Assembly (NCBI RefSeq): GCF_030580675.1
Contig: NZ_JAUQUB010000002.1
Coordinates: 1-64,000 of the forward strand
From: Antiquaquibacter soli
GTDB taxonomy: Bacteria > Actinomycetota > Actinomycetes > Actinomycetales > Microbacteriaceae
Length of the DNA stretch: 64,000 bases
Reading direction: 5' to 3'
The first letter of the stretch is position 1. The number at the start of each line of letters is the position of its first letter. This document shows, in pieces, positions 1-64,000 of the stretch. The notes under the pieces were generated by a model. It worked only from the letters and a program-made list of their open reading frames with translations. It ran no database searches and was not told where the DNA came from. The translations under genes were made by a program, and so were the position numbers.

Positions 1-266
1 GTCAGGCTCACCCCCGTGAGCTGCTGCACCGCCTTCTCCGGTGTCCGCGCGCCGGTGCGGGCGGCGAGGCCGCCCTGTCCGAGCTCCCGAGCCGACCGTC
101 GGGCGAGCTCACCCGAGATCGCCGCGACCACCGCATCCACCCGCCGCCGGGCCGCACCGGACTCGCGCTGCAACTGCAGCAGCGCCTCATCGGACACTGC
201 ACCGAGCCCGGAAACGTCGGGCAGCACCACCACACTCGTGGAGGTCTGAACGCCCGGTGTCTGCAT
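1..266 (-). CDS. DUF222 / HNH endonuclease family protein (5' part only)
   Basis: The reverse strand encodes an uninterrupted 88-residue N-terminus running off the left edge. It starts MQTPGVQTS and contains ALLQLQRESGAARRRVDAVV, then ELARRSARELG and TPEKAVQQLTG. This matches the start of actinobacterial DUF222 proteins (13E12 family), which normally carry an HNH nuclease domain at the C-terminus; that part lies outside the window. The ATG at 266 is chosen because a TAGACT -10 box ends 6 nt before it, predicting a leaderless mRNA; there is no well-spaced Shine-Dalgarno. An SOS-like palindrome lies 20 bp upstream. The family is abundant and its biological role is poorly known. Confidence 0.72.
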   Translation of the reverse strand, partial: MQTPGVQTSTSVVVLPDVSGLGAVSDEALLQLQRESGAARRRVDAVVAAISGELARRSARELGQGGLAARTGARTPEKAVQQLTGVSL

Positions 267-285
267 GCCTCAAGTCTATCATCCA

Positions 286-301
286 TCGAACACAGATTCG
301 A
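286..301 (-). promoter_or_regulatory. LexA (SOS) box-like palindrome at the DUF222 promoter
   Basis: Positions 286-301 read TCGAACACAGATTCGA on the plus strand. This differs at one position from the actinobacterial LexA consensus TCGAAC-N4-GTTCGA. On the minus strand it covers the -35 position of the promoter whose -10 (TAGACT) is at 273-278, so LexA binding would block transcription of the DUF222 gene. LexA control of 13E12 genes is known in mycobacteria. Confidence 0.5.
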
Positions 302-408
302 TACTTGTGGACAACTGCCAGAGACGAGGGCCAGACCGCAACCACGACATCGCTCGCCCGACCACCCCTAGGATCGAAGAGCACGACCACCGGGGGGATT
401 CACACGTC

Positions 409-2928
409 ATGCAGTATGTGCCACGACTGCCGGACTGGGTGACGCCGAGGCCGCGGCTCTACGGCGCCCTCGACACCGCGGCGGCGGGCGGACTCGTGCT
501 CGTGCACGGCGCGCACGGCTCGGGCAAGACGGTGGCCGTTGCCGAGTGGGCGCGGCAGCGCGCCGGAGCGGGAGCCTGGGTCACGCTCGACCCGAGTACC
601 CGGTCGCGGCGGGCGGTGTGGCGTCGCATCCTTCGCGCTCTGGAGCTGGATGACTCGTCCCGCTTGCTCGCCGAGTTCGAGTCGAGCGATCCGGGCGCGT
701 TCCGCGAGGCGATCGGCTGGGCGCTCTCGGAGGAGCCGCGCGTGATCGTCCTCGATGAGACCGACCACCTCGACGACCCCGAGTTCGCGGAGGATGTGCG
801 CTACCTCGTCGCGAGCAGCGCTGCGGGTTTCGTGCTCATCGGTCTTGCTCCCTTCTTCGCGAGGGATGCCCTGCCCCTGCTCGCGGCGGTCGAGCTGTCT
901 CCCGCCGAGCTCGCCCTTGACGAGCAGGAGACGGCGGCGGTCCTGGCCGCGGTCGGCGTGCCCGCTCCGCTCGCCCCGTACGTGCACGAGCGAGCGAGCG
1001 GCTGGGTTCAGGGCACTCTCGCCGTCGGCCGCGCACTCAGCGAGGGCACCGCGACTCGAGCGTTCCGCGACGTCGTCGACGACATCCTCGAGCGCGAGTC
1101 GTCGGGCGCGCTCGTGATTCTGCGCGGGCTCCCGGGCGATGTGCAGCGCGTCGCCCGGCTGGCGGCCGTGCTCGGCCCCGCCCCGGCGGAGGCGCTCGGA
1201 GCGCTCGCGCCCGCGGTCGACATCGACGGCGCTCTCGCGGAGCTCGTCTCGGCGGGACTCGGCATGTGGACGGAGACGGAGCGCGGCGGGCAGTTCCGCC
1301 TCGCGCCGCACCTCGCCTCCGTGCTCGAGCGCGGCGCGCCGGAAACCCGCGACTCCGAGGTCATCCGCGCGGCCGCCCGGCTCGCCGAGGAGTCCGGCCG
1401 GAGCGCCGACGCGGCACGTCTCCTGCGGTCCATCAGCGACTGGTCGGCGCTGCGGCAGCTCGCCCAGCGCAGCTTCCGCGAGGCGCTCGTCATGGACCAG
1501 CAGGACTGGCTCGCGGTGACCCGCACCCTCCCCGTCGTGGTGCTCCAGCGCGAGCCGGTGCTCGCGGTGCTCCACACCCTCCTCGTGAATGCGGATCCGC
1601 GCAGCGGCGCATCCCAGCTCCGGGCGACGGTCGCGCTCGCCCTCTCGCACATCGGCAACCGGCTCCAGTCGAGCCCCGATCCGGTCGACGCCGTCTGGAC
1701 GACCGTCTCGCTGCTCGGCGCCCAACGCGTGGGCGGCCGGTACGGCGCCGCGCTCAAGACGGCGACGACCCTCGACTCGCTCCTCCACTCGCTGACCGCG
1801 CGCGACCGCGAGGAGGTGGAGCCGCTGCTGCCGACCGCCCTCGTGCACATCGGCACGACGCGCCTCTACTCGGGCCACGTCGCGGAGTCGCGCGAGGACT
1901 TCCAGCTGTCGGTGCGGTCGCCGCTCGTGTCGGAGTGGGGCGTGCTGCACGCCGCGAGCGCGATCGCCCTCACGTTCGCCCTCGAGGGCGAGTTCGAGCA
2001 CGCGGCGGAGGCCGTCGCCACTGTGCGCGCGGCCCCGAAGCCGCGCTCGTGGCACGGTACCTACTCGGCGTCGGGTACGCACCTCGCGGAGGCCCTCCTC
2101 GCCGTGGAGCGCGGCGACGCCGACACCGCCGATGAGCGGCTCGACGCGATCGAGCGGCACTTCGAGACGATCGAGCACTGGCCCCTCATGCTGTGGTCGC
2201 GCGCCCAGTCGAGCATGCTGCGGGGGGTGACGGAGTCCGCCGAGTGGGAGCTCGCCGAGCGCATCCGCCGCCGAGCGCGTCGCGCGCCGACGAGCGAGTG
2301 GATGACCGCCCTCCTGCTCGCCCAGCGCGTCGACCTGCTCCTCGCCACCGGCCAGGATGCCCGAGCCCTGCGCCTCCTCGACTCGGCGCGCTCCTCCACC
2401 GCTCTGCCGGTGCGAGTGGCCCGCGCCCGCGTGCGCTTGTTCGCGGGCGAGCCGGACGCGGCCGCGGCCCAGGCGGCGCGCATCCTCGATCACGACGACC
2501 TGCCGGTGCGCTGGCGGCTGCACGCGCTCCTCGTGAGCGCGGTCGCGCACTCGAGGTTGGGCGTGGTGGAGAGCGCGGATGCCGCGTCCCGGGCCGCCGC
2601 CCTCCTTGTCGAGTCGCACGGGCTCCGGTCGCCCTTGACCGCGTTCCCCGCTGGCGACCTCGAGCCCCTCGGTCTCCTGCGCGCCGACCCGGCCGCCGAC
2701 CCCTCGGCGGACCCGTTCGCCGCGCGGCCGAGCCTCGACCGGCTGACCGCGGCCGAGTCGGCGGTGCTCGCCGCGCTCGCGACCCACTCGTCGGCGTCGA
2801 GCATCGCGTCGGAGCTCTACCTCTCCCCCAACACGGTGAAGGCGCACTTGCGGTCGATCTACCGCAAGCTCGGGGCGTCGAGTCGCGCGCAGGCCCTCGC
2901 CCGCGCGCGCACCGCCGGGCTGCTCTGA
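409..2928 (+). CDS. Large ATP-binding LuxR-type transcriptional regulator (LAL/MalT-like)
   Basis: An 839-residue protein in the MalT/LAL layout. An N-terminal STAND-type NTPase has Walker A GAHGSGKT (34-41) and Walker B RVIVLDE (111-117). A long alpha-helical middle, probably TPR-like, follows. The last ~65 residues are a LuxR helix-turn-helix containing LTAAESAVLAALA and SPNTVKAHLRSIYRKLGASS. Such proteins switch on target genes when ATP and an inducer bind. The ATG at 409 is preferred to an in-frame ATG at 265 because a GGGGGG run precedes it by about 11 nt, homology-like sequence begins only here, and a -10-like TAGGAT sits at 369-374. The target is unknown; the adjacent surface-protein gene, 236 bp downstream in the same direction, is a candidate. 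Confidence 0.85.
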   Translation: MQYVPRLPDWVTPRPRLYGALDTAAAGGLVLVHGAHGSGKTVAVAEWARQRAGAGAWVTLDPSTRSRRAVWRRILRALELDDSSRLLAEFESSDPGAFREAIGWALSEEPRVIVLDETDHLDDPEFAEDVRYLVASSAAGFVLIGLAPFFARDALPLLAAVELSPAELALDEQETAAVLAAVGVPAPLAPYVHERASGWVQGTLAVGRALSEGTATRAFRDVVDDILERESSGALVILRGLPGDVQRVARLAAVLGPAPAEALGALAPAVDIDGALAELVSAGLGMWTETERGGQFRLAPHLASVLERGAPETRDSEVIRAAARLAEESGRSADAARLLRSISDWSALRQLAQRSFREALVMDQQDWLAVTRTLPVVVLQREPVLAVLHTLLVNADPRSGASQLRATVALALSHIGNRLQSSPDPVDAVWTTVSLLGAQRVGGRYGAALKTATTLDSLLHSLTARDREEVEPLLPTALVHIGTTRLYSGHVAESREDFQLSVRSPLVSEWGVLHAASAIALTFALEGEFEHAAEAVATVRAAPKPRSWHGTYSASGTHLAEALLAVERGDADTADERLDAIERHFETIEHWPLMLWSRAQSSMLRGVTESAEWELAERIRRRARRAPTSEWMTALLLAQRVDLLLATGQDARALRLLDSARSSTALPVRVARARVRLFAGEPDAAAAQAARILDHDDLPVRWRLHALLVSAVAHSRLGVVESADAASRAAALLVESHGLRSPLTAFPAGDLEPLGLLRADPAADPSADPFAARPSLDRLTAAESAVLAALATHSSASSIASELYLSPNTVKAHLRSIYRKLGASSRAQALARARTAGLL

Positions 2929-2996
2929 TCGCGCCTCCTCGCGGGTGTTAAGGCGGGGGTTAAGTTTCGACCCGAGCCCTCGCCGCTCCGAGAGGG

Positions 2997-3111
2997 TGGT
3001 GCAGTCGGACGCCTCTGCACCAGCGCGCTCCGCGCTCCCTCGGGTGGAGTGCGGCAGTGCAGCAGCGGGCTCCGGTGCGCGATCGGCGGGCCTGCGGTGG
3101 CCCCCGATCGC
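2997..3111 (+). terminator. Two hairpins between the regulator and the surface-protein gene
   Basis: First hairpin: TGGTGCAG (2997-3004) pairs with CTGCACCA (3015-3022). Second: 3079-3092 pairs with 3099-3111 (GCGATCGG against CCGATCGC, plus a GGGCC/GGCCC inner stem with one bulge). Neither has a T-tract. They could end the regulator transcript or structure the leader of the next gene. Confidence 0.4.
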
Positions 3112-3164
3112 GGCGGGGATGAGTGCGACCTCACGTCGCGCGCTGCAGGGGATTGGACTCACAC

Positions 3165-6100
3165 ATGAACAGCTCGCTTCGGGCATCCAGCACCGGTCGG
3201 ACTCCGAGGCGGGGCAGCCGGCTCGCCGGGGCGGGGCGGCGCGCGCTCGCCCTCGTCGGCACGGTCGCGGTGCTGCTCTCCGGTTTCGTCGGCGGACTGC
3301 CGGCGGCGACGGCCGCGGGCTCGGGCGTGCTCACGGTGGGCATCACTCCTGTCGACTACGCGACCGGCGACCCGCAGTCGACGGCGGGCACCGGCCAGCA
3401 CGGCGACCGCGTCGCCTACCGCGTGACGTTCACGTGCGCCGTCGCGGCGTGCGAGAACACGACGGTGCAGCTCGCTCCCTCGCAGCCGGACCCGAACGGC
3501 CTCGCCGCGCAGAACCCGTTCGCGGCGGCTCGCGAGACGCTCCTCAAGTACGAGACCTGGACCCCGCCGACGACGGGTGGCACGATCTCGGGCACGGATG
3601 CCACGGGCAAGCTCGTGAGCCTCGGCACGCTCGCCCCGGGTTCCGGCGGCACCTTCCTCGTCGTCTACAACTGGACGGACACCGGCACCGCGAACGTCAT
3701 CTGGGCGGCGCAGTACTACCCGGACGGCTTCGACATCGCGAACTCCGCGACGATCTCCTCGCCGACCGCCGTCGAGGACCGAGTGGCGACGGCGCCGACC
3801 GTCGAGTGGCAGAACACCCTGCCGAGCCCGGCGATCGCCACGAACCTCACCAATGGCGCGAGCGTCGGCCCGAACGTCAACGTCACGTACCAGATCGGCA
3901 TGGGATCCGGTGCCCTCATCCCCGCGGGCAGCGGCCGCATCGCGGGCTTCGCGCGCCTCCAGGCGGCGGGCGGCTGGTACGTCTCCGAGAAGCTCCCCGC
4001 CGAGGCGGTCTTCGTGTCGGCGAGCGACGGCGGCTTCTACGACGCAGCGACCCACTCGATCATCTGGAACCGCGGCTACGACGCGACCGGCACCTACACG
4101 GGCCCGGTCGCCGACGCCGGCGGCGGTTTCGGCTCCGCCTCGTTCGCGCAGTGGTCGCAGCAGCGCGGCTACAACCACCGCACGGTGGTGGTCTCGTTCC
4201 CCGCGGCCAACTTCGCCGAGGCCGACGAGACCGGCTGCAACTTCGAGAAGTCGGTGACGTTCTCGGAGAGCGTCGACGTGACCTACCTCGACTCCGCCGC
4301 GACCGAGAAGTCCGCGACGAACAGCAAGTCGATCGTCGTCGCGTGCTGGGACCCCTTCGGCCGTGGTGGCGCCGCCAAGGACACCACCAACGACGGCGGC
4401 AACGCGAGCAACCGCGGCGTGTACGTCCCGCCGTCGGTCACCGGGATGACGTGCCCCTCGAGCGGCACGGACGACTGGGGCCGCGCCTGCACTCCCGGCC
4501 AGCCGCTCGCCGCGTTCTCGCCCAACGTCAAGTACTGGGAGGTCTACGGCTACAACCGCGGCAACGTGCCCGGCGTCGTGACGATCGTCGACAGCGACCT
4601 GGACAAGCCCGGGATGCCCGTCAACAGCATCCAGATGTCGCCGAGCGCGACGGTCGACTACCAGTACCAGTGCGGCACGTCCGCCCCCGTCTCGGCGACC
4701 TTCACCGGCGCGACGGTGACGCTCACCACGACCCAGCAGGCCAACGGCTGCCGCATCATCTCGGCCGAGGTGACGAGCGGCACCCTGGCGGCTGGCAACA
4801 TCCGTCCCACGGACAATGGCACCGGAACGCCGCAGCGCGTGCGCTTCGTGTACGCCGTGGCGCCGGGGACTGCGGTCACCGGAGTCTCCGTCACCAACAC
4901 GGCGAACGTGACGGTCAGCTACCCGGCCTATCCCGAGCTCGACGACGTGGTCGTCGCGCCGGTCTCCCGCACGGCGACCCTCGTGGCGCAGCCCAAGGTG
5001 ACGACCGTGCCCGCGATCGCGGCATCCATCCCCGCGAGCCCCGCGGTACAGGGCGGCGGCCAGGCGGTCCCCGGCAGCTCGGTCACGTTCAGCGTCGGCG
5101 GCGCGACCAACAACATCCCGCTCGACTCGGCGTTCGTGCCGCAGTACGTCTTCATCGCGCCCGTCGGGTGGAGCGTCGTCGAGGGCAGCGCGGCATTCAG
5201 TGGCACCGTGCCCGCCGGCGCGATCGTCAGCTACCGCACGGTGACGATCGGCGGCGTGGACCGTCAGGCGGTCGTGGCCACGTGGCCCGCGGGCACCGAC
5301 TTCGGCCGCAATGTCGTCCTCCCGGCGATGACCGTCGTCGCGAAGCCCACGTTCGCCGTCGCGGCGGGCACGTCGAGCGTCTTCGACTCGTGGCTCGGCG
5401 ACTCGGCGCACTCGTGGGACAACACCCAGGCGACCCGCACGGGGGCCATCCAGGACACCGCCGACGTCGACGGCGACGGCACCACGACCGAGTGGTTCTC
5501 CCGCACGACCGGCTCGGTCCTCGTCTCCTCGGCGGACGGCATGACGATCCTCAAGGAGATCTGCCTCCCCGACGAGTCGGAGGCGGACGGCTGCGACTGG
5601 ATCTCCGACCCGGGCAACGCCGTCCCGGTCTCGACGGTCGCCGACGACATCCGCTACCGCGTCACCGTGCAGAACACCGGCAACACGAACCTCACCGGCG
5701 TCGTGGGCTACGACATCCTGCCGTACGTCGGCGACACGGGAACGACCGACTCGTCGGCGGCGACCCCCCGCGGCTCGGAGTTCGAGCAGACCCTCATCTC
5801 GGTGAGCGACGTGAGCTCGAACGTAACGCTCGCGTACTCGGCATCCACCCAGCCCGCGCGCCCGCAGGTCTACTCGGGCGGCGGCACCACGAATGACTGG
5901 TCGGCTTCCGCCGCCGGCAAGAAGGCGATCCGGATGACCGTCTCGGGATCGCTCGCGCCCGGCGCGACCGCGACCTTCCAGTACCTCGCCGAGGTCGGAG
6001 CGGGTGCGACCGCCGACGCGGTCGCGTGCAACTCGGTCGCCGTGGCATCCACGCAGATCGGCGTCCTCGAGCCGCCCGCCGTGTGCGCCGTCGCGACCGA

Positions 6101-8375
6101 GGCCGACCTGACTGCGGATGGCCCGGCGACGGTCGCCGCCCAGCTCGGCCGTCCCGTCGTGCTGCCCTTCGAGTTCGCCCTCGCGGCGGGCTCGGCGACG
6201 GCGCCCGCCGAGGTGACGATCTCGATCCCCGTCGGTGTCGAGGTCCCCAGCCTCGACATCGACGGCTGGGACTGCTCGAGCACGAGCGCGGTTCCCGTCC
6301 AGGGCCCCGCCGACGTGATCTGCGCCCCGGATGCCGCGACTCTCGCCCTCGGCGCCCCGGCGCTCGGCCTGCCGCTCCCCGTCATCCTCAGCGAGGACGG
6401 CATCGAGGTGACCGCGCTCGTCGCCGGCCCGCTGCACGACCCGCAGTCGGGCAACAACTCGCACACGATCGCCATCCCGACGGCGGCCGCTGCGGCGAGC
6501 GGCGAGCTGGCCGTGACGAAGTCCGATGGCATCCCCGCCCTCGTCGTCGGCCAGCTCGCCACCTACACGATCACCGTGGAGAACCCCCTCGAGCTCGAGG
6601 CGCTCACGGACGTCGAGGTCGTCGACGAGCTGCCCGCAGGGCTCGAGTTCGTGTCGGCGACCGCCGGCGGCGTGCTCTCCGACGGAGCGGTGGAGTGGGT
6701 CATCCCGACGATCGCCGCGGGCGGCAGCGCCTCGGTCAGCGTGACGGTCCGCCTCGGCGCGACCGAGCTCGACGAGATCACCAACACTGCGACCGCCTCC
6801 GCGGCCGACCCCGCGTTCGAGGAGGAGACCTTCTCCGGCGAGGCGAGCGACACCGACCTCATCGACCGCATCGCGATCGAGAAGTCGGCGGTCGTGGCGT
6901 CGAGCCCCGACTCCGAGCCGCGCCCGGGTGACGTCGTGACGTACACGTTCGTCGTGTCCAACGAGGGCGGCGGCGAGCTCACGGGGGTCGAGATCTCCGA
7001 CCTGCTGCCCGGGCTCTCGGGCATCACGGTGCAGTCGTGGCCCGGGGACGTCGGGGTGCTGCCGGCGGGAGCATCCATCACCGCGACCGCGACGTACGTG
7101 CTCACCGTGGCCGACACCGACCGCGGCACCCTCGACAACACGGCGACAGCGACCGCCGCGTCGTCGGGCGGATCGAGCGTGACCGACGAGTCGAGCGTCG
7201 AGCTGCTGTTCGCCGCGGAGCCGTCGCTCACGATCGTGAAGTCCGCCTCGCCGGGCACCCTCGTCGCCGGCCAGGAGGTGACCTACAGCTTCGTGGTCAC
7301 CAACACCGGCAACGTGACCGTGAACGACGTGGTCATCACGGAGACCGAGTTCACCGGTACCGGCGAGCTGTCGCCGCTGACCTGCGCGAGCGACCCTGCG
7401 GTCCTCGTGCCCGACGCCCAGCTCATCTGCCAGGCGACCTACGTGATCACCCAGGACGACGTGGATGCCGCGAGCCTGTCGAACACCGCGACCGCCTCGG
7501 CCATCACGCCCCTCGGCCCCGTGCCCGCGGACCCCTCGGACGTGCAGCTGCCGTTCGACCAGGCGCCCGGAGTGAGCCTCGTCAAGTCGGCGAACGTGGA
7601 GACGTTCGACGCGGTCGGCGACCTCATCGACTACCGCTTCCGCGTGACGAACACCGGCAACGTGTCGATCGACGCCGTCGCGATCGCGGAGGACTCCTTC
7701 TCGGGAGCGGGCACTGCGCCCGAGGTGACCTGCCCCGCGGGAGCGCTGCTGCCCGGCCAGTTCGTGGACTGCACGGCGTTGTCGTACGCGGTCGTGCAGG
7801 CCGACCTGGATGCGGGTTCCGTGTCGAACTCGGCAACCGCGACGGCCACCGCCCCCGGTGACGAGTCGCTCGAGTCCGACCCGTCGAGCGTGACCGTCGA
7901 CTTCGACGGCGTCGAGGGGCTCCTGCTCGAGAAGACCGGCACGCCCGTGGACGCGAACGGCGACGGCATCATCACCGCCGGCGACCGCATCCTCTGGTCG
8001 TTCACCGCGACGAACACGGGCGTCACCACACTCGTGGACCTCGAGGTGCTCGACCCGACGGCGGGCGAGGTGACGTGCGAGGCGACGACCCTGGCCCCCG
8101 GCGAGTCGGTGGACTGCGCGGCGGCCGAGCACGTGATCACGAGCACCGAGGCCGCGTCGGGTCGAGTGAGCAACACGGCGATGGCGACCGCGACCGGGGC
8201 CGGTGGCGTCGTCGTGGCGAGTGAGGCCGCGACCGCCGTGGTGGCGGCGAAGCCTCAGCCGCTCGCCTTCACCGGGTTCGACCTCGCGCCGTCGCTCCTC
8301 GCGGCCGCTGCGGCCCTCGGCCTCATGGCGCTCGGCTTCGTGGCACTGCGCCGCCGCCGCACGCAGCAGGAGTAG
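3165..8375 (+). CDS. Giant DUF11-repeat cell-surface protein with LAFTG sorting signal
   Basis: A 1736-residue exported protein. A twin-Arg-rich signal region (1-51) ends in a hydrophobic stretch and AATAA. The middle carries repeated DUF11-type Ig-like modules, recognisable by recurring phrases such as VVTNTGNVTVNDVVITE, RVTNTGNVSIDAVAIAE and FTATNTGVTTLVDLEVLD, each ending in SNTATA-like strands. The C-terminus has LAFTG (1700-1704), a hydrophobic helix and RRRR, a class E sortase (LAxTG) wall-anchoring signal. The ATG at 3165 is preferred over 3123 because GGGGATTGG precedes it and the signal peptide then has a normal length. Its role is probably a wall-anchored adhesin or scaffold (inference). 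A strong terminator follows. Confidence 0.85.
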   Translation: MNSSLRASSTGRTPRRGSRLAGAGRRALALVGTVAVLLSGFVGGLPAATAAGSGVLTVGITPVDYATGDPQSTAGTGQHGDRVAYRVTFTCAVAACENTTVQLAPSQPDPNGLAAQNPFAAARETLLKYETWTPPTTGGTISGTDATGKLVSLGTLAPGSGGTFLVVYNWTDTGTANVIWAAQYYPDGFDIANSATISSPTAVEDRVATAPTVEWQNTLPSPAIATNLTNGASVGPNVNVTYQIGMGSGALIPAGSGRIAGFARLQAAGGWYVSEKLPAEAVFVSASDGGFYDAATHSIIWNRGYDATGTYTGPVADAGGGFGSASFAQWSQQRGYNHRTVVVSFPAANFAEADETGCNFEKSVTFSESVDVTYLDSAATEKSATNSKSIVVACWDPFGRGGAAKDTTNDGGNASNRGVYVPPSVTGMTCPSSGTDDWGRACTPGQPLAAFSPNVKYWEVYGYNRGNVPGVVTIVDSDLDKPGMPVNSIQMSPSATVDYQYQCGTSAPVSATFTGATVTLTTTQQANGCRIISAEVTSGTLAAGNIRPTDNGTGTPQRVRFVYAVAPGTAVTGVSVTNTANVTVSYPAYPELDDVVVAPVSRTATLVAQPKVTTVPAIAASIPASPAVQGGGQAVPGSSVTFSVGGATNNIPLDSAFVPQYVFIAPVGWSVVEGSAAFSGTVPAGAIVSYRTVTIGGVDRQAVVATWPAGTDFGRNVVLPAMTVVAKPTFAVAAGTSSVFDSWLGDSAHSWDNTQATRTGAIQDTADVDGDGTTTEWFSRTTGSVLVSSADGMTILKEICLPDESEADGCDWISDPGNAVPVSTVADDIRYRVTVQNTGNTNLTGVVGYDILPYVGDTGTTDSSAATPRGSEFEQTLISVSDVSSNVTLAYSASTQPARPQVYSGGGTTNDWSASAAGKKAIRMTVSGSLAPGATATFQYLAEVGAGATADAVACNSVAVASTQIGVLEPPAVCAVATEADLTADGPATVAAQLGRPVVLPFEFALAAGSATAPAEVTISIPVGVEVPSLDIDGWDCSSTSAVPVQGPADVICAPDAATLALGAPALGLPLPVILSEDGIEVTALVAGPLHDPQSGNNSHTIAIPTAAAAASGELAVTKSDGIPALVVGQLATYTITVENPLELEALTDVEVVDELPAGLEFVSATAGGVLSDGAVEWVIPTIAAGGSASVSVTVRLGATELDEITNTATASAADPAFEEETFSGEASDTDLIDRIAIEKSAVVASSPDSEPRPGDVVTYTFVVSNEGGGELTGVEISDLLPGLSGITVQSWPGDVGVLPAGASITATATYVLTVADTDRGTLDNTATATAASSGGSSVTDESSVELLFAAEPSLTIVKSASPGTLVAGQEVTYSFVVTNTGNVTVNDVVITETEFTGTGELSPLTCASDPAVLVPDAQLICQATYVITQDDVDAASLSNTATASAITPLGPVPADPSDVQLPFDQAPGVSLVKSANVETFDAVGDLIDYRFRVTNTGNVSIDAVAIAEDSFSGAGTAPEVTCPAGALLPGQFVDCTALSYAVVQADLDAGSVSNSATATATAPGDESLESDPSSVTVDFDGVEGLLLEKTGTPVDANGDGIITAGDRILWSFTATNTGVTTLVDLEVLDPTAGEVTCEATTLAPGESVDCAAAEHVITSTEAASGRVSNTAMATATGAGGVVVASEAATAVVAAKPQPLAFTGFDLAPSLLAAAAALGLMALGFVALRRRRTQQE

Positions 8376-8380
8376 CCCTC

Positions 8381-8414
8381 GGATGCCCGCCCGCCGAGGT
8401 GCGGGCGGGCATCC
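8381..8414 (+). terminator. Rho-independent-type terminator
   Basis: A perfect 14-bp stem, GGATGCCCGCCCGC (8381-8394) with its complement at 8401-8414, has a 6-nt loop and is followed by GTTTCTCCTTCTC. It ends the giant surface-protein transcript 5 bp after its stop codon. Confidence 0.8.
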
Positions 8415-8497
8415 GTTTCTCCTTCTCGCGTCATGTGCGCCGACAGGGAGGGTCTACTACTCGAGGGTGTCCGCGCACCCGACGGAACGGGGGACGG

Positions 8498-10159
8498 ATG
8501 GACCGGCACGCTCGCCGGCGACTCAGCGATGAGGAGCTGGCAGATCGGGCCCGCTCCGGCGACGCCGAGTCCTTCGCTCAGCTGTGGGAGCGGCACTCCC
8601 GCCCCGGGTACACGGCCGCGCGCCACTTCTCGTCGATCGCCGACCCGGACGACATCGTCGCGGAGGCGTACACGCGCATCCTCGGTGCCATCCAGCGCGG
8701 CGGCGGCCCGCGCGAGGCGTTCCGCCCCTATCTGTACCGCACGATCCGCAACGTCGCGCTCGACTGGCGCTCGGCGAGGTCGGCGCTGCCCCTCGACGAG
8801 GTCGACGAGCTCGCAGATGACTCGGTGGACGTCGAGACCTCGGTCGTCGAGTCGACCATCACCGTGCGCGCCTTCCGCTCGCTGCCCGAGCGGTGGCAGA
8901 CGGTGCTCTGGTACACCGAGGTGGAGGGCATGGCGGTCGCGGACGTCGCACCGCTCATGGGTCTCACTCCGGCGAGCACGGCGGCGCTCGCCTACCGGGC
9001 GCGCGACGGTCTCCGCTCGGCGTGGGTGCAGGCGCACGTGAGCGACCTGCGGGTGCCCGCCGAGTGCCGGTGGACCACCGAGCGGATGGGCGACTACGCG
9101 CGCGGCGGCCTCACCCCGCGGGCTCGAGCGCGCTTCGCGTCGCACCTGGCCACATGCGGTCGCTGCTCGATCCTGCTCGAGGAGGTCGACACCATCTCCA
9201 GTCGGCTCGCCGCGTTCCTGCTGCCGACCGTGCTCGGAGGGGCGGTCGCCGCGCAGCTCATCGCGCAGTGGGGGCCGGAGGGCGCGTCGGCGAGCGCGGC
9301 GGGGGCCGGAGCATCCCGGCCCGCGCCCCGGTCCGGCGCCTCCCGCGCGCTGCTCGCGTCGGCAAGCGTCGTCGTGGTCGCTGCGGCGGCGACGGGAGTG
9401 CTCGCGGCGACGGGGGTGCTCGCGCCCGCGAACACGCCGGCGACGGATGCCGCGGCCCCCGCCCCGGCGCCGAGCGCGAGCATCCCGAGTCCCCCGCCGT
9501 CGGCACCTCCGACCCCGGCACCGCCGACGCCGCCCGCGCCACCGGAACCTGTGCCACCGAGCACCGCGCCCCCGGCCCCGCCGCCCCCGCCGCCGCCCCC
9601 GGACCCGGTCGACACCGTCGCCCTGCCGCCGGTCACAAGCCTGCCCGTCACCGACCCCCTGTACTTCCTGCCCACGCTGTCCGGAACCGCGGAACCCGCC
9701 GCGCTCGTGGACGTCGTCGACGAGAACGGCAACACGGTGGGCCAGGTGCGCGCCGCGAGCGACGGCACCTGGTCGCTCCCCGTTCCCGACCCCGGCCGCG
9801 ACGGGCTCCAGCTGCGGGCGCGGCAGACCGATACCGCGGGCAATGTCTCGGGACTGTCCGAGGCGACCCCGGCCCTCGTGTTCACGCGGCCGAGCATCCT
9901 CGCTCCCGTCGACGGCGCCGTGGTGCCCGCGATCGGCGGGTCGGCGAGCGTGACCGTCAGCCTCGACGGCACACCCGGGATGCTCGTGCAGATCCTCATC
10001 GACGGCACCCCCACCGGCAACATCCACACCCTCGGTGCGAGTCCCATCGACCGGGTCACCCCGCCGCTGCCGGTCGGGGCGCACACCGTCGCCGTGCGGT
10101 ACTACAGCGACGACGCGACGGTCGGGTCGCTCGCGACGGTGTCGTTCGTCGTCGAGTAG
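8498..10159 (+). CDS. ECF-type sigma factor fused to zinc finger, membrane helix and extracellular domain
   Basis: A 553-residue one-protein signalling device. Sigma-70 region 2 lies at about 20-90 (AEAYTRILGAIQ, YRTIRNVALDW) and region 4 at about 125-180 (LPERWQTVLWYTEVEGM). An HC2-type zinc finger follows at about 190-225 (H216, C220, C223: HLATCGRCS), then a membrane helix at about 284-310, a Pro/Ala-rich spacer, and Ig-like extracellular modules containing SGTAEPAALVDVVDENGN. The fusion joins a sigma factor to an anti-sigma-like module, as known for some actinobacterial ECF groups with C-terminal extensions. The ATG at 8498 follows GGGGGACGG. The neighbouring LAxTG adhesin is the natural candidate target. 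Release would presumably need proteolysis (inference). Confidence 0.82.
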   Translation: MDRHARRRLSDEELADRARSGDAESFAQLWERHSRPGYTAARHFSSIADPDDIVAEAYTRILGAIQRGGGPREAFRPYLYRTIRNVALDWRSARSALPLDEVDELADDSVDVETSVVESTITVRAFRSLPERWQTVLWYTEVEGMAVADVAPLMGLTPASTAALAYRARDGLRSAWVQAHVSDLRVPAECRWTTERMGDYARGGLTPRARARFASHLATCGRCSILLEEVDTISSRLAAFLLPTVLGGAVAAQLIAQWGPEGASASAAGAGASRPAPRSGASRALLASASVVVVAAAATGVLAATGVLAPANTPATDAAAPAPAPSASIPSPPPSAPPTPAPPTPPAPPEPVPPSTAPPAPPPPPPPPDPVDTVALPPVTSLPVTDPLYFLPTLSGTAEPAALVDVVDENGNTVGQVRAASDGTWSLPVPDPGRDGLQLRARQTDTAGNVSGLSEATPALVFTRPSILAPVDGAVVPAIGGSASVTVSLDGTPGMLVQILIDGTPTGNIHTLGASPIDRVTPPLPVGAHTVAVRYYSDDATVGSLATVSFVVE

Positions 10160-10170
10160 CGGCGCTTCCG
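10095..10170 (+). promoter_or_regulatory. ECF-sigma-like promoter (spans 10170-10195)
   Basis: The site runs from 10170 to 10195; the end field is a slip and should read 10195. GGAAA (10170-10174), a 15-nt spacer and CGTCAT (10190-10195) resemble the GGAAC-N16-CGTC pattern of ECF sigma factors. It lies just after the sigma-factor gene and 78 bp before the adhesin start. Confidence 0.35.
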
Positions 10171-10272
10171 GAAAAAGTTCCCGAAGTCGCGTCATGCGGG
10201 CGTGACCCGGGCCGTGTACTCCCTGGATGCCACCAGCATCCGTGACTCACACGACCGCAACCGGAAAGATCC

Positions 10273-11868
10273 ATGATTCACGTACCTCCGCGCCGATCCG
10301 CCGCGCGCACCCTCGTCCGACCTCTCGCCGCCCTCGCCGCGGCGCTCGCCATCGTCGCCGCCGCGCTGCTGCCGACCGCCGCAGCGTCCGCCGCGGAGAT
10401 CCCCGGCGCCATCCACTCGGTGACCACCGACAAGACCAGCTACGGCTACACCGAGCGCCTCAAGCTCACGTTCGACTGGTCGGTGCCCGACACCGCCGTC
10501 GCCGGCGACACGTTCACCCTCGCCCTCCCGCCCGAGCTCAAGGCCGTCAGCCTCGCGAAGTTCGCCCTGCTCGCCGCCGACGGCTCCGTCGTCGCGAACG
10601 CGCAGTGGTCGGGTAACGCCGTCGTCTTCACGCTCACCGACTACGCCGACACCCACGACGGGGTCGGCGGCAGCGGCTTCCTCACCGTGCAGTGGGACCA
10701 CACCCAGACCCCCGAGACCTCGGCACCGATCGTGCTCGAGTTCGAGAGCAACGCCGTCGAGGTGATCATCGGCGACAAGCCGACCCCGCAACCGCCGTGC
10801 ACGACCGACTGCCCGCCGGTCCCGCCGACGCCGACGACCCGCTCGCTCGCGAAGAGCGGCGGCTGGACGGATGGCGCGTTCGAGGGCACCCGCGACGAGT
10901 CATCCAACATCGCGTGGCGCATCTCCCTGCCGGGCAACGAGACCGGATTCGAGGGCCCCATCGAGGTCGTCGACACCCCCGCCGCGGGCAGCATCATCGA
11001 GTGCAGCACGATCGAACTCACCACGCAGCTCACCCTCGAGGGCTCGGCCGCGAAGTCGCCCGTCGACCCGACGCGCTACTCGGTGGAGTGCTCGCCGACG
11101 ACGTTCACCGTCGTGCTCGACTCGATCGCCCCGACCGAGTTCATCTCGATCACCTACAAGGGCACCATCACCAACCAGCTCTCCGGCACCTACGCGAACC
11201 ACGTCGAGGTGACGATCGCCGGGGTGACCACCATCAAGGACACCGTCATCAAGCGCACCGACGCGGGCGGCATCGGCGGCGGCGTGCAGAGCGTGTCGGT
11301 CGGCGACTACGTCTGGCTGGACGAGGACCGCGACGGAATCCAGGATGCTGAGGAGCCGGGCATCCCGGGCGTCACGCTCGTGCTCACCGGACCGGGCGGC
11401 GCTCCCGTCACCGACGTCACCGGTGCCCCCGTCGGCCCGACCGTGACCGATGCGGACGGCCGCTACCTGTTCGCGAACCTGCCGGTGCTGCCGGCCGGCC
11501 AGCACTACGCGGTGACGATCGACGCGGATGCCTCGGCCGAGGCTCTCGAGGGGCTCGAGCCCACGAAGCCGGGCGCCGGTTCCGACCCCGCGGAGGACTC
11601 CTCGACGGAGAGCGCGGAGTCGACCGACCTCACCACGAACGGCGCGCAGGACCTCACGCTCGACTTCGGCTTCGTCACGCCCGAGCTGCCGACCCTGCCC
11701 GAGGGCCCGGAAGACCCCGAGACCCCGACGCTGCCCGCGCCCCCGGCGGACGGCGACCGGCTCGCCCTGACCGGCTCGGAGGTTCCGATGCCGTTCGCGC
11801 TCGGCGCGCTCGTGCTGCTGCTCGGCGGAGCCGCCACCCTCCTCATCGCCCGGACCCGACAGCGCTGA
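10273..11868 (+). CDS. SdrD-like adhesin with LALTG sorting signal
   Basis: A 531-residue exported protein. The signal peptide (about 1-41) ends AAASAAE. Two Ig-like adhesin modules follow; the first has an SYGYTERLKLTFDWSVPDT strand typical of bacterial collagen- or fibrinogen-type binding folds. They are joined by a Pro-rich linker with two close cysteines (PPCTTDCPP). An SdrD B-like module lies at about 340-445 (GDYVWLDEDRDGIQDAEEPG). The C-terminus is LALTG (497-501), a hydrophobic helix and RTRQR. GGAAAG precedes the ATG. The gene sits 113 bp after the sigma-fusion gene on the same strand and ends at a 15-bp terminator. Confidence 0.85.
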   Translation: MIHVPPRRSAARTLVRPLAALAAALAIVAAALLPTAAASAAEIPGAIHSVTTDKTSYGYTERLKLTFDWSVPDTAVAGDTFTLALPPELKAVSLAKFALLAADGSVVANAQWSGNAVVFTLTDYADTHDGVGGSGFLTVQWDHTQTPETSAPIVLEFESNAVEVIIGDKPTPQPPCTTDCPPVPPTPTTRSLAKSGGWTDGAFEGTRDESSNIAWRISLPGNETGFEGPIEVVDTPAAGSIIECSTIELTTQLTLEGSAAKSPVDPTRYSVECSPTTFTVVLDSIAPTEFISITYKGTITNQLSGTYANHVEVTIAGVTTIKDTVIKRTDAGGIGGGVQSVSVGDYVWLDEDRDGIQDAEEPGIPGVTLVLTGPGGAPVTDVTGAPVGPTVTDADGRYLFANLPVLPAGQHYAVTIDADASAEALEGLEPTKPGAGSDPAEDSSTESAESTDLTTNGAQDLTLDFGFVTPELPTLPEGPEDPETPTLPAPPADGDRLALTGSEVPMPFALGALVLLLGGAATLLIARTRQR

Positions 11869-11873
11869 TGAGG

Positions 11874-11917
11874 GCGTGCTCCCGCGGGTCCACCCCTTCG
11901 CGCCCGCGGGAGCACGC
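11874..11917 (+). terminator. Terminator after adhesin gene
   Basis: A perfect 15-bp stem: GCGTGCTCCCGCGGG (11874-11888) pairs with 11903-11917 across a 14-nt loop, 6 bp after the adhesin stop codon. Confidence 0.75.
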
Positions 11918-11942
11918 AGCCCTTCCTCTCGGACCCTGCGCG

Positions 11943-11948
11943 TAGGCT
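11943..11948 (+). promoter_or_regulatory. -10 box of the oxidoreductase gene (leaderless)
   Basis: TAGGCT ends 6 nt before the ATG at 11955, and no Shine-Dalgarno is present. Confidence 0.55.
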
Positions 11949-11954
11949 GACCCC

Positions 11955-12929
11955 ATGCTGACCATCGGAGTCCTCGGCGCCGCGCGCATCACCGACAACG
12001 CCCTCCTCAAGCCGGCCGCCGAGGTCGACGGCGTCGAGGTCACCGCGGTCGCGGCGCGGAGTCGCGGGCGGGCCCAGGAGTGGGCTGCGAAGCACGGCAT
12101 CCCGACCGTCCACGACAGCTACGAGGCGCTCCTCGCCGACCCGGCCATCGACGCCGTGTACATCCCGCTGCCCAACGGGCTGCACGGCCGCTGGACTCTC
12201 GCCGCCCTCGAGGCCGGCAAGCACGTGCTGTGCGAGAAGCCGTTCACGGCGAATGCCGACGAGGCGCGCGAGGTGGCGGCGGCCGCTGCATCCAGCCCGC
12301 TCGTCGTCATGGAGGCGCACCACACGTCGCACCACCCGCAGACGAAGCGCGCCGCCGAGATCGTGGCGAGCGGGATGCTCGGCGACCTCGTCTCCGCGGA
12401 GGCGTCGTTCATCGTGCCGATGCCACCGAGCGACGACATCCGCTGGAACCCCGACCTCGCCGGCGGCTCCCTCATGGACCTCGGCTGCTACCCGCTGCGG
12501 TGGCTGCGGGACGTGCTCGGGTCGGTTCCGACGGTGGTGTCGGCCGTGGCATCCGACCGCGACGGAATCGACGCGTCGATGGATGCCCGGCTCGACTACG
12601 ACGGAGTCCCCGCGCGCGTCCGTGCCGCGATGTGGACCACGCCCCCGCTCCTCATCGGCGCGAAGGTCGTCGGCTCGGCGGCGACCATGAAGGTGCGCAT
12701 TCCCTACGCGCCCCAGACCGGCGGCAAGATCTCCGTCACGGGCGAGGGCGTTCGGCTGCGCGAGAAGGCGTCGTCGAAGGCGAGCTACACGTTCCAGCTG
12801 GAGGCGTTCCGCGACGCGGTGATCGCCGGCGGCCCGGTGCTGACGGATGCCGCGGCCGCCGTCGAGACGATGCAGACGATCGACGACGTGTACCGGGCCG
12901 CCGGGATGCAGCCGCGGCGGGTGAGCTAG
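11955..12929 (+). CDS. Gfo/Idh/MocA-family NAD(P)-dependent oxidoreductase
   Basis: A 324-residue cytosolic enzyme. The N-terminal Rossmann fold has GVLGAARI at 5-12. The family's EKP signature occurs in HVLCEKPFTANADEA near residue 95. The C-terminal half is the mixed alpha/beta substrate domain (GGSLMDLGCYPLRWLRDVLG). Members oxidise or reduce sugars, inositols and related polyols; this member's substrate cannot be read from sequence. It stands alone between two terminators and seems unrelated to the surface genes around it. Confidence 0.85.
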   Translation: MLTIGVLGAARITDNALLKPAAEVDGVEVTAVAARSRGRAQEWAAKHGIPTVHDSYEALLADPAIDAVYIPLPNGLHGRWTLAALEAGKHVLCEKPFTANADEAREVAAAAASSPLVVMEAHHTSHHPQTKRAAEIVASGMLGDLVSAEASFIVPMPPSDDIRWNPDLAGGSLMDLGCYPLRWLRDVLGSVPTVVSAVASDRDGIDASMDARLDYDGVPARVRAAMWTTPPLLIGAKVVGSAATMKVRIPYAPQTGGKISVTGEGVRLREKASSKASYTFQLEAFRDAVIAGGPVLTDAAAAVETMQTIDDVYRAAGMQPRRVS

Positions 12930-12972
12930 GGCAGGAACCCGCGCCGACACGGAGCGCAGCGCATCCGCACTC

Positions 12973-13014
12973 TTCGGCGCAATCCGCAGGCCGAGGCGTG
13001 CGGATTGCGCCGAA
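12973..13014. terminator. Bidirectional hairpin between convergent genes
   Basis: A perfect 16-bp inverted repeat pairs 12973-12988 (TTCGGCGCAATCCGCA) with 12999-13014 across a 10-nt loop. It lies between the convergent oxidoreductase and Asp-box genes and can terminate both. Confidence 0.7.
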
Positions 13015-13047
13015 AGACGCGGATCGCCATTACGGGGCCTTCGCTGG

Positions 13048-14538
13048 CTAAGCCTCGGCGCGCCGCCGCGCGGCGACGACCCCGACGCCCAGCGCGAGGA
13101 TCACTCCCGCGAGCACCACTCCGCCGGTCGCGACCGTCGACCCCGTCGCGGCGAGCGCCGGACCCGGGGCCGGGGGCACGAGCCCGCAGGCACCGGTGAG
13201 CGAGGAGGCGACCAGCGACTGGTCGCTCGGGCCCGAGCCATCCTGGCCCCAGATCGCTGTGAAGGTCGCGCCCACGCCGGTGACCTGCGGCTCGTTCTCG
13301 GCGAGGGTGTCACCGCTGGCGAGGGTGGCGGGCGCCGACCAGGTCGCTCCGGCGTCGCAGCTCACCGAGGCGAAGTAGCTCGGAATGTCGTCAGCGTCGT
13401 ACTCGAGCCAGGCCGCCACTAGCGCGTCGCCGAGGCTGGCGATCGCCGGAACGTTCTCGAGGCCGTAGGAGGGCGACGTCGTGATGTCGACGGGCGTGGA
13501 TGCTGCGCTCGCCCCGACGCTCACGGTCGCGTAGTAGAGGGTGGCGCCGTCCATCGTCCCGTCGTGCCACAGCACGCCCGCGGTCGTGGGGCTGACGACG
13601 ATGGTGCGGAAGTAGCGGAGCTGCCCTGCCGAGGAGCCGACCGGGAACTGCGTCGACCAGCTCGCTCCACCGTCGGTGCTCGTGGCCGCGAAGAGCCCCT
13701 CGCCGTCGACGGTGCCGCGGCCCCAGACCGCGACGAGCGTGCCGGCGGACGGCGACACGACGTACGAGTAGATGCCGTTGCCGAGGCCGCCGCTCCAGTC
13801 CTCGCCCACGGGAACCTTCGGTCCCCAGGTAGCGCCGCCGTCGGTGCTGACCTTGCTCTGGATGCTGTAGCGCGCGGTATCCCCGTCGAACTCCTGGAAG
13901 AGCACGGCGAGCTCGCCGGACGCCGGGCTGGCGATGCTCGCCCGGTTGTACGAGTTCAAGTTCTGCGTGATGACCTGCGCCGAGCCCCACGTCGAGCCGC
14001 TGTCCGTCGAGGTGCTCGACAGCTTCGTGAAGCCCTCGTTCCATACGACGGTGAACCCGGTGGCGCCCGCCGAACCGACGACCGGGTCATCCACGTAGCT
14101 ATCGATCGTCGGGAGCGTCTGCGGGATGCCCCACGACGAGCCGCCGTTCGAGCTCACGGCGACGTGGATCGTGCGGTCGCCGCTCGCCGACTCCACCCAC
14201 GCGGCGGCGAGGAGGCCGCTCGAGGTGATGCCCAGCGACGGCCGAAACGCGTAGTCGCCGCCGCTGCCCACCGACACGGCCCCGGCCCAGTAGATCCCGC
14301 CGTCGATGCTCGTCGCCGACACGATGCCGTCGACCGTCTCGGTGAGAACCGTGATGGTGCCGTCCGGCGCAACGACCGTCGCGCTCGCGTCGCCGTAGGC
14401 GTCGGTGACCTCGACCGGAGTCGTCCAGGGGGCGTCGGCCGCGAGCGCCGGGCTCGCGCCGAGAGACAGCAGCGCGGCGAGCGTTGCGGTGCCCAGGAGG
14501 GCCGGGATGCTGCGGCGGAACGTTCGGGCGTGCGTCAT
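13048..14538 (-). CDS. Secreted Asp-box (BNR) repeat protein with LAATG sorting signal
   Basis: A 496-residue exported protein with a signal peptide (1-34, ending ASPALAADA). It contains at least four Asp-box motifs (SNGGSSWG, TDSGSTWG, TDGGATWG, TDGGASWS), the hallmark of sialidase-like beta-propellers. The C-terminus is LAATG (462-466), a hydrophobic helix and RRR, a class E sortase signal. Asp-boxes are structural, so enzymatic sialidase activity is not implied; I do not see the FRIP or catalytic Tyr/Glu signature of true sialidases. The ATG at 14538 is preceded by AAGGGGAG. It could bind or trim glycans at the surface (inference). Confidence 0.78.
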   Translation of the reverse strand: MTHARTFRRSIPALLGTATLAALLSLGASPALAADAPWTTPVEVTDAYGDASATVVAPDGTITVLTETVDGIVSATSIDGGIYWAGAVSVGSGGDYAFRPSLGITSSGLLAAAWVESASGDRTIHVAVSSNGGSSWGIPQTLPTIDSYVDDPVVGSAGATGFTVVWNEGFTKLSSTSTDSGSTWGSAQVITQNLNSYNRASIASPASGELAVLFQEFDGDTARYSIQSKVSTDGGATWGPKVPVGEDWSGGLGNGIYSYVVSPSAGTLVAVWGRGTVDGEGLFAATSTDGGASWSTQFPVGSSAGQLRYFRTIVVSPTTAGVLWHDGTMDGATLYYATVSVGASAASTPVDITTSPSYGLENVPAIASLGDALVAAWLEYDADDIPSYFASVSCDAGATWSAPATLASGDTLAENEPQVTGVGATFTAIWGQDGSGPSDQSLVASSLTGACGLVPPAPGPALAATGSTVATGGVVLAGVILALGVGVVAARRRAEA

Positions 14539-14631
14539 GTCGTGGCTCCCCTTGGTGGGTGCGCCAGCGTTTGCGCACTAGGGGGAGCTTAGTGGGCCGG
14601 TCCTCTCGCTGGCCACGAGCCCCCGTGCTCG

Positions 14632-16536
14632 CTATGACGATTTGTAATCTAAGGCCGAGGTTAGCTGATCTAGAACGCCGACAATATAGTCCTTACGATC
14701 CGCATCGAAGACGTCCCTACCCCCGCTCATGTTGGCGATCCGCTGAGCCAAAGCTGCCTTATCGGGAGCTGCAACTGCGTGGCGCTTACACCACGATTCG
14801 ACCGCTTTGGAGCGCATTGTCGTGGGTAGCGCTTTTGGTGCGAACGTGGGCAGCGAAGCGTTCCACAATTGAAGCTCGTCGTTGACGGCCTCCATGTAGG
14901 CGGACGGATCGATAAGGTCTTCAGTCTCCATCGAGGATCCCGTCACAGGATCCTTGAGCACAACGATTCGCTGGGAAGGCACCGTGGCCGCGAGCTTCTT
15001 GTGGATCGAGAGGCCACCAGGATCACCGTCGACCAGGTAAGCGACCTGGCCAGCCTCCGTCTCGAGATTGGCGACCGCTGAAGACGCCACGCTAGACAGT
15101 CCGGGCGCCACTTGGAAGGCTAGCTTCGGCTGCCCCGACGCTTGGCGAAGAAGAGTTGGAAGGAGGATGGCCTCAGTGGGACCCTCCCCGATGACTGCTC
15201 TGCGAGTTGGCGTAAAAGTAACGGCCGCGGCACCCATACTTGCGAGAAGCGGTGAAAAACCAGAGCCAGTAGTCCAGAACCCGTTCACGAGTTGAGACGT
15301 GCCGAGGCCCGTCTGCTGGACTACCCGGACACCATTTCCAATGTCGAACGGCAAGCACCCGAACGAGTGCGTTGTGTAAACGACCTTGGATATCAAACGC
15401 TGGCGCGCCAACACTTCAATTAGGTCGGCTTGTGCGTCGTAGTGGAGGTGAGTCTCGATCTCGTCGGCGAGGAGGATTGGGCCATCTTCTGAGCCCTGGA
15501 TGAACGCGAGGAGTGCGGCGAACCAGCGCATTCCATCGCTGCGCTCCTCAATGCTGGATAGCCCCGAGTCGGAAGGCGTCGTGGCTTGAATAAGCAGGAG
15601 ACTGTTCTGAAACTCGAATTGAAGCGCGATCTCCTCCTGGTTCCACGAACGGAACACATCCGCAAGCCGCGCGTTTGCACGGTTTCGCCGCGTGGAGGCG
15701 TCTGCGATCTCGTTATTGATCAGCTCGTCTCTGAGCGCAGGAAGGTCCAACTCCGCAACATCGGCCAGATGGCGCAGGGCGGGCGGCGGGCTGTCTGCCA
15801 CCTCCCCGAGATCGTATTCGCGTTGGAGGTTCCGGTCGGCCGGCTCAAAGAGTCGGATCTGCGGGACCCGTAGCTCAAGCGCACGGCGCGCTCGCTCGGT
15901 TGGGTGTGGGCTCTTTTCGCCTTCGATAGCGGATTGGAGCGCTATCACGACTGACTCGACTTGTTCCGACTGGTCCTTTGTGAGGTTCTCCGGGCCCAAC
16001 GTATCTCTGGCGTTTCGAATATCAGATAGGACCGCTTCAAGCTCGGCAAGCTCAGCGGCATCCAGTTCGTCTAGGTCAAGAATCTCTAGGGAACGATCAA
16101 TCGCGAATACATAGCCGGCTTCGCCCGCCAAGTGCTCGAGGGACCCGTTCGCGTGCATGATCTGCTTGAAAGCTGCCTCGCGAGCTGAACGATCTCTCCA
16201 AACTGCTGGGAAGAAGGACCAGCGCCGGACGCCGTCATCCCCCTTTGTGATCGAAACTCGCTGGACTTCTCTGGCTTCCGAGACCGAGTTCAGCTCCGCC
16301 CTGTCCAAGTCATCCAGTTGAAACTGCCATTTCAGGAGAGGCTTCGCATCCGAACGTCTCGGATGCTCGTTGGCCTGAAAACGACCGTCCTCGTTCAAGT
16401 GGGTTAGAGCTCGGAGCACCGAACTCTTGCCAGCTTCGTTCGGGCCAATCAGCGCGACCATGTCGGCGTGGAGCTTCACAGACGTCGGGGCGACAAACCT
16501 TCGGTAGCCCTCGAGTGTGAAGGAAATGAGCTTCAT
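14632..16536 (-). CDS. OLD-family ATP-dependent nuclease (ABC-type ATPase plus TOPRIM)
   Basis: A 634-residue protein. The SMC/ABC-like ATPase has Walker A GPNEAGKSS (31-39), signature-like LSSIEERSDG (326-335) and Walker B ILLADEIE (354-361) with a following histidine (TTHS, near 390). A C-terminal TOPRIM domain has the invariant Glu in GEGPTE (450-455) and DGD at 503-505. OLD nucleases cut DNA, and several act in phage defence (P2 Old; GajA of Gabija). No UvrD-like partner gene is adjacent, so it would act alone. Its base composition is visibly lower in G+C: two rows counted by hand, 15241-15300 and 15961-16020, each have 32 of 60 G/C. TAGTCT (16543-16548) lies 6 nt before the ATG. It looks like a horizontally acquired single-gene cargo. 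Confidence 0.85.
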   Translation of the reverse strand: MKLISFTLEGYRRFVAPTSVKLHADMVALIGPNEAGKSSVLRALTHLNEDGRFQANEHPRRSDAKPLLKWQFQLDDLDRAELNSVSEAREVQRVSITKGDDGVRRWSFFPAVWRDRSAREAAFKQIMHANGSLEHLAGEAGYVFAIDRSLEILDLDELDAAELAELEAVLSDIRNARDTLGPENLTKDQSEQVESVVIALQSAIEGEKSPHPTERARRALELRVPQIRLFEPADRNLQREYDLGEVADSPPPALRHLADVAELDLPALRDELINNEIADASTRRNRANARLADVFRSWNQEEIALQFEFQNSLLLIQATTPSDSGLSSIEERSDGMRWFAALLAFIQGSEDGPILLADEIETHLHYDAQADLIEVLARQRLISKVVYTTHSFGCLPFDIGNGVRVVQQTGLGTSQLVNGFWTTGSGFSPLLASMGAAAVTFTPTRRAVIGEGPTEAILLPTLLRQASGQPKLAFQVAPGLSSVASSAVANLETEAGQVAYLVDGDPGGLSIHKKLAATVPSQRIVVLKDPVTGSSMETEDLIDPSAYMEAVNDELQLWNASLPTFAPKALPTTMRSKAVESWCKRHAVAAPDKAALAQRIANMSGGRDVFDADRKDYIVGVLDQLTSALDYKSS

Positions 16537-16542
16537 GTGATG

Positions 16543-16548
16543 AGACTA
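16543..16548 (-). promoter_or_regulatory. -10 box of the OLD-nuclease gene (leaderless)
   Basis: TAGTCT on the minus strand ends 6 nt before the ATG at 16536 and no Shine-Dalgarno is visible, so the acquired gene uses the same promoter style as its host. Confidence 0.5.
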
Positions 16549-16719
16549 GTTCGCTATATCGGTTGGCGGTCAGAGGCGCGCGTTCAGAATCGGGCGAGAC
16601 GTCTGACCGTTCACCCCCCGTTCCCTCGACACCCCAACCGCACCTCGCTTAGGCTGATCCGTGGCCCCCAAAGGGGGCACACCCGACGCCTAGGAATCCC
16701 CACACAACGAGGAGCACCC

Positions 16720-19221
16720 ATGCGATCCCCCCGTCACGCCGTCAGGAGGGTCGCGCCGGTCGCAGCCCTCGCCCTGGCCCTCACCGCCCTCGGCACCGCG
16801 CCAGCCCACGCGGCCGACCCCCTCACCATCGACCTGTTGAGCATCAACGACTTCCACGGTCGGCTCGAGGCATCCGGCACCGTCGCCGGCGCGGCCGTGC
16901 TCGCGGGCATGGTCGACTCGTATCGCGCCGCGAACCCGAACACGCTGTTCGTGGGGGCGGGCGACCTGATCGGGGCGAGCACGTTCACGTCGTTCATCCA
17001 GCAGGATGAACCGACCATCGAAGCGCTCAACGTGATGGGCCTCGACACGAGCTCGTTCGGCAACCACGAGTTCGACCAGGGCGTCGACGACGTCGTCAAC
17101 CGCATCGAACCGCTCACCGACTGGGACTACCTCGCCGCGAACCTCTATGTAAAGGGAACCGAGACCCCCGCGTTCCCCGAGTACTTCGTGCAGGACTTCG
17201 GCGACGTGTCCGTCGGCTTCGTCGGCGCCGTGACGGAGGAGCTGCCCAGCCTCGTGTCACCGGCGGGAATCGCATCCATCGACGTCGGCCCGGTCGTGCC
17301 GGCCGTCAACCGCGTCGCCGACCAGCTGAGCGACGGCGACGAGACCAACGGCGAGGCCGACGTCGTCGTGCTCCTCATCCACGAGGGCGCGGCCACCACC
17401 GATCTTGCGAGCGCGACGGATGACTCGCGCTTCGGTCAAGTCGTGACCGGGGCCAACGCGAACATCGACGCGATCATCTCCGGTCACACGCACCTGGCCT
17501 ACAACCACACCATCCCGATCCCGGGAACCGATCGCACCCGTCCCGTGATCTCGTCCGGACAGTACGGCGAGAAGTTCGCGCACACCACCATCACGATCGA
17601 CCCCGACACGGGCGACTTCACGATGGCGACGGAGATCAAGAACCTCGCGGGCGCCTACGCCCCCAACGCGCAGGTCGCGCAGATCGTGTCGGATGCTGTT
17701 GCCGTCGCCCGCGAGAAGGGCTCCGTGCCCCTCGGCGAGATCACCGCGGACCTCAACCGCGGCGTGCAGGACAACGCATCCGAGAACCGCGGCGCCGAGT
17801 CGACGCTCGGCAACTTCGTCGCCGACGTGCAGCTGTGGGCGACGCAGGAGCTCGGCTCGCAGATCGCCTTCATGAACCCGGGCGGACTCCGCGCCGACCT
17901 CAAGTACGCGCTCAACCCCACCACCCCCGGCGACGCGACTGGCGTGGTGACGTACTCGGAGGCGGCCGCGGTGCAGTCGTTCGCGAACACCCTCGTCACG
18001 AAGGACCTCACCGGTGCGCAGATCAAGCTCGCCCTCGAGCAGCAGTGGCAGCCTGCCGGAGCGAGCCGCCCGTTCCTCAAGCTCGGAGTGTCCGAGGGCC
18101 TCACCTACACGTACGACCCGGCCGCTCCGGCGGGCAGCCGCATCACGAGCATCCTGCTCGATGGCGCCCCGCTCGACCCGAACGCGACCTACAAGGTGAC
18201 CGTGAACTCGTTCCTCGCGTCTGGGGGCGACAACTTCGGTGCCTTCGCGGAGGGCACCAACTCCGCCGACTCGGGCCGCGTGGATCTCGCGAGCATGGTC
18301 GACTACTTCGAGGCGAACCCGACGGTGAGCCCCGACTACGCCCAGCGCGCGGTCGGCGTCACCGTGTCCGCCCCGGATGCCGACGGCTACAGCGCCGGCG
18401 ACCAGGTGACCCTCGGCCTCTCGTCGCTGCTGTTCACCAACGACGGGCCGCGAGCGGGAACCGCCGTGGTGTCCGCCGACGGCGTCGAGCTCGGCAGCGC
18501 GGCGATCGATCCGACGATCGTGAACACGACCGATGAGGTGGGGCGGGCATCCGTCACCATCACGATCCCCGAGGGCACTCGCGCGGGCGAGCTGCCGCTC
18601 ACGATCACCGTCCCGGAGACGGGCACGACCGCGACCGTGACCCTCACGACTACCTACACGGCCCCGCCCGTGGAGTCGGTGACCGCGCCGAAGATCACCG
18701 GCAAGGCCGACGTCGGCAAGACCCTCAAGGTCTCCGACGGAAAGTGGAGCGTCACCGGCGTCAGCCTCACCTACCAGTGGCTGCGCAACGGCGAGCCCAT
18801 CGAGGGCGCGACGACCAACCGCTACACGCTCACCCTCGACGACGCCGGGGCGACCATCAGCGCAGTGGTCACCGCGTCGGCGGCCGACTACTCCGACGGC
18901 CCGGCCGAGTCGAACGCGGTCACCGTCGGCAAGGTCGACACCACCGCGACGATCTCCGTGAACAAGCTGCTCATCCGCAGCGGCGGGACCGTGGATGTCA
19001 CGGCCACCGTCCGCGCCCCCGCGGGCATCACGCCCACGGGCACGGTGACCGTCCTCTCCGGTAACGAGGTGGTCGCGACGGCCGAGCTGGGACCGAACGG
19101 CAAAGCCACCATCCCGGTGTCGGGGCTCGACCGAGGCATCCACCTCCTCACCGTCCGCTACGAGGGCACCGCGCAATTCGAGGGCGACCGCTCGTTCCCG
19201 CGCGTGGTGATCGTCTGGTAG
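16720..19221 (+). CDS. Secreted 5'-nucleotidase / UshA-family phosphoesterase with Ig-like C-terminus
   Basis: An 833-residue exported enzyme. The signal peptide (1-32) ends PAHAADP. The metallophosphoesterase domain (about 36-280) has the metal motifs SINDFHGR, GAGDLIGAS, GNHEFDQG and SGHTHLAY. The 5'-nucleotidase C-terminal substrate domain (about 330-500) includes ESTLGNFVADVQ and the NPGGLRADL loop. Two Ig-like modules follow (about 650-735 and 740-833). It should hydrolyse extracellular nucleotides to nucleosides and phosphate. Unlike its neighbours it has no LAxTG signal and ends VVIVW, so it is released or held by its Ig domains. The ATG at 16720 follows GAGGAG. A TAGGCT -10 at 16650-16655 implies a leader of about 60 nt. 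Confidence 0.88.
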   Translation: MRSPRHAVRRVAPVAALALALTALGTAPAHAADPLTIDLLSINDFHGRLEASGTVAGAAVLAGMVDSYRAANPNTLFVGAGDLIGASTFTSFIQQDEPTIEALNVMGLDTSSFGNHEFDQGVDDVVNRIEPLTDWDYLAANLYVKGTETPAFPEYFVQDFGDVSVGFVGAVTEELPSLVSPAGIASIDVGPVVPAVNRVADQLSDGDETNGEADVVVLLIHEGAATTDLASATDDSRFGQVVTGANANIDAIISGHTHLAYNHTIPIPGTDRTRPVISSGQYGEKFAHTTITIDPDTGDFTMATEIKNLAGAYAPNAQVAQIVSDAVAVAREKGSVPLGEITADLNRGVQDNASENRGAESTLGNFVADVQLWATQELGSQIAFMNPGGLRADLKYALNPTTPGDATGVVTYSEAAAVQSFANTLVTKDLTGAQIKLALEQQWQPAGASRPFLKLGVSEGLTYTYDPAAPAGSRITSILLDGAPLDPNATYKVTVNSFLASGGDNFGAFAEGTNSADSGRVDLASMVDYFEANPTVSPDYAQRAVGVTVSAPDADGYSAGDQVTLGLSSLLFTNDGPRAGTAVVSADGVELGSAAIDPTIVNTTDEVGRASVTITIPEGTRAGELPLTITVPETGTTATVTLTTTYTAPPVESVTAPKITGKADVGKTLKVSDGKWSVTGVSLTYQWLRNGEPIEGATTNRYTLTLDDAGATISAVVTASAADYSDGPAESNAVTVGKVDTTATISVNKLLIRSGGTVDVTATVRAPAGITPTGTVTVLSGNEVVATAELGPNGKATIPVSGLDRGIHLLTVRYEGTAQFEGDRSFPRVVIVW

Positions 19222-19233
19222 TTCTCGGCTGAA

Positions 19234-19273
19234 TGCGATGCGGGTGCAGCGGCAACGTTGCACCCGCATTGCG
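19234..19273 (+). terminator. Terminator after the nucleotidase gene
   Basis: ATGCGGGTGCA (19238-19248) pairs with 19259-19269. Weaker pairs, including G-T wobbles, extend it to about 14 bp. There is no T-tract. Confidence 0.6.
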
Positions 19274-19380
19274 CTGACGGGGCGTTTGTCAATGGGGAGC
19301 GCCGGACTCGCAGGCGTCTGCCATACTCGAAGAGCACCCGCCTCAGGCCCCTCCGCTGGGCCCGCATCTCTGGGAGAACC

Positions 19381-20526
19381 GTGAAGCTCGACGTCCGCAA
19401 GACCACCGCCGCTGCCGCCGCCGTCGCGACCGCCGGTGTGTCCTCCGTGTTCCTGGGCGCCACGCCCGCGATGGCGGCCTCCGACGACCCGTGCCTCGGT
19501 GGCAGCGTCGTCGGCCCCGGCATCTGCGAGATCGTGTACACGGATGCCGCGATCTCCACCTTCACCCCGACCGAGCAGATGACCCAGCTGGAGATCCTGC
19601 TCGTCGGCGGCGGCGGAACGGGCGCCGACCAGACGGCTCCGAACACCAACGGCTACGCGGGAGCGGGCGGCGGCGGTGCCGTCGTGCTCGTGGACTTCGA
19701 CGGCGCCACCGACCCGATCGAGATCGGCGTGGCCGCGGCGGGGGCATCCAGCTACGCGGCCGAGGGCTCCAACCCGGCGATCTTCGCGCAAGGCGGCCAG
19801 GGCGCCCTGCCCAACGGCGGCACGGGCGGCGCGAGCGGCAACGGCAACCTCGGCGGATCGACCGGCACCTACAGCGCCGGCGGCGGCGCGGGCGGCGCGG
19901 TCTCCAACAGCACGCCCGCGAACGGCGGCGTCGGAGCTATCGTCGACGACCTCGCGGCCGCGGGCTCGCTCTTCGACGGCGACCTGCGCTGCTTCGGCGG
20001 CGGCGGAGCCGTCGGCACGGCGACGGTGCAGGGCATCCCGGGCTGCGGCGCCGGCGGCCCGGCCGACGCGACGGGCACCACGCTCGCCCTCCCCGTGCCG
20101 AACAGCGGCGGCGGCGGTGGCGGCCTCACCGTGACCCAGCCGGAGGAGTCGCGCCTCGGTGCGACCGGTGTCGCGATCGTGCGCTTCACTGCCGCGCCGG
20201 TGACCGTGACCTTCGACGTGCAGGGCAAGGGCACCGCGCCCGCCGCGCAGGAGGTGCTCGCCGGCTACACGGTCGCCAAGCCCGCCGACCCGACGGCGTC
20301 GGGATACGAGTTCACGGGCTGGTTCGCGGATGCCGCGCTCACGACCCCCATCGACTTCTCGGCCGCCGTTGTCGAGAACGCGACATACTACGCGGGCTGG
20401 AAGCCCGCGCTCGCCGCGACGGGCTCCACGCCGGACTCCGCGGTGCTGCCGATCGGTCTCGGCGTTCTGCTCGCGGGCGCCGGCCTGATGGTCGCGGCGA
20501 CCGCGCGCAAGCGCCGCGAGAGCTAG
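19381..20526 (+). CDS. Glycine-rich surface protein with InlB-type repeat and LAATG signal
   Basis: A 381-residue exported protein starting at a GTG (19381) 3 nt after GGGAGAA. The signal peptide ends ATPAMAAS. The core is a Gly-rich domain (GGGGTGADQTAPNTNGYAG and many GGG runs) resembling Gly-rich domains of extracellular proteins. A Listeria InlB B-repeat-like module lies at about 280-335 (KPADPTASGYEFTGWFADAA then YYAGW). The end is LAATG (344-348), a hydrophobic helix and RKRRES. There is a cysteine pair near the mature N-terminus. Function is unknown; it is probably a wall-anchored structural or adhesive protein. Confidence 0.8.
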   Translation: MKLDVRKTTAAAAAVATAGVSSVFLGATPAMAASDDPCLGGSVVGPGICEIVYTDAAISTFTPTEQMTQLEILLVGGGGTGADQTAPNTNGYAGAGGGGAVVLVDFDGATDPIEIGVAAAGASSYAAEGSNPAIFAQGGQGALPNGGTGGASGNGNLGGSTGTYSAGGGAGGAVSNSTPANGGVGAIVDDLAAAGSLFDGDLRCFGGGGAVGTATVQGIPGCGAGGPADATGTTLALPVPNSGGGGGGLTVTQPEESRLGATGVAIVRFTAAPVTVTFDVQGKGTAPAAQEVLAGYTVAKPADPTASGYEFTGWFADAALTTPIDFSAAVVENATYYAGWKPALAATGSTPDSAVLPIGLGVLLAGAGLMVAATARKRRES

Positions 20527-20540
20527 CGAACCGATCTGAA

Positions 20541-20574
20541 CGAAGGGCGGCGGGATGACTCCCGCCGCCCTTCG
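20541..20574. terminator. Bidirectional terminator
   Basis: A perfect 14-bp stem: CGAAGGGCGGCGGG (20541-20554) pairs with 20561-20574 across a 6-nt loop. It lies between convergent genes. Confidence 0.8.
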
Positions 20575-20581
20575 TCGTTCG

Positions 20582-22015
20582 TCAGGCCCCGAACCGCTCC
20601 CCGAGCTCGCGGCGCAGCGGCTTGCCGGTGCGGCTGCGCGGGATGCTCTCCACCCGAGCCACGAGCACGGGAGCCGCGCTGCCGAAGCGCGCGGAGAGCG
20701 CGGCCACGACGGCGGGAGCATCCACCTCGTCGGTTGTCACGAGGGCGAGGCCGATCTGCGGCAGGCCGGAGACTCCCGTGAACGTGAAGCTCGCGGCATC
20801 CAGCACTCCCGGCTGCTCCTGGGCGGCGTGGTCGAGCTGGTTGGGGTCGAACTTGACCCCGCCCGCGTTGAGCACCTCCGACTCGCGGCCGGCGAGGGTG
20901 AGTCCGCCGTCCTCGCGGAAGTAGCCGCGGTCACCCGGGTAGAACCAGCCGTCGCGGAAGGCCTCCGCGGTCGCCTCGGGGTTGCCGAGGTAGCCGTCGG
21001 CCATTCCGGGGCTGCGGTGCCGGATGCGCCCCACCGTGCCAACCGGAACGGGCGAGTCATCCTCGTCCACGACCTCGACGGTCGAGCCCGGCTGCACGAA
21101 GCCGACATCGAACGGGTCGTCGGACTCGTACGGGCGGGTCGTGGCGCCGCCGGCCTCGGTGGATCCGTAGTTGGCGAGCACGCGGCATCCCTCGAAGACG
21201 GCGCGTGCGCGGGCACCGGCGGCGGGTGGCATCACGGTGCCGGCGAGCACGAGCGCCTGCACGCTCGGCAGGGTTCGGCCCTGGCGCTCGAGCTCGTCCA
21301 CGATCGCGACGACCTGCGCGGGGGAGCCCTTGAGCGTCCGCACCTGGTGCTTCTCGATGAGCTCGACGAGCCCGGGGGGCGTCACCCCGCCGGCGCTCAG
21401 GTACGGCTGACCGCCCTTCACGCTGAGGAAGAATTCGCCGATGCCCGAGACGGTGCCGGTGTCCATGAGGGAGAGGTACGGGCTGCCCTGGAACCACTGC
21501 GGCAGCGCGGCATCCATGAGCGCTTCCATGCGGCGATGGAGAGGGATGGCCTTCGGCGTGCCGGTGGTGCCGCTCGAGAAGACGATGCGGAGGATGTCGA
21601 TGGGTTCCTCGCTCGGGGAGATGCCGTACGGGTTCTCCTCGATCTGACGGAGGAAGCGGGCATCCACCTGCACCGCGCGCGCGGTGCTCGGCGGGGTCGT
21701 GCCGCGATTCGTGAACAGCCACCCGACCGGCACGCGCGGGTCGACGTCGGTGCCGTCGGGGATGACCGTGCTGATCCCGCCCTCGTGGTACACCGCTTCG
21801 GTGAACAGGATGCTCAACTGATCCGGCAGGTCGAGTGCGACGATCTCGCCCGCCCGTACCCCCAGCCGCCGCAGCTCGAACGCGATCTTCTTGACCTGCA
21901 CGACCGCGTCGGCGTTGCTCAGCGTCAGCGTCGGCGTGTGCAGGAAGACGCCGCGCGGGTTCTCGTCGGCGTTCTTCTGGAGGTACAGGAAGGGGTTCGG
22001 TGCGGTTGCGGACAC
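20582..22015 (-). CDS. AMP-dependent synthetase/ligase (acyl-CoA synthetase-like)
   Basis: A 477-residue member of the ANL superfamily. The core motifs are SSGTTGTPK (147-155), NYGSTEAGG, GWFYPGDRGYF and the C-terminal lysine motif RSRTGKPLRREL. It should activate a carboxylic acid as an acyl-adenylate and pass it to CoA or a carrier. The protein is 30-60 residues shorter than typical acyl-CoA ligases, mostly in the N-terminal domain, so the substrate is unclear. The GTG start at 22015 has TACGCT (22022-22027) 6 nt upstream and no Shine-Dalgarno, predicting a leaderless mRNA. The promoter lies inside the tail of the fic gene, so the ligase is probably expressed independently of it. Confidence 0.83.
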   Translation of the reverse strand: MSATAPNPFLYLQKNADENPRGVFLHTPTLTLSNADAVVQVKKIAFELRRLGVRAGEIVALDLPDQLSILFTEAVYHEGGISTVIPDGTDVDPRVPVGWLFTNRGTTPPSTARAVQVDARFLRQIEENPYGISPSEEPIDILRIVFSSGTTGTPKAIPLHRRMEALMDAALPQWFQGSPYLSLMDTGTVSGIGEFFLSVKGGQPYLSAGGVTPPGLVELIEKHQVRTLKGSPAQVVAIVDELERQGRTLPSVQALVLAGTVMPPAAGARARAVFEGCRVLANYGSTEAGGATTRPYESDDPFDVGFVQPGSTVEVVDEDDSPVPVGTVGRIRHRSPGMADGYLGNPEATAEAFRDGWFYPGDRGYFREDGGLTLAGRESEVLNAGGVKFDPNQLDHAAQEQPGVLDAASFTFTGVSGLPQIGLALVTTDEVDAPAVVAALSARFGSAAPVLVARVESIPRSRTGKPLRRELGERFGA

Positions 22016-22021
22016 CTGTCG

Positions 22022-22027
22022 AGCGTA
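22022..22027 (-). promoter_or_regulatory. -10 box of the ligase gene (leaderless GTG)
   Basis: TACGCT on the minus strand lies 6 nt before the GTG at 22015. Confidence 0.5.
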
Positions 22028-22036
22028 TCGAGGTCG

Positions 22037-23236
22037 TCAGCTGCGGCGGAGCCCCGCCGCGTAGTCGTCGAGCACGGCGAGGATGCCCGGGTGCTGGTAG
22101 ACGCGACCTCGCGCCCGGCCGGACCGGTCCTCCAGGACGCCCCGCTCGACGAGGGTCTCGATCGCGCGGAACGCGGCACGCTCCGGAAGCTGCAGGGCGT
22201 CCTGGAGGAATCGCACGGTCAGCACCGGTTGTCCGACGAGTAGGGGTACGGCGCGGTGCGCGGCAGCATCCGAGCGGATGCCGTCGAGCGCCGCCGACGA
22301 GGCGACGACCTGCTCGTGCAGGTCATCGACGAGCTGGAGACCGCTGCGGGCGGCGAATCGGGATGCCGCGGCGAACGTCTCGATGATCGGCCCCGCATCC
22401 CCGGCCCGATACTGGGTGAGCGCGTCGAAGTAGCTCTCGGTGTCGCGGAGCAGCCCTGCGGACACGGGAGCCGTGGCGCGAGCGACGATACCGGAGTGAC
22501 GCAATACCGCGTGCACCAGGGCCCGCCCGGTGCGGCCGTTGCCGTCGGCGAAGGGGTGGATGGTCTCGAGCTGGGCGTGCGCGACCGCTGCCTGCACGAG
22601 CGGTGGCAGGTCGGTGCGGCGGAGGAATGTGACGAGGTCGCCGATGAGGCTGGGAATCTCCTCGTGGGACGGTCCGACGTGGCTCGCACTTCGCGGGCCG
22701 TATTTCGAGCCTCCGACCCACACGAGCGAGTCTCGGTATCGCCCGGCCCAGTCGGGTTCGTCGGCGAGCAGCTCTGCATGCATCTGCAGGATGGCTGCCT
22801 CGTCGAGGTCGTCGGCGAGCCTCAGGGCCGCCTCCATCGCGTGCGTGTTGCGAACGACGAGAGCGGCATTCTCGGCGGTCGACTCGCCGAGCTCGGCGAG
22901 GGCGATCTGCCTCGCGCCGGCGGTGATCTGCTCGATGTGCGACGACGAAGCGCTCTCCGTGCGCAGGAGGATCGCCGCCATGGGCGCGAGCTCTCCGATG
23001 CCGAGTCGTGTGGTGGCGTACACGTCGAAGCGGGACAGCTCCTGGGTCGATTCATCGACGCTGGCAGCGACGGACCCCGGGAGGGCGAGTGCGAGCTCGG
23101 CGATCGAGGATACGGTCGGGCGGCGGTACGGTCCGTTCTCCCGCTGCCTCACGGTCCTGCTTGCCTCGGGATGCTCGACCACCCAGTCGTGCTCGGTGTA
23201 GGTCAGTGCGGGCACGGCAACGGAATCTGACACCAT
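22037..23236 (-). CDS. Fic-domain protein (putative AMP transferase) with C-terminal winged helix
   Basis: A 399-residue protein with the complete Fic motif HPFADGNGRTGR (227-238), which transfers AMP or other nucleotide groups to protein side chains. An N-terminal helix has SSHIEQ (98-103), matching the class II inhibitory motif S/T-x-x-x-E-G/N except for Gln after the Glu. The C-terminal ~70 residues (TVRFLQDALQLPERAAFRAI, then VERGVLEDRSGR) look like a winged helix. The ATG at 23236 is preferred to the GTG at 23239 because AAGGAG lies 5 nt before the ATG. Two identical-pattern palindromes just upstream suggest autoregulation through the winged helix (inference). No antitoxin-like partner gene is adjacent. 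Confidence 0.87.
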   Translation of the reverse strand: MVSDSVAVPALTYTEHDWVVEHPEASRTVRQRENGPYRRPTVSSIAELALALPGSVAASVDESTQELSRFDVYATTRLGIGELAPMAAILLRTESASSSHIEQITAGARQIALAELGESTAENAALVVRNTHAMEAALRLADDLDEAAILQMHAELLADEPDWAGRYRDSLVWVGGSKYGPRSASHVGPSHEEIPSLIGDLVTFLRRTDLPPLVQAAVAHAQLETIHPFADGNGRTGRALVHAVLRHSGIVARATAPVSAGLLRDTESYFDALTQYRAGDAGPIIETFAAASRFAARSGLQLVDDLHEQVVASSAALDGIRSDAAAHRAVPLLVGQPVLTVRFLQDALQLPERAAFRAIETLVERGVLEDRSGRARGRVYQHPGILAVLDDYAAGLRRS

Positions 23237-23249
23237 CACGACTCCTTAC

Positions 23250-23273
23250 TGACACTTACGGGACTAAATGTCA
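23250..23273 (-). promoter_or_regulatory. Fic operator copy 1
   Basis: A palindrome of form TGACACTTA-N6-TAAATGTCA, next to the Shine-Dalgarno of fic. It shares its arms with a second copy 41 bp away (centre to centre), about four helical turns. Confidence 0.65.
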
Positions 23274-23290
23274 TTAAATCAGATTATTGC

Positions 23291-23314
23291 TGACATTTAG
23301 CCCACTAAATGACA
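23291..23314 (-). promoter_or_regulatory. Fic operator copy 2
   Basis: A palindrome of form TGACATTTA-N6-TAAATGACA, with the same 9-6-9 layout as copy 1. The AT-rich stretch between the copies (23274-23290) probably holds the fic promoter. Confidence 0.65.
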
Positions 23315-23341
23315 GTAGCGTGACCACGTTCGGTCAGGCCG

Positions 23342-23758
23342 CTACCCGACCGCCTTCGCGAGCAGCTCGTCGAGCGTGGCGCGCTCGGCGTCGGTGAGGG
23401 ATCGCAGCGGCGTCGCCTCGCCGAGGGCGCGAGTCATCCGGTCGACCACCTCACGGCCGCGGTCGGTGAGGGTGAGGCGCTTGCGGCGGCCGTCGGCGGG
23501 ATCGGGGATGCGTTCGGCGAGCTCGAGCGATTCGAGGTGCCGGGCGAGGAGGGTGAGGTTGGAGGCGTCGCACGACAGGGCGGCGGCTGCCTCGCTCATG
23601 GTCAGGTCGGATGTGATGCTGCCGCCGAGCGCCCACAGCAGGGAGCCCTGGGTCTCGGAGAGGCCGATCTCGTGGAGCACGGGAACGGCGGCGCCGCGGT
23701 GGGCGCCGGCGATCCGCTCGATCGCGGTGATCGTCGTCGTGAGGGGGCGCGTCGCCAT
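23342..23758 (-). CDS. MarR-family transcriptional regulator
   Basis: A 138-residue regulator. The winged helix is LTMSEAAAALSCDASNLTLLARHLESLELAER, followed by the wing PADGRRKRLTLTDRG, typical of MarR. The ATG at 23758 (MATRPLTTT) follows GGAG and is preferred to an in-frame ATG at 23800, which would place the start inside an operator. It is divergent from a hydrolase gene; two palindromic operators fill the 72-bp gap, so it probably represses both genes and responds to a small ligand. Confidence 0.85.
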   Translation of the reverse strand: MATRPLTTTITAIERIAGAHRGAAVPVLHEIGLSETQGSLLWALGGSITSDLTMSEAAAALSCDASNLTLLARHLESLELAERIPDPADGRRKRLTLTDRGREVVDRMTRALGEATPLRSLTDAERATLDELLAKAVG

Positions 23759-23771
23759 GGTGGCTCCATTA

Positions 23772-23786
23772 CTTGAATAACTCAAG
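23772..23786. promoter_or_regulatory. MarR operator copy 1
   Basis: CTTGAA-TAA-CTCAAG palindrome (6-3-6) in the divergent marR/hydrolase gap. Confidence 0.65.
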
Positions 23787-23802
23787 CAAATGAGGCACAC
23801 TG

Positions 23803-23817
23803 CTTGAGGAACTCAAG
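23803..23817. promoter_or_regulatory. MarR operator copy 2
   Basis: CTTGAG-GAA-CTCAAG, a perfect palindrome centred 31 bp (three helical turns) from copy 1 and 4 bp before the hydrolase Shine-Dalgarno. Confidence 0.68.
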
Positions 23818-23830
23818 TATAGGAGAAGAC

Positions 23831-24628
23831 ATGCCCCTCACCGACACCCCCCAGACCGTATCGCTCGACATCGGAGGACGCCGACGCCGGTACCTCCACC
23901 TCGCCCCCACCACCCCGAACCCCGACGCCCCGCTCCTGCTCGCCCTGCACGGCACCACCCAGAAGCCGGCCACGATGCGGCGCTTCAGCGGCCGCACGTT
24001 CGAGCACCTCGCCGAGTCGCTCGGCGCCGACCTCGTGTACCTCGAGGGGTACCGGCGCGCGTGGAACGACGGCCGCCGCCTCCAGACCTCCGCGGCCCAG
24101 CGCGAGAACGTCGACGACATCGGCTTCGTCGAGGCCGTCGTCCGTCGCTTCGACCGCCCCACCCTCGCGATCGGCTACTCCAACGGCGGCCAGCTGCTGC
24201 ACCGCTACGTGCGGGAGAGCGACGTTCCGCTCGCCGGTGCGATGCTCATCGCCGCCGGGCTGCCCGTCGCCGAGGACCGCGAGTACCCGGATGACCTGCG
24301 CCAGAGCATCCCGACCCTCCTCATCCAGGGCACCGCCGACCCCGTGATGCCGTACCACGGCGGCACCGTCCGGGTGCTCGGCCGCAGCAAGGGCCAGGTG
24401 ATCTCGGCCCGCGAGACCGCGGTCGCCTACGCCCGGACGACGGATGCCCCGCTCGAGTCGACCGACGGCCCCGTCACCCGCACCGACTGGCCCGGGGTGC
24501 GCCTCATCACCCTCGCCGGGGCGGGGCACATCATCCCCAACCTCGTGACGTCGCCGCCGTTCGTCGGCCCCGCGCCGCGCGTGCTCGACTCGGGGGAGGA
24601 GCTGCGCGACTTCTTCACGCTCGGCTGA
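23831..24628 (+). CDS. Alpha/beta hydrolase, PHB-depolymerase/LpqC-like esterase
   Basis: A 265-residue hydrolase. The oxyanion segment LLLALHGTTQKP is followed by the nucleophile elbow GYSNGG, the acid loop GTADPVMPYHGG and the catalytic histidine in GAGHIIPN. This order fits the esterase-D/LpqC (polyhydroxybutyrate depolymerase-like) group. No clear signal peptide is present, so it is probably cytosolic. The ATG at 23831 sits 5 nt after AGGAGAAGAC. Control by the divergent MarR through the two operators suggests induction by an ester or phenolic compound (inference). Confidence 0.82.
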   Translation: MPLTDTPQTVSLDIGGRRRRYLHLAPTTPNPDAPLLLALHGTTQKPATMRRFSGRTFEHLAESLGADLVYLEGYRRAWNDGRRLQTSAAQRENVDDIGFVEAVVRRFDRPTLAIGYSNGGQLLHRYVRESDVPLAGAMLIAAGLPVAEDREYPDDLRQSIPTLLIQGTADPVMPYHGGTVRVLGRSKGQVISARETAVAYARTTDAPLESTDGPVTRTDWPGVRLITLAGAGHIIPNLVTSPPFVGPAPRVLDSGEELRDFFTLG

Positions 24629-24646
24629 TGCGCCGCTGATCCGCCG

Positions 24647-24664
24647 CTGACCGGCGCAGGTCAG
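24647..24664. terminator. Small hairpin between convergent genes
   Basis: CTGACC (24647-24652) pairs with GGTCAG (24659-24664) across a 6-nt loop, between the convergent hydrolase and TetR genes. Confidence 0.45.
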
Positions 24665-24669
24665 CCCTG

Positions 24670-25284
24670 TCAGTCCCGCGGCCGCGCGAGCTTCGGGAGC
24701 AGCTGCTCGAGGGTGCGGCGCGAGCTCTCGAGATCCGGGCGTGCGGGCGGGCCGCCCGGCTCGACGCCCTCGATGGAGAAGCGCAGGAAGGCCGCGACGA
24801 GGTGCGCGAGCAGCACGGCCTCGGCGCGGATGTCGTCGGGCGACTCGCCGGGTGCGGCGTGCCGCGTCATCCGCAGCTCGATGACCTCGGCGAGCTCGCG
24901 CTGCACGCTCAGCAGCCGTTCCATCTCCGACTGCAGGAGCGCCGGCGTGGTCGTGATGATCGCCCAGCGGGCTGCCATCAGCTCGGGGTCGTCCGCCCCG
25001 CCGGGCGCCATGCCGGCTACGAGGTCAAGCAGGTCGCCCAGCAGGTCGTCTCCGGTCGACGCGAGGAAACGGCGCACCTGGCCCTCGTCGACGCGGGGGC
25101 GATGGGTCCCGACGATCGCGTCGAGCTTCGTCGGGAAGTGGTTGAAGAACGTGCGCTGCGAGACCCCGGATGCCTCGCAGATCAGGTCGACCGTGACCGC
25201 GTCGTAGCCCCGCTCTCGCACGAGTCGCACGGCCTCGGTCTCGATCCTGCGGGAGGTCATCGCGTGGCGCGGACCGCGTTCCAT
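24670..25284 (-). CDS. TetR-family regulator of the adjacent ABC exporter
   Basis: A 204-residue regulator. The N-terminal helix-turn-helix includes YDAVTVDLICEASGVSQRTF and FNHFPTKLDAI, followed by an all-helical ligand domain. It starts at the ATG at 25284 after GGGAGG. It is the third gene of an ATPase-permease-TetR operon, 24 bp after the permease stop codon. The likely operator is the 21-bp tandem repeat before the ATPase gene (27331-27365). Confidence 0.85.
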   Translation of the reverse strand: MERGPRHAMTSRRIETEAVRLVRERGYDAVTVDLICEASGVSQRTFFNHFPTKLDAIVGTHRPRVDEGQVRRFLASTGDDLLGDLLDLVAGMAPGGADDPELMAARWAIITTTPALLQSEMERLLSVQRELAEVIELRMTRHAAPGESPDDIRAEAVLLAHLVAAFLRFSIEGVEPGGPPARPDLESSRRTLEQLLPKLARPRD

Positions 25285-25308
25285 GCGATGACCTCCCTGC
25301 CTGCCGGA

Positions 25309-26601
25309 CTACTCGTAGCGTAGTGAGTCGATCGGGTTCTTGGCCGCCGCCCGCCGGGCCGGCAGCGTGCCCGCGAGGAACGCGATCGCCATGATCAGCA
25401 GCATGATGCCGAGAATGGATGCCGGCTCGAAGAGCAGGATCGTCAGCCCGGGCAGCGCGGCGAGCGGCCCCGCGCTCAGGGCACCGCTGAGGGCCGTCCC
25501 GAGCAGTGCCGCGACTCCGACGCCGAGTGCGCTGCCGAGGAAGCCGATGGCGACCGCCTCGAGGCTGAACAGCGCGAACACGGTGCGCCCGCGCATCCCC
25601 ATCGCCTTCATCAGGCCGATCTCCCGGGTGCGCTCCTGCACGCTCATGAGGAGGGTGTTGACGATGCCGAACGCCGCCGCGATGAGGGCGATCACGGCGA
25701 ACGCGTTGAGCACGCCGATGATGCCGTCGATCACGGTCTTGATGACGCCCAGCTGGTCCTGGATGGTCTGCGCACCGAACCCGGCGTCGATGATCTCCGC
25801 CTTGAGGGCGGCGACCTCGTCGGAGGAGAGGCTCGTGTCGAACCGGGCGACGGCGATCGCGTAGCGCGGGTCGTCCGAGTCGATCCCCGCCGACTGGACC
25901 TCGACGAGCTCGTCGACGAGGGCGGTGTTGGCGCCGGCGCCGGAGTTCAGGAGCGACTCCTGGCTCACCCCGGCGATCGTCGCCTCGACGGTGTGCTGCT
26001 CGCCGAGCACGTCGGTGATGCCGATGGAGACCGTGCTTCCGACGGCGTCCTCCGCGGAGCCGAACCCGAGCGGGTCGACGTAGTCGGCGGGCAGGACGAG
26101 CTGCGGGTCGCCGCCCTCGTCGAGCTGCTCGCCCGCGACGAGGTCGGCGTTCGTGACCGACGAGGTGGGGCTGATGGTGAGCTCGAGCTTCGTCCCGTCG
26201 TCGTACTGCACGAAGTCGACGGCGGCGGTCTGCACGGGGTCGACGGAGAGGATGCCGTCGAAGGAGGCGATCTCGTCGAGGTCGGCCTCGGTGATGGGAT
26301 CGCTCGCTCCCGTGCCGGGCAGCCCGGGTCCGGTGGTGCCGGTCGAGGCGCTCGAGGTCTCGGGGTCGTACTCGGCCGGGCCATCCGTCGTCGTCTCCGC
26401 GGTGCGGGTGACGATGAAGACGTCGTCGGCGCCGAGCGACGCGACCTGCTTGGTCACGTAGTCGGTGACTCCCGCGCCGACCGCGGTCGTGAGGGTGAGG
26501 GTGAACGCGCCGACGAACAGCGCGAGGACGGTGAGTGTGGTGCGCAGCTTGCTGCGGTAGGTGTTGCGCACCGCCTTCGTCACGACGTCTGCCGCTCTCA
26601 T
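25309..26601 (-). CDS. ABC transporter permease (MacB/FtsX type)
   Basis: A 430-residue membrane protein with one N-terminal helix (TTLTVLALFVGAFTLTLTTAV), a large extracytoplasmic MacB-core-like domain (about 45-280) and three C-terminal helices of the FtsX domain containing GIVNTLLMSVQERTREIGLM, a hallmark of this family. With the upstream ATPase it forms a mechanotransmission-type exporter, or a lipoprotein/antimicrobial-peptide transporter. The start ATG overlaps the ATPase stop codon as ATGA (26598-26601), so the two are translationally coupled. The ectodomain is unusually rich in Asp/Thr/Gly in its first part (PGLPGTGASD). Confidence 0.9.
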   Translation of the reverse strand: MRAADVVTKAVRNTYRSKLRTTLTVLALFVGAFTLTLTTAVGAGVTDYVTKQVASLGADDVFIVTRTAETTTDGPAEYDPETSSASTGTTGPGLPGTGASDPITEADLDEIASFDGILSVDPVQTAAVDFVQYDDGTKLELTISPTSSVTNADLVAGEQLDEGGDPQLVLPADYVDPLGFGSAEDAVGSTVSIGITDVLGEQHTVEATIAGVSQESLLNSGAGANTALVDELVEVQSAGIDSDDPRYAIAVARFDTSLSSDEVAALKAEIIDAGFGAQTIQDQLGVIKTVIDGIIGVLNAFAVIALIAAAFGIVNTLLMSVQERTREIGLMKAMGMRGRTVFALFSLEAVAIGFLGSALGVGVAALLGTALSGALSAGPLAALPGLTILLFEPASILGIMLLIMAIAFLAGTLPARRAAAKNPIDSLRYE

Positions 26602-27302
26602 GCCGCCACCTCCTCGCGGGCGCTGTCGGACACGATGCGTCCGTCGCGCAGCACGATCTGGCGGTCGCAGCGCGCGGCGAGATCCTCGTCGTGGGTCACC
26701 ACGATGAGCGTGATCCCCTGCTCGCGGTTGAGGCGAAGCAGGGTCTCCTCGACGACGGCGCCGGTCGCGGTGTCGAGGTTGCCGGTGGGCTCGTCGGCGA
26801 AGATGACGCTCGGCTCGGAGACCAGCGCCCGCGCGATGACGACGCGCTGCTTCTGACCGCCCGAGAGGTCGGTCGCATTCGACCCGGCCTTGTCGTCGAG
26901 CTCGAGCTGGGCGAGGGCGGCACGACCGCGCTCGCGGCGGACGCGCGGGGCGACCCCGGCGATCTCGAGCGGGAGGGTCACGTTGTCGAGCACCGACGTG
27001 CCCGGCGTGAGGAAGAACTGCTGGAACACGAAGCCGAACGTGCGGTTGCGCAGCTCGCTCGTGCGCCGGGCGTTGAGGGCGCGGGTGTCGACGCCCTCGA
27101 TCGCGAGGGTGCCGGTGTCGGGCTGGTCGAGCAGCGCGAGCAAGTGCATGAGCGTGGACTTGCCCGAGCCGCTCTTGCCGACGATCGCGACGCACTCCCC
27201 CCGCCTGATCTGCACGGTGACGTCGGCGAGTGCGGTGAACCGCGCCGACCCCTTCCCGTAGGTCTTGCCGATGCCCTGGGCATCGATCACGAGGTCTGTC
27301 AT
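26598..27302 (-). CDS. ABC transporter ATP-binding protein (MacB/LolD type)
   Basis: A 234-residue ATPase with Walker A GKSGSGKST, Q-loop FQQFFLTPG, signature LSGGQKQR, Walker B VIFADEPTGNLD and an H-loop in VVTHDEDLA. The ADEPTGNLD wording places it with MacB/LolD ATPases that pair with FtsX-type permeases. The ATG at 27302 is the first start after the GAGAGGAG Shine-Dalgarno. An upstream in-frame extension crosses the operator repeat and is not coding. First gene of the exporter operon. Confidence 0.92.
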   Translation of the reverse strand: MTDLVIDAQGIGKTYGKGSARFTALADVTVQIRRGECVAIVGKSGSGKSTLMHLLALLDQPDTGTLAIEGVDTRALNARRTSELRNRTFGFVFQQFFLTPGTSVLDNVTLPLEIAGVAPRVRRERGRAALAQLELDDKAGSNATDLSGGQKQRVVIARALVSEPSVIFADEPTGNLDTATGAVVEETLLRLNREQGITLIVVTHDEDLAARCDRQIVLRDGRIVSDSAREEVAA

Positions 27303-27330
27303 GGTGGTGCTGCTCCTCTCGGGTGCGATG

Positions 27331-27365
27331 TGCAGTAACTGCAATTTCTCGAACAGTAACTGCAG
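27331..27365 (-). promoter_or_regulatory. Tandem palindromic operator of the ABC exporter operon
   Basis: CAGTAACTG occurs at 27333-27341 and 27354-27362, exactly 21 bp apart, each within the longer repeat CAGTAACTGCARTTT. The first copy extends to the perfect 13-bp palindrome TGCAGTAACTGCA. It is probably bound by the operon's own TetR. Confidence 0.62.
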
Positions 27366-27528
27366 TTTGCGCCCGGGGGCGAGGCCGTGGGGGCGAAATA
27401 CTCCGGCGGGAGTACGGTCGGCGCGCAAGTCGCACCGGGGGGAGTGGAGCGCTCCTCCCCAGCGACGAGATCACCGGGGTTCGGGCATCCCGGCGATGCC
27501 GTCCGCCGATGCCGTCGGGGGCGCCGCC

Positions 27529-27534
27529 TAGGCT
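27529..27534 (+). promoter_or_regulatory. -10 box of recQ (leaderless)
   Basis: TAGGCT lies 7 nt before the recQ ATG at 27542, with no Shine-Dalgarno. Confidence 0.5.
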
Positions 27535-27541
27535 GGATCGC

Positions 27542-29537
<1,996 letters not shown>

Positions 29538-29545
<8 letters not shown>

Positions 29546-30074
29546 CATCCGCACCGAGCGCCTCCTCCTGCGCCACTGGCGCGAGTCCGACCGGGAGCCG
29601 TGGGCGGCGATGAACGCCGACCCGGAGGTGATGGAGTTCTTCCCGGCGACTCTCACGCGCGAGCAGGCGGATGCCTCGTTCGACCGCATCTCGGCCGCCC
29701 TCGACGAGCGCGGCTGGGGCCTCTGGGCCGTCGACCTCGACGGCGAGTTCGTCGGCTTCACGGGTCTCGCTCCCGTTACCGTCGAGGTGCCGTTCCGCGG
29801 GGCGACCGAGGTCGGCTGGCGCCTCGCCCGGCACGCGTGGGGTCGCGGTCTCGCGACCGAAGCGGCACGGGCATCCCTCGCCTTCGCTTTCGGCGAGCTC
29901 GGTCTCGACGAGGTCGTCTCGATGACCGCGGTGCTCAACGAGCGGTCTCAGCGGGTGATGCAGCGCCTCGGCATGGGGACCTCGAGCGACGACGACTTCG
30001 AGCATCCGTCGGTCCCGGTCGGCAGCCCGCTGCGGCCGCACGTGCTCTACCGGCTGAGCGCGCCCGCTCGCTGA
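29538..30074 (+). CDS. GNAT-family N-acetyltransferase (RimJ/RimL-like)
   Basis: A 178-residue acetyltransferase starting TERLLLRHWRESD, typical of RimJ/RimL-type GNATs. The acetyl-CoA region is GWRLARHAWGRGLATEA, followed by SMTAVLNERSQRVMQRLGM. The acceptor may be a protein N-terminus or a small amine. The start overlaps the recQ stop by 8 bp, so it is co-transcribed and probably translationally coupled. Confidence 0.85.
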
Positions 30075-30094
30075 GGCTCCCGAGTCGAGCGACG

Positions 30095-30100
30095 TAGACT
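30095..30100 (+). promoter_or_regulatory. -10 box of a tetR gene (leaderless)
   Basis: TAGACT lies 6 nt before the ATG at 30107. Confidence 0.5.
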
Positions 30101-30106
30101 GCCCCG

Positions 30107-30649
30107 ATGAGCACCACGCGCAGCAACCGGGGACCAGCCGCCGCGGCGCAGAACCGCGCGGCTCTCATCCGGGCCGCCGCGGAGGTCTTCTCCGAGCAGG
30201 GCGTGGATGCTCCGCTCAGCGCCATCGCGAAGCGCGCCGGTGTCGGGCAGGCGAGCCTCTACCGGCACTTCCGCTCGCGCGGCGAGCTTGCCTTCGCCGC
30301 CTTCGAGTCGAACCTCGACGACCTGCAGGAGATCGTCGACCGCGGGGGATCGCTCTCCGACGTGCTCACCGTCGTCGCCGAGCAGCTCGCCGAGATCTCC
30401 GTGCTCATCGAGCTCACCGCATCCCTCGCCGACGACCCTCACCTCGCGGAGTTCGAGGGGCGGATGCGCGGCATCCTCGACGCCGTCATCGACGAGGGCC
30501 GGGCATCCGGAACCGTTCCCGCCGACTACAGCACCGGCGACATCATCCTGTCGATCGGGATGCTCTCCGCCGCCGCTCGGGCGGGAGGCCGGGACCACCG
30601 CCGCGCGGCGATCGCCCGGGCGCTCGAGCTCCTGCGGATCCGGTTGTAG
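30107..30649 (+). CDS. TetR-family transcriptional regulator
   Basis: A 180-residue regulator with the helix-turn-helix APLSAIAKRAGVGQASLYRH followed by FRSRGELAFAAFES. The C-terminal ligand domain (LIELTASLADDPHL, then STGDIILSIGMLSAAAR) resembles TetR repressors of short-chain dehydrogenases and efflux genes. Its target is not obvious: it is transcribed alone and ends at a hairpin. Confidence 0.85.
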   Translation: MSTTRSNRGPAAAAQNRAALIRAAAEVFSEQGVDAPLSAIAKRAGVGQASLYRHFRSRGELAFAAFESNLDDLQEIVDRGGSLSDVLTVVAEQLAEISVLIELTASLADDPHLAEFEGRMRGILDAVIDEGRASGTVPADYSTGDIILSIGMLSAAARAGGRDHRRAAIARALELLRIRL

Positions 30650-30657
30650 CCCGACCG

Positions 30658-30677
30658 AGCCCGCGCTTGTGCGGGTT
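30658..30677 (+). terminator. Terminator after tetR
   Basis: AGCCCGC (30658-30664), a 6-nt loop and GCGGGTT (30671-30677). Seven pairs including one wobble. Confidence 0.5.
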
Positions 30678-30765
30678 TCGGCACGATGCGCGCTGCCGCG
30701 GCACGACGCATCTCGCCGGAACGTGCACTGGGACCGCGGGGTAACCCGCTCATAGCTCCAGCGCG

Positions 30766-31770
30766 CTACAGCGCGCGCAACCGCGGCAGGATCTCGTCGC
30801 CGTACAGCTTGAGGAACCGCTCCTGGTCGTGACCCGGCCCGTGGAACACGAGGTGCCGGAACCCGAGGTCGAGGTACTCCCGGATGCGGGACACGTGCTC
30901 GTCGGGGTCCGTCGACACGATGAATCTCGACGCCGCCCGCTCGATGGGCAGGGCATCCGCGAGCCGCTGCATCTCCACGGGGTCCTCGACGCCCATCTTC
31001 TCCTCGGGAGACAGCGCGAGGGGCGCCCAGAAGCGGGTGTCCTGGAGGGCGCGCTCGTGGTCGTGGTCGAACGACACCTTCACCTCGAGGAGGGTGTCGA
31101 CGTCGCCCGGCGCTCGCCCGCCCTTCTCGAGCCCCTCGGCGAGGGCCGGCAGGAGGGTCTCGGTGTACAGTTCCGGCTTCTTGCCCGACGTCGTGATGAA
31201 GCCGTCGGCGATGCGTCCCGCGAGCCGGGTCGCCGCCGGTCCCGCTGCCCCGATGTAGATCGGCACCGGCGAACTCGGCTTGTCGTAGATCGTCGCGTTG
31301 ACGGTCCGGTAGTACTCGCCCTCGAACGTGACGCGGTCCTCGGCCCACAGCGTCTCGATGAGCTGGATGGCCTCCTTGAGCCGGGCGAACCGCTCCGGCG
31401 ACTCCGGCCACGGGATGCCGAGCGTCGCCTCGTTGAGCGCCTCGCCGGTGCCGACGCCCAGGATGACGCGGCCCGGGTACAGCGACCCGAGCGTGCCGAA
31501 CGCCTGCGCGATCACCCCCGGGTGGTACCGGAACGTCGGCGTCAGCACCGAGGTTCCCATGATGATGCGGTCGGTGGATGCCCCGAGCGCCCCCAACCAC
31601 GGCATGGCGGCGGGCGCGTGGCCGCCGTCGTGGTTCCACGGCTGGAGGTGATCGGACACGAACACCGAGTCGAAGCCGACCTCCTCGGCGAGCACCGAGT
31701 AGTTCAGCAGATCGCGGGGCGCGAACTGCTCAGCGGACGCCTTGTACCCGAAGCGGATGGGGTGCGACAT
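30766..31770 (-). CDS. fgd: F420-dependent glucose-6-phosphate dehydrogenase
   Basis: A 334-residue luciferase-like (LLM) TIM-barrel enzyme very close to mycobacterial Fgd1 throughout: GYKASAEQFAPRDLL, VSDHLQPWNHDGGHA, GTSVLTPTFRY, GVGTGEALNE and HLVFHGPGHDQERFL. The His and Trp in SDHLQPW and the Glu in GTGEALNE correspond to Fgd1's catalytic H40, W44 and E109. It oxidises glucose-6-phosphate and reduces F420 to F420H2. The ATG at 31770 follows AAGGAGACCC, which lies inside the upstream monooxygenase gene; the two genes overlap by 41 bp. Last gene of the fbiC operon. Confidence 0.9.
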   Translation of the reverse strand: MSHPIRFGYKASAEQFAPRDLLNYSVLAEEVGFDSVFVSDHLQPWNHDGGHAPAAMPWLGALGASTDRIIMGTSVLTPTFRYHPGVIAQAFGTLGSLYPGRVILGVGTGEALNEATLGIPWPESPERFARLKEAIQLIETLWAEDRVTFEGEYYRTVNATIYDKPSSPVPIYIGAAGPAATRLAGRIADGFITTSGKKPELYTETLLPALAEGLEKGGRAPGDVDTLLEVKVSFDHDHERALQDTRFWAPLALSPEEKMGVEDPVEMQRLADALPIERAASRFIVSTDPDEHVSRIREYLDLGFRHLVFHGPGHDQERFLKLYGDEILPRLRAL

Positions 31771-33226
31771 GGGTCTCCTTGGGTTCGTACGGTCTGGGGT
31801 CGAAGGTACCGTTCCGCTCTCGGAATTCGTGCGCCGAGCCCGGCCAGAGCAGGGTGAGGCGCCCGCTGCGCGGGTCGAGGTACCAGCTGTCGCAGCCACC
31901 CGTGAGCCAGACGGTGGGGGCGGCCATGCGGTCGATCATGCGGGTGTAGGCGCGCTCGGCCCGAGCCGAGACATCCAGCACCCCGCCGAACGCGTCGAGG
32001 TGCGAGAGAGCGCCGAGGATGTACTGCAGCTGCGTCTCGATCATGTAGACGGCGGAGTTGTGGCCGAGCCCCGCGTTGGGCCCGTTGACGACGAACAGGT
32101 TGGGGAAGCCGTGGATGCTCGTCGACGCGAACGCCGTCATTCCCCGCTTCCAGTGCTCGGCGAGGGTGGTGCCGCCTACCCCGCGAATGAGCGCCGCGTA
32201 GGGCTGCTCGGATGACTCGAACCCGGTCGCGAACACGACGACGTCGGCCTCGACGCGCGCGCCGCTCGCCGCGACGAGCACGCCGCGGTCGACGGAGGCG
32301 AGCGCCGACGCCTCGAGGGCGACCGCGCCGCTCGCCAGGGCCGGGTAGTAGTCGCTCGAGATGAGGCGGCGCTTGCAGCCGATCTCGTAGTCGGGGGTGA
32401 GGGCGGCGCGCAGGGCAGGGTCGGCGACCTGGGCGTGCAGGTGCTCGAGGGCTTCGGCGCGGGCATCCGCCACCGCGGCCGGGTCGCCGGCGCGAGCCGC
32501 GAACATCGCCTCGCCCTCCCAGAACTGGGCGGAGCGCAACGCGGCCATCGCCTCCGGGTCGGCGGCGAAGGATGCGCGCTCCGCATCCGAGTAGGCCCGG
32601 TCGGGGCGCGGCACGATCCAGGGCGCGCTGCGCTGGAAGACGGTGACGTGCGCGCCCGCGTCGGCGAGCCGCGGCACGAGCTGGATGGCCGATGCTCCGG
32701 TCCCGACGACGGCGACCCGGCGACCGGCGAGCTCGACGTCGCCGCGCCAGCGCGCCGAGTGGAACAGCTCGCCGCGGAAGCTCTCGATGCCGGGCACCTC
32801 GGGGATGCGCGGCTCGGTGAGTCGCCCGGCGGCGAGGATGACGGCGTCCGCCGTGTAACCGCCCTGGCTGGTGTCGACGCGCCAGACGGCCCACTCGTCA
32901 TCCCAGTCGAGTCCCGTCATCGCCGTGTTCAGCCGCAGGTGCTCCTCGAGTCCTTGCGTGTGCACCGCCGACTCGAGGTACTCGTGGATCTCCGGTCCCG
33001 ACGCGAACACGCTCGACCAATCCGGGTTGGGAAGGAACGAGTAGCTGTACAGGTGCGACGGCACATCGCACGCGACCCCCGGGTAGCGGTTGTCGCGCCA
33101 CGTGCCGCCGACGCTCTCCGCTCGCTCGAGGATCACGAAGTCGCGCTCGCCGGAGTCGCGCAGCGCGATCGCCGCACCGATCCCGGCGAAGCCCGCGCCG
33201 ATGATCGCGACGCGCATGTGCCTCAC
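31730..33226 (-). CDS. Flavin-containing (Baeyer-Villiger-type) monooxygenase
   Basis: A 498-residue two-dinucleotide-fold flavoprotein. FAD motif GAGFAGIGAA is near the N-terminus and NADPH motif GTGASAIQ in the middle. Between them FRGELFHSARW fits the FxGxxxHxxxW fingerprint of Baeyer-Villiger monooxygenases, but the next residue is Arg rather than the usual Pro or Asp. It should insert one oxygen atom into a ketone or oxidise a heteroatom with NADPH and O2. The GTG at 33226 overlaps the fbiC stop as GTGA, with GGAAG 5 nt before it; an ATG 9 bp later (33217) is the alternative. The 3' end overlaps fgd by 41 bp. Confidence 0.86.
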   Translation of the reverse strand: MRHMRVAIIGAGFAGIGAAIALRDSGERDFVILERAESVGGTWRDNRYPGVACDVPSHLYSYSFLPNPDWSSVFASGPEIHEYLESAVHTQGLEEHLRLNTAMTGLDWDDEWAVWRVDTSQGGYTADAVILAAGRLTEPRIPEVPGIESFRGELFHSARWRGDVELAGRRVAVVGTGASAIQLVPRLADAGAHVTVFQRSAPWIVPRPDRAYSDAERASFAADPEAMAALRSAQFWEGEAMFAARAGDPAAVADARAEALEHLHAQVADPALRAALTPDYEIGCKRRLISSDYYPALASGAVALEASALASVDRGVLVAASGARVEADVVVFATGFESSEQPYAALIRGVGGTTLAEHWKRGMTAFASTSIHGFPNLFVVNGPNAGLGHNSAVYMIETQLQYILGALSHLDAFGGVLDVSARAERAYTRMIDRMAAPTVWLTGGCDSWYLDPRSGRLTLLWPGSAHEFRERNGTFDPRPYEPKETHVAPHPLRVQGVR

Positions 33227-35499
33227 GCGAGCTTCCGATCCGCGGGCGGCTCGCCGTACGTCGTCGTGCGCTGCCGTAGCGGCCGGAACAGCGGGCCGAC
33301 GATGCGCCGCGCGGTCGCGATCGGCAGCTCGAGCCCGTGCTCCGCCCCGAACTCGGGATGCACACCCCCGTCGAACAGCGTGCCGCCGAGGTCATCCGCC
33401 CCCGACTGCAGCAGTACCGCAGCGCCCTCGACGCCGACGCGCGTCCACGGCACCTGGATGTGCCGGATGCGTCCGTGCAGCATGAGCCGCGACACCGCGA
33501 CCATCGCGCGGTGCTCGTCGATCGCCGAGCGCCCCGGCACGAGCGGCACCCCGCCCGACGGCCCCGGCAGCGGGATCGGCACGAACTCGGTGAACCCGCC
33601 GGTCTCGTCCTGGATGCTCGCGAGCCGCCGCACGTGCGCGACGCGCTGCTCCGCCGACTCGACGTGCCCGTAGAAGAGCACCGAGCTCGAGCGCAGCCCC
33701 GCGCGGTGCGCCGCCGTGATGACCTCGACCCAGCGCTCCACGGGGAGGTCGCCGGGGGCGACGCGTGACCGCACCGCGTCGTCGAGAACCTTGAGCCCGG
33801 TGCCCGGGACGGTGTCGACTCCGGCCTCGCGGAGGGCGGCGAGCGTGTCATCCAGGCTCGCCCCGAGGCGGCGGGCCAGGTCGTCGATGTCCGCCGGCCG
33901 GAAGGCGTGAAGGTGGATGCCCGGAGCCGCCGCCTTCACGGCCCGGGCCAGTTCGAGGTACCCGCCCTCCGGGGCGAGACCCTGCACGCACAGCTCCGTC
34001 GCGCCGAGCCCCCACGCGTCGCGGGCGACAGCCTCGGCGCCCTCGAGCCCGTACTCCGGCAGCCGCGTCGAGTCGAGGTTGCGGTTGGCGACGATGCTCA
34101 CCGCCTCGCCGACGGTGTACCGGCGCAGGTCGTTGGCGCGCGCCACGAGCTCCTCGAGCGCGTCGCCCGTGGACAGCAGCATCCCGACCCAGTCCTCCTC
34201 GCGAGGGCTCAGCGAAGTTGCTAGGGCGTCCGGAGTTTCGCGCGCCATTGCCAATGAACTGTGCCCGTGCGAGGTGGTGAGTCCGGGGGAGGCCGCGAGC
34301 CCATCGGGCCCGGCGAGCTGCGACAGCCGCCCGGCGACCGCGGGGTCGATCCACTCCGGGTCGCCGACGTACTCGGGGTGGGCGGTGAGGCGCTCGCGCA
34401 GCTCGAAGCCGGCGGCGGCTGTGAGGCGGGCGAGGTCGTCGAGGTGCGGCCACGGCCGCTCCGGGTTGACGTGGTCGGCGGTGAGCGGGCTCACCCCGCC
34501 CCAGTCGTCGATGCCGGCGCGCACGAGCAGGCCGAACTCGGTCTCGTCGGAGAGGTTCGGGGGAACCTGGATGCGGGCATCCGGACCCATCACGAGGCGG
34601 GCGACGGCGACGGCCGCGACGTATTCCTGCAGCTCGAGGTCGTCCGCGTCCTGCATCGCGGTGCGGGGCTTCGCACGGAAGTTCTGCACGATGACCTCCT
34701 GGACGTGCCCGTGCCGGTCGTCCGCGTCCCGGATCGCCACGAGCGACTCGGCGCGGTCGCGCACCGTCTCGCCGATGCCGACGAGGATGCCCGTGGTGAA
34801 CGGAACCCGGGCGGCACCGGCATCCTCGATCACCTGCAGGCGCACCGCCGGGTCCTTGTCCGGCGACCCGAAGTGCACCTGGCCGCGCTCGGTGTAGAGC
34901 CGCTCCGAAGTGGTCTCGAGCATCATGCCCATCGACGGGGCGAAGGGGCGCAGGTACTCGAGCTCCTCGCGGCTCATCACGCCGGGGTTGAGGTGCGGCA
35001 GCAGGCCGGTCTCGTCGAGCACGGCCTGCGCCATGTCGGCGACGTAGTGCAGTGTGGAGGAGTAGCCGTGCTCGTCCAGCCACGCGCGGGCCTCGGGCCA
35101 GCGCTCCTCGGGCCGGTCGCCGAGCGTGAAGAGCGCCTCTTTGCAGCCGAGGGCGGCGCCTTCGCGGGCGACCTCGAGCACCTGCTCGCGGCTCATGTAT
35201 GCGGGCTTGCCGAGCTTGAGCAGCTGGCCGGGGGTATCGACGAAGATGCAGTAGTGGCAGCGGTCGCGGCACAGCGTCGTCACCGGCAGGAACACCTTGC
35301 GCGAGTAGGTGATGACGCCGGGGCGGCCCGCGCGGGCGAGTCCCTCGTCGCGGAGGTGGCTCGCGAGGTGCAGCAGGCGGTCGAGGTCGGCGCCGCGGGC
35401 GTGGAGCAGGGCCTCCGCGTCATCCACGGTCGGTCGCGCACCGGATGACACGCGCTCGAGGATCTCCTCGATCGCGGGGCTCGCGTCCACCACCGTCAC
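33223..35499 (-). CDS. fbiC: FO synthase FbiC (CofG-CofH fusion) lacking the CofH cysteine motif
   Basis: A 758-residue fusion that should make FO (the deazaflavin of F420) by two radical-SAM reactions. The CofG half is intact: radical-SAM CRDRCHYC (CxxxCxxC), then LFTLGDRPEERWPEAR, LPHLNPGVMS and SMGMMLETTS. The CofH half keeps LRSSSVLFYGHVES, IQDETGGFTEFVP and SGADDLGGTLF. However, where FbiC normally reads NRNINFTN followed by a CxxxCxxC cluster, this protein reads VANRNLDSTRLPEYGLEG and continues to GATELCVQG about 19 residues early. The second iron-sulfur motif is therefore absent. The frame is open and GC and codon use are normal. Full-length FbiC is ~850 residues. The GTG at 35499 is chosen because TACGCT (35506-35511) lies 6 nt upstream. 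Confidence 0.85.
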   Translation of the reverse strand: MTVVDASPAIEEILERVSSGARPTVDDAEALLHARGADLDRLLHLASHLRDEGLARAGRPGVITYSRKVFLPVTTLCRDRCHYCIFVDTPGQLLKLGKPAYMSREQVLEVAREGAALGCKEALFTLGDRPEERWPEARAWLDEHGYSSTLHYVADMAQAVLDETGLLPHLNPGVMSREELEYLRPFAPSMGMMLETTSERLYTERGQVHFGSPDKDPAVRLQVIEDAGAARVPFTTGILVGIGETVRDRAESLVAIRDADDRHGHVQEVIVQNFRAKPRTAMQDADDLELQEYVAAVAVARLVMGPDARIQVPPNLSDETEFGLLVRAGIDDWGGVSPLTADHVNPERPWPHLDDLARLTAAAGFELRERLTAHPEYVGDPEWIDPAVAGRLSQLAGPDGLAASPGLTTSHGHSSLAMARETPDALATSLSPREEDWVGMLLSTGDALEELVARANDLRRYTVGEAVSIVANRNLDSTRLPEYGLEGAEAVARDAWGLGATELCVQGLAPEGGYLELARAVKAAAPGIHLHAFRPADIDDLARRLGASLDDTLAALREAGVDTVPGTGLKVLDDAVRSRVAPGDLPVERWVEVITAAHRAGLRSSSVLFYGHVESAEQRVAHVRRLASIQDETGGFTEFVPIPLPGPSGGVPLVPGRSAIDEHRAMVAVSRLMLHGRIRHIQVPWTRVGVEGAAVLLQSGADDLGGTLFDGGVHPEFGAEHGLELPIATARRIVGPLFRPLRQRTTTYGEPPADRKLA

Positions 35500-35505
35500 C
35501 AATCC

Positions 35506-35511
35506 AGCGTA
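35506..35511 (-). promoter_or_regulatory. -10 box of the fbiC operon (leaderless GTG)
   Basis: TACGCT on the minus strand is 6 nt before the GTG at 35499. Confidence 0.5.
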
Positions 35512-35544
35512 GCCGCGGGTGCGGAGAACATTCGCGGGTCACCC

Positions 35545-35609
35545 GAGTTGCGACTTCCGCACCTTCCGAGGCAGAAACCGGCCGCGCGAGGGTGCATAAC
35601 TCGTAACTC
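35545..35609. repeat. Imperfect inverted repeat in the fbiC / acyl-CoA oxidase gap
   Basis: 19-nt arms at 35545-35563 and 35591-35609 match at 15 of 19 positions when one is reverse-complemented (GAGTTRCGA core). The 229-bp gap is divergent, so this may be an operator or a structured leader. No coding potential is seen in the gap. Confidence 0.35.
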
Positions 35610-35731
35610 GGCGAGCGACGGGAGCGTGGGTTGTGCACTCTCCCCAATCACTCGGGCGCCGGGATAGCCCGCGTTCGTGCAACCCCTACGGCAAACTCTC
35701 GCGATCGTTGTAGCAGTCGTACCGTAAGACC

Positions 35732-37822
35732 ATGAGCCAGACTGTCGACCGCTCCGCCAAGACCTCCGCCACGACCCCCGCGACCACCGAGAACCCGGTC
35801 GTCGACGTCGCGGCCCTGGGCGAGCAGCTCATGGGCCGCTGGGCCGCCGAGCGCCGCACGTCGCGACTGCTCGCTGCGACCCCGGACATGCAGCGCATCC
35901 CCGACCAGACGATGGCGGAGCACCGCGAGCGCGTGCTCGGGCAGCTCAAGATCCTCGTCGACACGAAGGCCGTGCACAAGGCGTTCCCGCCGTCGGTCGG
36001 CGGACTCAACGACGCGGGCGGCAACATCGCCCAGTTCGAGGAGCTCCTGCTCGCCGACCCCTCCCTCCAGATCAAGTCGGGAGTGCAGTGGGGCCTCTTC
36101 GGCGCGGCCGTCATGCACCTCGGCACGGCCGAGCACCACGAGAAGTGGCTCCCCGGCATCATGAGCCTCGAGATCCCCGGCGCGTTCGCGATGACCGAGA
36201 CGGGACACGGGTCGGATGTCTCGGCCGTCGGCACCACGGCCACCTACGACGAGACGACCCAGGAGTTCGTCATCGACACCCCGTTCCGCGCGGCGTGGAA
36301 GGACTACCTCGGCAACGCGGCCCTCCACGGCGAGGCCGCTGTCGTGTTCGCCCAGCTCATCACGAAGGGCGTGAACCACGGCGTGCACGCGTTCTACGTG
36401 CCGATCCGCGACAAGGAGAAGAACTTCCTGCCCGGGGTCGGCGGCGAGGATGACGGCGTCAAGGGCGGGCTCAACGGCATCGACAACGGCCGCCTGCACT
36501 TCACCGGCGTGCGCATCCCCCGCACGAACCTCCTCAACCGCTACGGCGACGTCGCCGAGGACGGCACCTACTCCTCCCCGATCGCGAGCCCGGGCCGCCG
36601 CTTCTTCACGATGCTCGGCACCCTCGTGCAGGGCCGCGTCTCGCTCGACGGGGCATCCACCGTCGCATCCAAGCTCGCGATGACGATCGCCATCACCTAC
36701 GGCTCGCAGCGCCGCCAGTTCACGGCCGCGAGCGAGACCGATGAAGAGGTCATCCTCGACTACCAGCGCCACCAGCGCCGACTGCTGCCGCGCCTCGCGA
36801 CGACGTACGCGATGAGCTTCGCGCACGAGGTGTTCCTCGAGAAGTTCCACGGGGTCTTCTCGGGCGAGACCGACACGGAGACGGAGCGCCAAGACCTCGA
36901 GACCCTCGCCGCCGCCCTCAAGCCGCTGTCGACGTGGCACGCGCTCGACATCCTCCAGGAGGCGCGCGAGGCGTGCGGCGGCAACGGGTTCCTCTTCGAG
37001 AACCGGCTCGTGGGCCTGCGCGCCGACATGGACATCTACGCGACGTTCGAGGGCGACAACAACGTGCTCCTCCAGCTCGTCGCGAAGCGACTGCTCACCG
37101 ACTACTCGAAGAAGTTCGCGGGAGCGGATGCCGGTGCCCTCGCGCAGTACGTCGCCTCCCAGGTCGGTGAGGCCACCGTCAACCGCACCGGTCTGCGCAA
37201 GCTCGCGCAGACCCTCGTCGACTTCGGCAGCACGGCCCGGTCGGTCGGGTACGTGCGCGACACGGACTCGCAGCGGCAGCTGCTCACCGATCGCGTGCAG
37301 TCGATGGTCGCGGAGATCGCGGGCCGGCTGCGGGATGCGAACAAGCTGCCCAAGATGGAGGCGGCGCAGCTGTTCAACAGCAACCAGAACGCGCTCATCG
37401 AAGCGGCTCGCGCGCACGGCGAGCTCCTGCAGTGGGAGGCGTTCACGGACGCCGTCGAGAAGATCGAGGACCCCGGCACGAAGACCGTGCTCACGTGGCT
37501 GCGCGACCTGTTCGGGCTCGGCCTCATCGAGAAGCACGCGGCGTGGTACCTGATCCACGGCCGCATCTCGGCTCAGCGCGCGCAGGCGATCACGAGCTAC
37601 ATCGACGACCGACTGCTCCCTCGGCTGCGCGAGCACGCCCTCCCGCTCGTGGCCGCGTTCGAGCTGAGCCCCGAGCTCATCGGCGCCCCGATCGCCCTCG
37701 GAGCGGAGAAGGAGCGGCAGGACGAGGCCCGCGCCTACTACGCGCTGCAGCGCGAGTCCGGCACCGCACCCATCCCGGAGAAGGCGCCCGAGAAATCGCC
37801 GCGGAAGGTCGTCGGGAAGTAG
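35732..37822 (+). CDS. Acyl-CoA oxidase/dehydrogenase (ACOX-type)
   Basis: A 696-residue flavoenzyme with the length and layout of acyl-CoA oxidases rather than short acyl-CoA dehydrogenases. FAD contacts are FAMTETGHGSDVSAVGTTAT (about 150-170). The middle beta domain is followed by a helical domain with EACGGNGFLFENRL. The candidate catalytic Glu is E440 in TFEGDNNVLLQL, the ACOX position. A second C-terminal helical domain (about 480-650) follows. It introduces the trans-2 double bond into acyl-CoA, probably with O2 as acceptor. The ATG at 35732 lies 6 nt after TACCGT (35720-35725), with no good Shine-Dalgarno. No beta-oxidation partners are adjacent. Confidence 0.88.
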   Translation: MSQTVDRSAKTSATTPATTENPVVDVAALGEQLMGRWAAERRTSRLLAATPDMQRIPDQTMAEHRERVLGQLKILVDTKAVHKAFPPSVGGLNDAGGNIAQFEELLLADPSLQIKSGVQWGLFGAAVMHLGTAEHHEKWLPGIMSLEIPGAFAMTETGHGSDVSAVGTTATYDETTQEFVIDTPFRAAWKDYLGNAALHGEAAVVFAQLITKGVNHGVHAFYVPIRDKEKNFLPGVGGEDDGVKGGLNGIDNGRLHFTGVRIPRTNLLNRYGDVAEDGTYSSPIASPGRRFFTMLGTLVQGRVSLDGASTVASKLAMTIAITYGSQRRQFTAASETDEEVILDYQRHQRRLLPRLATTYAMSFAHEVFLEKFHGVFSGETDTETERQDLETLAAALKPLSTWHALDILQEAREACGGNGFLFENRLVGLRADMDIYATFEGDNNVLLQLVAKRLLTDYSKKFAGADAGALAQYVASQVGEATVNRTGLRKLAQTLVDFGSTARSVGYVRDTDSQRQLLTDRVQSMVAEIAGRLRDANKLPKMEAAQLFNSNQNALIEAARAHGELLQWEAFTDAVEKIEDPGTKTVLTWLRDLFGLGLIEKHAAWYLIHGRISAQRAQAITSYIDDRLLPRLREHALPLVAAFELSPELIGAPIALGAEKERQDEARAYYALQRESGTAPIPEKAPEKSPRKVVGK

Positions 37823-37860
37823 GTCGGTCGCCAGTACCACCCGCCGGGATGCTGCCCGCT

Positions 37861-37870
37861 CCCCCCCCCC
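37861..37870 (+). repeat. C10 homopolymer
   Basis: Ten consecutive C bases follow the acyl-CoA oxidase gene; one G then precedes five more C. Such runs slip easily in replication and sequencing. Confidence 0.8.
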
Positions 37871-37874
37871 GCCC

Positions 37875-37956
37875 CCGAAACGACGGAGATCCGGAGCGGG
37901 CGGGTCGCGGCAGCGCGTGGACGTGCTCCAACGCGCCGCGATCTCCGTCGTTTCGG
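37875..37956. repeat. 17-bp perfect inverted repeat
   Basis: CCGAAACGACGGAGATC (37875-37891) is repeated inverted at 37940-37956, with 48 bp between. It could form a long hairpin that ends the acyl-CoA oxidase transcript. The rest of the 248-bp gap holds only the promoter of the next small gene. Confidence 0.6.
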
Positions 37957-38003
37957 AACGAGCAGGGGTGGCGCGGTGGGTAGGTCGGGGTCGCCCGCCG
38001 GCG

Positions 38004-38021
38004 ATTGCAGGGGGCTTGCAG
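38004..38021 (+). promoter_or_regulatory. 11-bp-spaced direct repeat (candidate SARP site) before the small gene
   Basis: ATTGCAG at 38004 and CTTGCAG at 38015 are 11 bp apart. They lie 67 and 56 bp before the start codon at 38071, whose -10 box TACCGT is at 38059-38064. The same arrangement precedes two other genes in this locus. Confidence 0.5.
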
Positions 38022-38070
38022 TGGCCGGGGCCGCCGACCGCGGGGGCGCGGGCATCCGTACCGTCGTCGC

Positions 38071-38397
38071 ATGGACACACTCACACCGGATGCCGGACGC
38101 GTGCTGGATGCACTCGGCCTGCACATGCTGCTGCTCGGCGTGGGGCGCTTCGCCGTGACGAGCGTGGACCCGCCGCGCATCGAGGGCGTGCTCGACCTGC
38201 ACCCCGACCAGCGCCCCTCGGAGGCGGTCGCCGCCGCCTGCCTCGCGATTGACGACCAGCAGCTCGACGCGCTGTCGTTCGACCGCCGCGACCGGTGGGG
38301 CGAGGTGCAGCACCTCGTGCGCGTGCGCTACGTGCTCGAGGGCACCCGGTGGGACGTCGACTTCACGGTGCGGCCGGCAGGATTGCAGGAACGTTAA
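38071..38397 (+). CDS. Conserved-looking small protein of unknown function
   Basis: A 108-residue protein starting MDTLTPDAGRVLDALGLHML. It is predicted to be a soluble alpha/beta protein with no signal peptide, membrane segment or motif that I recognise. It contains a single Trp-rich strand pair near its end (RWGEVQHLVRV, then GTRWDVDFTV). The start is fixed by TACCGT 6 nt upstream (leaderless). It lies 51 bp before the first SARP gene and shares that gene's promoter layout, so it probably belongs to its regulon. Confidence 0.6.
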   Translation: MDTLTPDAGRVLDALGLHMLLLGVGRFAVTSVDPPRIEGVLDLHPDQRPSEAVAAACLAIDDQQLDALSFDRRDRWGEVQHLVRVRYVLEGTRWDVDFTVRPAGLQER

Positions 38398-38399
38398 AG
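38382..38399 (+). promoter_or_regulatory. Candidate SARP repeat before the first SARP gene
   Basis: ATTGCAG (38382) and a degenerate GTTAAAG (38393) are 11 bp apart, 67 and 56 bp before the ATG at 38449. The -10 box is TAGCCT (38437-38442). Confidence 0.42.
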
Positions 38400-38448
38400 G
38401 GATGCCCGACCGCCCGCGATTCCGGACCGACGATCGTAGCCTCGACCC

Positions 38449-41175
38449 ATGACCATCGAGATCCAGGTGTTCGGAGGCGTCCGGGCGCTCGTCGACTCGG
38501 CAGCGCTCGACATCACCGGCGAGATCCCGCGCGCCGTGCTCGGCCGCCTCGCCCTGTCCACCGGCGAGTTCGTGCCCACCGACGAGCTGCTGGCCGCCGT
38601 GTGGCCGAATCCCGTTGAGAGCACGGTGTCGAGCCTGCGCGCCGTGATCTCGCGGATGCGCTCGACGGGGCTCGGGGACGCCCTGCAGGGAACCCGGCAG
38701 GGCTACCTGCTCGACCTTCCGGCGGAGTCGGTGGACCTCGCGGCGTTCCGCGCCACGCGGAACGGCGACGGCGGCAGCGGTCGGGCGGACTGCTTCGACG
38801 AGCTCACCCGCCTCGAGCGTCTGAGCCGCGGCATCCCGTTCGGCGACCTGGAGGCGGCGCCGTTCCTCGCCCCCGCCCGCGCGGCCATCGCGGAGGAGCG
38901 CCGCGCGGTGCTCGAGGAGCTCGCGGAGGCCCACCTCGAGCGCGGCGAGAACGTCGAGGCATCCGTGCTCATGGCGGAGGCGATCGAGGCGCACCCCCTG
39001 CACGAGCGGCCGGCGCGACTGCTCGCCACGGCCCTCGCGCGATCCGGTCGCACGAGCGACGCGCTCGGGGTCGTCGATGCGTTCCGCGACCGGCTCGAGC
39101 AGCAGACGGGCGCAACTCCGCCGCCGCGCCTCCTCGAGCTGCGGCAGGGCATCCTCCGTCAGGACCCCGCCGTGCTGGGCACCGCCGCCGTGCGCCAGGT
39201 GCGTCGCTCGGGCGTGCCGATCCCGCTCACGACGTTCGTGGGCCGCGAGCGGCTGCTCGCCCGCATCGCGGAGCTGCGGCGGGATGCCCGGCTCCTGACC
39301 CTCGTCGGCCCGGGCGGCGTCGGCAAGACGCGACTGGCGATCGAGGTCGCCCGCGCCGCGACGACGGACGACGAGCAGGTCATGGTCGACCTCGCGTCGC
39401 TCGAGGACGCCGAGCGCGTGACGCCCGCCGTCGCGACGGCGGTGGGGGCGACCGAGCCGACCGTCGACGGCATCGTGCGCCGGCTCTCCGGCGGGAGCAC
39501 CCTGCTCGTGCTCGACAACGCCGACCACCTGCTCGGCGCCGTCGCGATCCTCGTCTCCGCTCTCCTGGAGCGCAGCCCACGGCTGTCGGTGCTCGTCACG
39601 AGCCGCGAGGCGCTGCGGCTGCCCGACGAGGAGGTGGTCGTCGTCGACCCGCTCCTCGGTGCCGAACTGGACGACGCCGTCGAGCTCTTCGCCCAGCGCG
39701 CGAGCGACGCGCTCGGTGGCCGGGGCCTCTTCGAGGCCGAGCGCGACCAGGCTCGCGCGATTGCCGAGCGGCTCGACGGCATCCCGCTCGCGCTCGAGCT
39801 CGCCGCCTCCCGCCTCGACCTCTACGGTTTCGAGGAGCTCGATCGCGCGCTCGCCGTGCCGGTCGGCGACGGCCGGCACTCGAGCGTCGACAGCGCCGTG
39901 TCGTGGAGCATCGGCCTGCTCGACGACGACCAGCGCGCGCTGCTCTTCGAGCTCTCCCGCTTCGCCGGGCCGTTCACTGTCGAGGCGGCGGAGGGCATCT
40001 GCTCGGCCGCTGACGAGGCGTCGGTACGCTCGCTCGTGGAGAAGTCGCTCGTCGCCGTGTCGCGCGGATCGACGGGTCGCCGCGCCTATCGCCTGCTCGA
40101 GTCGGTGAAGGTCGCCGCCCGGGCGCGCGACGACGCCGACCCCGCGGAGTGGATGTCGCGGCACCGCCACTGGCTGGCCGAGTTCGTCACCGCGCTCGAG
40201 CCCACCCTGCGCACGTTCGACGCGCGGGCGAGCCGGGCCGCCCTCGACCTCCTCGGACCGGACCTCGCCGTCGCCGCGTCGACGGCGGTCGAGGCCGGCG
40301 ACCGCGAGTCGGCGCTGCGCCTCGCGGGCGGCCAGGCGCTGTACTGGTTCGCGCGGGGGCGGTTGCTCGAGGGCCGCCGGGAGCTCGAGCGCGCGTTCGA
40401 CGTCGCGGGGTCCGCCGAGGCATCCACCGAATCGGTCGCGCACCTGGGGCTCTGCCTGCTCGCGTACCAGACGGGCGATGCGGCAGCCGCGTTCGGGCAG
40501 ATCGCGCTCGCCTACGAGAAGGGCGTCGAGGCGGGGGATGCGGCGATCCCCGCGGTCGCGCTCGCCCAGGACGCGTACGGGCGCTCCCTGTTCGGCGACG
40601 TCGAGACGGCGGAGGCGCTCAGCGCCCAGTCGGCGGCGCTCGTGGAGAACGCGCCCGACTGGGCGAAGGCGGAGTACTGGATGAGCCGCGGCCAGATGCT
40701 GCGCGCGCTCGGCCGTGTCGACGAGTCGCTCGAGGCGCTCACCGAGGCGCACCGCATCTCGTCGTCGATCGGCTACGCGTGGATGACCGCCTCCGCGCTC
40801 TACGTCACCGGGAAGACCCTCGTCGACGCCCGCCGACCCCGCGACGCGATCGCCCTGCTGCGCAGCGGCTTCTCGCGGGTGCTCGCCGACGAGGACCCGA
40901 CGAGCGCCCTCGCCCTCGCCCACGCCGCCGCAGGCGCGTGCGCGTTCGTCGAGCGGCACGAGGAGGGTGCCCAGCTCATCGGCGCCGTCGACGCGATCGG
41001 GGAGCGCTACAACTACAGCCCGCTCGTCGCCGAGGGGGAGGATGCCCAGCGCCTCCGTGACGCCGTCGCGATCGGGTTGCTCCCCGCCGACTTCGAGCGC
41101 GCCGTCGCCACCGGCCGCCGGTTCGACATGGCCGACATCGCCGCCCTGCTCGACCGGCTGCCGCGATCCAGCTGA
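38449..41175 (+). CDS. AfsR/SARP-family transcriptional regulator, copy 1
   Basis: A 908-residue regulator. The OmpR-like winged helix (1-95) contains GEIPRAVLGRLALSTGEFVPTD at its start. The bacterial transcriptional activation domain lies at about 96-245. The NB-ARC-type ATPase has P-loop GPGGVGKT (287-294), LLVLDNADHLLG as Walker B and LDGIPLALELAASRL as the GxPLAL motif. The C-terminal ~350 residues are TPR-like. Such proteins activate secondary-metabolite or stress genes when ATP is bound. The ATG lies 6 nt after TAGCCT. The next gene, starting 34 bp downstream, encodes a clear paralogue, so the pair arose by tandem duplication. Confidence 0.88.
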   Translation: MTIEIQVFGGVRALVDSAALDITGEIPRAVLGRLALSTGEFVPTDELLAAVWPNPVESTVSSLRAVISRMRSTGLGDALQGTRQGYLLDLPAESVDLAAFRATRNGDGGSGRADCFDELTRLERLSRGIPFGDLEAAPFLAPARAAIAEERRAVLEELAEAHLERGENVEASVLMAEAIEAHPLHERPARLLATALARSGRTSDALGVVDAFRDRLEQQTGATPPPRLLELRQGILRQDPAVLGTAAVRQVRRSGVPIPLTTFVGRERLLARIAELRRDARLLTLVGPGGVGKTRLAIEVARAATTDDEQVMVDLASLEDAERVTPAVATAVGATEPTVDGIVRRLSGGSTLLVLDNADHLLGAVAILVSALLERSPRLSVLVTSREALRLPDEEVVVVDPLLGAELDDAVELFAQRASDALGGRGLFEAERDQARAIAERLDGIPLALELAASRLDLYGFEELDRALAVPVGDGRHSSVDSAVSWSIGLLDDDQRALLFELSRFAGPFTVEAAEGICSAADEASVRSLVEKSLVAVSRGSTGRRAYRLLESVKVAARARDDADPAEWMSRHRHWLAEFVTALEPTLRTFDARASRAALDLLGPDLAVAASTAVEAGDRESALRLAGGQALYWFARGRLLEGRRELERAFDVAGSAEASTESVAHLGLCLLAYQTGDAAAAFGQIALAYEKGVEAGDAAIPAVALAQDAYGRSLFGDVETAEALSAQSAALVENAPDWAKAEYWMSRGQMLRALGRVDESLEALTEAHRISSSIGYAWMTASALYVTGKTLVDARRPRDAIALLRSGFSRVLADEDPTSALALAHAAAGACAFVERHEEGAQLIGAVDAIGERYNYSPLVAEGEDAQRLRDAVAIGLLPADFERAVATGRRFDMADIAALLDRLPRSS

Positions 41176-41209
41176 TGTCCTATCGTGGGCCGGGGGAGGT
41201 GAGCAGCCG

Positions 41210-43954
41210 ATGACGGTGCGGCTCGTGCTGTTCGGCTCGTTCCAGGCCGCCGTGGACGGGCATCCCGTCACGGTGCGCGGCGACATCCCGAGAGCGGTGC
41301 TCGCGCGACTCGCTCTCGCGCCGGGCGACTACGTCACCGCCGACGAGCTCATCGCCGACCTCTGGGACGAGCCCCCGTCGACGGTGCTGTCGAGCCTGCG
41401 CGCGCACATCTCGCGGTTGCGCGCCCAGGAGTGGGGCGACGTGCTCTCGGGCGGCCGGCTCGGCTACCGGCTCGACGCGGACCCCTCCGATATCGACGTG
41501 GTGCACTACCGGCGGCTCGTCACCGACGCCGGCGCCGCCCGCTACGACGCGCTCACCGAGGCCGAGCGCTTGTGGCGCGGCGAACCCCTCGCGGGGCTCC
41601 GCGACTTCCCGTTCGCCGGACCCGCGGCGGCGTCGCTCGTCGAGCTGCGCCGGGCCGCCGCGATCGAGCTCGGCGCGCTCCGGCTGGGTCGCGGGGAGCA
41701 CGCCGTCGTCGCCCTCGGGCTCGCCGACCTCGTCGCCCTCCACCCGCGCGACGAGGAGCTCGTGCGGCTCTACGCCGGGGCGCTCGCCCGATCGGGCCGC
41801 ACCGGCGAGGCGCTCGACGCCATGGACGCCTACCGCTCGGCGGTGGAGGCTGCCGGCGGCGACGCGTCCGACGCGATCGCGGCGCTCCGCGGAGCCATCG
41901 TGCGGCAGGACCCCTCGGTCGTCGGGTCGAACGACGACGACGCCCGGTCGGTGCAGCGCACGGGCATCCCGGTGCCGATCACGCGGTTCGTGGGGCGCGC
42001 CCGCGAGCTCGAGCTCATCGAGCGGGGGCGCGCCGAGTCGCGGCTCGTCACGCTCGTCGGCCCGGCGGGCGTCGGCAAGACCCGGCTCGCCATCGAGGCG
42101 GCGCGGCGCACGACCTCGGCCGTCGACGACGAGCAGTGGCTCGTCGACCTCGCGCTCAGCCGCGACGCCGGCCGAGTGCTCGCCGCGGTCGCCGACGTCG
42201 TCGGGGCGCCGGAGCACTCGCTCGGCGCCGTGTCGGACGTGCTGTCCGGCCGGCGCGCGCTCCTCGTGCTCGACAACGCCGAGCACGTACTCGGTGCGGT
42301 CGCGCGGGTCGTCTCCGACCTGCTTGCGCGGTGCGAGGGGCTGAGCATCCTCGTCACGAGCCGCGAGGGTCTGCGCATGGCGGGGGAGCGCATCATCCAG
42401 GTCGAACCGCTCACGGGCGCGTCGGCACCGGATGCCCTGCAGCTGTTCCTCCAGCGCGCGGCCGACAGCGCCGGATCGACCGTCTTCACCGAGCACGACG
42501 AGAAGGTCGCGGCGCGCGTGTGCGCCGCCCTCGACGGGCTCCCCCTCGCCCTCGAGCTCGCCGCCGCGCGCCTCGACGTGCTGAGTCTCGAGGAGCTGTC
42601 CGAGTCGGTGCTCGCGGGGCACGCGCTCGAGGGCCGCGCGGGCCGCCACGACTCCATCGAGGAGTCCATCGAGTGGTCGACCGCCCTCCTGCCCGCCCCC
42701 GAGCTCGAGGCCCTCGCGCAGCTCGCCCAGTTCGCGGGGACGTTCGGGCACGCCGCCATCGCGGGCGTGTGCCGAGTCGAGGGCTACGACTCGCGCGAGC
42801 TCGCCGTGGCGCTCGCCCGCAAGTCGCTCCTCACGATGATCGTCACCGAGCAGGGCTCGAGGCGCTTCCGGCTGCTCGAGTCGGTGCGCGCCCACGTGCG
42901 CGCCGCGCACCCGCCCGCCGACCTCGACGCGTGGCGCCAGCGCCACCTCGACTACACCCTCCAGTTCGCCGAGGAGCAGGCCGCTCGGCTCCGCACGCTC
43001 GAGGCGAAGGATGCCCGCGCCCGGCTCGGGGCGGCGCGCCACGACATCGACCGCGCCCTCGACAACGCCTTCGCGACCGGCGACCGCGCCCTCGTGATGC
43101 GCTTCGTCGGGGCGCTCTCCTGGTACTGGTACGAGCGCGGGTTCAAGACCGACGGCCGCGCGCGCATCGAGCGGGGCCTCGCCATGGCGGGGGAGCCGAC
43201 GCCGGACGACGACTGCTGGGCGCTGCGGGCGATCGCGTTCATGTCGTCCACCGACGCGGACTGGCTCGAGGTCGTGCGCACGGTCGCGCGCTACAACCGC
43301 ACGGCCGAGGGGGCTCGGGAGCCGGGCATCCGGATGTTCGGCGCGACCATGGGCGCCTACATCGCCGCGCTCACCGGAGAGCCCGAGCGCGCGGACGAGC
43401 TGCTCGCCGAGGCGACCCGGGTCCGCGAGGAGCACGACATTCCGGGATGGCTCGTCGCCGACGACCTTATGCTGCGCGGCGACACGCTGCGGGCCCTCCG
43501 CCGGCCGTCGCAAGCGCTGGATGCCTCAGCCGAGGCGTACCGGCGCGGCACCGAGCTCGGCCACATGTTCCCCGTGAAGGGGGCGTGCTATGTGACGGGC
43601 AAGACCTTCCTCGACCTCCACAAGCCGAAGGACGCGATGCCGGCCCTGCGCACCGGCGCGCTGCGCTCCTTCGAGACGGAGGACCTGCCGAGCCTCATGT
43701 CGGCGGTCGCCGTGCTCGGGGCCGCGTGCGCGCAGGACGAGCGGATGCACTCCGCCGCCGTACTCCTCGGTGCCGCGGAGGCGCTCGGCGATCGCTACGG
43801 GTACTCCATCGAGGGCACGGACGGCGGGTACCACAAGCGGCACCGCGACCTCGCGCGCGCGGCGATGACCCCCGACGACTGGGAGCGCGGCCGCGCCGAG
43901 GGGGCGGCACTGACCGTGCCCGACCTGCTGCGGTTCGTGGCGCAGCTCGGCTGA
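41210..43954 (+). CDS. AfsR/SARP-family transcriptional regulator, copy 2
   Basis: A 914-residue paralogue of the preceding gene with the same domain order: winged helix (GDIPRAVLARLALAPGDYVT), activation domain, ATPase with P-loop GPAGVGKT (284-291), LLVLDNAEHVLG and LDGLPLALELAAARL, then a TPR-like region ending near KRHRDLARAAM. Unlike copy 1 it has a strong Shine-Dalgarno (GGGGAGGTGAG) and no promoter of its own in the 34-bp gap, so it is translated from the copy 1 transcript. The ATG at 41210 is preferred to an in-frame upstream start inside copy 1. Confidence 0.88.
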   Translation: MTVRLVLFGSFQAAVDGHPVTVRGDIPRAVLARLALAPGDYVTADELIADLWDEPPSTVLSSLRAHISRLRAQEWGDVLSGGRLGYRLDADPSDIDVVHYRRLVTDAGAARYDALTEAERLWRGEPLAGLRDFPFAGPAAASLVELRRAAAIELGALRLGRGEHAVVALGLADLVALHPRDEELVRLYAGALARSGRTGEALDAMDAYRSAVEAAGGDASDAIAALRGAIVRQDPSVVGSNDDDARSVQRTGIPVPITRFVGRARELELIERGRAESRLVTLVGPAGVGKTRLAIEAARRTTSAVDDEQWLVDLALSRDAGRVLAAVADVVGAPEHSLGAVSDVLSGRRALLVLDNAEHVLGAVARVVSDLLARCEGLSILVTSREGLRMAGERIIQVEPLTGASAPDALQLFLQRAADSAGSTVFTEHDEKVAARVCAALDGLPLALELAAARLDVLSLEELSESVLAGHALEGRAGRHDSIEESIEWSTALLPAPELEALAQLAQFAGTFGHAAIAGVCRVEGYDSRELAVALARKSLLTMIVTEQGSRRFRLLESVRAHVRAAHPPADLDAWRQRHLDYTLQFAEEQAARLRTLEAKDARARLGAARHDIDRALDNAFATGDRALVMRFVGALSWYWYERGFKTDGRARIERGLAMAGEPTPDDDCWALRAIAFMSSTDADWLEVVRTVARYNRTAEGAREPGIRMFGATMGAYIAALTGEPERADELLAEATRVREEHDIPGWLVADDLMLRGDTLRALRRPSQALDASAEAYRRGTELGHMFPVKGACYVTGKTFLDLHKPKDAMPALRTGALRSFETEDLPSLMSAVAVLGAACAQDERMHSAAVLLGAAEALGDRYGYSIEGTDGGYHKRHRDLARAAMTPDDWERGRAEGAALTVPDLLRFVAQLG

Positions 43955-43971
43955 TTGCGCGCGGATTGCAC
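43954..43971 (+). promoter_or_regulatory. Candidate SARP repeat before the lipoprotein gene
   Basis: ATTGCGC (43954) and ATTGCAC (43965) are 11 bp apart, 68 and 57 bp before the ATG at 44022. GGCATCCGTA follows 37 bp after the second repeat start, exactly as before the 108-residue gene. The -10 box is TAGCGT (44009-44014). Confidence 0.5.
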
Positions 43972-44021
43972 GGGCCGATGGGGCCCGGTGGCGGGAGCCG
44001 GGCATCCGTAGCGTGACGGTC

Positions 44022-44525
44022 ATGAACACTCGACTTCTCGCGCTCGCCGCGATCCCCGCCCTCCTCCTCGCCGGCTGCTCCGTCGGCTCGCCCGTGCCGA
44101 ACCCTGCCGCGACGAGCACGATGGCACCGGAGCCCGCTCCCACAGAGACCGGCGCGCCCGTCGACGACGACGAGTTCTACTCCGACGTCGACGAGCTCAA
44201 GGCCCTGTTCGACCAGTGGCACTACACGTGGTTGAGCGGCGGATGCGACGACACCGTGAACGCGGACGACCGCCCCGAGTGCCTCGCCCTGCTCACCTAC
44301 GGGATCGGACTGGCCCGCGGCGGCGACGAACTCCTCGCCGGCCGTGACCTCGAGGACGACCTCGTCCCCGTGCAGACGGGCGTCTCGTATGCGACGTGGC
44401 GCGGCGATCAGTGGATCGACGCGGGCTGCGAGACCACGACCTCGGCGGAGTGCACCGAGCTGACCGTGGGAGTAGTCGACGATCTCGAGTACACCCAGGA
44501 GTTCCTGCAGCTCTGGTCGCGCTGA
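44022..44525 (+). CDS. Lipoprotein of unknown function
   Basis: A 167-residue lipoprotein. The signal ends in LLLAGC, a good lipobox, followed by a Pro/Thr/Ala-rich linker and an acidic globular domain (DDDEFYSDVDELKALFDQWH) with four further cysteines that could form two disulfides. The ATG at 44022 is preferred over the GTG at 44013 because the -10 box TAGCGT runs to 44014. It closes the SARP locus and carries the locus promoter architecture. Its stop codon is one base from that of the convergent gene. Confidence 0.75.
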   Translation: MNTRLLALAAIPALLLAGCSVGSPVPNPAATSTMAPEPAPTETGAPVDDDEFYSDVDELKALFDQWHYTWLSGGCDDTVNADDRPECLALLTYGIGLARGGDELLAGRDLEDDLVPVQTGVSYATWRGDQWIDAGCETTTSAECTELTVGVVDDLEYTQEFLQLWSR

Positions 44526-44526
44526 G

Positions 44527-45309
44527 CTAGCTGCTCGCCCTCCGAAGGCGGAAGAGCGCCGCCGCACCCAGCACGACGACGGCTGCCACGAGCGCCGTCA
44601 CCCCGGTCACCATGGACGCGGGCTCACCCGCGAGACGTCCCACTCCGACCCACACGAGGCCCCACGCGAGGGTGATCGCGGGCGCGAGGCGGCCGCGGCC
44701 GACGATCGCGATCACGACTCCCGCGGCCGCTGCGACCACGAGCACGACGACCGCCCAGGCCTCGGGGGCCAGACCCCACCCGTCGAAACCGATCGCCACG
44801 AGCCACGCCGTGATGTTGGCGGCCGTCGCGACGCACACCCAGCCGAGGTACAGGCCGAGCGGCACATCGGTGAGCGCGGCATCCAGCGTCCCCGCCGGGC
44901 GGTACTGCAGGCACTGACGGAAGCACTGGATGAGCACCGCGAGCAGCACGACGATGATCGGCACGCTCAGCGGCAGGAGGTCGAACTGGATGCTGAGAAT
45001 CCACAGGCCGTTGAGGACGAGGGATGCCGCGACCCAGTAGCCGAGCCGCCGGTGCCGCTCCGCCGCCGACTGGCCGGGGAGCGCCTGCCACACCGCGTAG
45101 GCCAGAAGGCCGAGGTAGATCACGGACCAGACCGAGAACGCCGGGGTGGCGGGGGCGATGAGCGTCGCATCCGCCGCGAGCGCGCCCCCCGCGGCGTCCT
45201 GGATGGGCGTGCCTCCGGCAGCCCCCGAGCCCACGAACGACCCGATCACCGCGAAGACGGCGCTCGAGATGACGACAATCTGACGGAGCACATCGGCGGG
45301 CTGGCGCAT
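44527..45309 (-). CDS. Tryptophan-rich sensory protein (TspO/MBR-related) membrane protein
   Basis: A 260-residue integral membrane protein with about seven hydrophobic segments and Trp-rich motifs (FSVWSVIYLGLLAYAVW, LVLNGLWILSI, GLYLGWVCVATAANITAWL) of the TspO/MBR-related family. These bind tetrapyrroles or other hydrophobic ligands in better-studied members; the role here is unknown. TAGGCT (45316-45321) lies 6 nt before the ATG, so the mRNA is probably leaderless. Confidence 0.75.
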   Translation of the reverse strand: MRQPADVLRQIVVISSAVFAVIGSFVGSGAAGGTPIQDAAGGALAADATLIAPATPAFSVWSVIYLGLLAYAVWQALPGQSAAERHRRLGYWVAASLVLNGLWILSIQFDLLPLSVPIIVVLLAVLIQCFRQCLQYRPAGTLDAALTDVPLGLYLGWVCVATAANITAWLVAIGFDGWGLAPEAWAVVVLVVAAAAGVVIAIVGRGRLAPAITLAWGLVWVGVGRLAGEPASMVTGVTALVAAVVVLGAAALFRLRRASS

Positions 45310-45315
45310 GGGCCG

Positions 45316-45321
45316 AGCCTA
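45316..45321 (-). promoter_or_regulatory. -10 box of the TspO-like gene (leaderless)
   Basis: TAGGCT on the minus strand, 6 nt before the ATG at 45309. Confidence 0.5.
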
Positions 45322-45341
45322 CGCCGAAGCGGGCCGCGAGG

Positions 45342-46952
45342 TCAGGGCTTGACCGCTGCCGATGCGTCCTCCCCCGCCGAGTCGGTCTGCTCCTCGTCCC
45401 GCTTCGAGTGCAGTCGCAGCGACGCCAGGAAGCCGAGGGCGAGGAATCCCGCCGCCGCGAAGGCGGAGTACCGGGTCGCGTCGCTGAAGGCGGCGCGGGC
45501 GTCGGCCGCGGCATCCGGCGACTGCTTCTCGATCGCGGGGATGGCCGTGCCCGACGAGTCGACGACGGCGTCCACGATCTGGGTCACCGCCGACGCGGGG
45601 ATCTCGCTGCGCTCCTCGAGCCGTGCCTGCAGGCCGGTCCCGAGCGACGTGAACAGGATCGTGCCGAGGATCGCGATGCCGAGCGCCGAGCCGATCTGGC
45701 GCGACGTGGACTGCGTGCCGGAGCCCTGCCCGGACTGGTCGAGCGGCACATCCATGAGTACGACGCTCGTGAGCTGCGCGGTCGCCATTCCTACGCCGAA
45801 GCCGTAGACGAACAGGCCGGGCACGACGTTCCACCAGCTCGCGTCGGGCGAGATGCCGAGCGCGACGAGGAGCAGACCCACTATCTCGGCGACGATGCCG
45901 ATGCGCACGATGAGCACGGGCGAGAGCTTCGACCCGAGACCGCCGACCGCCCCGCTCGCGACGAACGAGCCGATCGCGAGCGCGAGGATGACGAAGCCGG
46001 TCTGGAGGGCGTCGTAGCCGAGCACCGATTGCAGCCACAGCGGCAGCGACAGGATGATGCCGAACTCCCCGAGAGACACGATCAGGGCCGCGATGTTGCC
46101 GTTGCGGAACGAGGGGATGCGCAGCAGCCCGAACGCGAGCATCGTGCTGCGCCCCAAGCGCTCCCGCCGCAGCCCCCACGCGACGAACGCGATGAGGGCG
46201 AGGAGCGCGATGCCGAACGCGATCGGGATGGGCGAGATCTCCCACGTCCACCACGACGGGGGCGCGTCGCTCAGCCACCAGCCGAATGTGCGGCCCTCGA
46301 TGAGGCCGAAGACGAGCGACGCGAAGAGCACGACGGAGATGAGCGCGCCGACGATGTCGATGCGACGGCCGTCGTTCGCTTCGCGCGACTCGCTCACGAA
46401 GACGAGCACGCCGATGAGGATGATCACGCCGAGGGGCACGTTGATGCCGAACGCCCACCGCCACGAGAAGTAGGTGGTGAGCCACCCGCCGAGCAGGGGG
46501 CCGACGGCCGCCATGCCACCGATCGTGGAGCCCCACACCGCGAACGCGATCGCGCGCTCGCGACCGCGGAAGGTCGCGTTGATGATCGACAGCGAGGCCG
46601 GGAGGATCATCGCCCCGCCGATGCCCTGCACGAGCCGGGAGAGGATGAGCAGCTCCCCGCTCGGGGCGAGGGCGGCGAGCACGGAGGCCGCCGCGAAGAT
46701 CGCGACCCCGACGAGCAGGATGGCCCGTCGACCGAGGCGGTCGGCGAGGGTGCCGAACACGAGCAGGAGCGATGCGAACACGAGCGTGTACGTCTCCTGG
46801 ACCCACTGCACCTCGGTCGACGAGATGCCGAGGTCGTCGACGATCGACGGGATCGCGACGTTGACGATCGTGGAGTCGACGATGATGAGGGCGACGGCGA
46901 CGCTGATGAAGACGAGTCCAAGCCAGCGCCGGCGCGAGGATTCCGCTGTCAT
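45342..46952 (-). CDS. MFS multidrug transporter, DHA2 (EmrB/QacA) family
   Basis: A 536-residue membrane protein with 14 predicted helices. The conserved features are the D-containing helix 1 (IIVDSTIVNVAIPSI), motif A GTLADRLGRRAILLVG, and motif C region GPLLGGWLTTYF with SWRWAFGINVPLG. A long extracytoplasmic loop lies before the last helix, as in QacA-type pumps. It should export cationic or amphipathic drugs by proton antiport. The start is fixed by TACGCT (46960-46965), 7 nt before the ATG. No regulator gene is adjacent. Confidence 0.9.
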   Translation of the reverse strand: MTAESSRRRWLGLVFISVAVALIIVDSTIVNVAIPSIVDDLGISSTEVQWVQETYTLVFASLLLVFGTLADRLGRRAILLVGVAIFAAASVLAALAPSGELLILSRLVQGIGGAMILPASLSIINATFRGRERAIAFAVWGSTIGGMAAVGPLLGGWLTTYFSWRWAFGINVPLGVIILIGVLVFVSESREANDGRRIDIVGALISVVLFASLVFGLIEGRTFGWWLSDAPPSWWTWEISPIPIAFGIALLALIAFVAWGLRRERLGRSTMLAFGLLRIPSFRNGNIAALIVSLGEFGIILSLPLWLQSVLGYDALQTGFVILALAIGSFVASGAVGGLGSKLSPVLIVRIGIVAEIVGLLLVALGISPDASWWNVVPGLFVYGFGVGMATAQLTSVVLMDVPLDQSGQGSGTQSTSRQIGSALGIAILGTILFTSLGTGLQARLEERSEIPASAVTQIVDAVVDSSGTAIPAIEKQSPDAAADARAAFSDATRYSAFAAAGFLALGFLASLRLHSKRDEEQTDSAGEDASAAVKP

Positions 46953-46959
46953 GAGTGCG

Positions 46960-46984
46960 AGCGTAGCCCCGCGCGGGCTAGCGT
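46960..46984. promoter_or_regulatory. Compact divergent leaderless promoters
   Basis: The gap between the MFS and peptidase start codons is only 38 bp. It holds TACGCT on the minus strand (46960-46965) and TAGCGT on the plus strand (46979-46984), each 6-7 nt before its own ATG. The two polymerases cannot bind together, so the genes should exclude each other at initiation. Confidence 0.5.
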
Positions 46985-46990
46985 GGGCGC

Positions 46991-47863
46991 ATGACGTTCA
47001 ACGACGATGCCCGGATCGACACGAGCAAGGTCAGCCGGCGCGGCCGCACCACCGGGATCGCCATCGGCGGTGGGGGCGGGTTGCTCGTCATCGGGCTGTT
47101 CATCCTGTCGCAGTTCCTCGGCGTCGACCTCACCGGGCTCGCGGGAGGACAGCAGCAGGAGCAGCCCGGCGAGAGCATCGGGTCGTGCACGGGCCAGGAT
47201 GCCAACGCCGATATCGACTGCCGCATCGCGGGCACCGCGGACTCCCTCGACACGTACTGGGCCGAGGAACTGCCGCAGTTCGGCGTCGACTACCGCACGA
47301 CGAACATCGTGCTCTTCGAGGGCCAGACCTCGACCGGCTGCGGCGGGGCGACGAGCGCCGTCGGCCCGTTCTACTGCCCGCCGGACGAGACGATCTACAT
47401 CGACACGAGCTTCTACGACGAGCTGCAGAGCCGCTTCGGGTCCTCGGGCGGGCCGCTCGCGCAGATGTACGTCGTCGCGCACGAGTGGGGTCACCACATC
47501 CAGAACATCTCCGGGATCATGAACGGCCTCGATCTCCAGGACACGGGCCCGACCTCCGACGCCGTGCGCCTCGAGCTGCAGGCGGACTGCTTCGCGGGCG
47601 CGTGGGTGGGGGCGGCGCCGAGCATCCTCACCGACGACGGCGTGCCGTTCCTCGAGCCCGTCACCGACGCGCAGATCGCGGATGCCCTGAGCGCGGCCTC
47701 GGCGGTGGGCGACGACCGCATCCAGGAGTCGACGACCGGACAGGTCACTCCCGAGGCGTGGACCCACGGATCGAGCGAGATGCGCCAGCGCTGGTTCACC
47801 GCGGGCCTGAAGGGCGGCCCCAACGCGTGCAACACCTTCGAGGTCGCGGGCGACCAGCTCTAG
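46991..47863 (+). CDS. YpfJ/KPN_02809-family neutral zinc metallopeptidase
   Basis: A 290-residue membrane-anchored protein. A basic N-terminus is followed by one hydrophobic segment (about 24-45), a Gln-rich linker and the zincin-like domain. The zinc motif is VAHEWGHHIQN (HExxH), with the conserved third-ligand region LELQADCFAG. Four cysteines suggest disulfides outside the membrane. The substrate is unknown across the family. It ends in a CTAG shared with the convergent glycosyltransferase, so the two stop codons overlap by 4 bp. Confidence 0.85.
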   Translation: MTFNDDARIDTSKVSRRGRTTGIAIGGGGGLLVIGLFILSQFLGVDLTGLAGGQQQEQPGESIGSCTGQDANADIDCRIAGTADSLDTYWAEELPQFGVDYRTTNIVLFEGQTSTGCGGATSAVGPFYCPPDETIYIDTSFYDELQSRFGSSGGPLAQMYVVAHEWGHHIQNISGIMNGLDLQDTGPTSDAVRLELQADCFAGAWVGAAPSILTDDGVPFLEPVTDAQIADALSAASAVGDDRIQESTTGQVTPEAWTHGSSEMRQRWFTAGLKGGPNACNTFEVAGDQL

Positions 47864-48660
47864 CGGCGGGCGGCGCGACGCAGCGCGGCGACGACGCGCA
47901 TGCGTGCACGCCACAAGGGAGGTGTCGCCGAGGTGCGCTCGGCCGGCGGCAGCTCAGCGACGAACGATTCGAGTGCACGGTAGAGCTCGGGCCGGGAGCG
48001 CGGATTGGTCCAATTGCCGTGAGTGTTAGCGTCGTGCCAGCGTTTGACGTATACCGCGTTGGTCGCCGCGAACGAGCCGCGGGTGAGCATCCGTACCGCC
48101 CACAGCACGTCGGACCACTGATCGCCAGGGATTGCGCGCGGGAGTTCGACCGCCTGTTCGCGGCGGAACACCCCGCGATAGGCGGCTCCCAGCAGCTGCA
48201 CGTCGCCGGACGAGACCTCGGCGAGGGCGCTGCGAACGCGGTCGGCCGCGGAGTCGCGCTGGAACGCGGGCGAGACCGGGATCTCGCGTCCACCGTCGGC
48301 CGAGCGAACCGAGCCGAGTGCGAGGATCGCGGCAGGCTCCGAGTCGAGCGCTCTCTCCCCGGAACGCACCCAGTCCGCATCGATGTCGTCGTCGTGCGGC
48401 AGCCACATGAAGAACTCGGTCGTGCTGCGCTGCCGCAGCTCCTCGCAGTGCGGCACCCATCCCGGCTCTATCGGACGGGTGCCGAGCCACTGCACGTCGA
48501 GGTCCGCGAGCCGCTCGCGGAGGACCTCGAGGCTGTCGTCGGAGGCGAGCGGATCGGAGACGATGATGCGCGCGACGCCCTGAAGCCGACGAACGTTCCG
48601 CTCGACGACGTCGAGCCATTCCGAGGAGCGGAAAAGAGGAATCGCTACGGTGGTCCGCAC
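47860..48660 (-). CDS. Family 2-type glycosyltransferase
   Basis: A 266-residue GT-A-fold protein. The nucleotide-binding start is TTVAIPLFRSSEWLDVVERN, and the metal-binding acidic motif is WLPHDDDIDADWV. The C-terminal acceptor part is short and has no membrane helix. It probably adds a sugar to a surface glycan or a small molecule. The GTG start at 48660 lies 5 bp after the stop of the FAD-oxidoreductase gene upstream, so the two form an operon. Confidence 0.75.
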   Translation of the reverse strand: MRTTVAIPLFRSSEWLDVVERNVRRLQGVARIIVSDPLASDDSLEVLRERLADLDVQWLGTRPIEPGWVPHCEELRQRSTTEFFMWLPHDDDIDADWVRSGERALDSEPAAILALGSVRSADGGREIPVSPAFQRDSAADRVRSALAEVSSGDVQLLGAAYRGVFRREQAVELPRAIPGDQWSDVLWAVRMLTRGSFAATNAVYVKRWHDANTHGNWTNPRSRPELYRALESFVAELPPAERTSATPPLWRARMRVVAALRRAARR

Positions 48661-48665
48661 CGTCC

Positions 48666-49826
48666 TCAGCCCGTCACCTCGAGCGCAGTCTGTACGGCCT
48701 CTTCGGCGGCGAGCGGTGCCGAGGCGAACTTGAAGCTGGAGGGGACGATGACACGACCGATCACCGTTGTGCCGAACTCCGAGCGGCTGTGCAGCGCCGA
48801 GTCGATCGCGTCGATGTCTGTCGGACCATGGCCGACGATGAGTCCGCCGAACAGCTCGCCCGACGTCGCGCCCTCGGGCAGTACGCCGACGGATCTCAGG
48901 GCGTCGAGCTGCCGTGCGACGAGAGCCGACGCGAAGTCCGGGTCGGCGATGCGCTCCTTGAGTGCGTAGGTCTCCGCGGACGGGACGAGAGCGAACTCAT
49001 TGCTCAGTCGGCCCTCCGGATACCACGAGGCGTAGGTGTAGTCGGCATGGCCGACGACGTCGCCGTAGGGCCCTTGCACGAGCGTCACAGGTCGGTGCTC
49101 GTCACGGACGGGGATGCGGATGGCCGTCTTGAGGCGGTAGTTGCGCGTCAATCCGGCCGCCGACGGCAGCAGAGCGAGCTGCTGATCCCAGGCCGCGTTG
49201 ACCGCGAGGTCGTACTCGAGCACCGAGCCGTCGGAGAGGTGCACGCCCGCGCGCCCGTCTACCGTGTCCAGCGAGCGCGCCTCGGTGCCCAGACGGAGGG
49301 TGATGGCCGGGTTCGACTCGACCGCACCGACGAGGAGTTCACCGAGGCGTACGGGGTCGACCGCGATCTCGTCCGTGTGGAAGATCGGCAGTCCGGTGCG
49401 CTCGTCAACGCCCGGCGCGGGGTCGACGAGCCGATCGAGAGGCCGACCCAGGTAGGTGGCTCCGTCGGGGACGAGCTCGTTCATGCGCGAGTAGATCAAG
49501 GCCAATTCGTCGGGGGTGGCGAGGCTGTCGGGCATCACCAGGTAGTCGAACGGCAGGGTCGACATGCTGCCCCAGTCGATTCCGGCGCCCACGGCCCGCT
49601 CGAGCACGCGACCGAAGGCGAGAGCTCCACGGAGCATGACGTCGTGCGTCGCCGGGGTGCCGAGCGCGAAGATCGGCCCGAGGTGCACCTTTCCCTCGTT
49701 CACCGTGCTCGTCTGGGTCCAGAGCCCGGGCTCCTTCTCGATGAGGTCGACGCTCCATCCTCGATCAGCCGCCAGGAGGGCCGTGGTTGTTCCGAGAAGG
49801 CCGCCGCCTACTACCGCGATATGCAT
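48666..49826 (-). CDS. FAD-dependent oxidoreductase (DAO family)
   Basis: A 386-residue flavoprotein starting MHIAVVGGGLLGTTTALLAA, a Rossmann FAD motif, with the acidic ribose-binding residue in VDLIEKE. The remainder (VDPVRLGELLVGAV, LAVNAAWDQQLALL) fits the D-amino-acid oxidase/L-2-hydroxyglutarate oxidase fold. The ATG at 49826 follows GAGGA, and a TAGGAT -10 is at 49856-49861. It is transcribed with the glycosyltransferase. It lies divergent from the RiPP peptide gene; whether it contributes to that pathway is unknown. Confidence 0.78.
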   Translation of the reverse strand: MHIAVVGGGLLGTTTALLAADRGWSVDLIEKEPGLWTQTSTVNEGKVHLGPIFALGTPATHDVMLRGALAFGRVLERAVGAGIDWGSMSTLPFDYLVMPDSLATPDELALIYSRMNELVPDGATYLGRPLDRLVDPAPGVDERTGLPIFHTDEIAVDPVRLGELLVGAVESNPAITLRLGTEARSLDTVDGRAGVHLSDGSVLEYDLAVNAAWDQQLALLPSAAGLTRNYRLKTAIRIPVRDEHRPVTLVQGPYGDVVGHADYTYASWYPEGRLSNEFALVPSAETYALKERIADPDFASALVARQLDALRSVGVLPEGATSGELFGGLIVGHGPTDIDAIDSALHSRSEFGTTVIGRVIVPSSFKFASAPLAAEEAVQTALEVTG

Positions 49827-49855
49827 GAATTCCTCAGCTCGGGGGTCGTCTCTCG

Positions 49856-49861
49856 ATCCTA
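49856..49861 (-). promoter_or_regulatory. -10 box of the FAD-oxidoreductase/glycosyltransferase operon
   Basis: TAGGAT on the minus strand, about 29 nt before the ATG at 49826. Confidence 0.45.
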
Positions 49862-49945
49862 GCGGCGTCATGAATTGCCCACCGGGCACTCCCTTTCGAT
49901 AGGCGCTGTCTGGCGCTCATGCATAAAAGCACGAAAGGAATGCCC

Positions 49946-50029
49946 ATGGTGAAGTCATCGATCCTCTCGCCGCGCTCGAACTCGTCGTTCGCGGGTCGGC
50001 AGTCGAAGCAGAGCTACGGCCCGAAGTAG
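49946..50029 (+). CDS. Candidate RiPP precursor peptide (27 residues)
   Basis: A 27-codon gene placed directly before a YcaO gene. It has an excellent Shine-Dalgarno (AAAGGA at 49934-49939) 6 nt before the ATG at 49946. The peptide is basic and Ser-rich. It begins MVKSSILSPR, continues with SNSSFAG, and ends QSYGPK. It has seven Ser, two Pro and no Cys or Thr. In-frame ATGs at 49919 and 49940 would lengthen it to 36 or 29 residues, but only 49946 has correct spacing. Serines could become oxazolines or oxazoles through the adjacent YcaO, and the prolines could be cleavage sites for the operon's S9 peptidase (inference). I recognise no known RiPP class in its sequence. Confidence 0.62.
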   Translation: MVKSSILSPRSNSSFAGRQSKQSYGPK

Positions 50030-50036
50030 CACGACC

Positions 50037-50066
50037 GGGGCGGGCGCGGGGTCGCGCGTCCGCCCC
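50037..50066 (+). terminator. Hairpin between precursor and YcaO genes (likely attenuator)
   Basis: A 12-bp stem, GGGGCGGGCGCG (50037-50048) with 50055-50066, includes one G-T pair and has a 6-nt loop. It starts 8 bp after the peptide stop codon. With no T-tract it would be a partial terminator, giving excess precursor over enzyme mRNA. The rest of the 101-bp gap shows no coding sequence. Confidence 0.55.
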
Positions 50067-50130
50067 TCGGCGTGCGCGCGACGGGTGACCGGCGCGGTGG
50101 CGCGACAGCAGTACGGGGCGAGTTCGAGGG

Positions 50131-51912
50131 GTGACGGATATCACGGTGACGATGCAGGATGACGCGGTCGAGAGCGGCTACCGCGCGGTGTGCAGGGAGC
50201 TCGGGCTCGAGCCGGTCGAGCGAGGGCCGGGCGAGGGCGAGCGGGGCGGGCATCCCGTCGTCCGGTCGCTCGCCGAGGCGCGGGCGGCTCGGGGGCGCGA
50301 CACCGTGCTCGTGCTCGACGAGGCAGGCATGACGACCGTCGCGATCGTCGCCGGCGACTGGTCGAGCGGATGCCCGGACTGCCTGCACTCGAAGGTGCTC
50401 GCTCTCGCCCATTACTACTCCGGCGATCGCGACGATCCGCTCGACGTGGAGGCGGCGATCGCCCTCGTGGCCCGCGTGCGCGACCGCCACGGCGTCGTGC
50501 TCGCCCTGACGGACGGCTACCGCGCCCAGAACTGGTCGGTGTGCGTCGCCGTCCCCGGGTGCGCGGGCTGCGCGACGAGGGAGCGCTCGCCCGACGACCT
50601 CGCCCGTGCCCTCGGGCAGACGGTGGCGGAGCCTGCGCCGACATCGACCGTCGCGGCACCGGCTCCCGCCCCGCTCGAGCACCCCGCGATCGAGCACGAC
50701 CCGACCGCCGGTCTGCGCGGCGCGAGCGGAGCCGAGTTCGTCGCACGCAATCGCGCCGCGATCGGCTTCGCCTCGATCCTCGGCAACCCCGTCGCCGTCG
50801 AGGAGGAGCTGGAGGTGTCCCTGCTCAACGCGCCCGTCTTCGTCGCGGGCGACCCGGAGGCGCACGAGGTCGCGGGAGGCAAGGGAGCCGACGTCGAGCA
50901 GTCCCTCGCGAGCTGCGTCGGCGAGGGGCTCGAGCGGTACCTCCTCGCGGGCGCCTACCGGCTGCCCGCCACGATCGCCACCCGGGAGGAGCTGGGGGAT
51001 GCCGCGTGCTCGCCCACTGTCGAGTTCGGCTTCCCCGCCCGCGACGCGCACCCGGGTGTCGAGCGCTACCGCGACGACCTCGAGATCGAGTGGGTGCTCG
51101 CCGACGACCTGCACACCGGGGAGCGCCGCTTCGTTCCCGCGAACCTCGTGTACTGTCCGTACTTGCCGGGGGGCGGGGCGCCCGCGATCTCCGTCGGGAG
51201 CACGAACGGCGCCGCGACCGGGGCGACCGTCGCCGATGCGACCCGCCAGGCCCTGCTCGAGTCGGTCGAGCGCGACGCCTTCTGGTACTACGCGCGCACG
51301 GGCATCCCGCCGCTCGCCGTGTCGCAATCGTGTCTGCCGCGGGACGTCGAGGTCGGGATGTCGGTGATGCGCGGGCAGTTCTTCACGCACGTGCTCGAGA
51401 ACCCGTTCGGGGTGCCCGTCGCCCACGTCACGTTCGAGTCCGACGTGCTCGAGGGCGCTCGGTCTGCTCGAGGCACCGGGGCGACGCCGCGGCTCGAGTC
51501 GAGCATCCGGAGGGCGTACGCCGAGTGCATGCAGATGTACCACTCGCTCTCCACCGGCATCGCGGTCGACCGGGTGACGACGGACATGAGGCACGCGTGG
51601 TTCACGGGCCGGTCGCGCTCGCTGTTCCCCGCCCTCTTCACCCGTGGCCGCCCGCCCGGCGGAGGCGTCGAGGCGCTGCCGGGGGTGGACCCCGCGCTCG
51701 AGATCCTCGCGTCGGCGAGGGAGCAGGGGCTGAGCGCCTACCGCGTCGTCCTCGCCGAGACCGATTCCTTCGCCGTCGTGAAGGTGCTCGTCGGCGGAAT
51801 GGCCCTCATGGATGCCACGTACTTCGAGTACGGGCACCGCTTCCACGACCTCGCCCGATCCCTCGGGCACCCCGAGCCGCGACTGCGCTACACCGAGTCG
51901 CTCTTCATGTAA
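50131..51912 (+). CDS. YcaO-family cyclodehydratase (TOMM/azoline-type) with N-terminal zinc/leader-binding domain
   Basis: A 593-residue protein in two parts. The N-terminal ~160 residues carry two Cys pairs (SGCPDC, 81-84; GCAGC, 144-147), as in the zinc-binding docking (C-protein/SagD-like) part of azoline RiPP enzymes. A Pro/Ala linker follows. The YcaO domain (about 195-593) has the ATP/Mg motifs SCVGEGLERY (E265, E268) and QALLESVERD (E377, E380), plus GSTNGAATGAT. YcaO enzymes activate backbone amides with ATP, mostly to cyclise Ser, Thr or Cys. The C-terminus (HPEPRLRYTESLFM) lacks the PxPxP ending common in azoline enzymes, and no TfuA or dehydrogenase gene is adjacent. The GTG at 50131 is the first possible start; ATG 50152 is the alternative. 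Confidence 0.85.
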   Translation: MTDITVTMQDDAVESGYRAVCRELGLEPVERGPGEGERGGHPVVRSLAEARAARGRDTVLVLDEAGMTTVAIVAGDWSSGCPDCLHSKVLALAHYYSGDRDDPLDVEAAIALVARVRDRHGVVLALTDGYRAQNWSVCVAVPGCAGCATRERSPDDLARALGQTVAEPAPTSTVAAPAPAPLEHPAIEHDPTAGLRGASGAEFVARNRAAIGFASILGNPVAVEEELEVSLLNAPVFVAGDPEAHEVAGGKGADVEQSLASCVGEGLERYLLAGAYRLPATIATREELGDAACSPTVEFGFPARDAHPGVERYRDDLEIEWVLADDLHTGERRFVPANLVYCPYLPGGGAPAISVGSTNGAATGATVADATRQALLESVERDAFWYYARTGIPPLAVSQSCLPRDVEVGMSVMRGQFFTHVLENPFGVPVAHVTFESDVLEGARSARGTGATPRLESSIRRAYAECMQMYHSLSTGIAVDRVTTDMRHAWFTGRSRSLFPALFTRGRPPGGGVEALPGVDPALEILASAREQGLSAYRVVLAETDSFAVVKVLVGGMALMDATYFEYGHRFHDLARSLGHPEPRLRYTESLFM

Positions 51913-51919
51913 GGACCCC

Positions 51920-53140
51920 ATGCGCCGCGCCTACGCGTTCATCATCCTGTCGTCCGCCGGAGTCGCCTGCTTCAGCGTCGTCGACGTCGTCTACTTCACC
52001 GCGGCGGGATACACCCTCGCCTTCGTCGGCCTCATGACCGCCGCCTTCAATCTCGCCGTCGCCGCCTCCGAGCTGCCGTTCGCCGTGCTCTTCGACCGCT
52101 ACTCCACGAAGCTCGCGCTCCAGGCCGGAAACCTCATCCGGATGGTTGCCTTCGCACTGTTCTTCCTCAACCTCAGCCCCGAGACGCTCATCCTCGCCCA
52201 AGTGCTCGCGGGCCTCGGCGTCGCCGCCACGAGCGGCACCGCGAACGCGCTCGTCGTCAACGAGATCCAGTCGACGACGTCCGACGCGATGGCGGCGGCG
52301 TTCGGGCGCATCAGCTACCTCGTCGCGGCAGCAGGCATCGTCGGGGGAGTCGTCGGCGTCGTGCTCTACTCGGTCGAGCCGCGCGCCATCTGGCTCGGCG
52401 CGATCGGGTTCTTCCTCGCCGCGGCCGCCGTCATCTTCGGATTCCGAGACACCCGGGCCGAGCGGCCGGAGGACTCGTGGCGCCAGTACGGCGCGAAGGT
52501 CCTCCGAGTGGTCCGGATGCCCGCCGCCCTGCTGCTCGTGCTCGCCAACGCGAGCGCGGTCGCGCCCTTCCTGCTGTGGCAGGTGAAGTTCGACTCCTAC
52601 TCGATCGGGTTCGTGCTCGTCGGCTACCTCATCCTCAACGGCGCCACGTTCCTCGGGCCGCTGCTCATGTCGAGGTTCCGGGTGCGCACCGCCCACGTCG
52701 CCGCGGTCGCGATCGCGAACGTCGCGGCAGTGGTCGCGTTCGGCCTGGCGACCGAGGTCTGGTCGATCGCCATCTCCTTCTTCGTGCACGTCATGCTCCA
52801 CGTCGTGCTCGTCGCCCTCGCCTCCGGTCTGTTCCACTCGGGGGTCGAGAACTCGGTGCGGGCGACCGCCGGTTCGGCGATCTCGCTCGCCGACTCGCTC
52901 GTCGTCGCGGCGCTCGCGCCGCTCGTCGGCTGGATCGGGCAGTCGTTCGGGCTCGGCTGGGGCATCGCCGTGTCGTGCGTCACCTACGTGCTCGTCGCGC
53001 TGCTCTCGCTCTCGCGGCGCAATCGCGCGGCGGCCCGCGCGGCGGCCCGCGCGGAGGATGCAGCGGAGCATGCGGCGGAGGACGCGGCGGACGCTGCGGC
53101 GAAGGGCATGACGGATGACTCGGCGGAGGGCCGCGCATGA
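51920..53140 (+). CDS. MFS transporter of the RiPP operon
   Basis: A 406-residue membrane protein with about 12 hydrophobic segments starting RRAYAFIILSSAGVACFSVV. The loop LFDRYSTKLALQAG occupies the motif A position. The last ~35 residues are a charged Ala-rich tail (AEDAAEHAAEDAADAAAKG). The ATG at 51920 is 7 bp after the YcaO stop codon, with AAGGA at the junction, so it is translated from the same mRNA. It probably exports the modified peptide and confers self-protection (inference). It overlaps the next gene by 4 bp (ATGA). Confidence 0.82.
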   Translation: MRRAYAFIILSSAGVACFSVVDVVYFTAAGYTLAFVGLMTAAFNLAVAASELPFAVLFDRYSTKLALQAGNLIRMVAFALFFLNLSPETLILAQVLAGLGVAATSGTANALVVNEIQSTTSDAMAAAFGRISYLVAAAGIVGGVVGVVLYSVEPRAIWLGAIGFFLAAAAVIFGFRDTRAERPEDSWRQYGAKVLRVVRMPAALLLVLANASAVAPFLLWQVKFDSYSIGFVLVGYLILNGATFLGPLLMSRFRVRTAHVAAVAIANVAAVVAFGLATEVWSIAISFFVHVMLHVVLVALASGLFHSGVENSVRATAGSAISLADSLVVAALAPLVGWIGQSFGLGWGIAVSCVTYVLVALLSLSRRNRAAARAAARAEDAAEHAAEDAADAAAKGMTDDSAEGRA

Positions 53141-53628
53141 CCGACGCCCGACGCATCCTCGCCGTCCTCGCCAATCCGCGCGCCCGCGAGGCCTACGCGC
53201 GAGTCGTGCTCGGCCACGCGACCCCGGAGCCGACGACCTCCCGCGAGCGTCGGGCGCTCGAGGCGCTGCTCGGCGCGGGTCTCGTCGAGCGGTCCGGCGC
53301 CGATGGCGGGTTCGTCGCGAGGGCCGAGCCGTTCGAGGAAGCGCTCGGCGCCCTGCCCCGCCCGGTGAAGCGCACCGGCGTCGACCGGTTCCTCACGGGG
53401 GAGCGCATCGAGCAGTACCCGGCGAATCCCGAGGCCCGGCTCGAGTTGCTCGAGTGGGTCGCATCCCGCGCGATCGCGGAGCACGAGGTGCTCGACGAGC
53501 GCGAGATCGGGGAGCGGCTCTCCCGGCACACCGACGATGTGGCGGTGCTCCGCCGCTACCTCGTCGATGCGGGGCTCCTGCTCCGCACTCGCTCGGGTTC
53601 GAGCTACAGCCGGTCTCTCGCGCCATGA
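53137..53628 (+). CDS. DUF2087-domain protein with N-terminal winged helix
   Basis: A 163-residue protein. The N-terminal part (RILAVLANPRAREAYARVVL, then LEALLGAGLVERSG) looks like an ArsR/winged-helix DNA-binding fold. The C-terminal ~75 residues match DUF2087: IEQYPANPEARLELLEWVAS, the acidic EREIGERLSRHTDD stretch and LRRYLVDAGLLLRTRSGSSY. DUF2087 often accompanies regulators. Here it sits inside a RiPP operon with ATGA overlaps on both sides, so it is probably the pathway regulator; a role in modification cannot be excluded. Confidence 0.78.
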   Translation: MTDARRILAVLANPRAREAYARVVLGHATPEPTTSRERRALEALLGAGLVERSGADGGFVARAEPFEEALGALPRPVKRTGVDRFLTGERIEQYPANPEARLELLEWVASRAIAEHEVLDEREIGERLSRHTDDVAVLRRYLVDAGLLLRTRSGSSYSRSLAP

Positions 53629-55517
53629 CCGGGCGGCCAGCACGCGACAGGCCGCTCGCCGCGGTGCTCTCGATCGAGCGCCGTCGCGCTGCGCGGCGGC
53701 TCGAGCGGCTGTCGGCTCTGCGCTCCGAGATCGAGCGCGAGGTGCTCGGCCGCTCCGGCCCCGTGGACGTCGTCGAGCCCGAGCGCCGCGGCCGGTGGTG
53801 GCTCGCCGCGCGCATCCCCGACGGGCGGGAGCGGGCGGTGCACGCGCGATCGAGTGCGGCGAGCGGGAGCATCCCGCCGACCGCCGACGAGTTCTGGGCG
53901 GCTCCGATCGAGGTGCTCCTCGACGAGTCGACGCTCCGGGGTCGCGCGAGAGTCGGCCGGCTCGAGTGCGCCCGCGACGGCGACCGTGTCGCCTACACCG
54001 TCGACCGCACCGGCTCGGAGCGGTTCGACCTCGTCGTCGGGGGTCGCCTCCGCCGCCGCGGCGTCGCGCCGGACTTCGTGCTCGCCGACGACGGGTCGAG
54101 CGTGATCGCCGTCGAACTCGCGGCCGACGGTCGACCGGCTACGGCCGTCGAGCTGGGCGCGTCCCGCGGGCGGCGCGAATTGGCGACGGAGCCGGATCCG
54201 GAGCGCTGGTTCGAGGTCTCGGCGGTGGGTGGCCGCGTCATCCTCGCGAGCCGATCCCTCGACGGCGACCGCCTCTCCCTTCTCGCGGACGACGGGCGCC
54301 CCATTCCCCTCCCCGTCGACGGCACGGATGCCCGCGCCCTCCCGCTGCCCGGCGACCGGTTGCTCCTGCTCGCCGACGGAAAGCTCTCCGAGTGGGCACC
54401 GGGCGCCGCGCCCCGACCGATCGACCTCGGGCTTCCGCCGGGAGCCTCCGTCGAGGGTGCCGTCACGGCGGGCGGCACGGTCGTGCTGCAGCTGCGTGTC
54501 GCGGGGGACCCGGTGCTCGCGTGGTTCGACGCGACCGCGACGGACGGCGGCCCCGCCCGCGTGGTGCTGCGCCGGCCGGCGCGACCGGGCGAGACTCTCG
54601 ACGTGCTCGGCGCGGACGGCGACGTCGTTCGCGGGGCGGTCACCTCCCTCGTGCTGCCGCCGTTGCGCTGGGAGTTCGACAGTGGCGACCGTGCCCTCTC
54701 CGTCGGTCTCGCGCCCCCTGCTCGCGGCCGGCAGCTGCGGCTGCGGGCGACGGGCGACGACGGCACGGGCATCCCGGTCACGATCGCCGTTCCGGACGAC
54801 GACCGCCCGGGCGAACCGCGGCCGCTCGTGCTCCTCGTCTACGGCGCGTACGGGGTGCCGTTCGAGGCGCGCTACTCGCCGGGCACGCAGTCGCTGCTCG
54901 ATCGCGGCGCCCTCCTCGCGATCGCGCACGTGCGCGGCGGTGGCGAGCTCGGCGCGGCCTGGCACGACGCAGCCCGCGGGCTGCGCAAGCACGTCTCGGT
55001 CGACGACTACCTCGCCGTCGCGCGCCACCTCGTCGACGAGGGCTGGACCCGCCGCGGGCTGATCGTCGCGCAGGGCTCCAGTGCCGGCGCCACCGTCGTC
55101 GGGTCGGCCCTCAACCGCGATCCCGCGCTCTTCGCCGGAGCGGTGGTCTCCGCGCCGTTCGTCGATCCGCTCGGGGCGCTGCTCGACGGCGGATCGGCGC
55201 TCGCAGCCGTCGACGTGCCCGAGTGGGGAGATCCGCGCACGGAGGCGGGGCACCGCGCCCTGCGTGCGCTCTCGCCCCTGCACGGGGTGCGCCTCGACGA
55301 GCGCTATCCGCCGGTGCTGGCGACGGCCGGCATCCACGATCCCCGCGCTCCCGCGCGCTCGGTGATCCGGTGGGTCGACCGCTTGCGCGAGGCGGGGTGC
55401 GACGCGACCCTGCTGCTCGACCCGGGCGGCCACGACGGGCCGACGAACCGCTCGGCCGAGCGGGAGCGGTTCGCGACCGAGCTCGCCTGGATGCTCGACG
55501 TGCTCGGCCTGGCCTGA
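53625..55517 (+). CDS. Prolyl oligopeptidase-family (S9) serine peptidase
   Basis: A 630-residue S9 peptidase. The N-terminal ~370 residues form a beta-propeller gate, and the C-terminal alpha/beta-hydrolase domain has GGGELGAAWHDAARGLRKH. The catalytic triad is probable S486 in QGSSAG, D572 in GIHDPRAP and H603 in GGHDGP. The nucleophile context (GSSAG rather than GGSNGG) is slightly unusual. No signal peptide is present, so it acts in the cytosol. The start overlaps the DUF2087 stop (ATGA). S9 enzymes cut short peptides after Pro or basic residues. The precursor has Pro at positions 9 and 26, so leader or follower removal is a reasonable role (inference). The FlaP-type leader peptidases of class III lanthipeptides are a precedent. 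Confidence 0.86.
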   Translation: MTGRPARDRPLAAVLSIERRRAARRLERLSALRSEIEREVLGRSGPVDVVEPERRGRWWLAARIPDGRERAVHARSSAASGSIPPTADEFWAAPIEVLLDESTLRGRARVGRLECARDGDRVAYTVDRTGSERFDLVVGGRLRRRGVAPDFVLADDGSSVIAVELAADGRPATAVELGASRGRRELATEPDPERWFEVSAVGGRVILASRSLDGDRLSLLADDGRPIPLPVDGTDARALPLPGDRLLLLADGKLSEWAPGAAPRPIDLGLPPGASVEGAVTAGGTVVLQLRVAGDPVLAWFDATATDGGPARVVLRRPARPGETLDVLGADGDVVRGAVTSLVLPPLRWEFDSGDRALSVGLAPPARGRQLRLRATGDDGTGIPVTIAVPDDDRPGEPRPLVLLVYGAYGVPFEARYSPGTQSLLDRGALLAIAHVRGGGELGAAWHDAARGLRKHVSVDDYLAVARHLVDEGWTRRGLIVAQGSSAGATVVGSALNRDPALFAGAVVSAPFVDPLGALLDGGSALAAVDVPEWGDPRTEAGHRALRALSPLHGVRLDERYPPVLATAGIHDPRAPARSVIRWVDRLREAGCDATLLLDPGGHDGPTNRSAERERFATELAWMLDVLGLA

Positions 55518-55561
55518 CCGCCGCGATCCCGTTGCCCCTGTCGCCGAGGATGCTGCGCTGC

Positions 55562-55567
55562 TAGGTT
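55562..55567 (+). promoter_or_regulatory. -10 box of the lipoprotein gene (leaderless)
   Basis: TAGGTT lies 6 nt before the ATG at 55574, separating this gene from the RiPP operon. Confidence 0.45.
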
Positions 55568-55573
55568 CGCCCC

Positions 55574-56161
55574 ATGCGTCGTGCCGCGGTACTCCTCGCC
55601 CCCGTCCTCCTCGTCCTCCTCGCCGCGTGCGATCCCGGCCCGGCCGCGCCCACCGGCACCCCGGTGCCGAGCGCTAGCGCGTCGAGCCCCGTCGCGACGA
55701 GCGAGCCGGTCGCGGAGTTCACGGCGCCGTCGAGCTGCTCGGAGCTGCTCGGCCCGCTCGAGGCGCAGTTCGCCGCGGACGGGCTCGTGCTGTTCAGCTC
55801 CACCGACGGCACCGGCATCTACGCTCCCATCGCCTCGACGCAGGAGGGCGGCGACCCGTTCTCGTGCTGGTACGGCAAGGACGGCGTCGACCTGTCGACC
55901 ATCGAGATCGCCGCTCAAGCCGTGGACGAGCAGCAGCACGAGGGGATTGTCGCGGTGCTCGAGAGCGAGGGCTTCGAGCTCACCCTCGACGAGGATCGTG
56001 CGACCTATGTGCAGGTCGGCGACGAGGGCGCCACGCCCGCGATCGTGCACGTGCTCCGCCCGGACAGCTGGCTCACCGGGTACAGCGCCCTCGGCGGTCC
56101 CGACCGCGTGGCGGTCCTCACGGAGTACCTCGAGCAGGTCGGCGCGCAGCTCTACCCCTGA
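55574..56161 (+). CDS. Lipoprotein of unknown function
   Basis: A 195-residue lipoprotein. The signal (RRAAVLLAPVLLVLLAAC) ends in a lipobox, followed by a Pro/Ser/Ala linker and a globular domain with two Cys (SSCSELL, FSCWYGKDG) that could form a disulfide. It resembles the previous lipoprotein (44022) only in layout. It has its own promoter and a hairpin after its stop, so it is probably not part of the RiPP operon despite lying 56 bp after it. An immunity role is possible but unsupported. Confidence 0.75.
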   Translation: MRRAAVLLAPVLLVLLAACDPGPAAPTGTPVPSASASSPVATSEPVAEFTAPSSCSELLGPLEAQFAADGLVLFSSTDGTGIYAPIASTQEGGDPFSCWYGKDGVDLSTIEIAAQAVDEQQHEGIVAVLESEGFELTLDEDRATYVQVGDEGATPAIVHVLRPDSWLTGYSALGGPDRVAVLTEYLEQVGAQLYP

Positions 56162-56175
56162 CGCCGTCGGGACTT

Positions 56176-56197
56176 TCGGCACGTGCATCCGTGCCGA
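56176..56197 (+). terminator. Hairpin after the lipoprotein gene
   Basis: TCGGCAC (56176-56182) pairs with GTGCCGA (56191-56197) across an 8-nt loop. A TAGCAT -10 box (56206-56211) for the next gene follows. Confidence 0.45.
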
Positions 56198-56261
56198 CCC
56201 GGGCGTAGCATGGAGCGCAAACCGGACAACCCGCTCCGGTTTCTCGAAGGAGAGATTCGCC

Positions 56262-57068
56262 ATGCAGATTTCGGACAAGGTCTTCGTCGTCACCGGCGGC
56301 GGCAACGGCATGGGCCGCGAGGTGGTGCTCGGCCTCATCGCGCGAGGCGCCCGCGTCGCCGCGGTCGATCTCAGCGAGGACGGCCTCGCCGAGACCGCTC
56401 GGCTCGCCGCCGCGCCCGAGGGCCGCCTCACCACGCACGCCCTGAGCGTGTCGGACCGCCCGGCCGTGCTCGCGCTGCCCGACCAGGTGATCGCCGCCCA
56501 CGGCCAGGTCGACGGCGTATTCAACGTCGCCGGCATCATCCAGCCGTTCGTCAAGCTCGTCGACCTCGACTTCGACGCGATCGAGCGCGTCATGAACGTG
56601 AACTTCTGGGGCACCGTCAACGTCACGAAGGCGTTCCTGCCGCACCTCCTCCAGCGCCCGGCGGCGGGCATCCTCAACGTCTCGAGCATGGGCGGCTTCC
56701 TCCCGGTGCCCGGCCAGGCCGCCTATGGCGCGAGCAAGGCGGCGGTGAAGCTCTTCACAGAGGCGCTCTTCGCCGAGACTCAGGGCACTCCCGTCGCGGT
56801 CACCGTCGTGTTCCCCGGCGGAGTCGGCACCAACATCACCCAGAACTCCGGGGTGGCTATGCCTGCCGGAGCCGAGGCGATGGCCGCGAAGGCGCCGAAG
56901 ACGGTGACCCCCGCGGATGCCGGGCGCCAGATCATCGAGGGCTTCGAGCGAGGAGACTTCCGGGTGCGGATCGGCAGCGACGCGAAGTTCATGGACCGCT
57001 ACGCTCGGCTGTCGCCGAAGCGGGCCACGCTCCTCATCGCGAACCAGATGAAGCAGCTGCTGGGCTGA
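56262..57068 (+). CDS. Short-chain dehydrogenase/reductase
   Basis: A 268-residue classical SDR with cofactor motif VTGGGNGMG, NVAG in FNVAGIIQP, the catalytic Ser in NVSSMGGF and YxxxK as YGASKAA. The Asp in AAVDLSED suggests NAD rather than NADP. The C-terminus (SPKRATLLIANQMKQLLG) resembles SDRs linked to acyl or steroid metabolism, but the substrate is unknown. AAGGAGAG precedes the ATG, and its promoter -10 is TAGCAT (56206-56211). The PlsC-like gene follows after 47 bp. Confidence 0.87.
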   Translation: MQISDKVFVVTGGGNGMGREVVLGLIARGARVAAVDLSEDGLAETARLAAAPEGRLTTHALSVSDRPAVLALPDQVIAAHGQVDGVFNVAGIIQPFVKLVDLDFDAIERVMNVNFWGTVNVTKAFLPHLLQRPAAGILNVSSMGGFLPVPGQAAYGASKAAVKLFTEALFAETQGTPVAVTVVFPGGVGTNITQNSGVAMPAGAEAMAAKAPKTVTPADAGRQIIEGFERGDFRVRIGSDAKFMDRYARLSPKRATLLIANQMKQLLG

Positions 57069-57115
57069 CCTGTGGAGGCGCGTCCAGCGCGTCGGGCGCT
57101 GTGCGACGATGTCGT

Positions 57116-57820
57116 GTGAAGTTTCTCAGTCGCGTCTTCTTCGCGCCTCTGGCCCGCCTGGTCTTCCGGCCGCGCATCATCGGTCGGCGTAACGTCCCGA
57201 AGTCGGGCGGCGTTCTGCTCGCGAGCAACCACCTCGCGTTCATCGACAGCGTCGTCATCACCCTCGTGGCCCGTCGCTCGGTGTCGTTCATGGCCAAGGC
57301 GGAGTACTTCACCCGCCCCGGCTTCCGGGGCTGGCTGAGCCGCAGCTTCTTCAGCGGCGTCGGCGCCGTACCGGTCGAGCGCGGCGCCGGCGCGGCCGCT
57401 CAGGAGGCCCTGGATGCCGGGCTCGAGATCCTCGAGGCGGGCGACGCCTTCTCGATCTACCCGGAGGGCACCCGCTCCCGCGACGGCAGGCTGTACCGCG
57501 GACGCACCGGAGTCGCGTGGCTCGCGCTCACCGCGGGGGTGCCGGTCGTGCCGGTCGCGCTCATCGGCACCGATCGGCTCCAGCCGGAGGGCGGCAGCGG
57601 CATCCGCTGGGCTCGCGTGACGGTCGAGTTCGGGGAGCCGATGGATCTGCGCGGCTTCGGGCCCGCGTCATCCGGTCGCGCTCGCCGCGAGGCGACCGAC
57701 GCGGTCATGGAGCAGATCGCACGGATGACCGGTCAGGAGGTCGCGGGCGTCTACAACGAACCTCCCCCCGCGACGGTGAGGGAGAGGGTCGGCCGCTGGT
57801 TCGGTCGCGAGCGCCGCTGA
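57116..57820 (+). CDS. 1-acylglycerol-3-phosphate acyltransferase (PlsC family)
   Basis: A 234-residue acyltransferase starting VKFLSRVFFAPLARLVFRPR at a GTG. Block I is NHLAFIDS (HxxxxD), block II lies around GVGAVPVERG, and block III is YPEGTRS. It should acylate lysophosphatidic acid, or a related lipid acceptor, at the inner membrane face. The C-terminus is basic and may lie on the membrane. The GTG at 57116 has no clear Shine-Dalgarno. A strong bidirectional terminator follows. Confidence 0.87.
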   Translation: MKFLSRVFFAPLARLVFRPRIIGRRNVPKSGGVLLASNHLAFIDSVVITLVARRSVSFMAKAEYFTRPGFRGWLSRSFFSGVGAVPVERGAGAAAQEALDAGLEILEAGDAFSIYPEGTRSRDGRLYRGRTGVAWLALTAGVPVVPVALIGTDRLQPEGGSGIRWARVTVEFGEPMDLRGFGPASSGRARREATDAVMEQIARMTGQEVAGVYNEPPPATVRERVGRWFGRERR

Positions 57821-57851
57821 CCCCGTAGGCGCCGCCCCCCCCGACGACGAA

Positions 57852-57886
57852 AAACCGCCCCCCGGAAGAGGACCGGGGGGCGGTTT
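57852..57886. terminator. Strong bidirectional terminator
   Basis: A perfect 14-bp stem pairs AAACCGCCCCCCGG (57852-57865) with 57873-57886 across a 7-nt loop. The minus-strand copy is followed by a T-run, ideal for the converging GlsB gene. Confidence 0.85.
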
Positions 57887-57910
57887 CGTGGTTCGTGCGG
57901 GGTGCTGCGC

Positions 57911-58177
57911 CTAGGCGCGGCGGCTGCCGCGGGTCACGAGACCGTAGATGAGAAGCACGATGATCGCGCCGCCGATAGCGAGCAGCCACGTCGTGATGTC
58001 GAAGAATCCCTCGAGACCGACACCGAAGAGGACGCTGCCGAGGAATCCGCCGAGCAGTGCGCCGACGACACCGAGAATCAGCGTGACGACCCAGCCTCCG
58101 CCTTGCGTTCCCGGCAGGATGGCCTTGGCGATGGCGCCGGCAGCGAGTCCGAGAATGATCCAGGCGATGATGCCCAT
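57911..58177 (-). CDS. GlsB/YeaQ/YmgE-family membrane protein
   Basis: An 88-residue protein of three hydrophobic helices: GIIAWIILGLAAGAIAKAI, then GGGWVVTLILGVVGALLGGF with a conserved Gly zipper, then WLLAIGGAIIVLLIYGL. It ends in RGSRRA. This is the stress-associated transglycosylase-associated (Tagp) family; its molecular role is unknown. The ATG at 58177 follows GGAGG. The 149-bp upstream gap shows no obvious operator. Confidence 0.88.
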   Translation of the reverse strand: MGIIAWIILGLAAGAIAKAILPGTQGGGWVVTLILGVVGALLGGFLGSVLFGVGLEGFFDITTWLLAIGGAIIVLLIYGLVTRGSRRA

Positions 58178-58326
58178 GGTGACCTCCAAATTGGATCTGA
58201 TGGGGCGACCCCGGGTCTCGGGGCCTGAACCAGAATTCCAGAGAAGCGCCTGAAAACTGCACCCCTTGACCCCGTTTCGATTCGAGTGCTATGTCCCTCA
58301 TAAGGGGGACGAGTCAGGGGAGGGCG

Positions 58327-58782
58327 TCAGTCGCCGAGTGAGGCGCGCAGGCCGAGCTCAAGGGCACGTTCGATGGTCGCGTCGAGCACGCGGTCCGGCG
58401 GACCGGGGAAGTGGCGCTGCTCGACGATCGTCTCGCCCTGGAACGTGGCGGCGATGAAGACCGTGCCGGGCGGCTGGTCCTCCGCGTGCGCGGGCCCGCC
58501 GACGCCCGTGACGGCGATCGCGAGATCGGCTTTCGTCAGTCGCGCAACTCCCTCCGCCATCTCCCGGGCGCACTCGCCGGACACGACCGGCCCGCGTCGC
58601 ACGCCGAGCACGCCGAACTTGACCTCGTTGTCGTAGGCGATCACCCCGCCGAGGAACCAGCCCGACGAGCCGGGCGTCGCACCGAGCGCGCTCGCGATCC
58701 GCCCGCACGTGAGCGACTCGGCGACGGCGACCGTGAGGCCGGCGGATGCGGCACGGTGCGACAGCCGCTCTGCGGCCGTCAC
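58327..58782 (-). CDS. pncC: CinA-family nicotinamide-nucleotide amidohydrolase
   Basis: A 151-residue stand-alone CinA C-terminal domain: VAESLTCGRIASALG, the SGWFLGGVIAYDNEVKFGVL segment and TGVGGPAHAEDQPPGTVFIA. This domain (PncC) deamidates nicotinamide mononucleotide to nicotinate mononucleotide for NAD recycling. The N-terminal CinA half is absent, as in most PncC. The GTG at 58782 follows GGAGAGGAGG. It lies 84 bp after the Rieske oxidoreductase gene and may share its transcript. Confidence 0.85.
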   Translation of the reverse strand: MTAAERLSHRAASAGLTVAVAESLTCGRIASALGATPGSSGWFLGGVIAYDNEVKFGVLGVRRGPVVSGECAREMAEGVARLTKADLAIAVTGVGGPAHAEDQPPGTVFIAATFQGETIVEQRHFPGPPDRVLDATIERALELGLRASLGD

Positions 58783-58866
58783 GCCTCCTCTCCTGTCGCC
58801 CCGTGCGCGGCGGCACGCGATACTGCCTCGCCGTATTCTGCCGACCCGAGATACAGCAGCAGCCCG

Positions 58867-60378
58867 TTATCCCGGAGCCACGAACGCATCGCTCACCTTT
58901 CTCTCGGCGGGCACCCCCTCCACCGACCTCAGCCCGCGTCGAGCGGGTCCCTCCAGCAGTGCGCCATCGGCTGAGAATCGCGAGCCGTGCGCGGGGCAGT
59001 CCCACGACCGCTCCGCACCGTTCCAGCGCACGACGGCGCCGAGGTGCGGGCAGACGAGCGACATCGGGCAGTCGTCGGGGGCGGCGGGGTCGACGACGGC
59101 GGGCAGGATGCCGCGGGCGCGGAGCATCCCCTCGGGCAGGGCGTTGGTGCGGGCGAGGGCCGACGCCCACGATCTCGCGTACCACGTGAGCACGCGGGCG
59201 TTGGCGCCGATGCCGCGCGCGAGCGCCTGCGGAAGGGTGATGCGGTGGCGGAGCACGCGCATCCAGTCGGTTCGGTCAGCGGCGCCGAGGTCGGCGGCGA
59301 GCGTGAGGGCCGCGGACACGGCCCCCGTCATCCCCCACTTCTCGAATCCGGTCGCGAGCAGCACCCGGCCGCGGCCGCGGGGCAGAGGGCCGACGAACGG
59401 CACGTGCGACGCGGCGGCGTAGTCCTGGGCGGACCACGCGTGGGTGCGCCGGGCCAGCGGCCAGTGCTCCCGGGTCCACGTCTCGATCTCGGCGTAGGGG
59501 TCGGCGTCGGAGGACGCCCGACCGGTCGGGTGGCCGTCCCCGCCGACGAGGAGCAGGCCCCGATGCCAGCGGATGCTGCGCGCGGGCTGCCCGGCGCTGA
59601 GGAACATCCCCGACTCGCGGCGGTCCTGCTCGGGCACCTCGAACGCGACCACGTGACTGCGCTGGGCCTCCACCTTCGCGAAGTACAGTCCCCGGTCGAG
59701 CACCGGGATGCCCGTCGCGAGCACCACCCGGTCGGCGAGCAGCTCGCCCGCGTCGGTGCCCACGCGCACCGGATCCCCCGCGCGAACGCGGCGCGCGCGC
59801 ACCCCCTCGACGACGACGCCGCCGGCGTCGCGGACGTCGGCGGTGAGCCGCGCGAGCACCTCCATCGGGTCGAACTGCACCTGGCGCGCCAGCACGACGG
59901 CGCCGAACGTCTCGAACGGCAGGTCCGCTCGCGGGTCGAGCACCACCGGCAGACCGGCCAGCCGCGCGGTGTCGTACTCACGACGGATGCTGGACTCCTC
60001 TTCGGGCGTCGCGGCGTAGGTCACCGCGTCCCGGTAGTCGAACTCGACCCCCGAGTCGGAGAGGTACTCGACGAGCCATTCGACGGCGGCGCGCTGGCTG
60101 TCCACGTAAGCGGAGAGCACGATGCGGCCGTTGGCGCCGAGCAGCGCGCTCAGCCGCGTGCCCTGCAGCAGGCTCAGCTTCGCCGTGCTGTTCCCGGTCG
60201 TCACGGCCCCCACCGAGCGGGCCTCGAGCACGGCGACGCTCCGTCCCGCGCGGGCGAGGAGCAGGGCGGTCGTCATGCCGGTGAGACCGCCCCCGACGAC
60301 GACCGCGTCGAAGCGGCCGCCGTCGGGGAAGGGGTCGGTCGGGATGCCCGGAGCCCGGTCGAGCCAGAGCGAGGTCAT
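58867..60378 (-). CDS. FAD-dependent oxidoreductase with C-terminal Rieske [2Fe-2S] domain
   Basis: A 503-residue fusion. The N-terminal DAO-type flavoprotein has VVVGGGLTGMTTALLLARAG, LEARSVGAVTTGNSTAKLS and a C-terminal FAD contact in LLATGFEKWGMTGA. The last ~60 residues are a Rieske domain with CPHLG (C-x-H) and CPAHGSRF (C-x-x-H) ligands. The TGNSTAKLS and Rieske combination is a known bacterial family; the substrate is unknown. The ATG at 60378 follows TAGGAG. It starts 8 bp after the SRPBCC gene, forming an operon. Confidence 0.87.
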   Translation of the reverse strand: MTSLWLDRAPGIPTDPFPDGGRFDAVVVGGGLTGMTTALLLARAGRSVAVLEARSVGAVTTGNSTAKLSLLQGTRLSALLGANGRIVLSAYVDSQRAAVEWLVEYLSDSGVEFDYRDAVTYAATPEEESSIRREYDTARLAGLPVVLDPRADLPFETFGAVVLARQVQFDPMEVLARLTADVRDAGGVVVEGVRARRVRAGDPVRVGTDAGELLADRVVLATGIPVLDRGLYFAKVEAQRSHVVAFEVPEQDRRESGMFLSAGQPARSIRWHRGLLLVGGDGHPTGRASSDADPYAEIETWTREHWPLARRTHAWSAQDYAAASHVPFVGPLPRGRGRVLLATGFEKWGMTGAVSAALTLAADLGAADRTDWMRVLRHRITLPQALARGIGANARVLTWYARSWASALARTNALPEGMLRARGILPAVVDPAAPDDCPMSLVCPHLGAVVRWNGAERSWDCPAHGSRFSADGALLEGPARRGLRSVEGVPAERKVSDAFVAPG

Positions 60379-60386
60379 CCCGACTC

Positions 60387-60839
60387 CTAGTTCTCCACCG
60401 TGCCGCGCCAGGCGCCGTCCGCGCCGTGGCGCTCGACGTAGTCCTTGAACTTCGACAGCGCGTGCTTGACCGCCGTCGACGGGATGTTGAGCGCCGCGCC
60501 GATCTTCTCGACGGCGGACTCGGGCTCCCAGTCGATCTGGGCGGCGACGCGCGTCGACGTTTCGCTGAGCTTGTGGAAGGTCACGACGCCGCCGTGGTCG
60601 ACGTCGCCGCCGGTGCTCGTCCACGCGATGCGGTCGTCGGGGAGCTGCTCGGTGATGACGGTCTCGAACTCGCGCGTCGCTCCACCCACGTTCACCGACC
60701 ACGCGTTGCGCACGTCGTCGAGCTGCACGACGCTCTGGACCTCCGGCAGGAACTCGGGGAACGACTCGAACTGCGTCCACTGGTTGTACGCGACGGACAC
60801 CGGAACCTCGATGTCGATGGTCTCCACTACCTGAGCCAT
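60387..60839 (-). CDS. SRPBCC-family (cyclase/dehydrase-like) protein
   Basis: A 150-residue START-like fold: VVETIDIEVPVSVAYNQWTQ, FPEFLPEVQSVVQLDD, GGVVTFHKLSETSTRV and a long C-terminal helix ending SKFKDYVERHG. Such proteins bind hydrophobic ligands; the substrate is unknown. AGAGGAG precedes the ATG. First gene of an operon with the FAD-Rieske enzyme, suggesting that it presents a ligand to it (inference). Confidence 0.82.
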   Translation of the reverse strand: MAQVVETIDIEVPVSVAYNQWTQFESFPEFLPEVQSVVQLDDVRNAWSVNVGGATREFETVITEQLPDDRIAWTSTGGDVDHGGVVTFHKLSETSTRVAAQIDWEPESAVEKIGAALNIPSTAVKHALSKFKDYVERHGADGAWRGTVEN

Positions 60840-61027
60840 GATGATGCTCCTCTTCCTCGTTGTTCTGTTGGACTCTGTCGACGCTAGGTCGACCGTGTGA
60901 GGCCAGCGAGGGGTTGAATTCCCAGGGCAGGGGCGAGTAAGGAACCGCGCTCGCGGGTCGGGGGAGTCCCGGGATAGGCCATCGTCTCGCGATCGTCAAC
61001 CCGGTTTTGGCATCGTCAGCGGCGGCG

Positions 61028-61033
61028 TAGACA
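61028..61033 (+). promoter_or_regulatory. -10 box of the alcohol dehydrogenase gene (leaderless)
   Basis: TAGACA lies 6 nt before the ATG at 61040. Confidence 0.4.
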
Positions 61034-61039
61034 GGGGCC

Positions 61040-62215
61040 ATGAGAGCCCTCACCTGGACAGCAGCCGATACCGTCGCCGTGGATACCGTTCCGGAGGCGG
61101 TCATCCAGCAACCCGACGACATCGTGATCTCCGTCACCTCGACGGCGATCTGCGGATCCGACCTCCACCTCCTCGACGTCATGGCTCCGTTCATGCACGC
61201 GGGCGACGTGCTCGGCCACGAGCCGATGGGCATCGTGCTCGAGGTGGGTGACGACGTCCAGTCGGTCTCCCCGGGCGACCGCGTGGTCGTGCCCTTCGTC
61301 GTCGCGTGCGGCACGTGCTACATGTGCCGCCGCGGGCTGACGACCCAGTGCGAGACGACGCAGAACCGCGACCAGGGCACGGGCGCGACCCTCTACGGGT
61401 ACACCGAGCTGTACGGCGCGGTGCCCGGCGGGCAGGCGGACCTGATGCGCGTGCTGCGCGCCGACAGCAACGTCATCAAGGTGGGCGGCGACCTCCCGGA
61501 CGAGCGCTACCTGTTCCTCAGCGACATCCTGCCGACCGCGTGGCAGGCGGTGCAGTACGCCGGAGTCGACCCCGGCCAGACCGTACTCGTGCTCGGCCTC
61601 GGCCCGGTCGGCCAGTTCGCCGCGCGAATCGCCCGCTACCTCGGCTGCACCGTCATCGGCGTCGATCATGTCGCCGAGCGGCGGGAGATGGCGGCGCGCC
61701 ACGGCATCGATGTGCTCGACCTCGACGACGACCTCGCGCAGAGCATCCTGGACCGCACCGACGGCCGTGGGCCGCACGCGGTCATCGACGCCGTGGGCAT
61801 GGAGGCGCACGGCAACCCCGTCGCCGCGCTCGTGCAGAACTCGACGCGGCTCATGCCGGACGCGATCGCCAAGCGACTCGTGAAGACCGTGGGCATCGAT
61901 CGTCTCGCGGCACTCATGACCGCGATCGAGACGGTCCAGCGCGGCGGCACGATCTCGCTCGCGGGCGTCTACGGCGGCGTCGCCGACCCGCTTCCGATGC
62001 TCACGCTCTTCGACAAGCAGGTCACGATGCGGATGGGGCAGTGCAACGTCCACCGCTGGATCGACGACCTCATGCCGCTCGTCGAGGATCCGGCCGACCC
62101 GCTCGGCGTCGGCGACCTCGTCACCCACCGCGGCTCGCTCGAGGAAGCGCCCGACCTGTACCAGCTGTTCAAGAAGAAGGAGGACGGCTGCGTGAAGGTC
62201 GTGCTGAACCCGTAG
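61040..62215 (+). CDS. Zinc-dependent alcohol dehydrogenase
   Basis: A 391-residue medium-chain dehydrogenase. The catalytic zinc site is CGSDLHLLD and GHEPMGIVLEVG. A structural zinc loop has CGTCYMCRRG plus a further Cys in TTQCE. The NAD fold is LVLGLGPVGQFAAR with an acidic residue in VIGVDHVAERR. The insert after the zinc loop (TQNRDQGTGATLYGYTELYG) is typical of the glutathione-independent formaldehyde/threonine-dehydrogenase-like branch. The substrate is not determined. It converges with the topoisomerase gene with only 4 bp between stops. Confidence 0.87.
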   Translation: MRALTWTAADTVAVDTVPEAVIQQPDDIVISVTSTAICGSDLHLLDVMAPFMHAGDVLGHEPMGIVLEVGDDVQSVSPGDRVVVPFVVACGTCYMCRRGLTTQCETTQNRDQGTGATLYGYTELYGAVPGGQADLMRVLRADSNVIKVGGDLPDERYLFLSDILPTAWQAVQYAGVDPGQTVLVLGLGPVGQFAARIARYLGCTVIGVDHVAERREMAARHGIDVLDLDDDLAQSILDRTDGRGPHAVIDAVGMEAHGNPVAALVQNSTRLMPDAIAKRLVKTVGIDRLAALMTAIETVQRGGTISLAGVYGGVADPLPMLTLFDKQVTMRMGQCNVHRWIDDLMPLVEDPADPLGVGDLVTHRGSLEEAPDLYQLFKKKEDGCVKVVLNP

Positions 62216-62219
62216 CCGG

Positions 62220-63176
62220 TCAGCCCAGCAGGTCGAGGAGGGCGGGGATGCTCGCGCGCCCGCCGACCGTGCGCCCCTCGAGGAACCGCTCGAACACCGC
62301 CGGGTCGATGTAGCTCGCGCGCGCCACGGCGGGCGTGTTGCCGAGAGCTGCGGCGGCCTGCTTCGTCGCTTCCGCGATCGCGCGCTGGATGCCCCGCTCG
62401 GTGTCCGGGAGGGCGACGGGCAGAGCGGCCGCGGCCACGAGGGTGCCCCGCAGAGTGCGGAAGTCCTTCGCCGTGAAGCCCTCCCCGATGCGCTCGCGCA
62501 GGTAGTCGTTGACCTCCCCGGAGCGCACCGGTCGGCGCCTCCGGCCGTCCGCCCACGCGAGCAGTCGGCTCGCCGGGGCGCGACCGGTGTAGAGCTCCTC
62601 GAGGGCGTCGGTGAGCCGCGAGTCCTCGACCGTGATGAGGGCGCGCTGGCCGCTCTTCGCCGGGAACCGCAGGGTCAGCCCGTCCTCGTCGACGCGGACG
62701 TGGCGCACGAGCAGGGTGCAGAGGCCCGTCGCGGCATAGGACTCCGAGCCGATTCGGATCGCCGTGGCATCCAGCAGCCGGAAGGCGGTCCACAGCACGC
62801 GCTCGCGCGACAGGGCCGGCGCGCGACGGTCGGCCTCCGCGCGCCGACGGGCGCGGGGGAGCTCGGCGGCGAGCGCGAGGGCGCGGGCGAATTTCTCCGC
62901 GTCCTGCTGCTCGCGCCACGACGGGTGGTAGATGTACTGCCGCCGGCCCGCCTCGTCGACGCCGACGGCGAGGATGTGCGCGTCCGCCGTCGGCGCGAAC
63001 CACACCTGCTGCCACGCCGGCGGCACGACGAGGGCGGAGAGCCGCTCGCGCACCGCGGCGCTCACGCGCCGGCCGCGCGCATCCCGGAACTCCACGGAGT
63101 CGGCCTCGACGACGCGGGTGAGGCCCGGCGTCTCGTACGGCCTCACGTACTCGAGGCGGGTGCGGCGCGGGGACAC
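62220..63176 (-). CDS. DNA topoisomerase IB
   Basis: A 318-residue poxvirus-type topoisomerase IB. The N-terminal domain includes VPPAWQQVWFAPTADAHILA. The catalytic domain has RIGSESYAATG (Arg), the LRFPAKSGQ lysine segment, FTAKDFRTLRGT (Arg/His region) and the active-site Tyr in NTPAVARASYIDP. It relaxes supercoils through a 3'-phosphotyrosine intermediate. Scattered actinobacteria carry this enzyme in addition to type IA. The GTG at 63176 has TAGCGT (63184-63189) 7 nt upstream, overlapping the stop of the preceding gene. Confidence 0.9.
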   Translation of the reverse strand: MSPRRTRLEYVRPYETPGLTRVVEADSVEFRDARGRRVSAAVRERLSALVVPPAWQQVWFAPTADAHILAVGVDEAGRRQYIYHPSWREQQDAEKFARALALAAELPRARRRAEADRRAPALSRERVLWTAFRLLDATAIRIGSESYAATGLCTLLVRHVRVDEDGLTLRFPAKSGQRALITVEDSRLTDALEELYTGRAPASRLLAWADGRRRRPVRSGEVNDYLRERIGEGFTAKDFRTLRGTLVAAAALPVALPDTERGIQRAIAEATKQAAAALGNTPAVARASYIDPAVFERFLEGRTVGGRASIPALLDLLG

Positions 63177-63186
63177 GACCCCGACG

Positions 63187-64000
63187 CTACCGCGACGCGG
63201 AGCGGCGACGCAGGGGGTTGACGCGGGAGCCGGCGAGACCGCTCCAGAACGAGGCGATGAGCGCCGCGAGTTCCGCGGGCCGCTCGAGCGGCACGAGCGT
63301 GCGCGCGCCCGAGACGAGCTCGACTCGGCCGTCCGGCAGGGCGGCGACCGCGGCCCCGGCGTCGGCCGGCGTCCAGTCGTCGCGATCGTCCGTCACGACG
63401 AGCAGGGTGGGGCAGCTGATCGAGGGCAGCGCCGACGTGAGCTCGGTGCGGCCGAGGATGAACGACCGCACCGCCCTCAGCATGCTGCGCCGACTCGGCC
63501 GGTCGAGCGCGGCGGACACCACCGCCATCACGGCGGGGTCGCGGCGTCCCGCGTCGGTCAGCTGCGTCCCGAGAACCGCCGACCGCGCCGGTCCGGTGAG
63601 ACCGATCACGGTACCGATCGCGAGCAGCAGCCGGAGCTTCCGACGCGCGGCCGGCGTGACGGGCTCGGTGGGGGCGCCGACGGCGACGAGGCTGCGCACC
63701 CGCTCCGGGTGGTCGGCCGCGAGGCGCAGGCCGACGTGCCCGCCCCACGCGTTCCCGACCCAGTCGACCGGCTCAGCGATGCCGAGCGCATCGAGCACCT
63801 CGAGGGCGACGGCGGCCGACTCCTCGATCGAGCTGACGCGCGGGAGGGGCGCGCTGAGGCCGTGACCGGGACCGTCGACGAGGATGACGCGGCGCGGGGC
63901 GTCCAGGAGCTCCAGCACCGGCTGCCACGTCGTCGAGTCGATGAACATGCCGTGCCAGAACACGGTCGGGATGCCCTCGCCACCGACGCGCACGGAGAGG
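63187..64000 (-). CDS. Alpha/beta hydrolase-fold protein with Ala at the nucleophile position (5' end cut off)
   Basis: At least 271 residues; the frame stays open to the window edge, so the true start probably lies beyond 64000, although a GTG at 63993 is possible. The oxyanion segment TVFWHGMFIDSTTW and VDGPGHGLSAPL fit the alpha/beta hydrolase superfamily. The nucleophile elbow reads VGNAWGGH, with Ala (GCG) in place of the usual Ser. An acid loop (VVTDDRDDWTPADAG) is present, but the expected late His is replaced by SGARTLVPLERP. It therefore lacks two triad members and is probably not a classical hydrolase. Confidence 0.75.
   Translation of the reverse strand, partial: LSVRVGGEGIPTVFWHGMFIDSTTWQPVLELLDAPRRVILVDGPGHGLSAPLPRVSSIEESAAVALEVLDALGIAEPVDWVGNAWGGHVGLRLAADHPERVRSLVAVGAPTEPVTPAARRKLRLLLAIGTVIGLTGPARSAVLGTQLTDAGRRDPAVMAVVSAALDRPSRRSMLRAVRSFILGRTELTSALPSISCPTLLVVTDDRDDWTPADAGAAVAALPDGRVELVSGARTLVPLERPAELAALIASFWSGLAGSRVNPLRRRSASR

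Follow-up and report, generated by a model that had tools for sequence, protein, structure and literature searches.

The stretch of Antiquaquibacter soli DNA examined in this study (64,000 nucleotides, hereafter the window) carries on one strand a peptide gene followed by genes for a YcaO enzyme, an MFS transporter, a DUF2087 protein and an S9 peptidase (Table 1). This gene set agrees with the preliminary description of the DNA, as does its compact spacing: the gap between the peptide gene and ycaO is 101 bp, that between ycaO and the MFS gene is 7 bp, and the two junctions that follow are overlaps of 4 bp each. Pfam matches to the four larger products all exceed their cut-offs (YcaO 140 bits, MFS_1 54, DUF2087 67, Peptidase_S9 142), and the start of ycaO was corrected to the GTG codon at 50131. 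The 27-codon peptide gene with its Shine-Dalgarno sequence was likewise recovered as described, with AAAGGA ending 6 nt 5' of the ATG. A second in-frame ATG is present at 49940, but the start at 49946 is favoured because the homologous peptides of genome G602 (locus L010) and of Curtobacterium (L011) also have 27 residues. On the minus strand, positions 47860-49889 hold genes for a glycosyltransferase-like protein (by eye) and a DAO-family FAD oxidoreductase, whose GC3 of 84% is below the 90-94% of the operon.

Table 1. Features of the peptide-ycaO operon in the window
Feature	Coordinates	Strand	Remarks
Precursor peptide gene	49946..50029	+	27 codons; ATG 49946, TAG 50029; product MVKSSILSPRSNSSFAGRQSKQSYGPK
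Proposed leader			Putative; residues 1-18 of the 27-residue peptide
Proposed core, QSKQSYGPK	50000..50026	+	Starts after Arg18; putative cleavage site
Hairpin, possible partial terminator	50037..50066	+	Between precursor gene and ycaO; 12-bp stem
ycaO	50131..51912	+	GTG start; 593 residues; YcaO Pfam match at residues 250-557
MFS transporter gene, presumed exporter	51920..53140	+	Pfam MFS_1 match
DUF2087 gene, probable transcriptional modulator	53137..53628	+	Pfam match
S9 peptidase gene, optional member	53625..55517	+	Peptidase_S9 match; GSSAG motif; nearest oligopeptidase B

Conservation of a short peptide upstream of ycaO

Few of the genomes sampled encode the enzyme, and its clade comprises eight distinct loci, one of them decayed: those of the window, G602, Curtobacterium sp. 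VKM Ac-1376, Actinomyces haliotis (L012), the Bathymodiolus thiotrophic gill symbiont (L014), Leifsonia sp. CL147 (L003; taken as one genome with G125), G1495 and G1584 (L055). The taxon samples overlap and their counts are not additive. YcaO matches were found in 6 of 299 genomes of the family at 1e-10, two of which (A. soli itself and G125) fall within the clade, in 2 of 396 genomes of the order (A. soli and G602), in 1 of 396 of the phylum (A. soli) and in 3 of 27 of the genus, where two matches are merely partial and the full enzyme occurs in 0 of the 26 other genomes. The family of the Actinomyces genome yielded 3 matches in 200 genomes (one within the clade), the family of G602 yielded 4 in 395 (three within the clade), and the order of the mussel symbiont yielded 1 in 83 (the symbiont itself). 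A pattern-based scan of the contigs of 84,980 species gave 23 stretches, four of which were confirmed as the Curtobacterium, Actinomyces, Leifsonia and symbiont loci. None of 88 pattern-matching stretches in viral contigs was confirmed, plasmids gave no match by tblastn at 1e-8, and none of the four operon proteins was matched in PADLOC at 1e-3.

A short peptide gene lies no more than 300 bp upstream of ycaO in all eight loci, together with a purine-rich, Shine-Dalgarno-like stretch. Start codons for several of the relatives' peptides, which are located inside longer reading frames, were chosen by this stretch and by alignment. The peptides range from 26 to 34 residues and include, besides that of the window, those of G602 (MIKSKVLSLKPHATFAGRQSKQSYGPR), Curtobacterium (MKTTILAPRTNNTFVGRQAKNSYGPSQ), G1495 (MLTGIIVKKSVPQVATRQSKNSYASN), Actinomyces (MKNADLSDIIDEKANAKLVAPQSKNAYSGGTN), the symbiont (MKKIIIAKNVKKDQRIGAFQSKNSYGFVK), Leifsonia (MINSDILDDVAAPQAATRQAGGYTTRQAGGYTTR) and G1584 (MKSNLFGKHNTSAGATRQAGGYATRQAGGYNAR). 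Six carry the signature Q-[SA]-K-[NQ]-[SA]-Y (type-1 cores), and the two from Leifsonia and G1584 carry RQAGGY in tandem. The proposal that a small peptide gene would stay beside YcaO homologues is therefore borne out, with a signature-bearing peptide at each of the eight loci. Both motifs are confined to the peptides upstream of ycaO across the eight locus stretches (5-64 kb), and both are absent from all 13 control loci, which comprise ten loci of other YcaO matches and three same-genus regions.

A seven-position form of the signature, Q[SA]K[NQ][SA]Y[GS], was derived from the window, G602, Curtobacterium, Actinomyces and symbiont peptides, and the tandem motif was derived from Leifsonia. 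These six loci defined the motifs and hence cannot serve as tests of them, whereas G1495 and G1584 were found later. G1584 carries two copies of the Leifsonia RQAGGY sequence; the G1495 core has Ala after Tyr and so matches six of seven positions, and the six-position form was used for the comparison of loci and controls. When the 400 bp upstream were shuffled, the seven-position motif arose in 0 of 2000 trials at the window, G602, Curtobacterium and Actinomyces loci and in 1 of 2000 at the symbiont locus. Because the G+C content of the loci spans 33% (symbiont) to 71.5% (window), conservation of the peptide acts at the protein level.

Gln and Tyr are kept in all eight precursors. Arg precedes Gln in six, with Pro in Actinomyces and Phe in the symbiont as the exceptions, and the Lys that follows Gln-x is present in the six type-1 cores only. 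The Ser positions are less constant: Ala occupies one of them in Curtobacterium (QA) and in Actinomyces (NA), although none of the six type-1 cores has lost both Ser residues. Ser is missing altogether from the tandem core QAGGY, and QAGGYNAR, the second core of G1584, contains none of Ser, Thr and Cys. Thus, the conserved Ser, Thr or Cys by which TOMM/azoline cores are judged is not found across the eight loci. The peptide had been called Ser-rich, which holds for the window copy (8 of 27 residues) but is no trait of the family (2 of 27 in Curtobacterium). In the two tandem loci the repetition sets in at the Arg-Gln junction, and this is our main ground for placing the putative start of the core there.

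Linked genes, hairpins and flanking DNA

In seven of the eight loci (the window and six relatives), the gene next after ycaO encodes an MFS protein. The remaining locus, in Curtobacterium (L011:5886-8049), is a decayed cluster in which the precursor and DUF2087 genes are intact while ycaO carries stops and is fused to a 27-residue MFS remnant (52% identical, E 5e-4). Because the contig end lies no more than 470 bp from the MFS gene in the symbiont and in G1495, these two loci were excluded from the counts of the other two genes, leaving six testable loci. A neighbourhood of YcaO, DUF2087 and S9 had been expected to persist in relatives, and this was not observed. DUF2087 is present in three of the six (window, G602 and Curtobacterium, but not Leifsonia, Actinomyces or G1584), with homologues in L015 and L011 that are 44-50% identical to the window protein, and S9 is present in the window only. 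We therefore rejected the S9 peptidase as a defining member of the cassette. Within the genus, 12 of 27 genomes, including that of A. soli, have S9 matches (E<=1e-40), and those in the 11 others are 41-42% identical and cover the catalytic domain only. Oligopeptidase B cleaves after Arg or Lys, and the resemblance of the S9 catalytic domain to this enzyme is in keeping with a cut between Arg18 and Gln19.

DUF2087 had been regarded as part of the chemistry, a view that its presence in half of the testable loci does not favour. It is best read as probably a transcriptional modulator, by analogy with the bottromycin DUF2087 protein BtmL, which modulates and raises precursor transcription in a cluster whose transporter is an MFS protein (PMC7113386).

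The hairpin reported between the precursor gene and ycaO does exist as a 12-bp stem, but in this GC-rich window it folds no better than shuffled sequences (z 0.17). Of the seven relatives, six have a stretch at the same position behind the peptide gene that folds better than its shuffled versions (z -2.6 to -7.7), the exception being Curtobacterium (z -1.1); in the symbiont the folded stretch starts within the peptide gene. The hairpin may restrain ycaO expression relative to that of the precursor.

The cassette is probably mobile. In Leifsonia, where it contains only the peptide, ycaO and MFS genes, a 26-bp direct repeat with two identical copies flanks it (L003:1092-1117 and 4199-4224). The Leifsonia repeat sits at the 3' end of a gene that, by eye, seems to encode a 2-oxoacid dehydrogenase E2, and the C-terminus of the Leifsonia MFS protein is encoded by a second copy of this gene end. 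The G1495 and G1584 cassettes are bounded by 13-bp repeats that have 12 bp in common as reverse complements. These 13-bp repeats (L057:9356 and 12632; L058 reverse strand 9186 and 12639) share TGAATAAGCCTC or its complement, and the L058 cassette has a transposase-like open reading frame (by eye) next to it. The Actinomyces and symbiont flanks contain no comparable repeat, the longest match being 10 bp. Three 20-kb regions from the same genus, taken around a neighbouring gene, hold no homologues of the genes from the glycosyltransferase through S9, and the DNA upstream of the operon has short matches only, in 13 other genomes of the genus.

The YcaO enzyme and its relation to known systems

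The window enzyme groups with its clade-mates at a tree support of 100/100, as judged with the seven enzymes whose domain is unbroken; two partial YcaO matches (L023 and L024) were left out of the tree, in which L048 forms a long branch. A short CxxC...CxxC region (residues 40-148) that resembles ThiF/E1 domains precedes the YcaO domain. An AlphaFold model built from a 14-row alignment was used, since a model from five rows was poor (pLDDT 49) and was set aside. The predicted fold is confident, and 488 of its residues, between residues 40 and 593, align to LynD. The nearest solved folds are LynD, MusD and TruD, which are cyclodehydratases or their kin, and a profile search of the PDB gave MusD (7u58) as the best match (E 2.7e-29), followed by TruD (2.7e-27) and LynD (1.6e-25); MusD drops to third when the window sequence is used alone. 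Residues 1-39 have no reported match in a region barely covered by the comparison. Because only 39 residues precede the ThiF-like part, a full leader-binding domain appears to be absent. In G602, the N-terminal residues of YcaO are encoded in another frame, across a run of six G (L010:1352-1474).

The window YcaO reaches 113 bits with the SagD-type model TIGR03604, whose cut-off is 219.25, and the enzymes of L003, L054, L055 and L014 are likewise below this value. TOMM/azoline YcaOs have a proline-rich C-terminus (PxPxP). This feature is absent from all seven clade enzymes with an unbroken domain, which end in -FM (...ESLFM in the window), whereas six of the eight other YcaOs recovered have proline-rich ends such as PHPFP or PLPYP (L047 ends in ...AHPLA and L048 in ...PLPHA).

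In line with the earlier view that no named RiPP class fits, no named precursor family is matched. The precursor has no Pfam or NCBIfam family (the six type-1 peptides were run against NCBIfam), and the G602 peptide has no PDB match. No FMN-type dehydrogenase, radical SAM protein or TfuA, the marker of thioamidated RiPPs beside YcaO, was found among the window proteins scanned, and the genome encodes one YcaO only (E<=0.001). The enzyme shares with LynD, TruD and MusD a YcaO fold, which here follows a putative ThiF/E1-like part, but it has 593 residues rather than 775, lacks a full leader-binding domain and ends in -FM, and the clade precursors have no conserved Ser, Thr or Cys. The bottromycin cluster (PMC7113386) also combines YcaO, an MFS transporter, a DUF2087 protein and a precursor gene, but it has two YcaOs, and the radical-SAM methyltransferase is missing from the proteins scanned here. 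Streptamidine (ami) clusters (PMC8442711) similarly have YcaO-linked short precursors that are not rich in Ser, Thr or Cys, but they include a hydrolase, transporters of the Fec and ABC types and an ALV peptide motif. No counterpart of these was observed in the present system: Fec-type transporter genes are absent among the window proteins scanned, and ALV is absent by eye from the eight peptides. Mobilisin-type TOMMs, compared by their description rather than by sequence (PMC4603692), resemble the present system in that an actinobacterial fused cyclodehydratase accompanies a short peptide with few Cys, Ser and Thr residues, but they have a B protein that is not found here. No description of this precursor-YcaO family was found in the open literature searched, and its novelty is claimed no further than this; six core strings also had no occurrence there.

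Candidate reactions and a proposed pathway

An encoded precursor lies next to the modifying enzyme across taxa in all eight loci, and there is good support, at the level of sequence, for a RiPP-type family whose precursor is conserved. Taken together, the conserved precursor, the YcaO clade and the MFS linkage point to a real, rare and probably mobile RiPP-type cassette. The peptide could instead be a regulatory upstream open reading frame (an attenuator) that is no enzyme substrate. The peptide gene does precede a hairpin in most loci, but the hairpins appear unrelated in sequence, the conserved residues are concentrated near the C-terminal end, the peptide type tracks the YcaO type, and two loci carry the core as a tandem duplicate, all of which make a purely regulatory role highly improbable.

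If the peptide is a substrate, the classical azoline route would have YcaO form oxazolines at its Ser or Thr residues (-18 Da each), giving a linear azoline peptide with no dehydrogenase. The cyclodehydratase-like fold and the retention of one or both Ser residues in every type-1 core favour this route, but neither core Ser is invariant, the TIGR03604 score is low, the -FM ends differ from the proline-rich tails of other YcaOs, and no FMN-type dehydrogenase occurs among the six window proteins scanned, where the sole flavoprotein is the DAO-family enzyme on the other strand. The replacement of core Ser by Ala and the Ser-free tandem core weaken the Ser-oxazoline reading in particular, and Ser as the modified residue is not supported; we regard the azoline route as unlikely. 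Oxazoline formation fits the conservation pattern poorly, and amidine formation or scission would fit better. For an amidine, the Gln amine freed by cleavage between Arg and Gln would attack a YcaO-activated backbone carbonyl, producing a ring as in bottromycin, klebsazolicin and streptamidine. The invariant Gln that would become the new N-terminus, the conserved Tyr and the dispensable Ser are consistent with such a ring, as are the MFS and DUF2087 genes of bottromycin (PMC7113386) and a streptamidine precursor family without Ser/Thr/Cys-rich regions. Amidine formation would, however, require prior leader removal, for which a linked peptidase exists in one locus only, and the extra CxxC domain contrasts with the standalone YcaOs of the streptamidine study (PMC8442711), so that we consider it possible but short of probable. 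Alternatively, YcaO might itself cut between Arg and Gln in an ATP-dependent manner, comparable with the removal of a C-terminal dipeptide by MusD, for which peptidase activity is described (PMC10885120). Scission would account for the recurring Arg-Gln junctions and for the lack of a peptidase gene in most loci, and MusD is the top PDB profile match, but MusD works at the C-terminus, TruD and LynD score nearly equally, MusD ranks third with the window sequence alone, and Arg before Gln is missing in two loci. These points make it quite improbable.

Our main reading, held with a probability of roughly 0.8, is that these genes form a small RiPP-type cassette belonging to a family not yet described, with leader-guided YcaO modification of the backbone, a cut between Arg and Gln, MFS export and DUF2087 tuning. 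We infer that the peptide is the YcaO substrate, that it is cleaved at this site and that the product leaves through the MFS protein. A leader of ~18 residues would bring the precursor to YcaO, which with ATP would activate a backbone amide of the short core (8-11 residues) with its conserved Gln start and conserved Tyr. The leader would then be cut off; in A. soli the oligopeptidase-B-like S9 enzyme is a plausible agent of this step, which host peptidases would carry out in the other loci. The MFS protein would export the product, and DUF2087, where present, would tune precursor transcription. Of the make-modify-cleave-export pathway suggested at the outset, the RiPP-type unit with a genuine precursor gene has stood, and S9 as a fixed part has not. 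A bolder reading, which we advance tentatively and at somewhat less than even odds, is that the system represents a new RiPP class. A YcaO that ends in -FM and lacks a leader-binding domain would carry out non-azoline chemistry (amidine formation or ATP-driven scission) at an Arg-Gln junction and Gln...Tyr core, with neither Ser/Thr/Cys nor a recognition domain needed, and the cassette of ~3 kb would have spread between phyla.

YcaO enzymes build many antibiotics, and to our knowledge the reactions and substrates of most of them are unknown. The system described here is near-minimal, with a putative substrate of 27 residues, one enzyme and one transporter. Its conserved core, natural Ser/Ala exchanges and natural tandem cores offer ready tests of which amide is attacked, and the same variants would test how a YcaO without a recognisable leader-binding domain locates its peptide.
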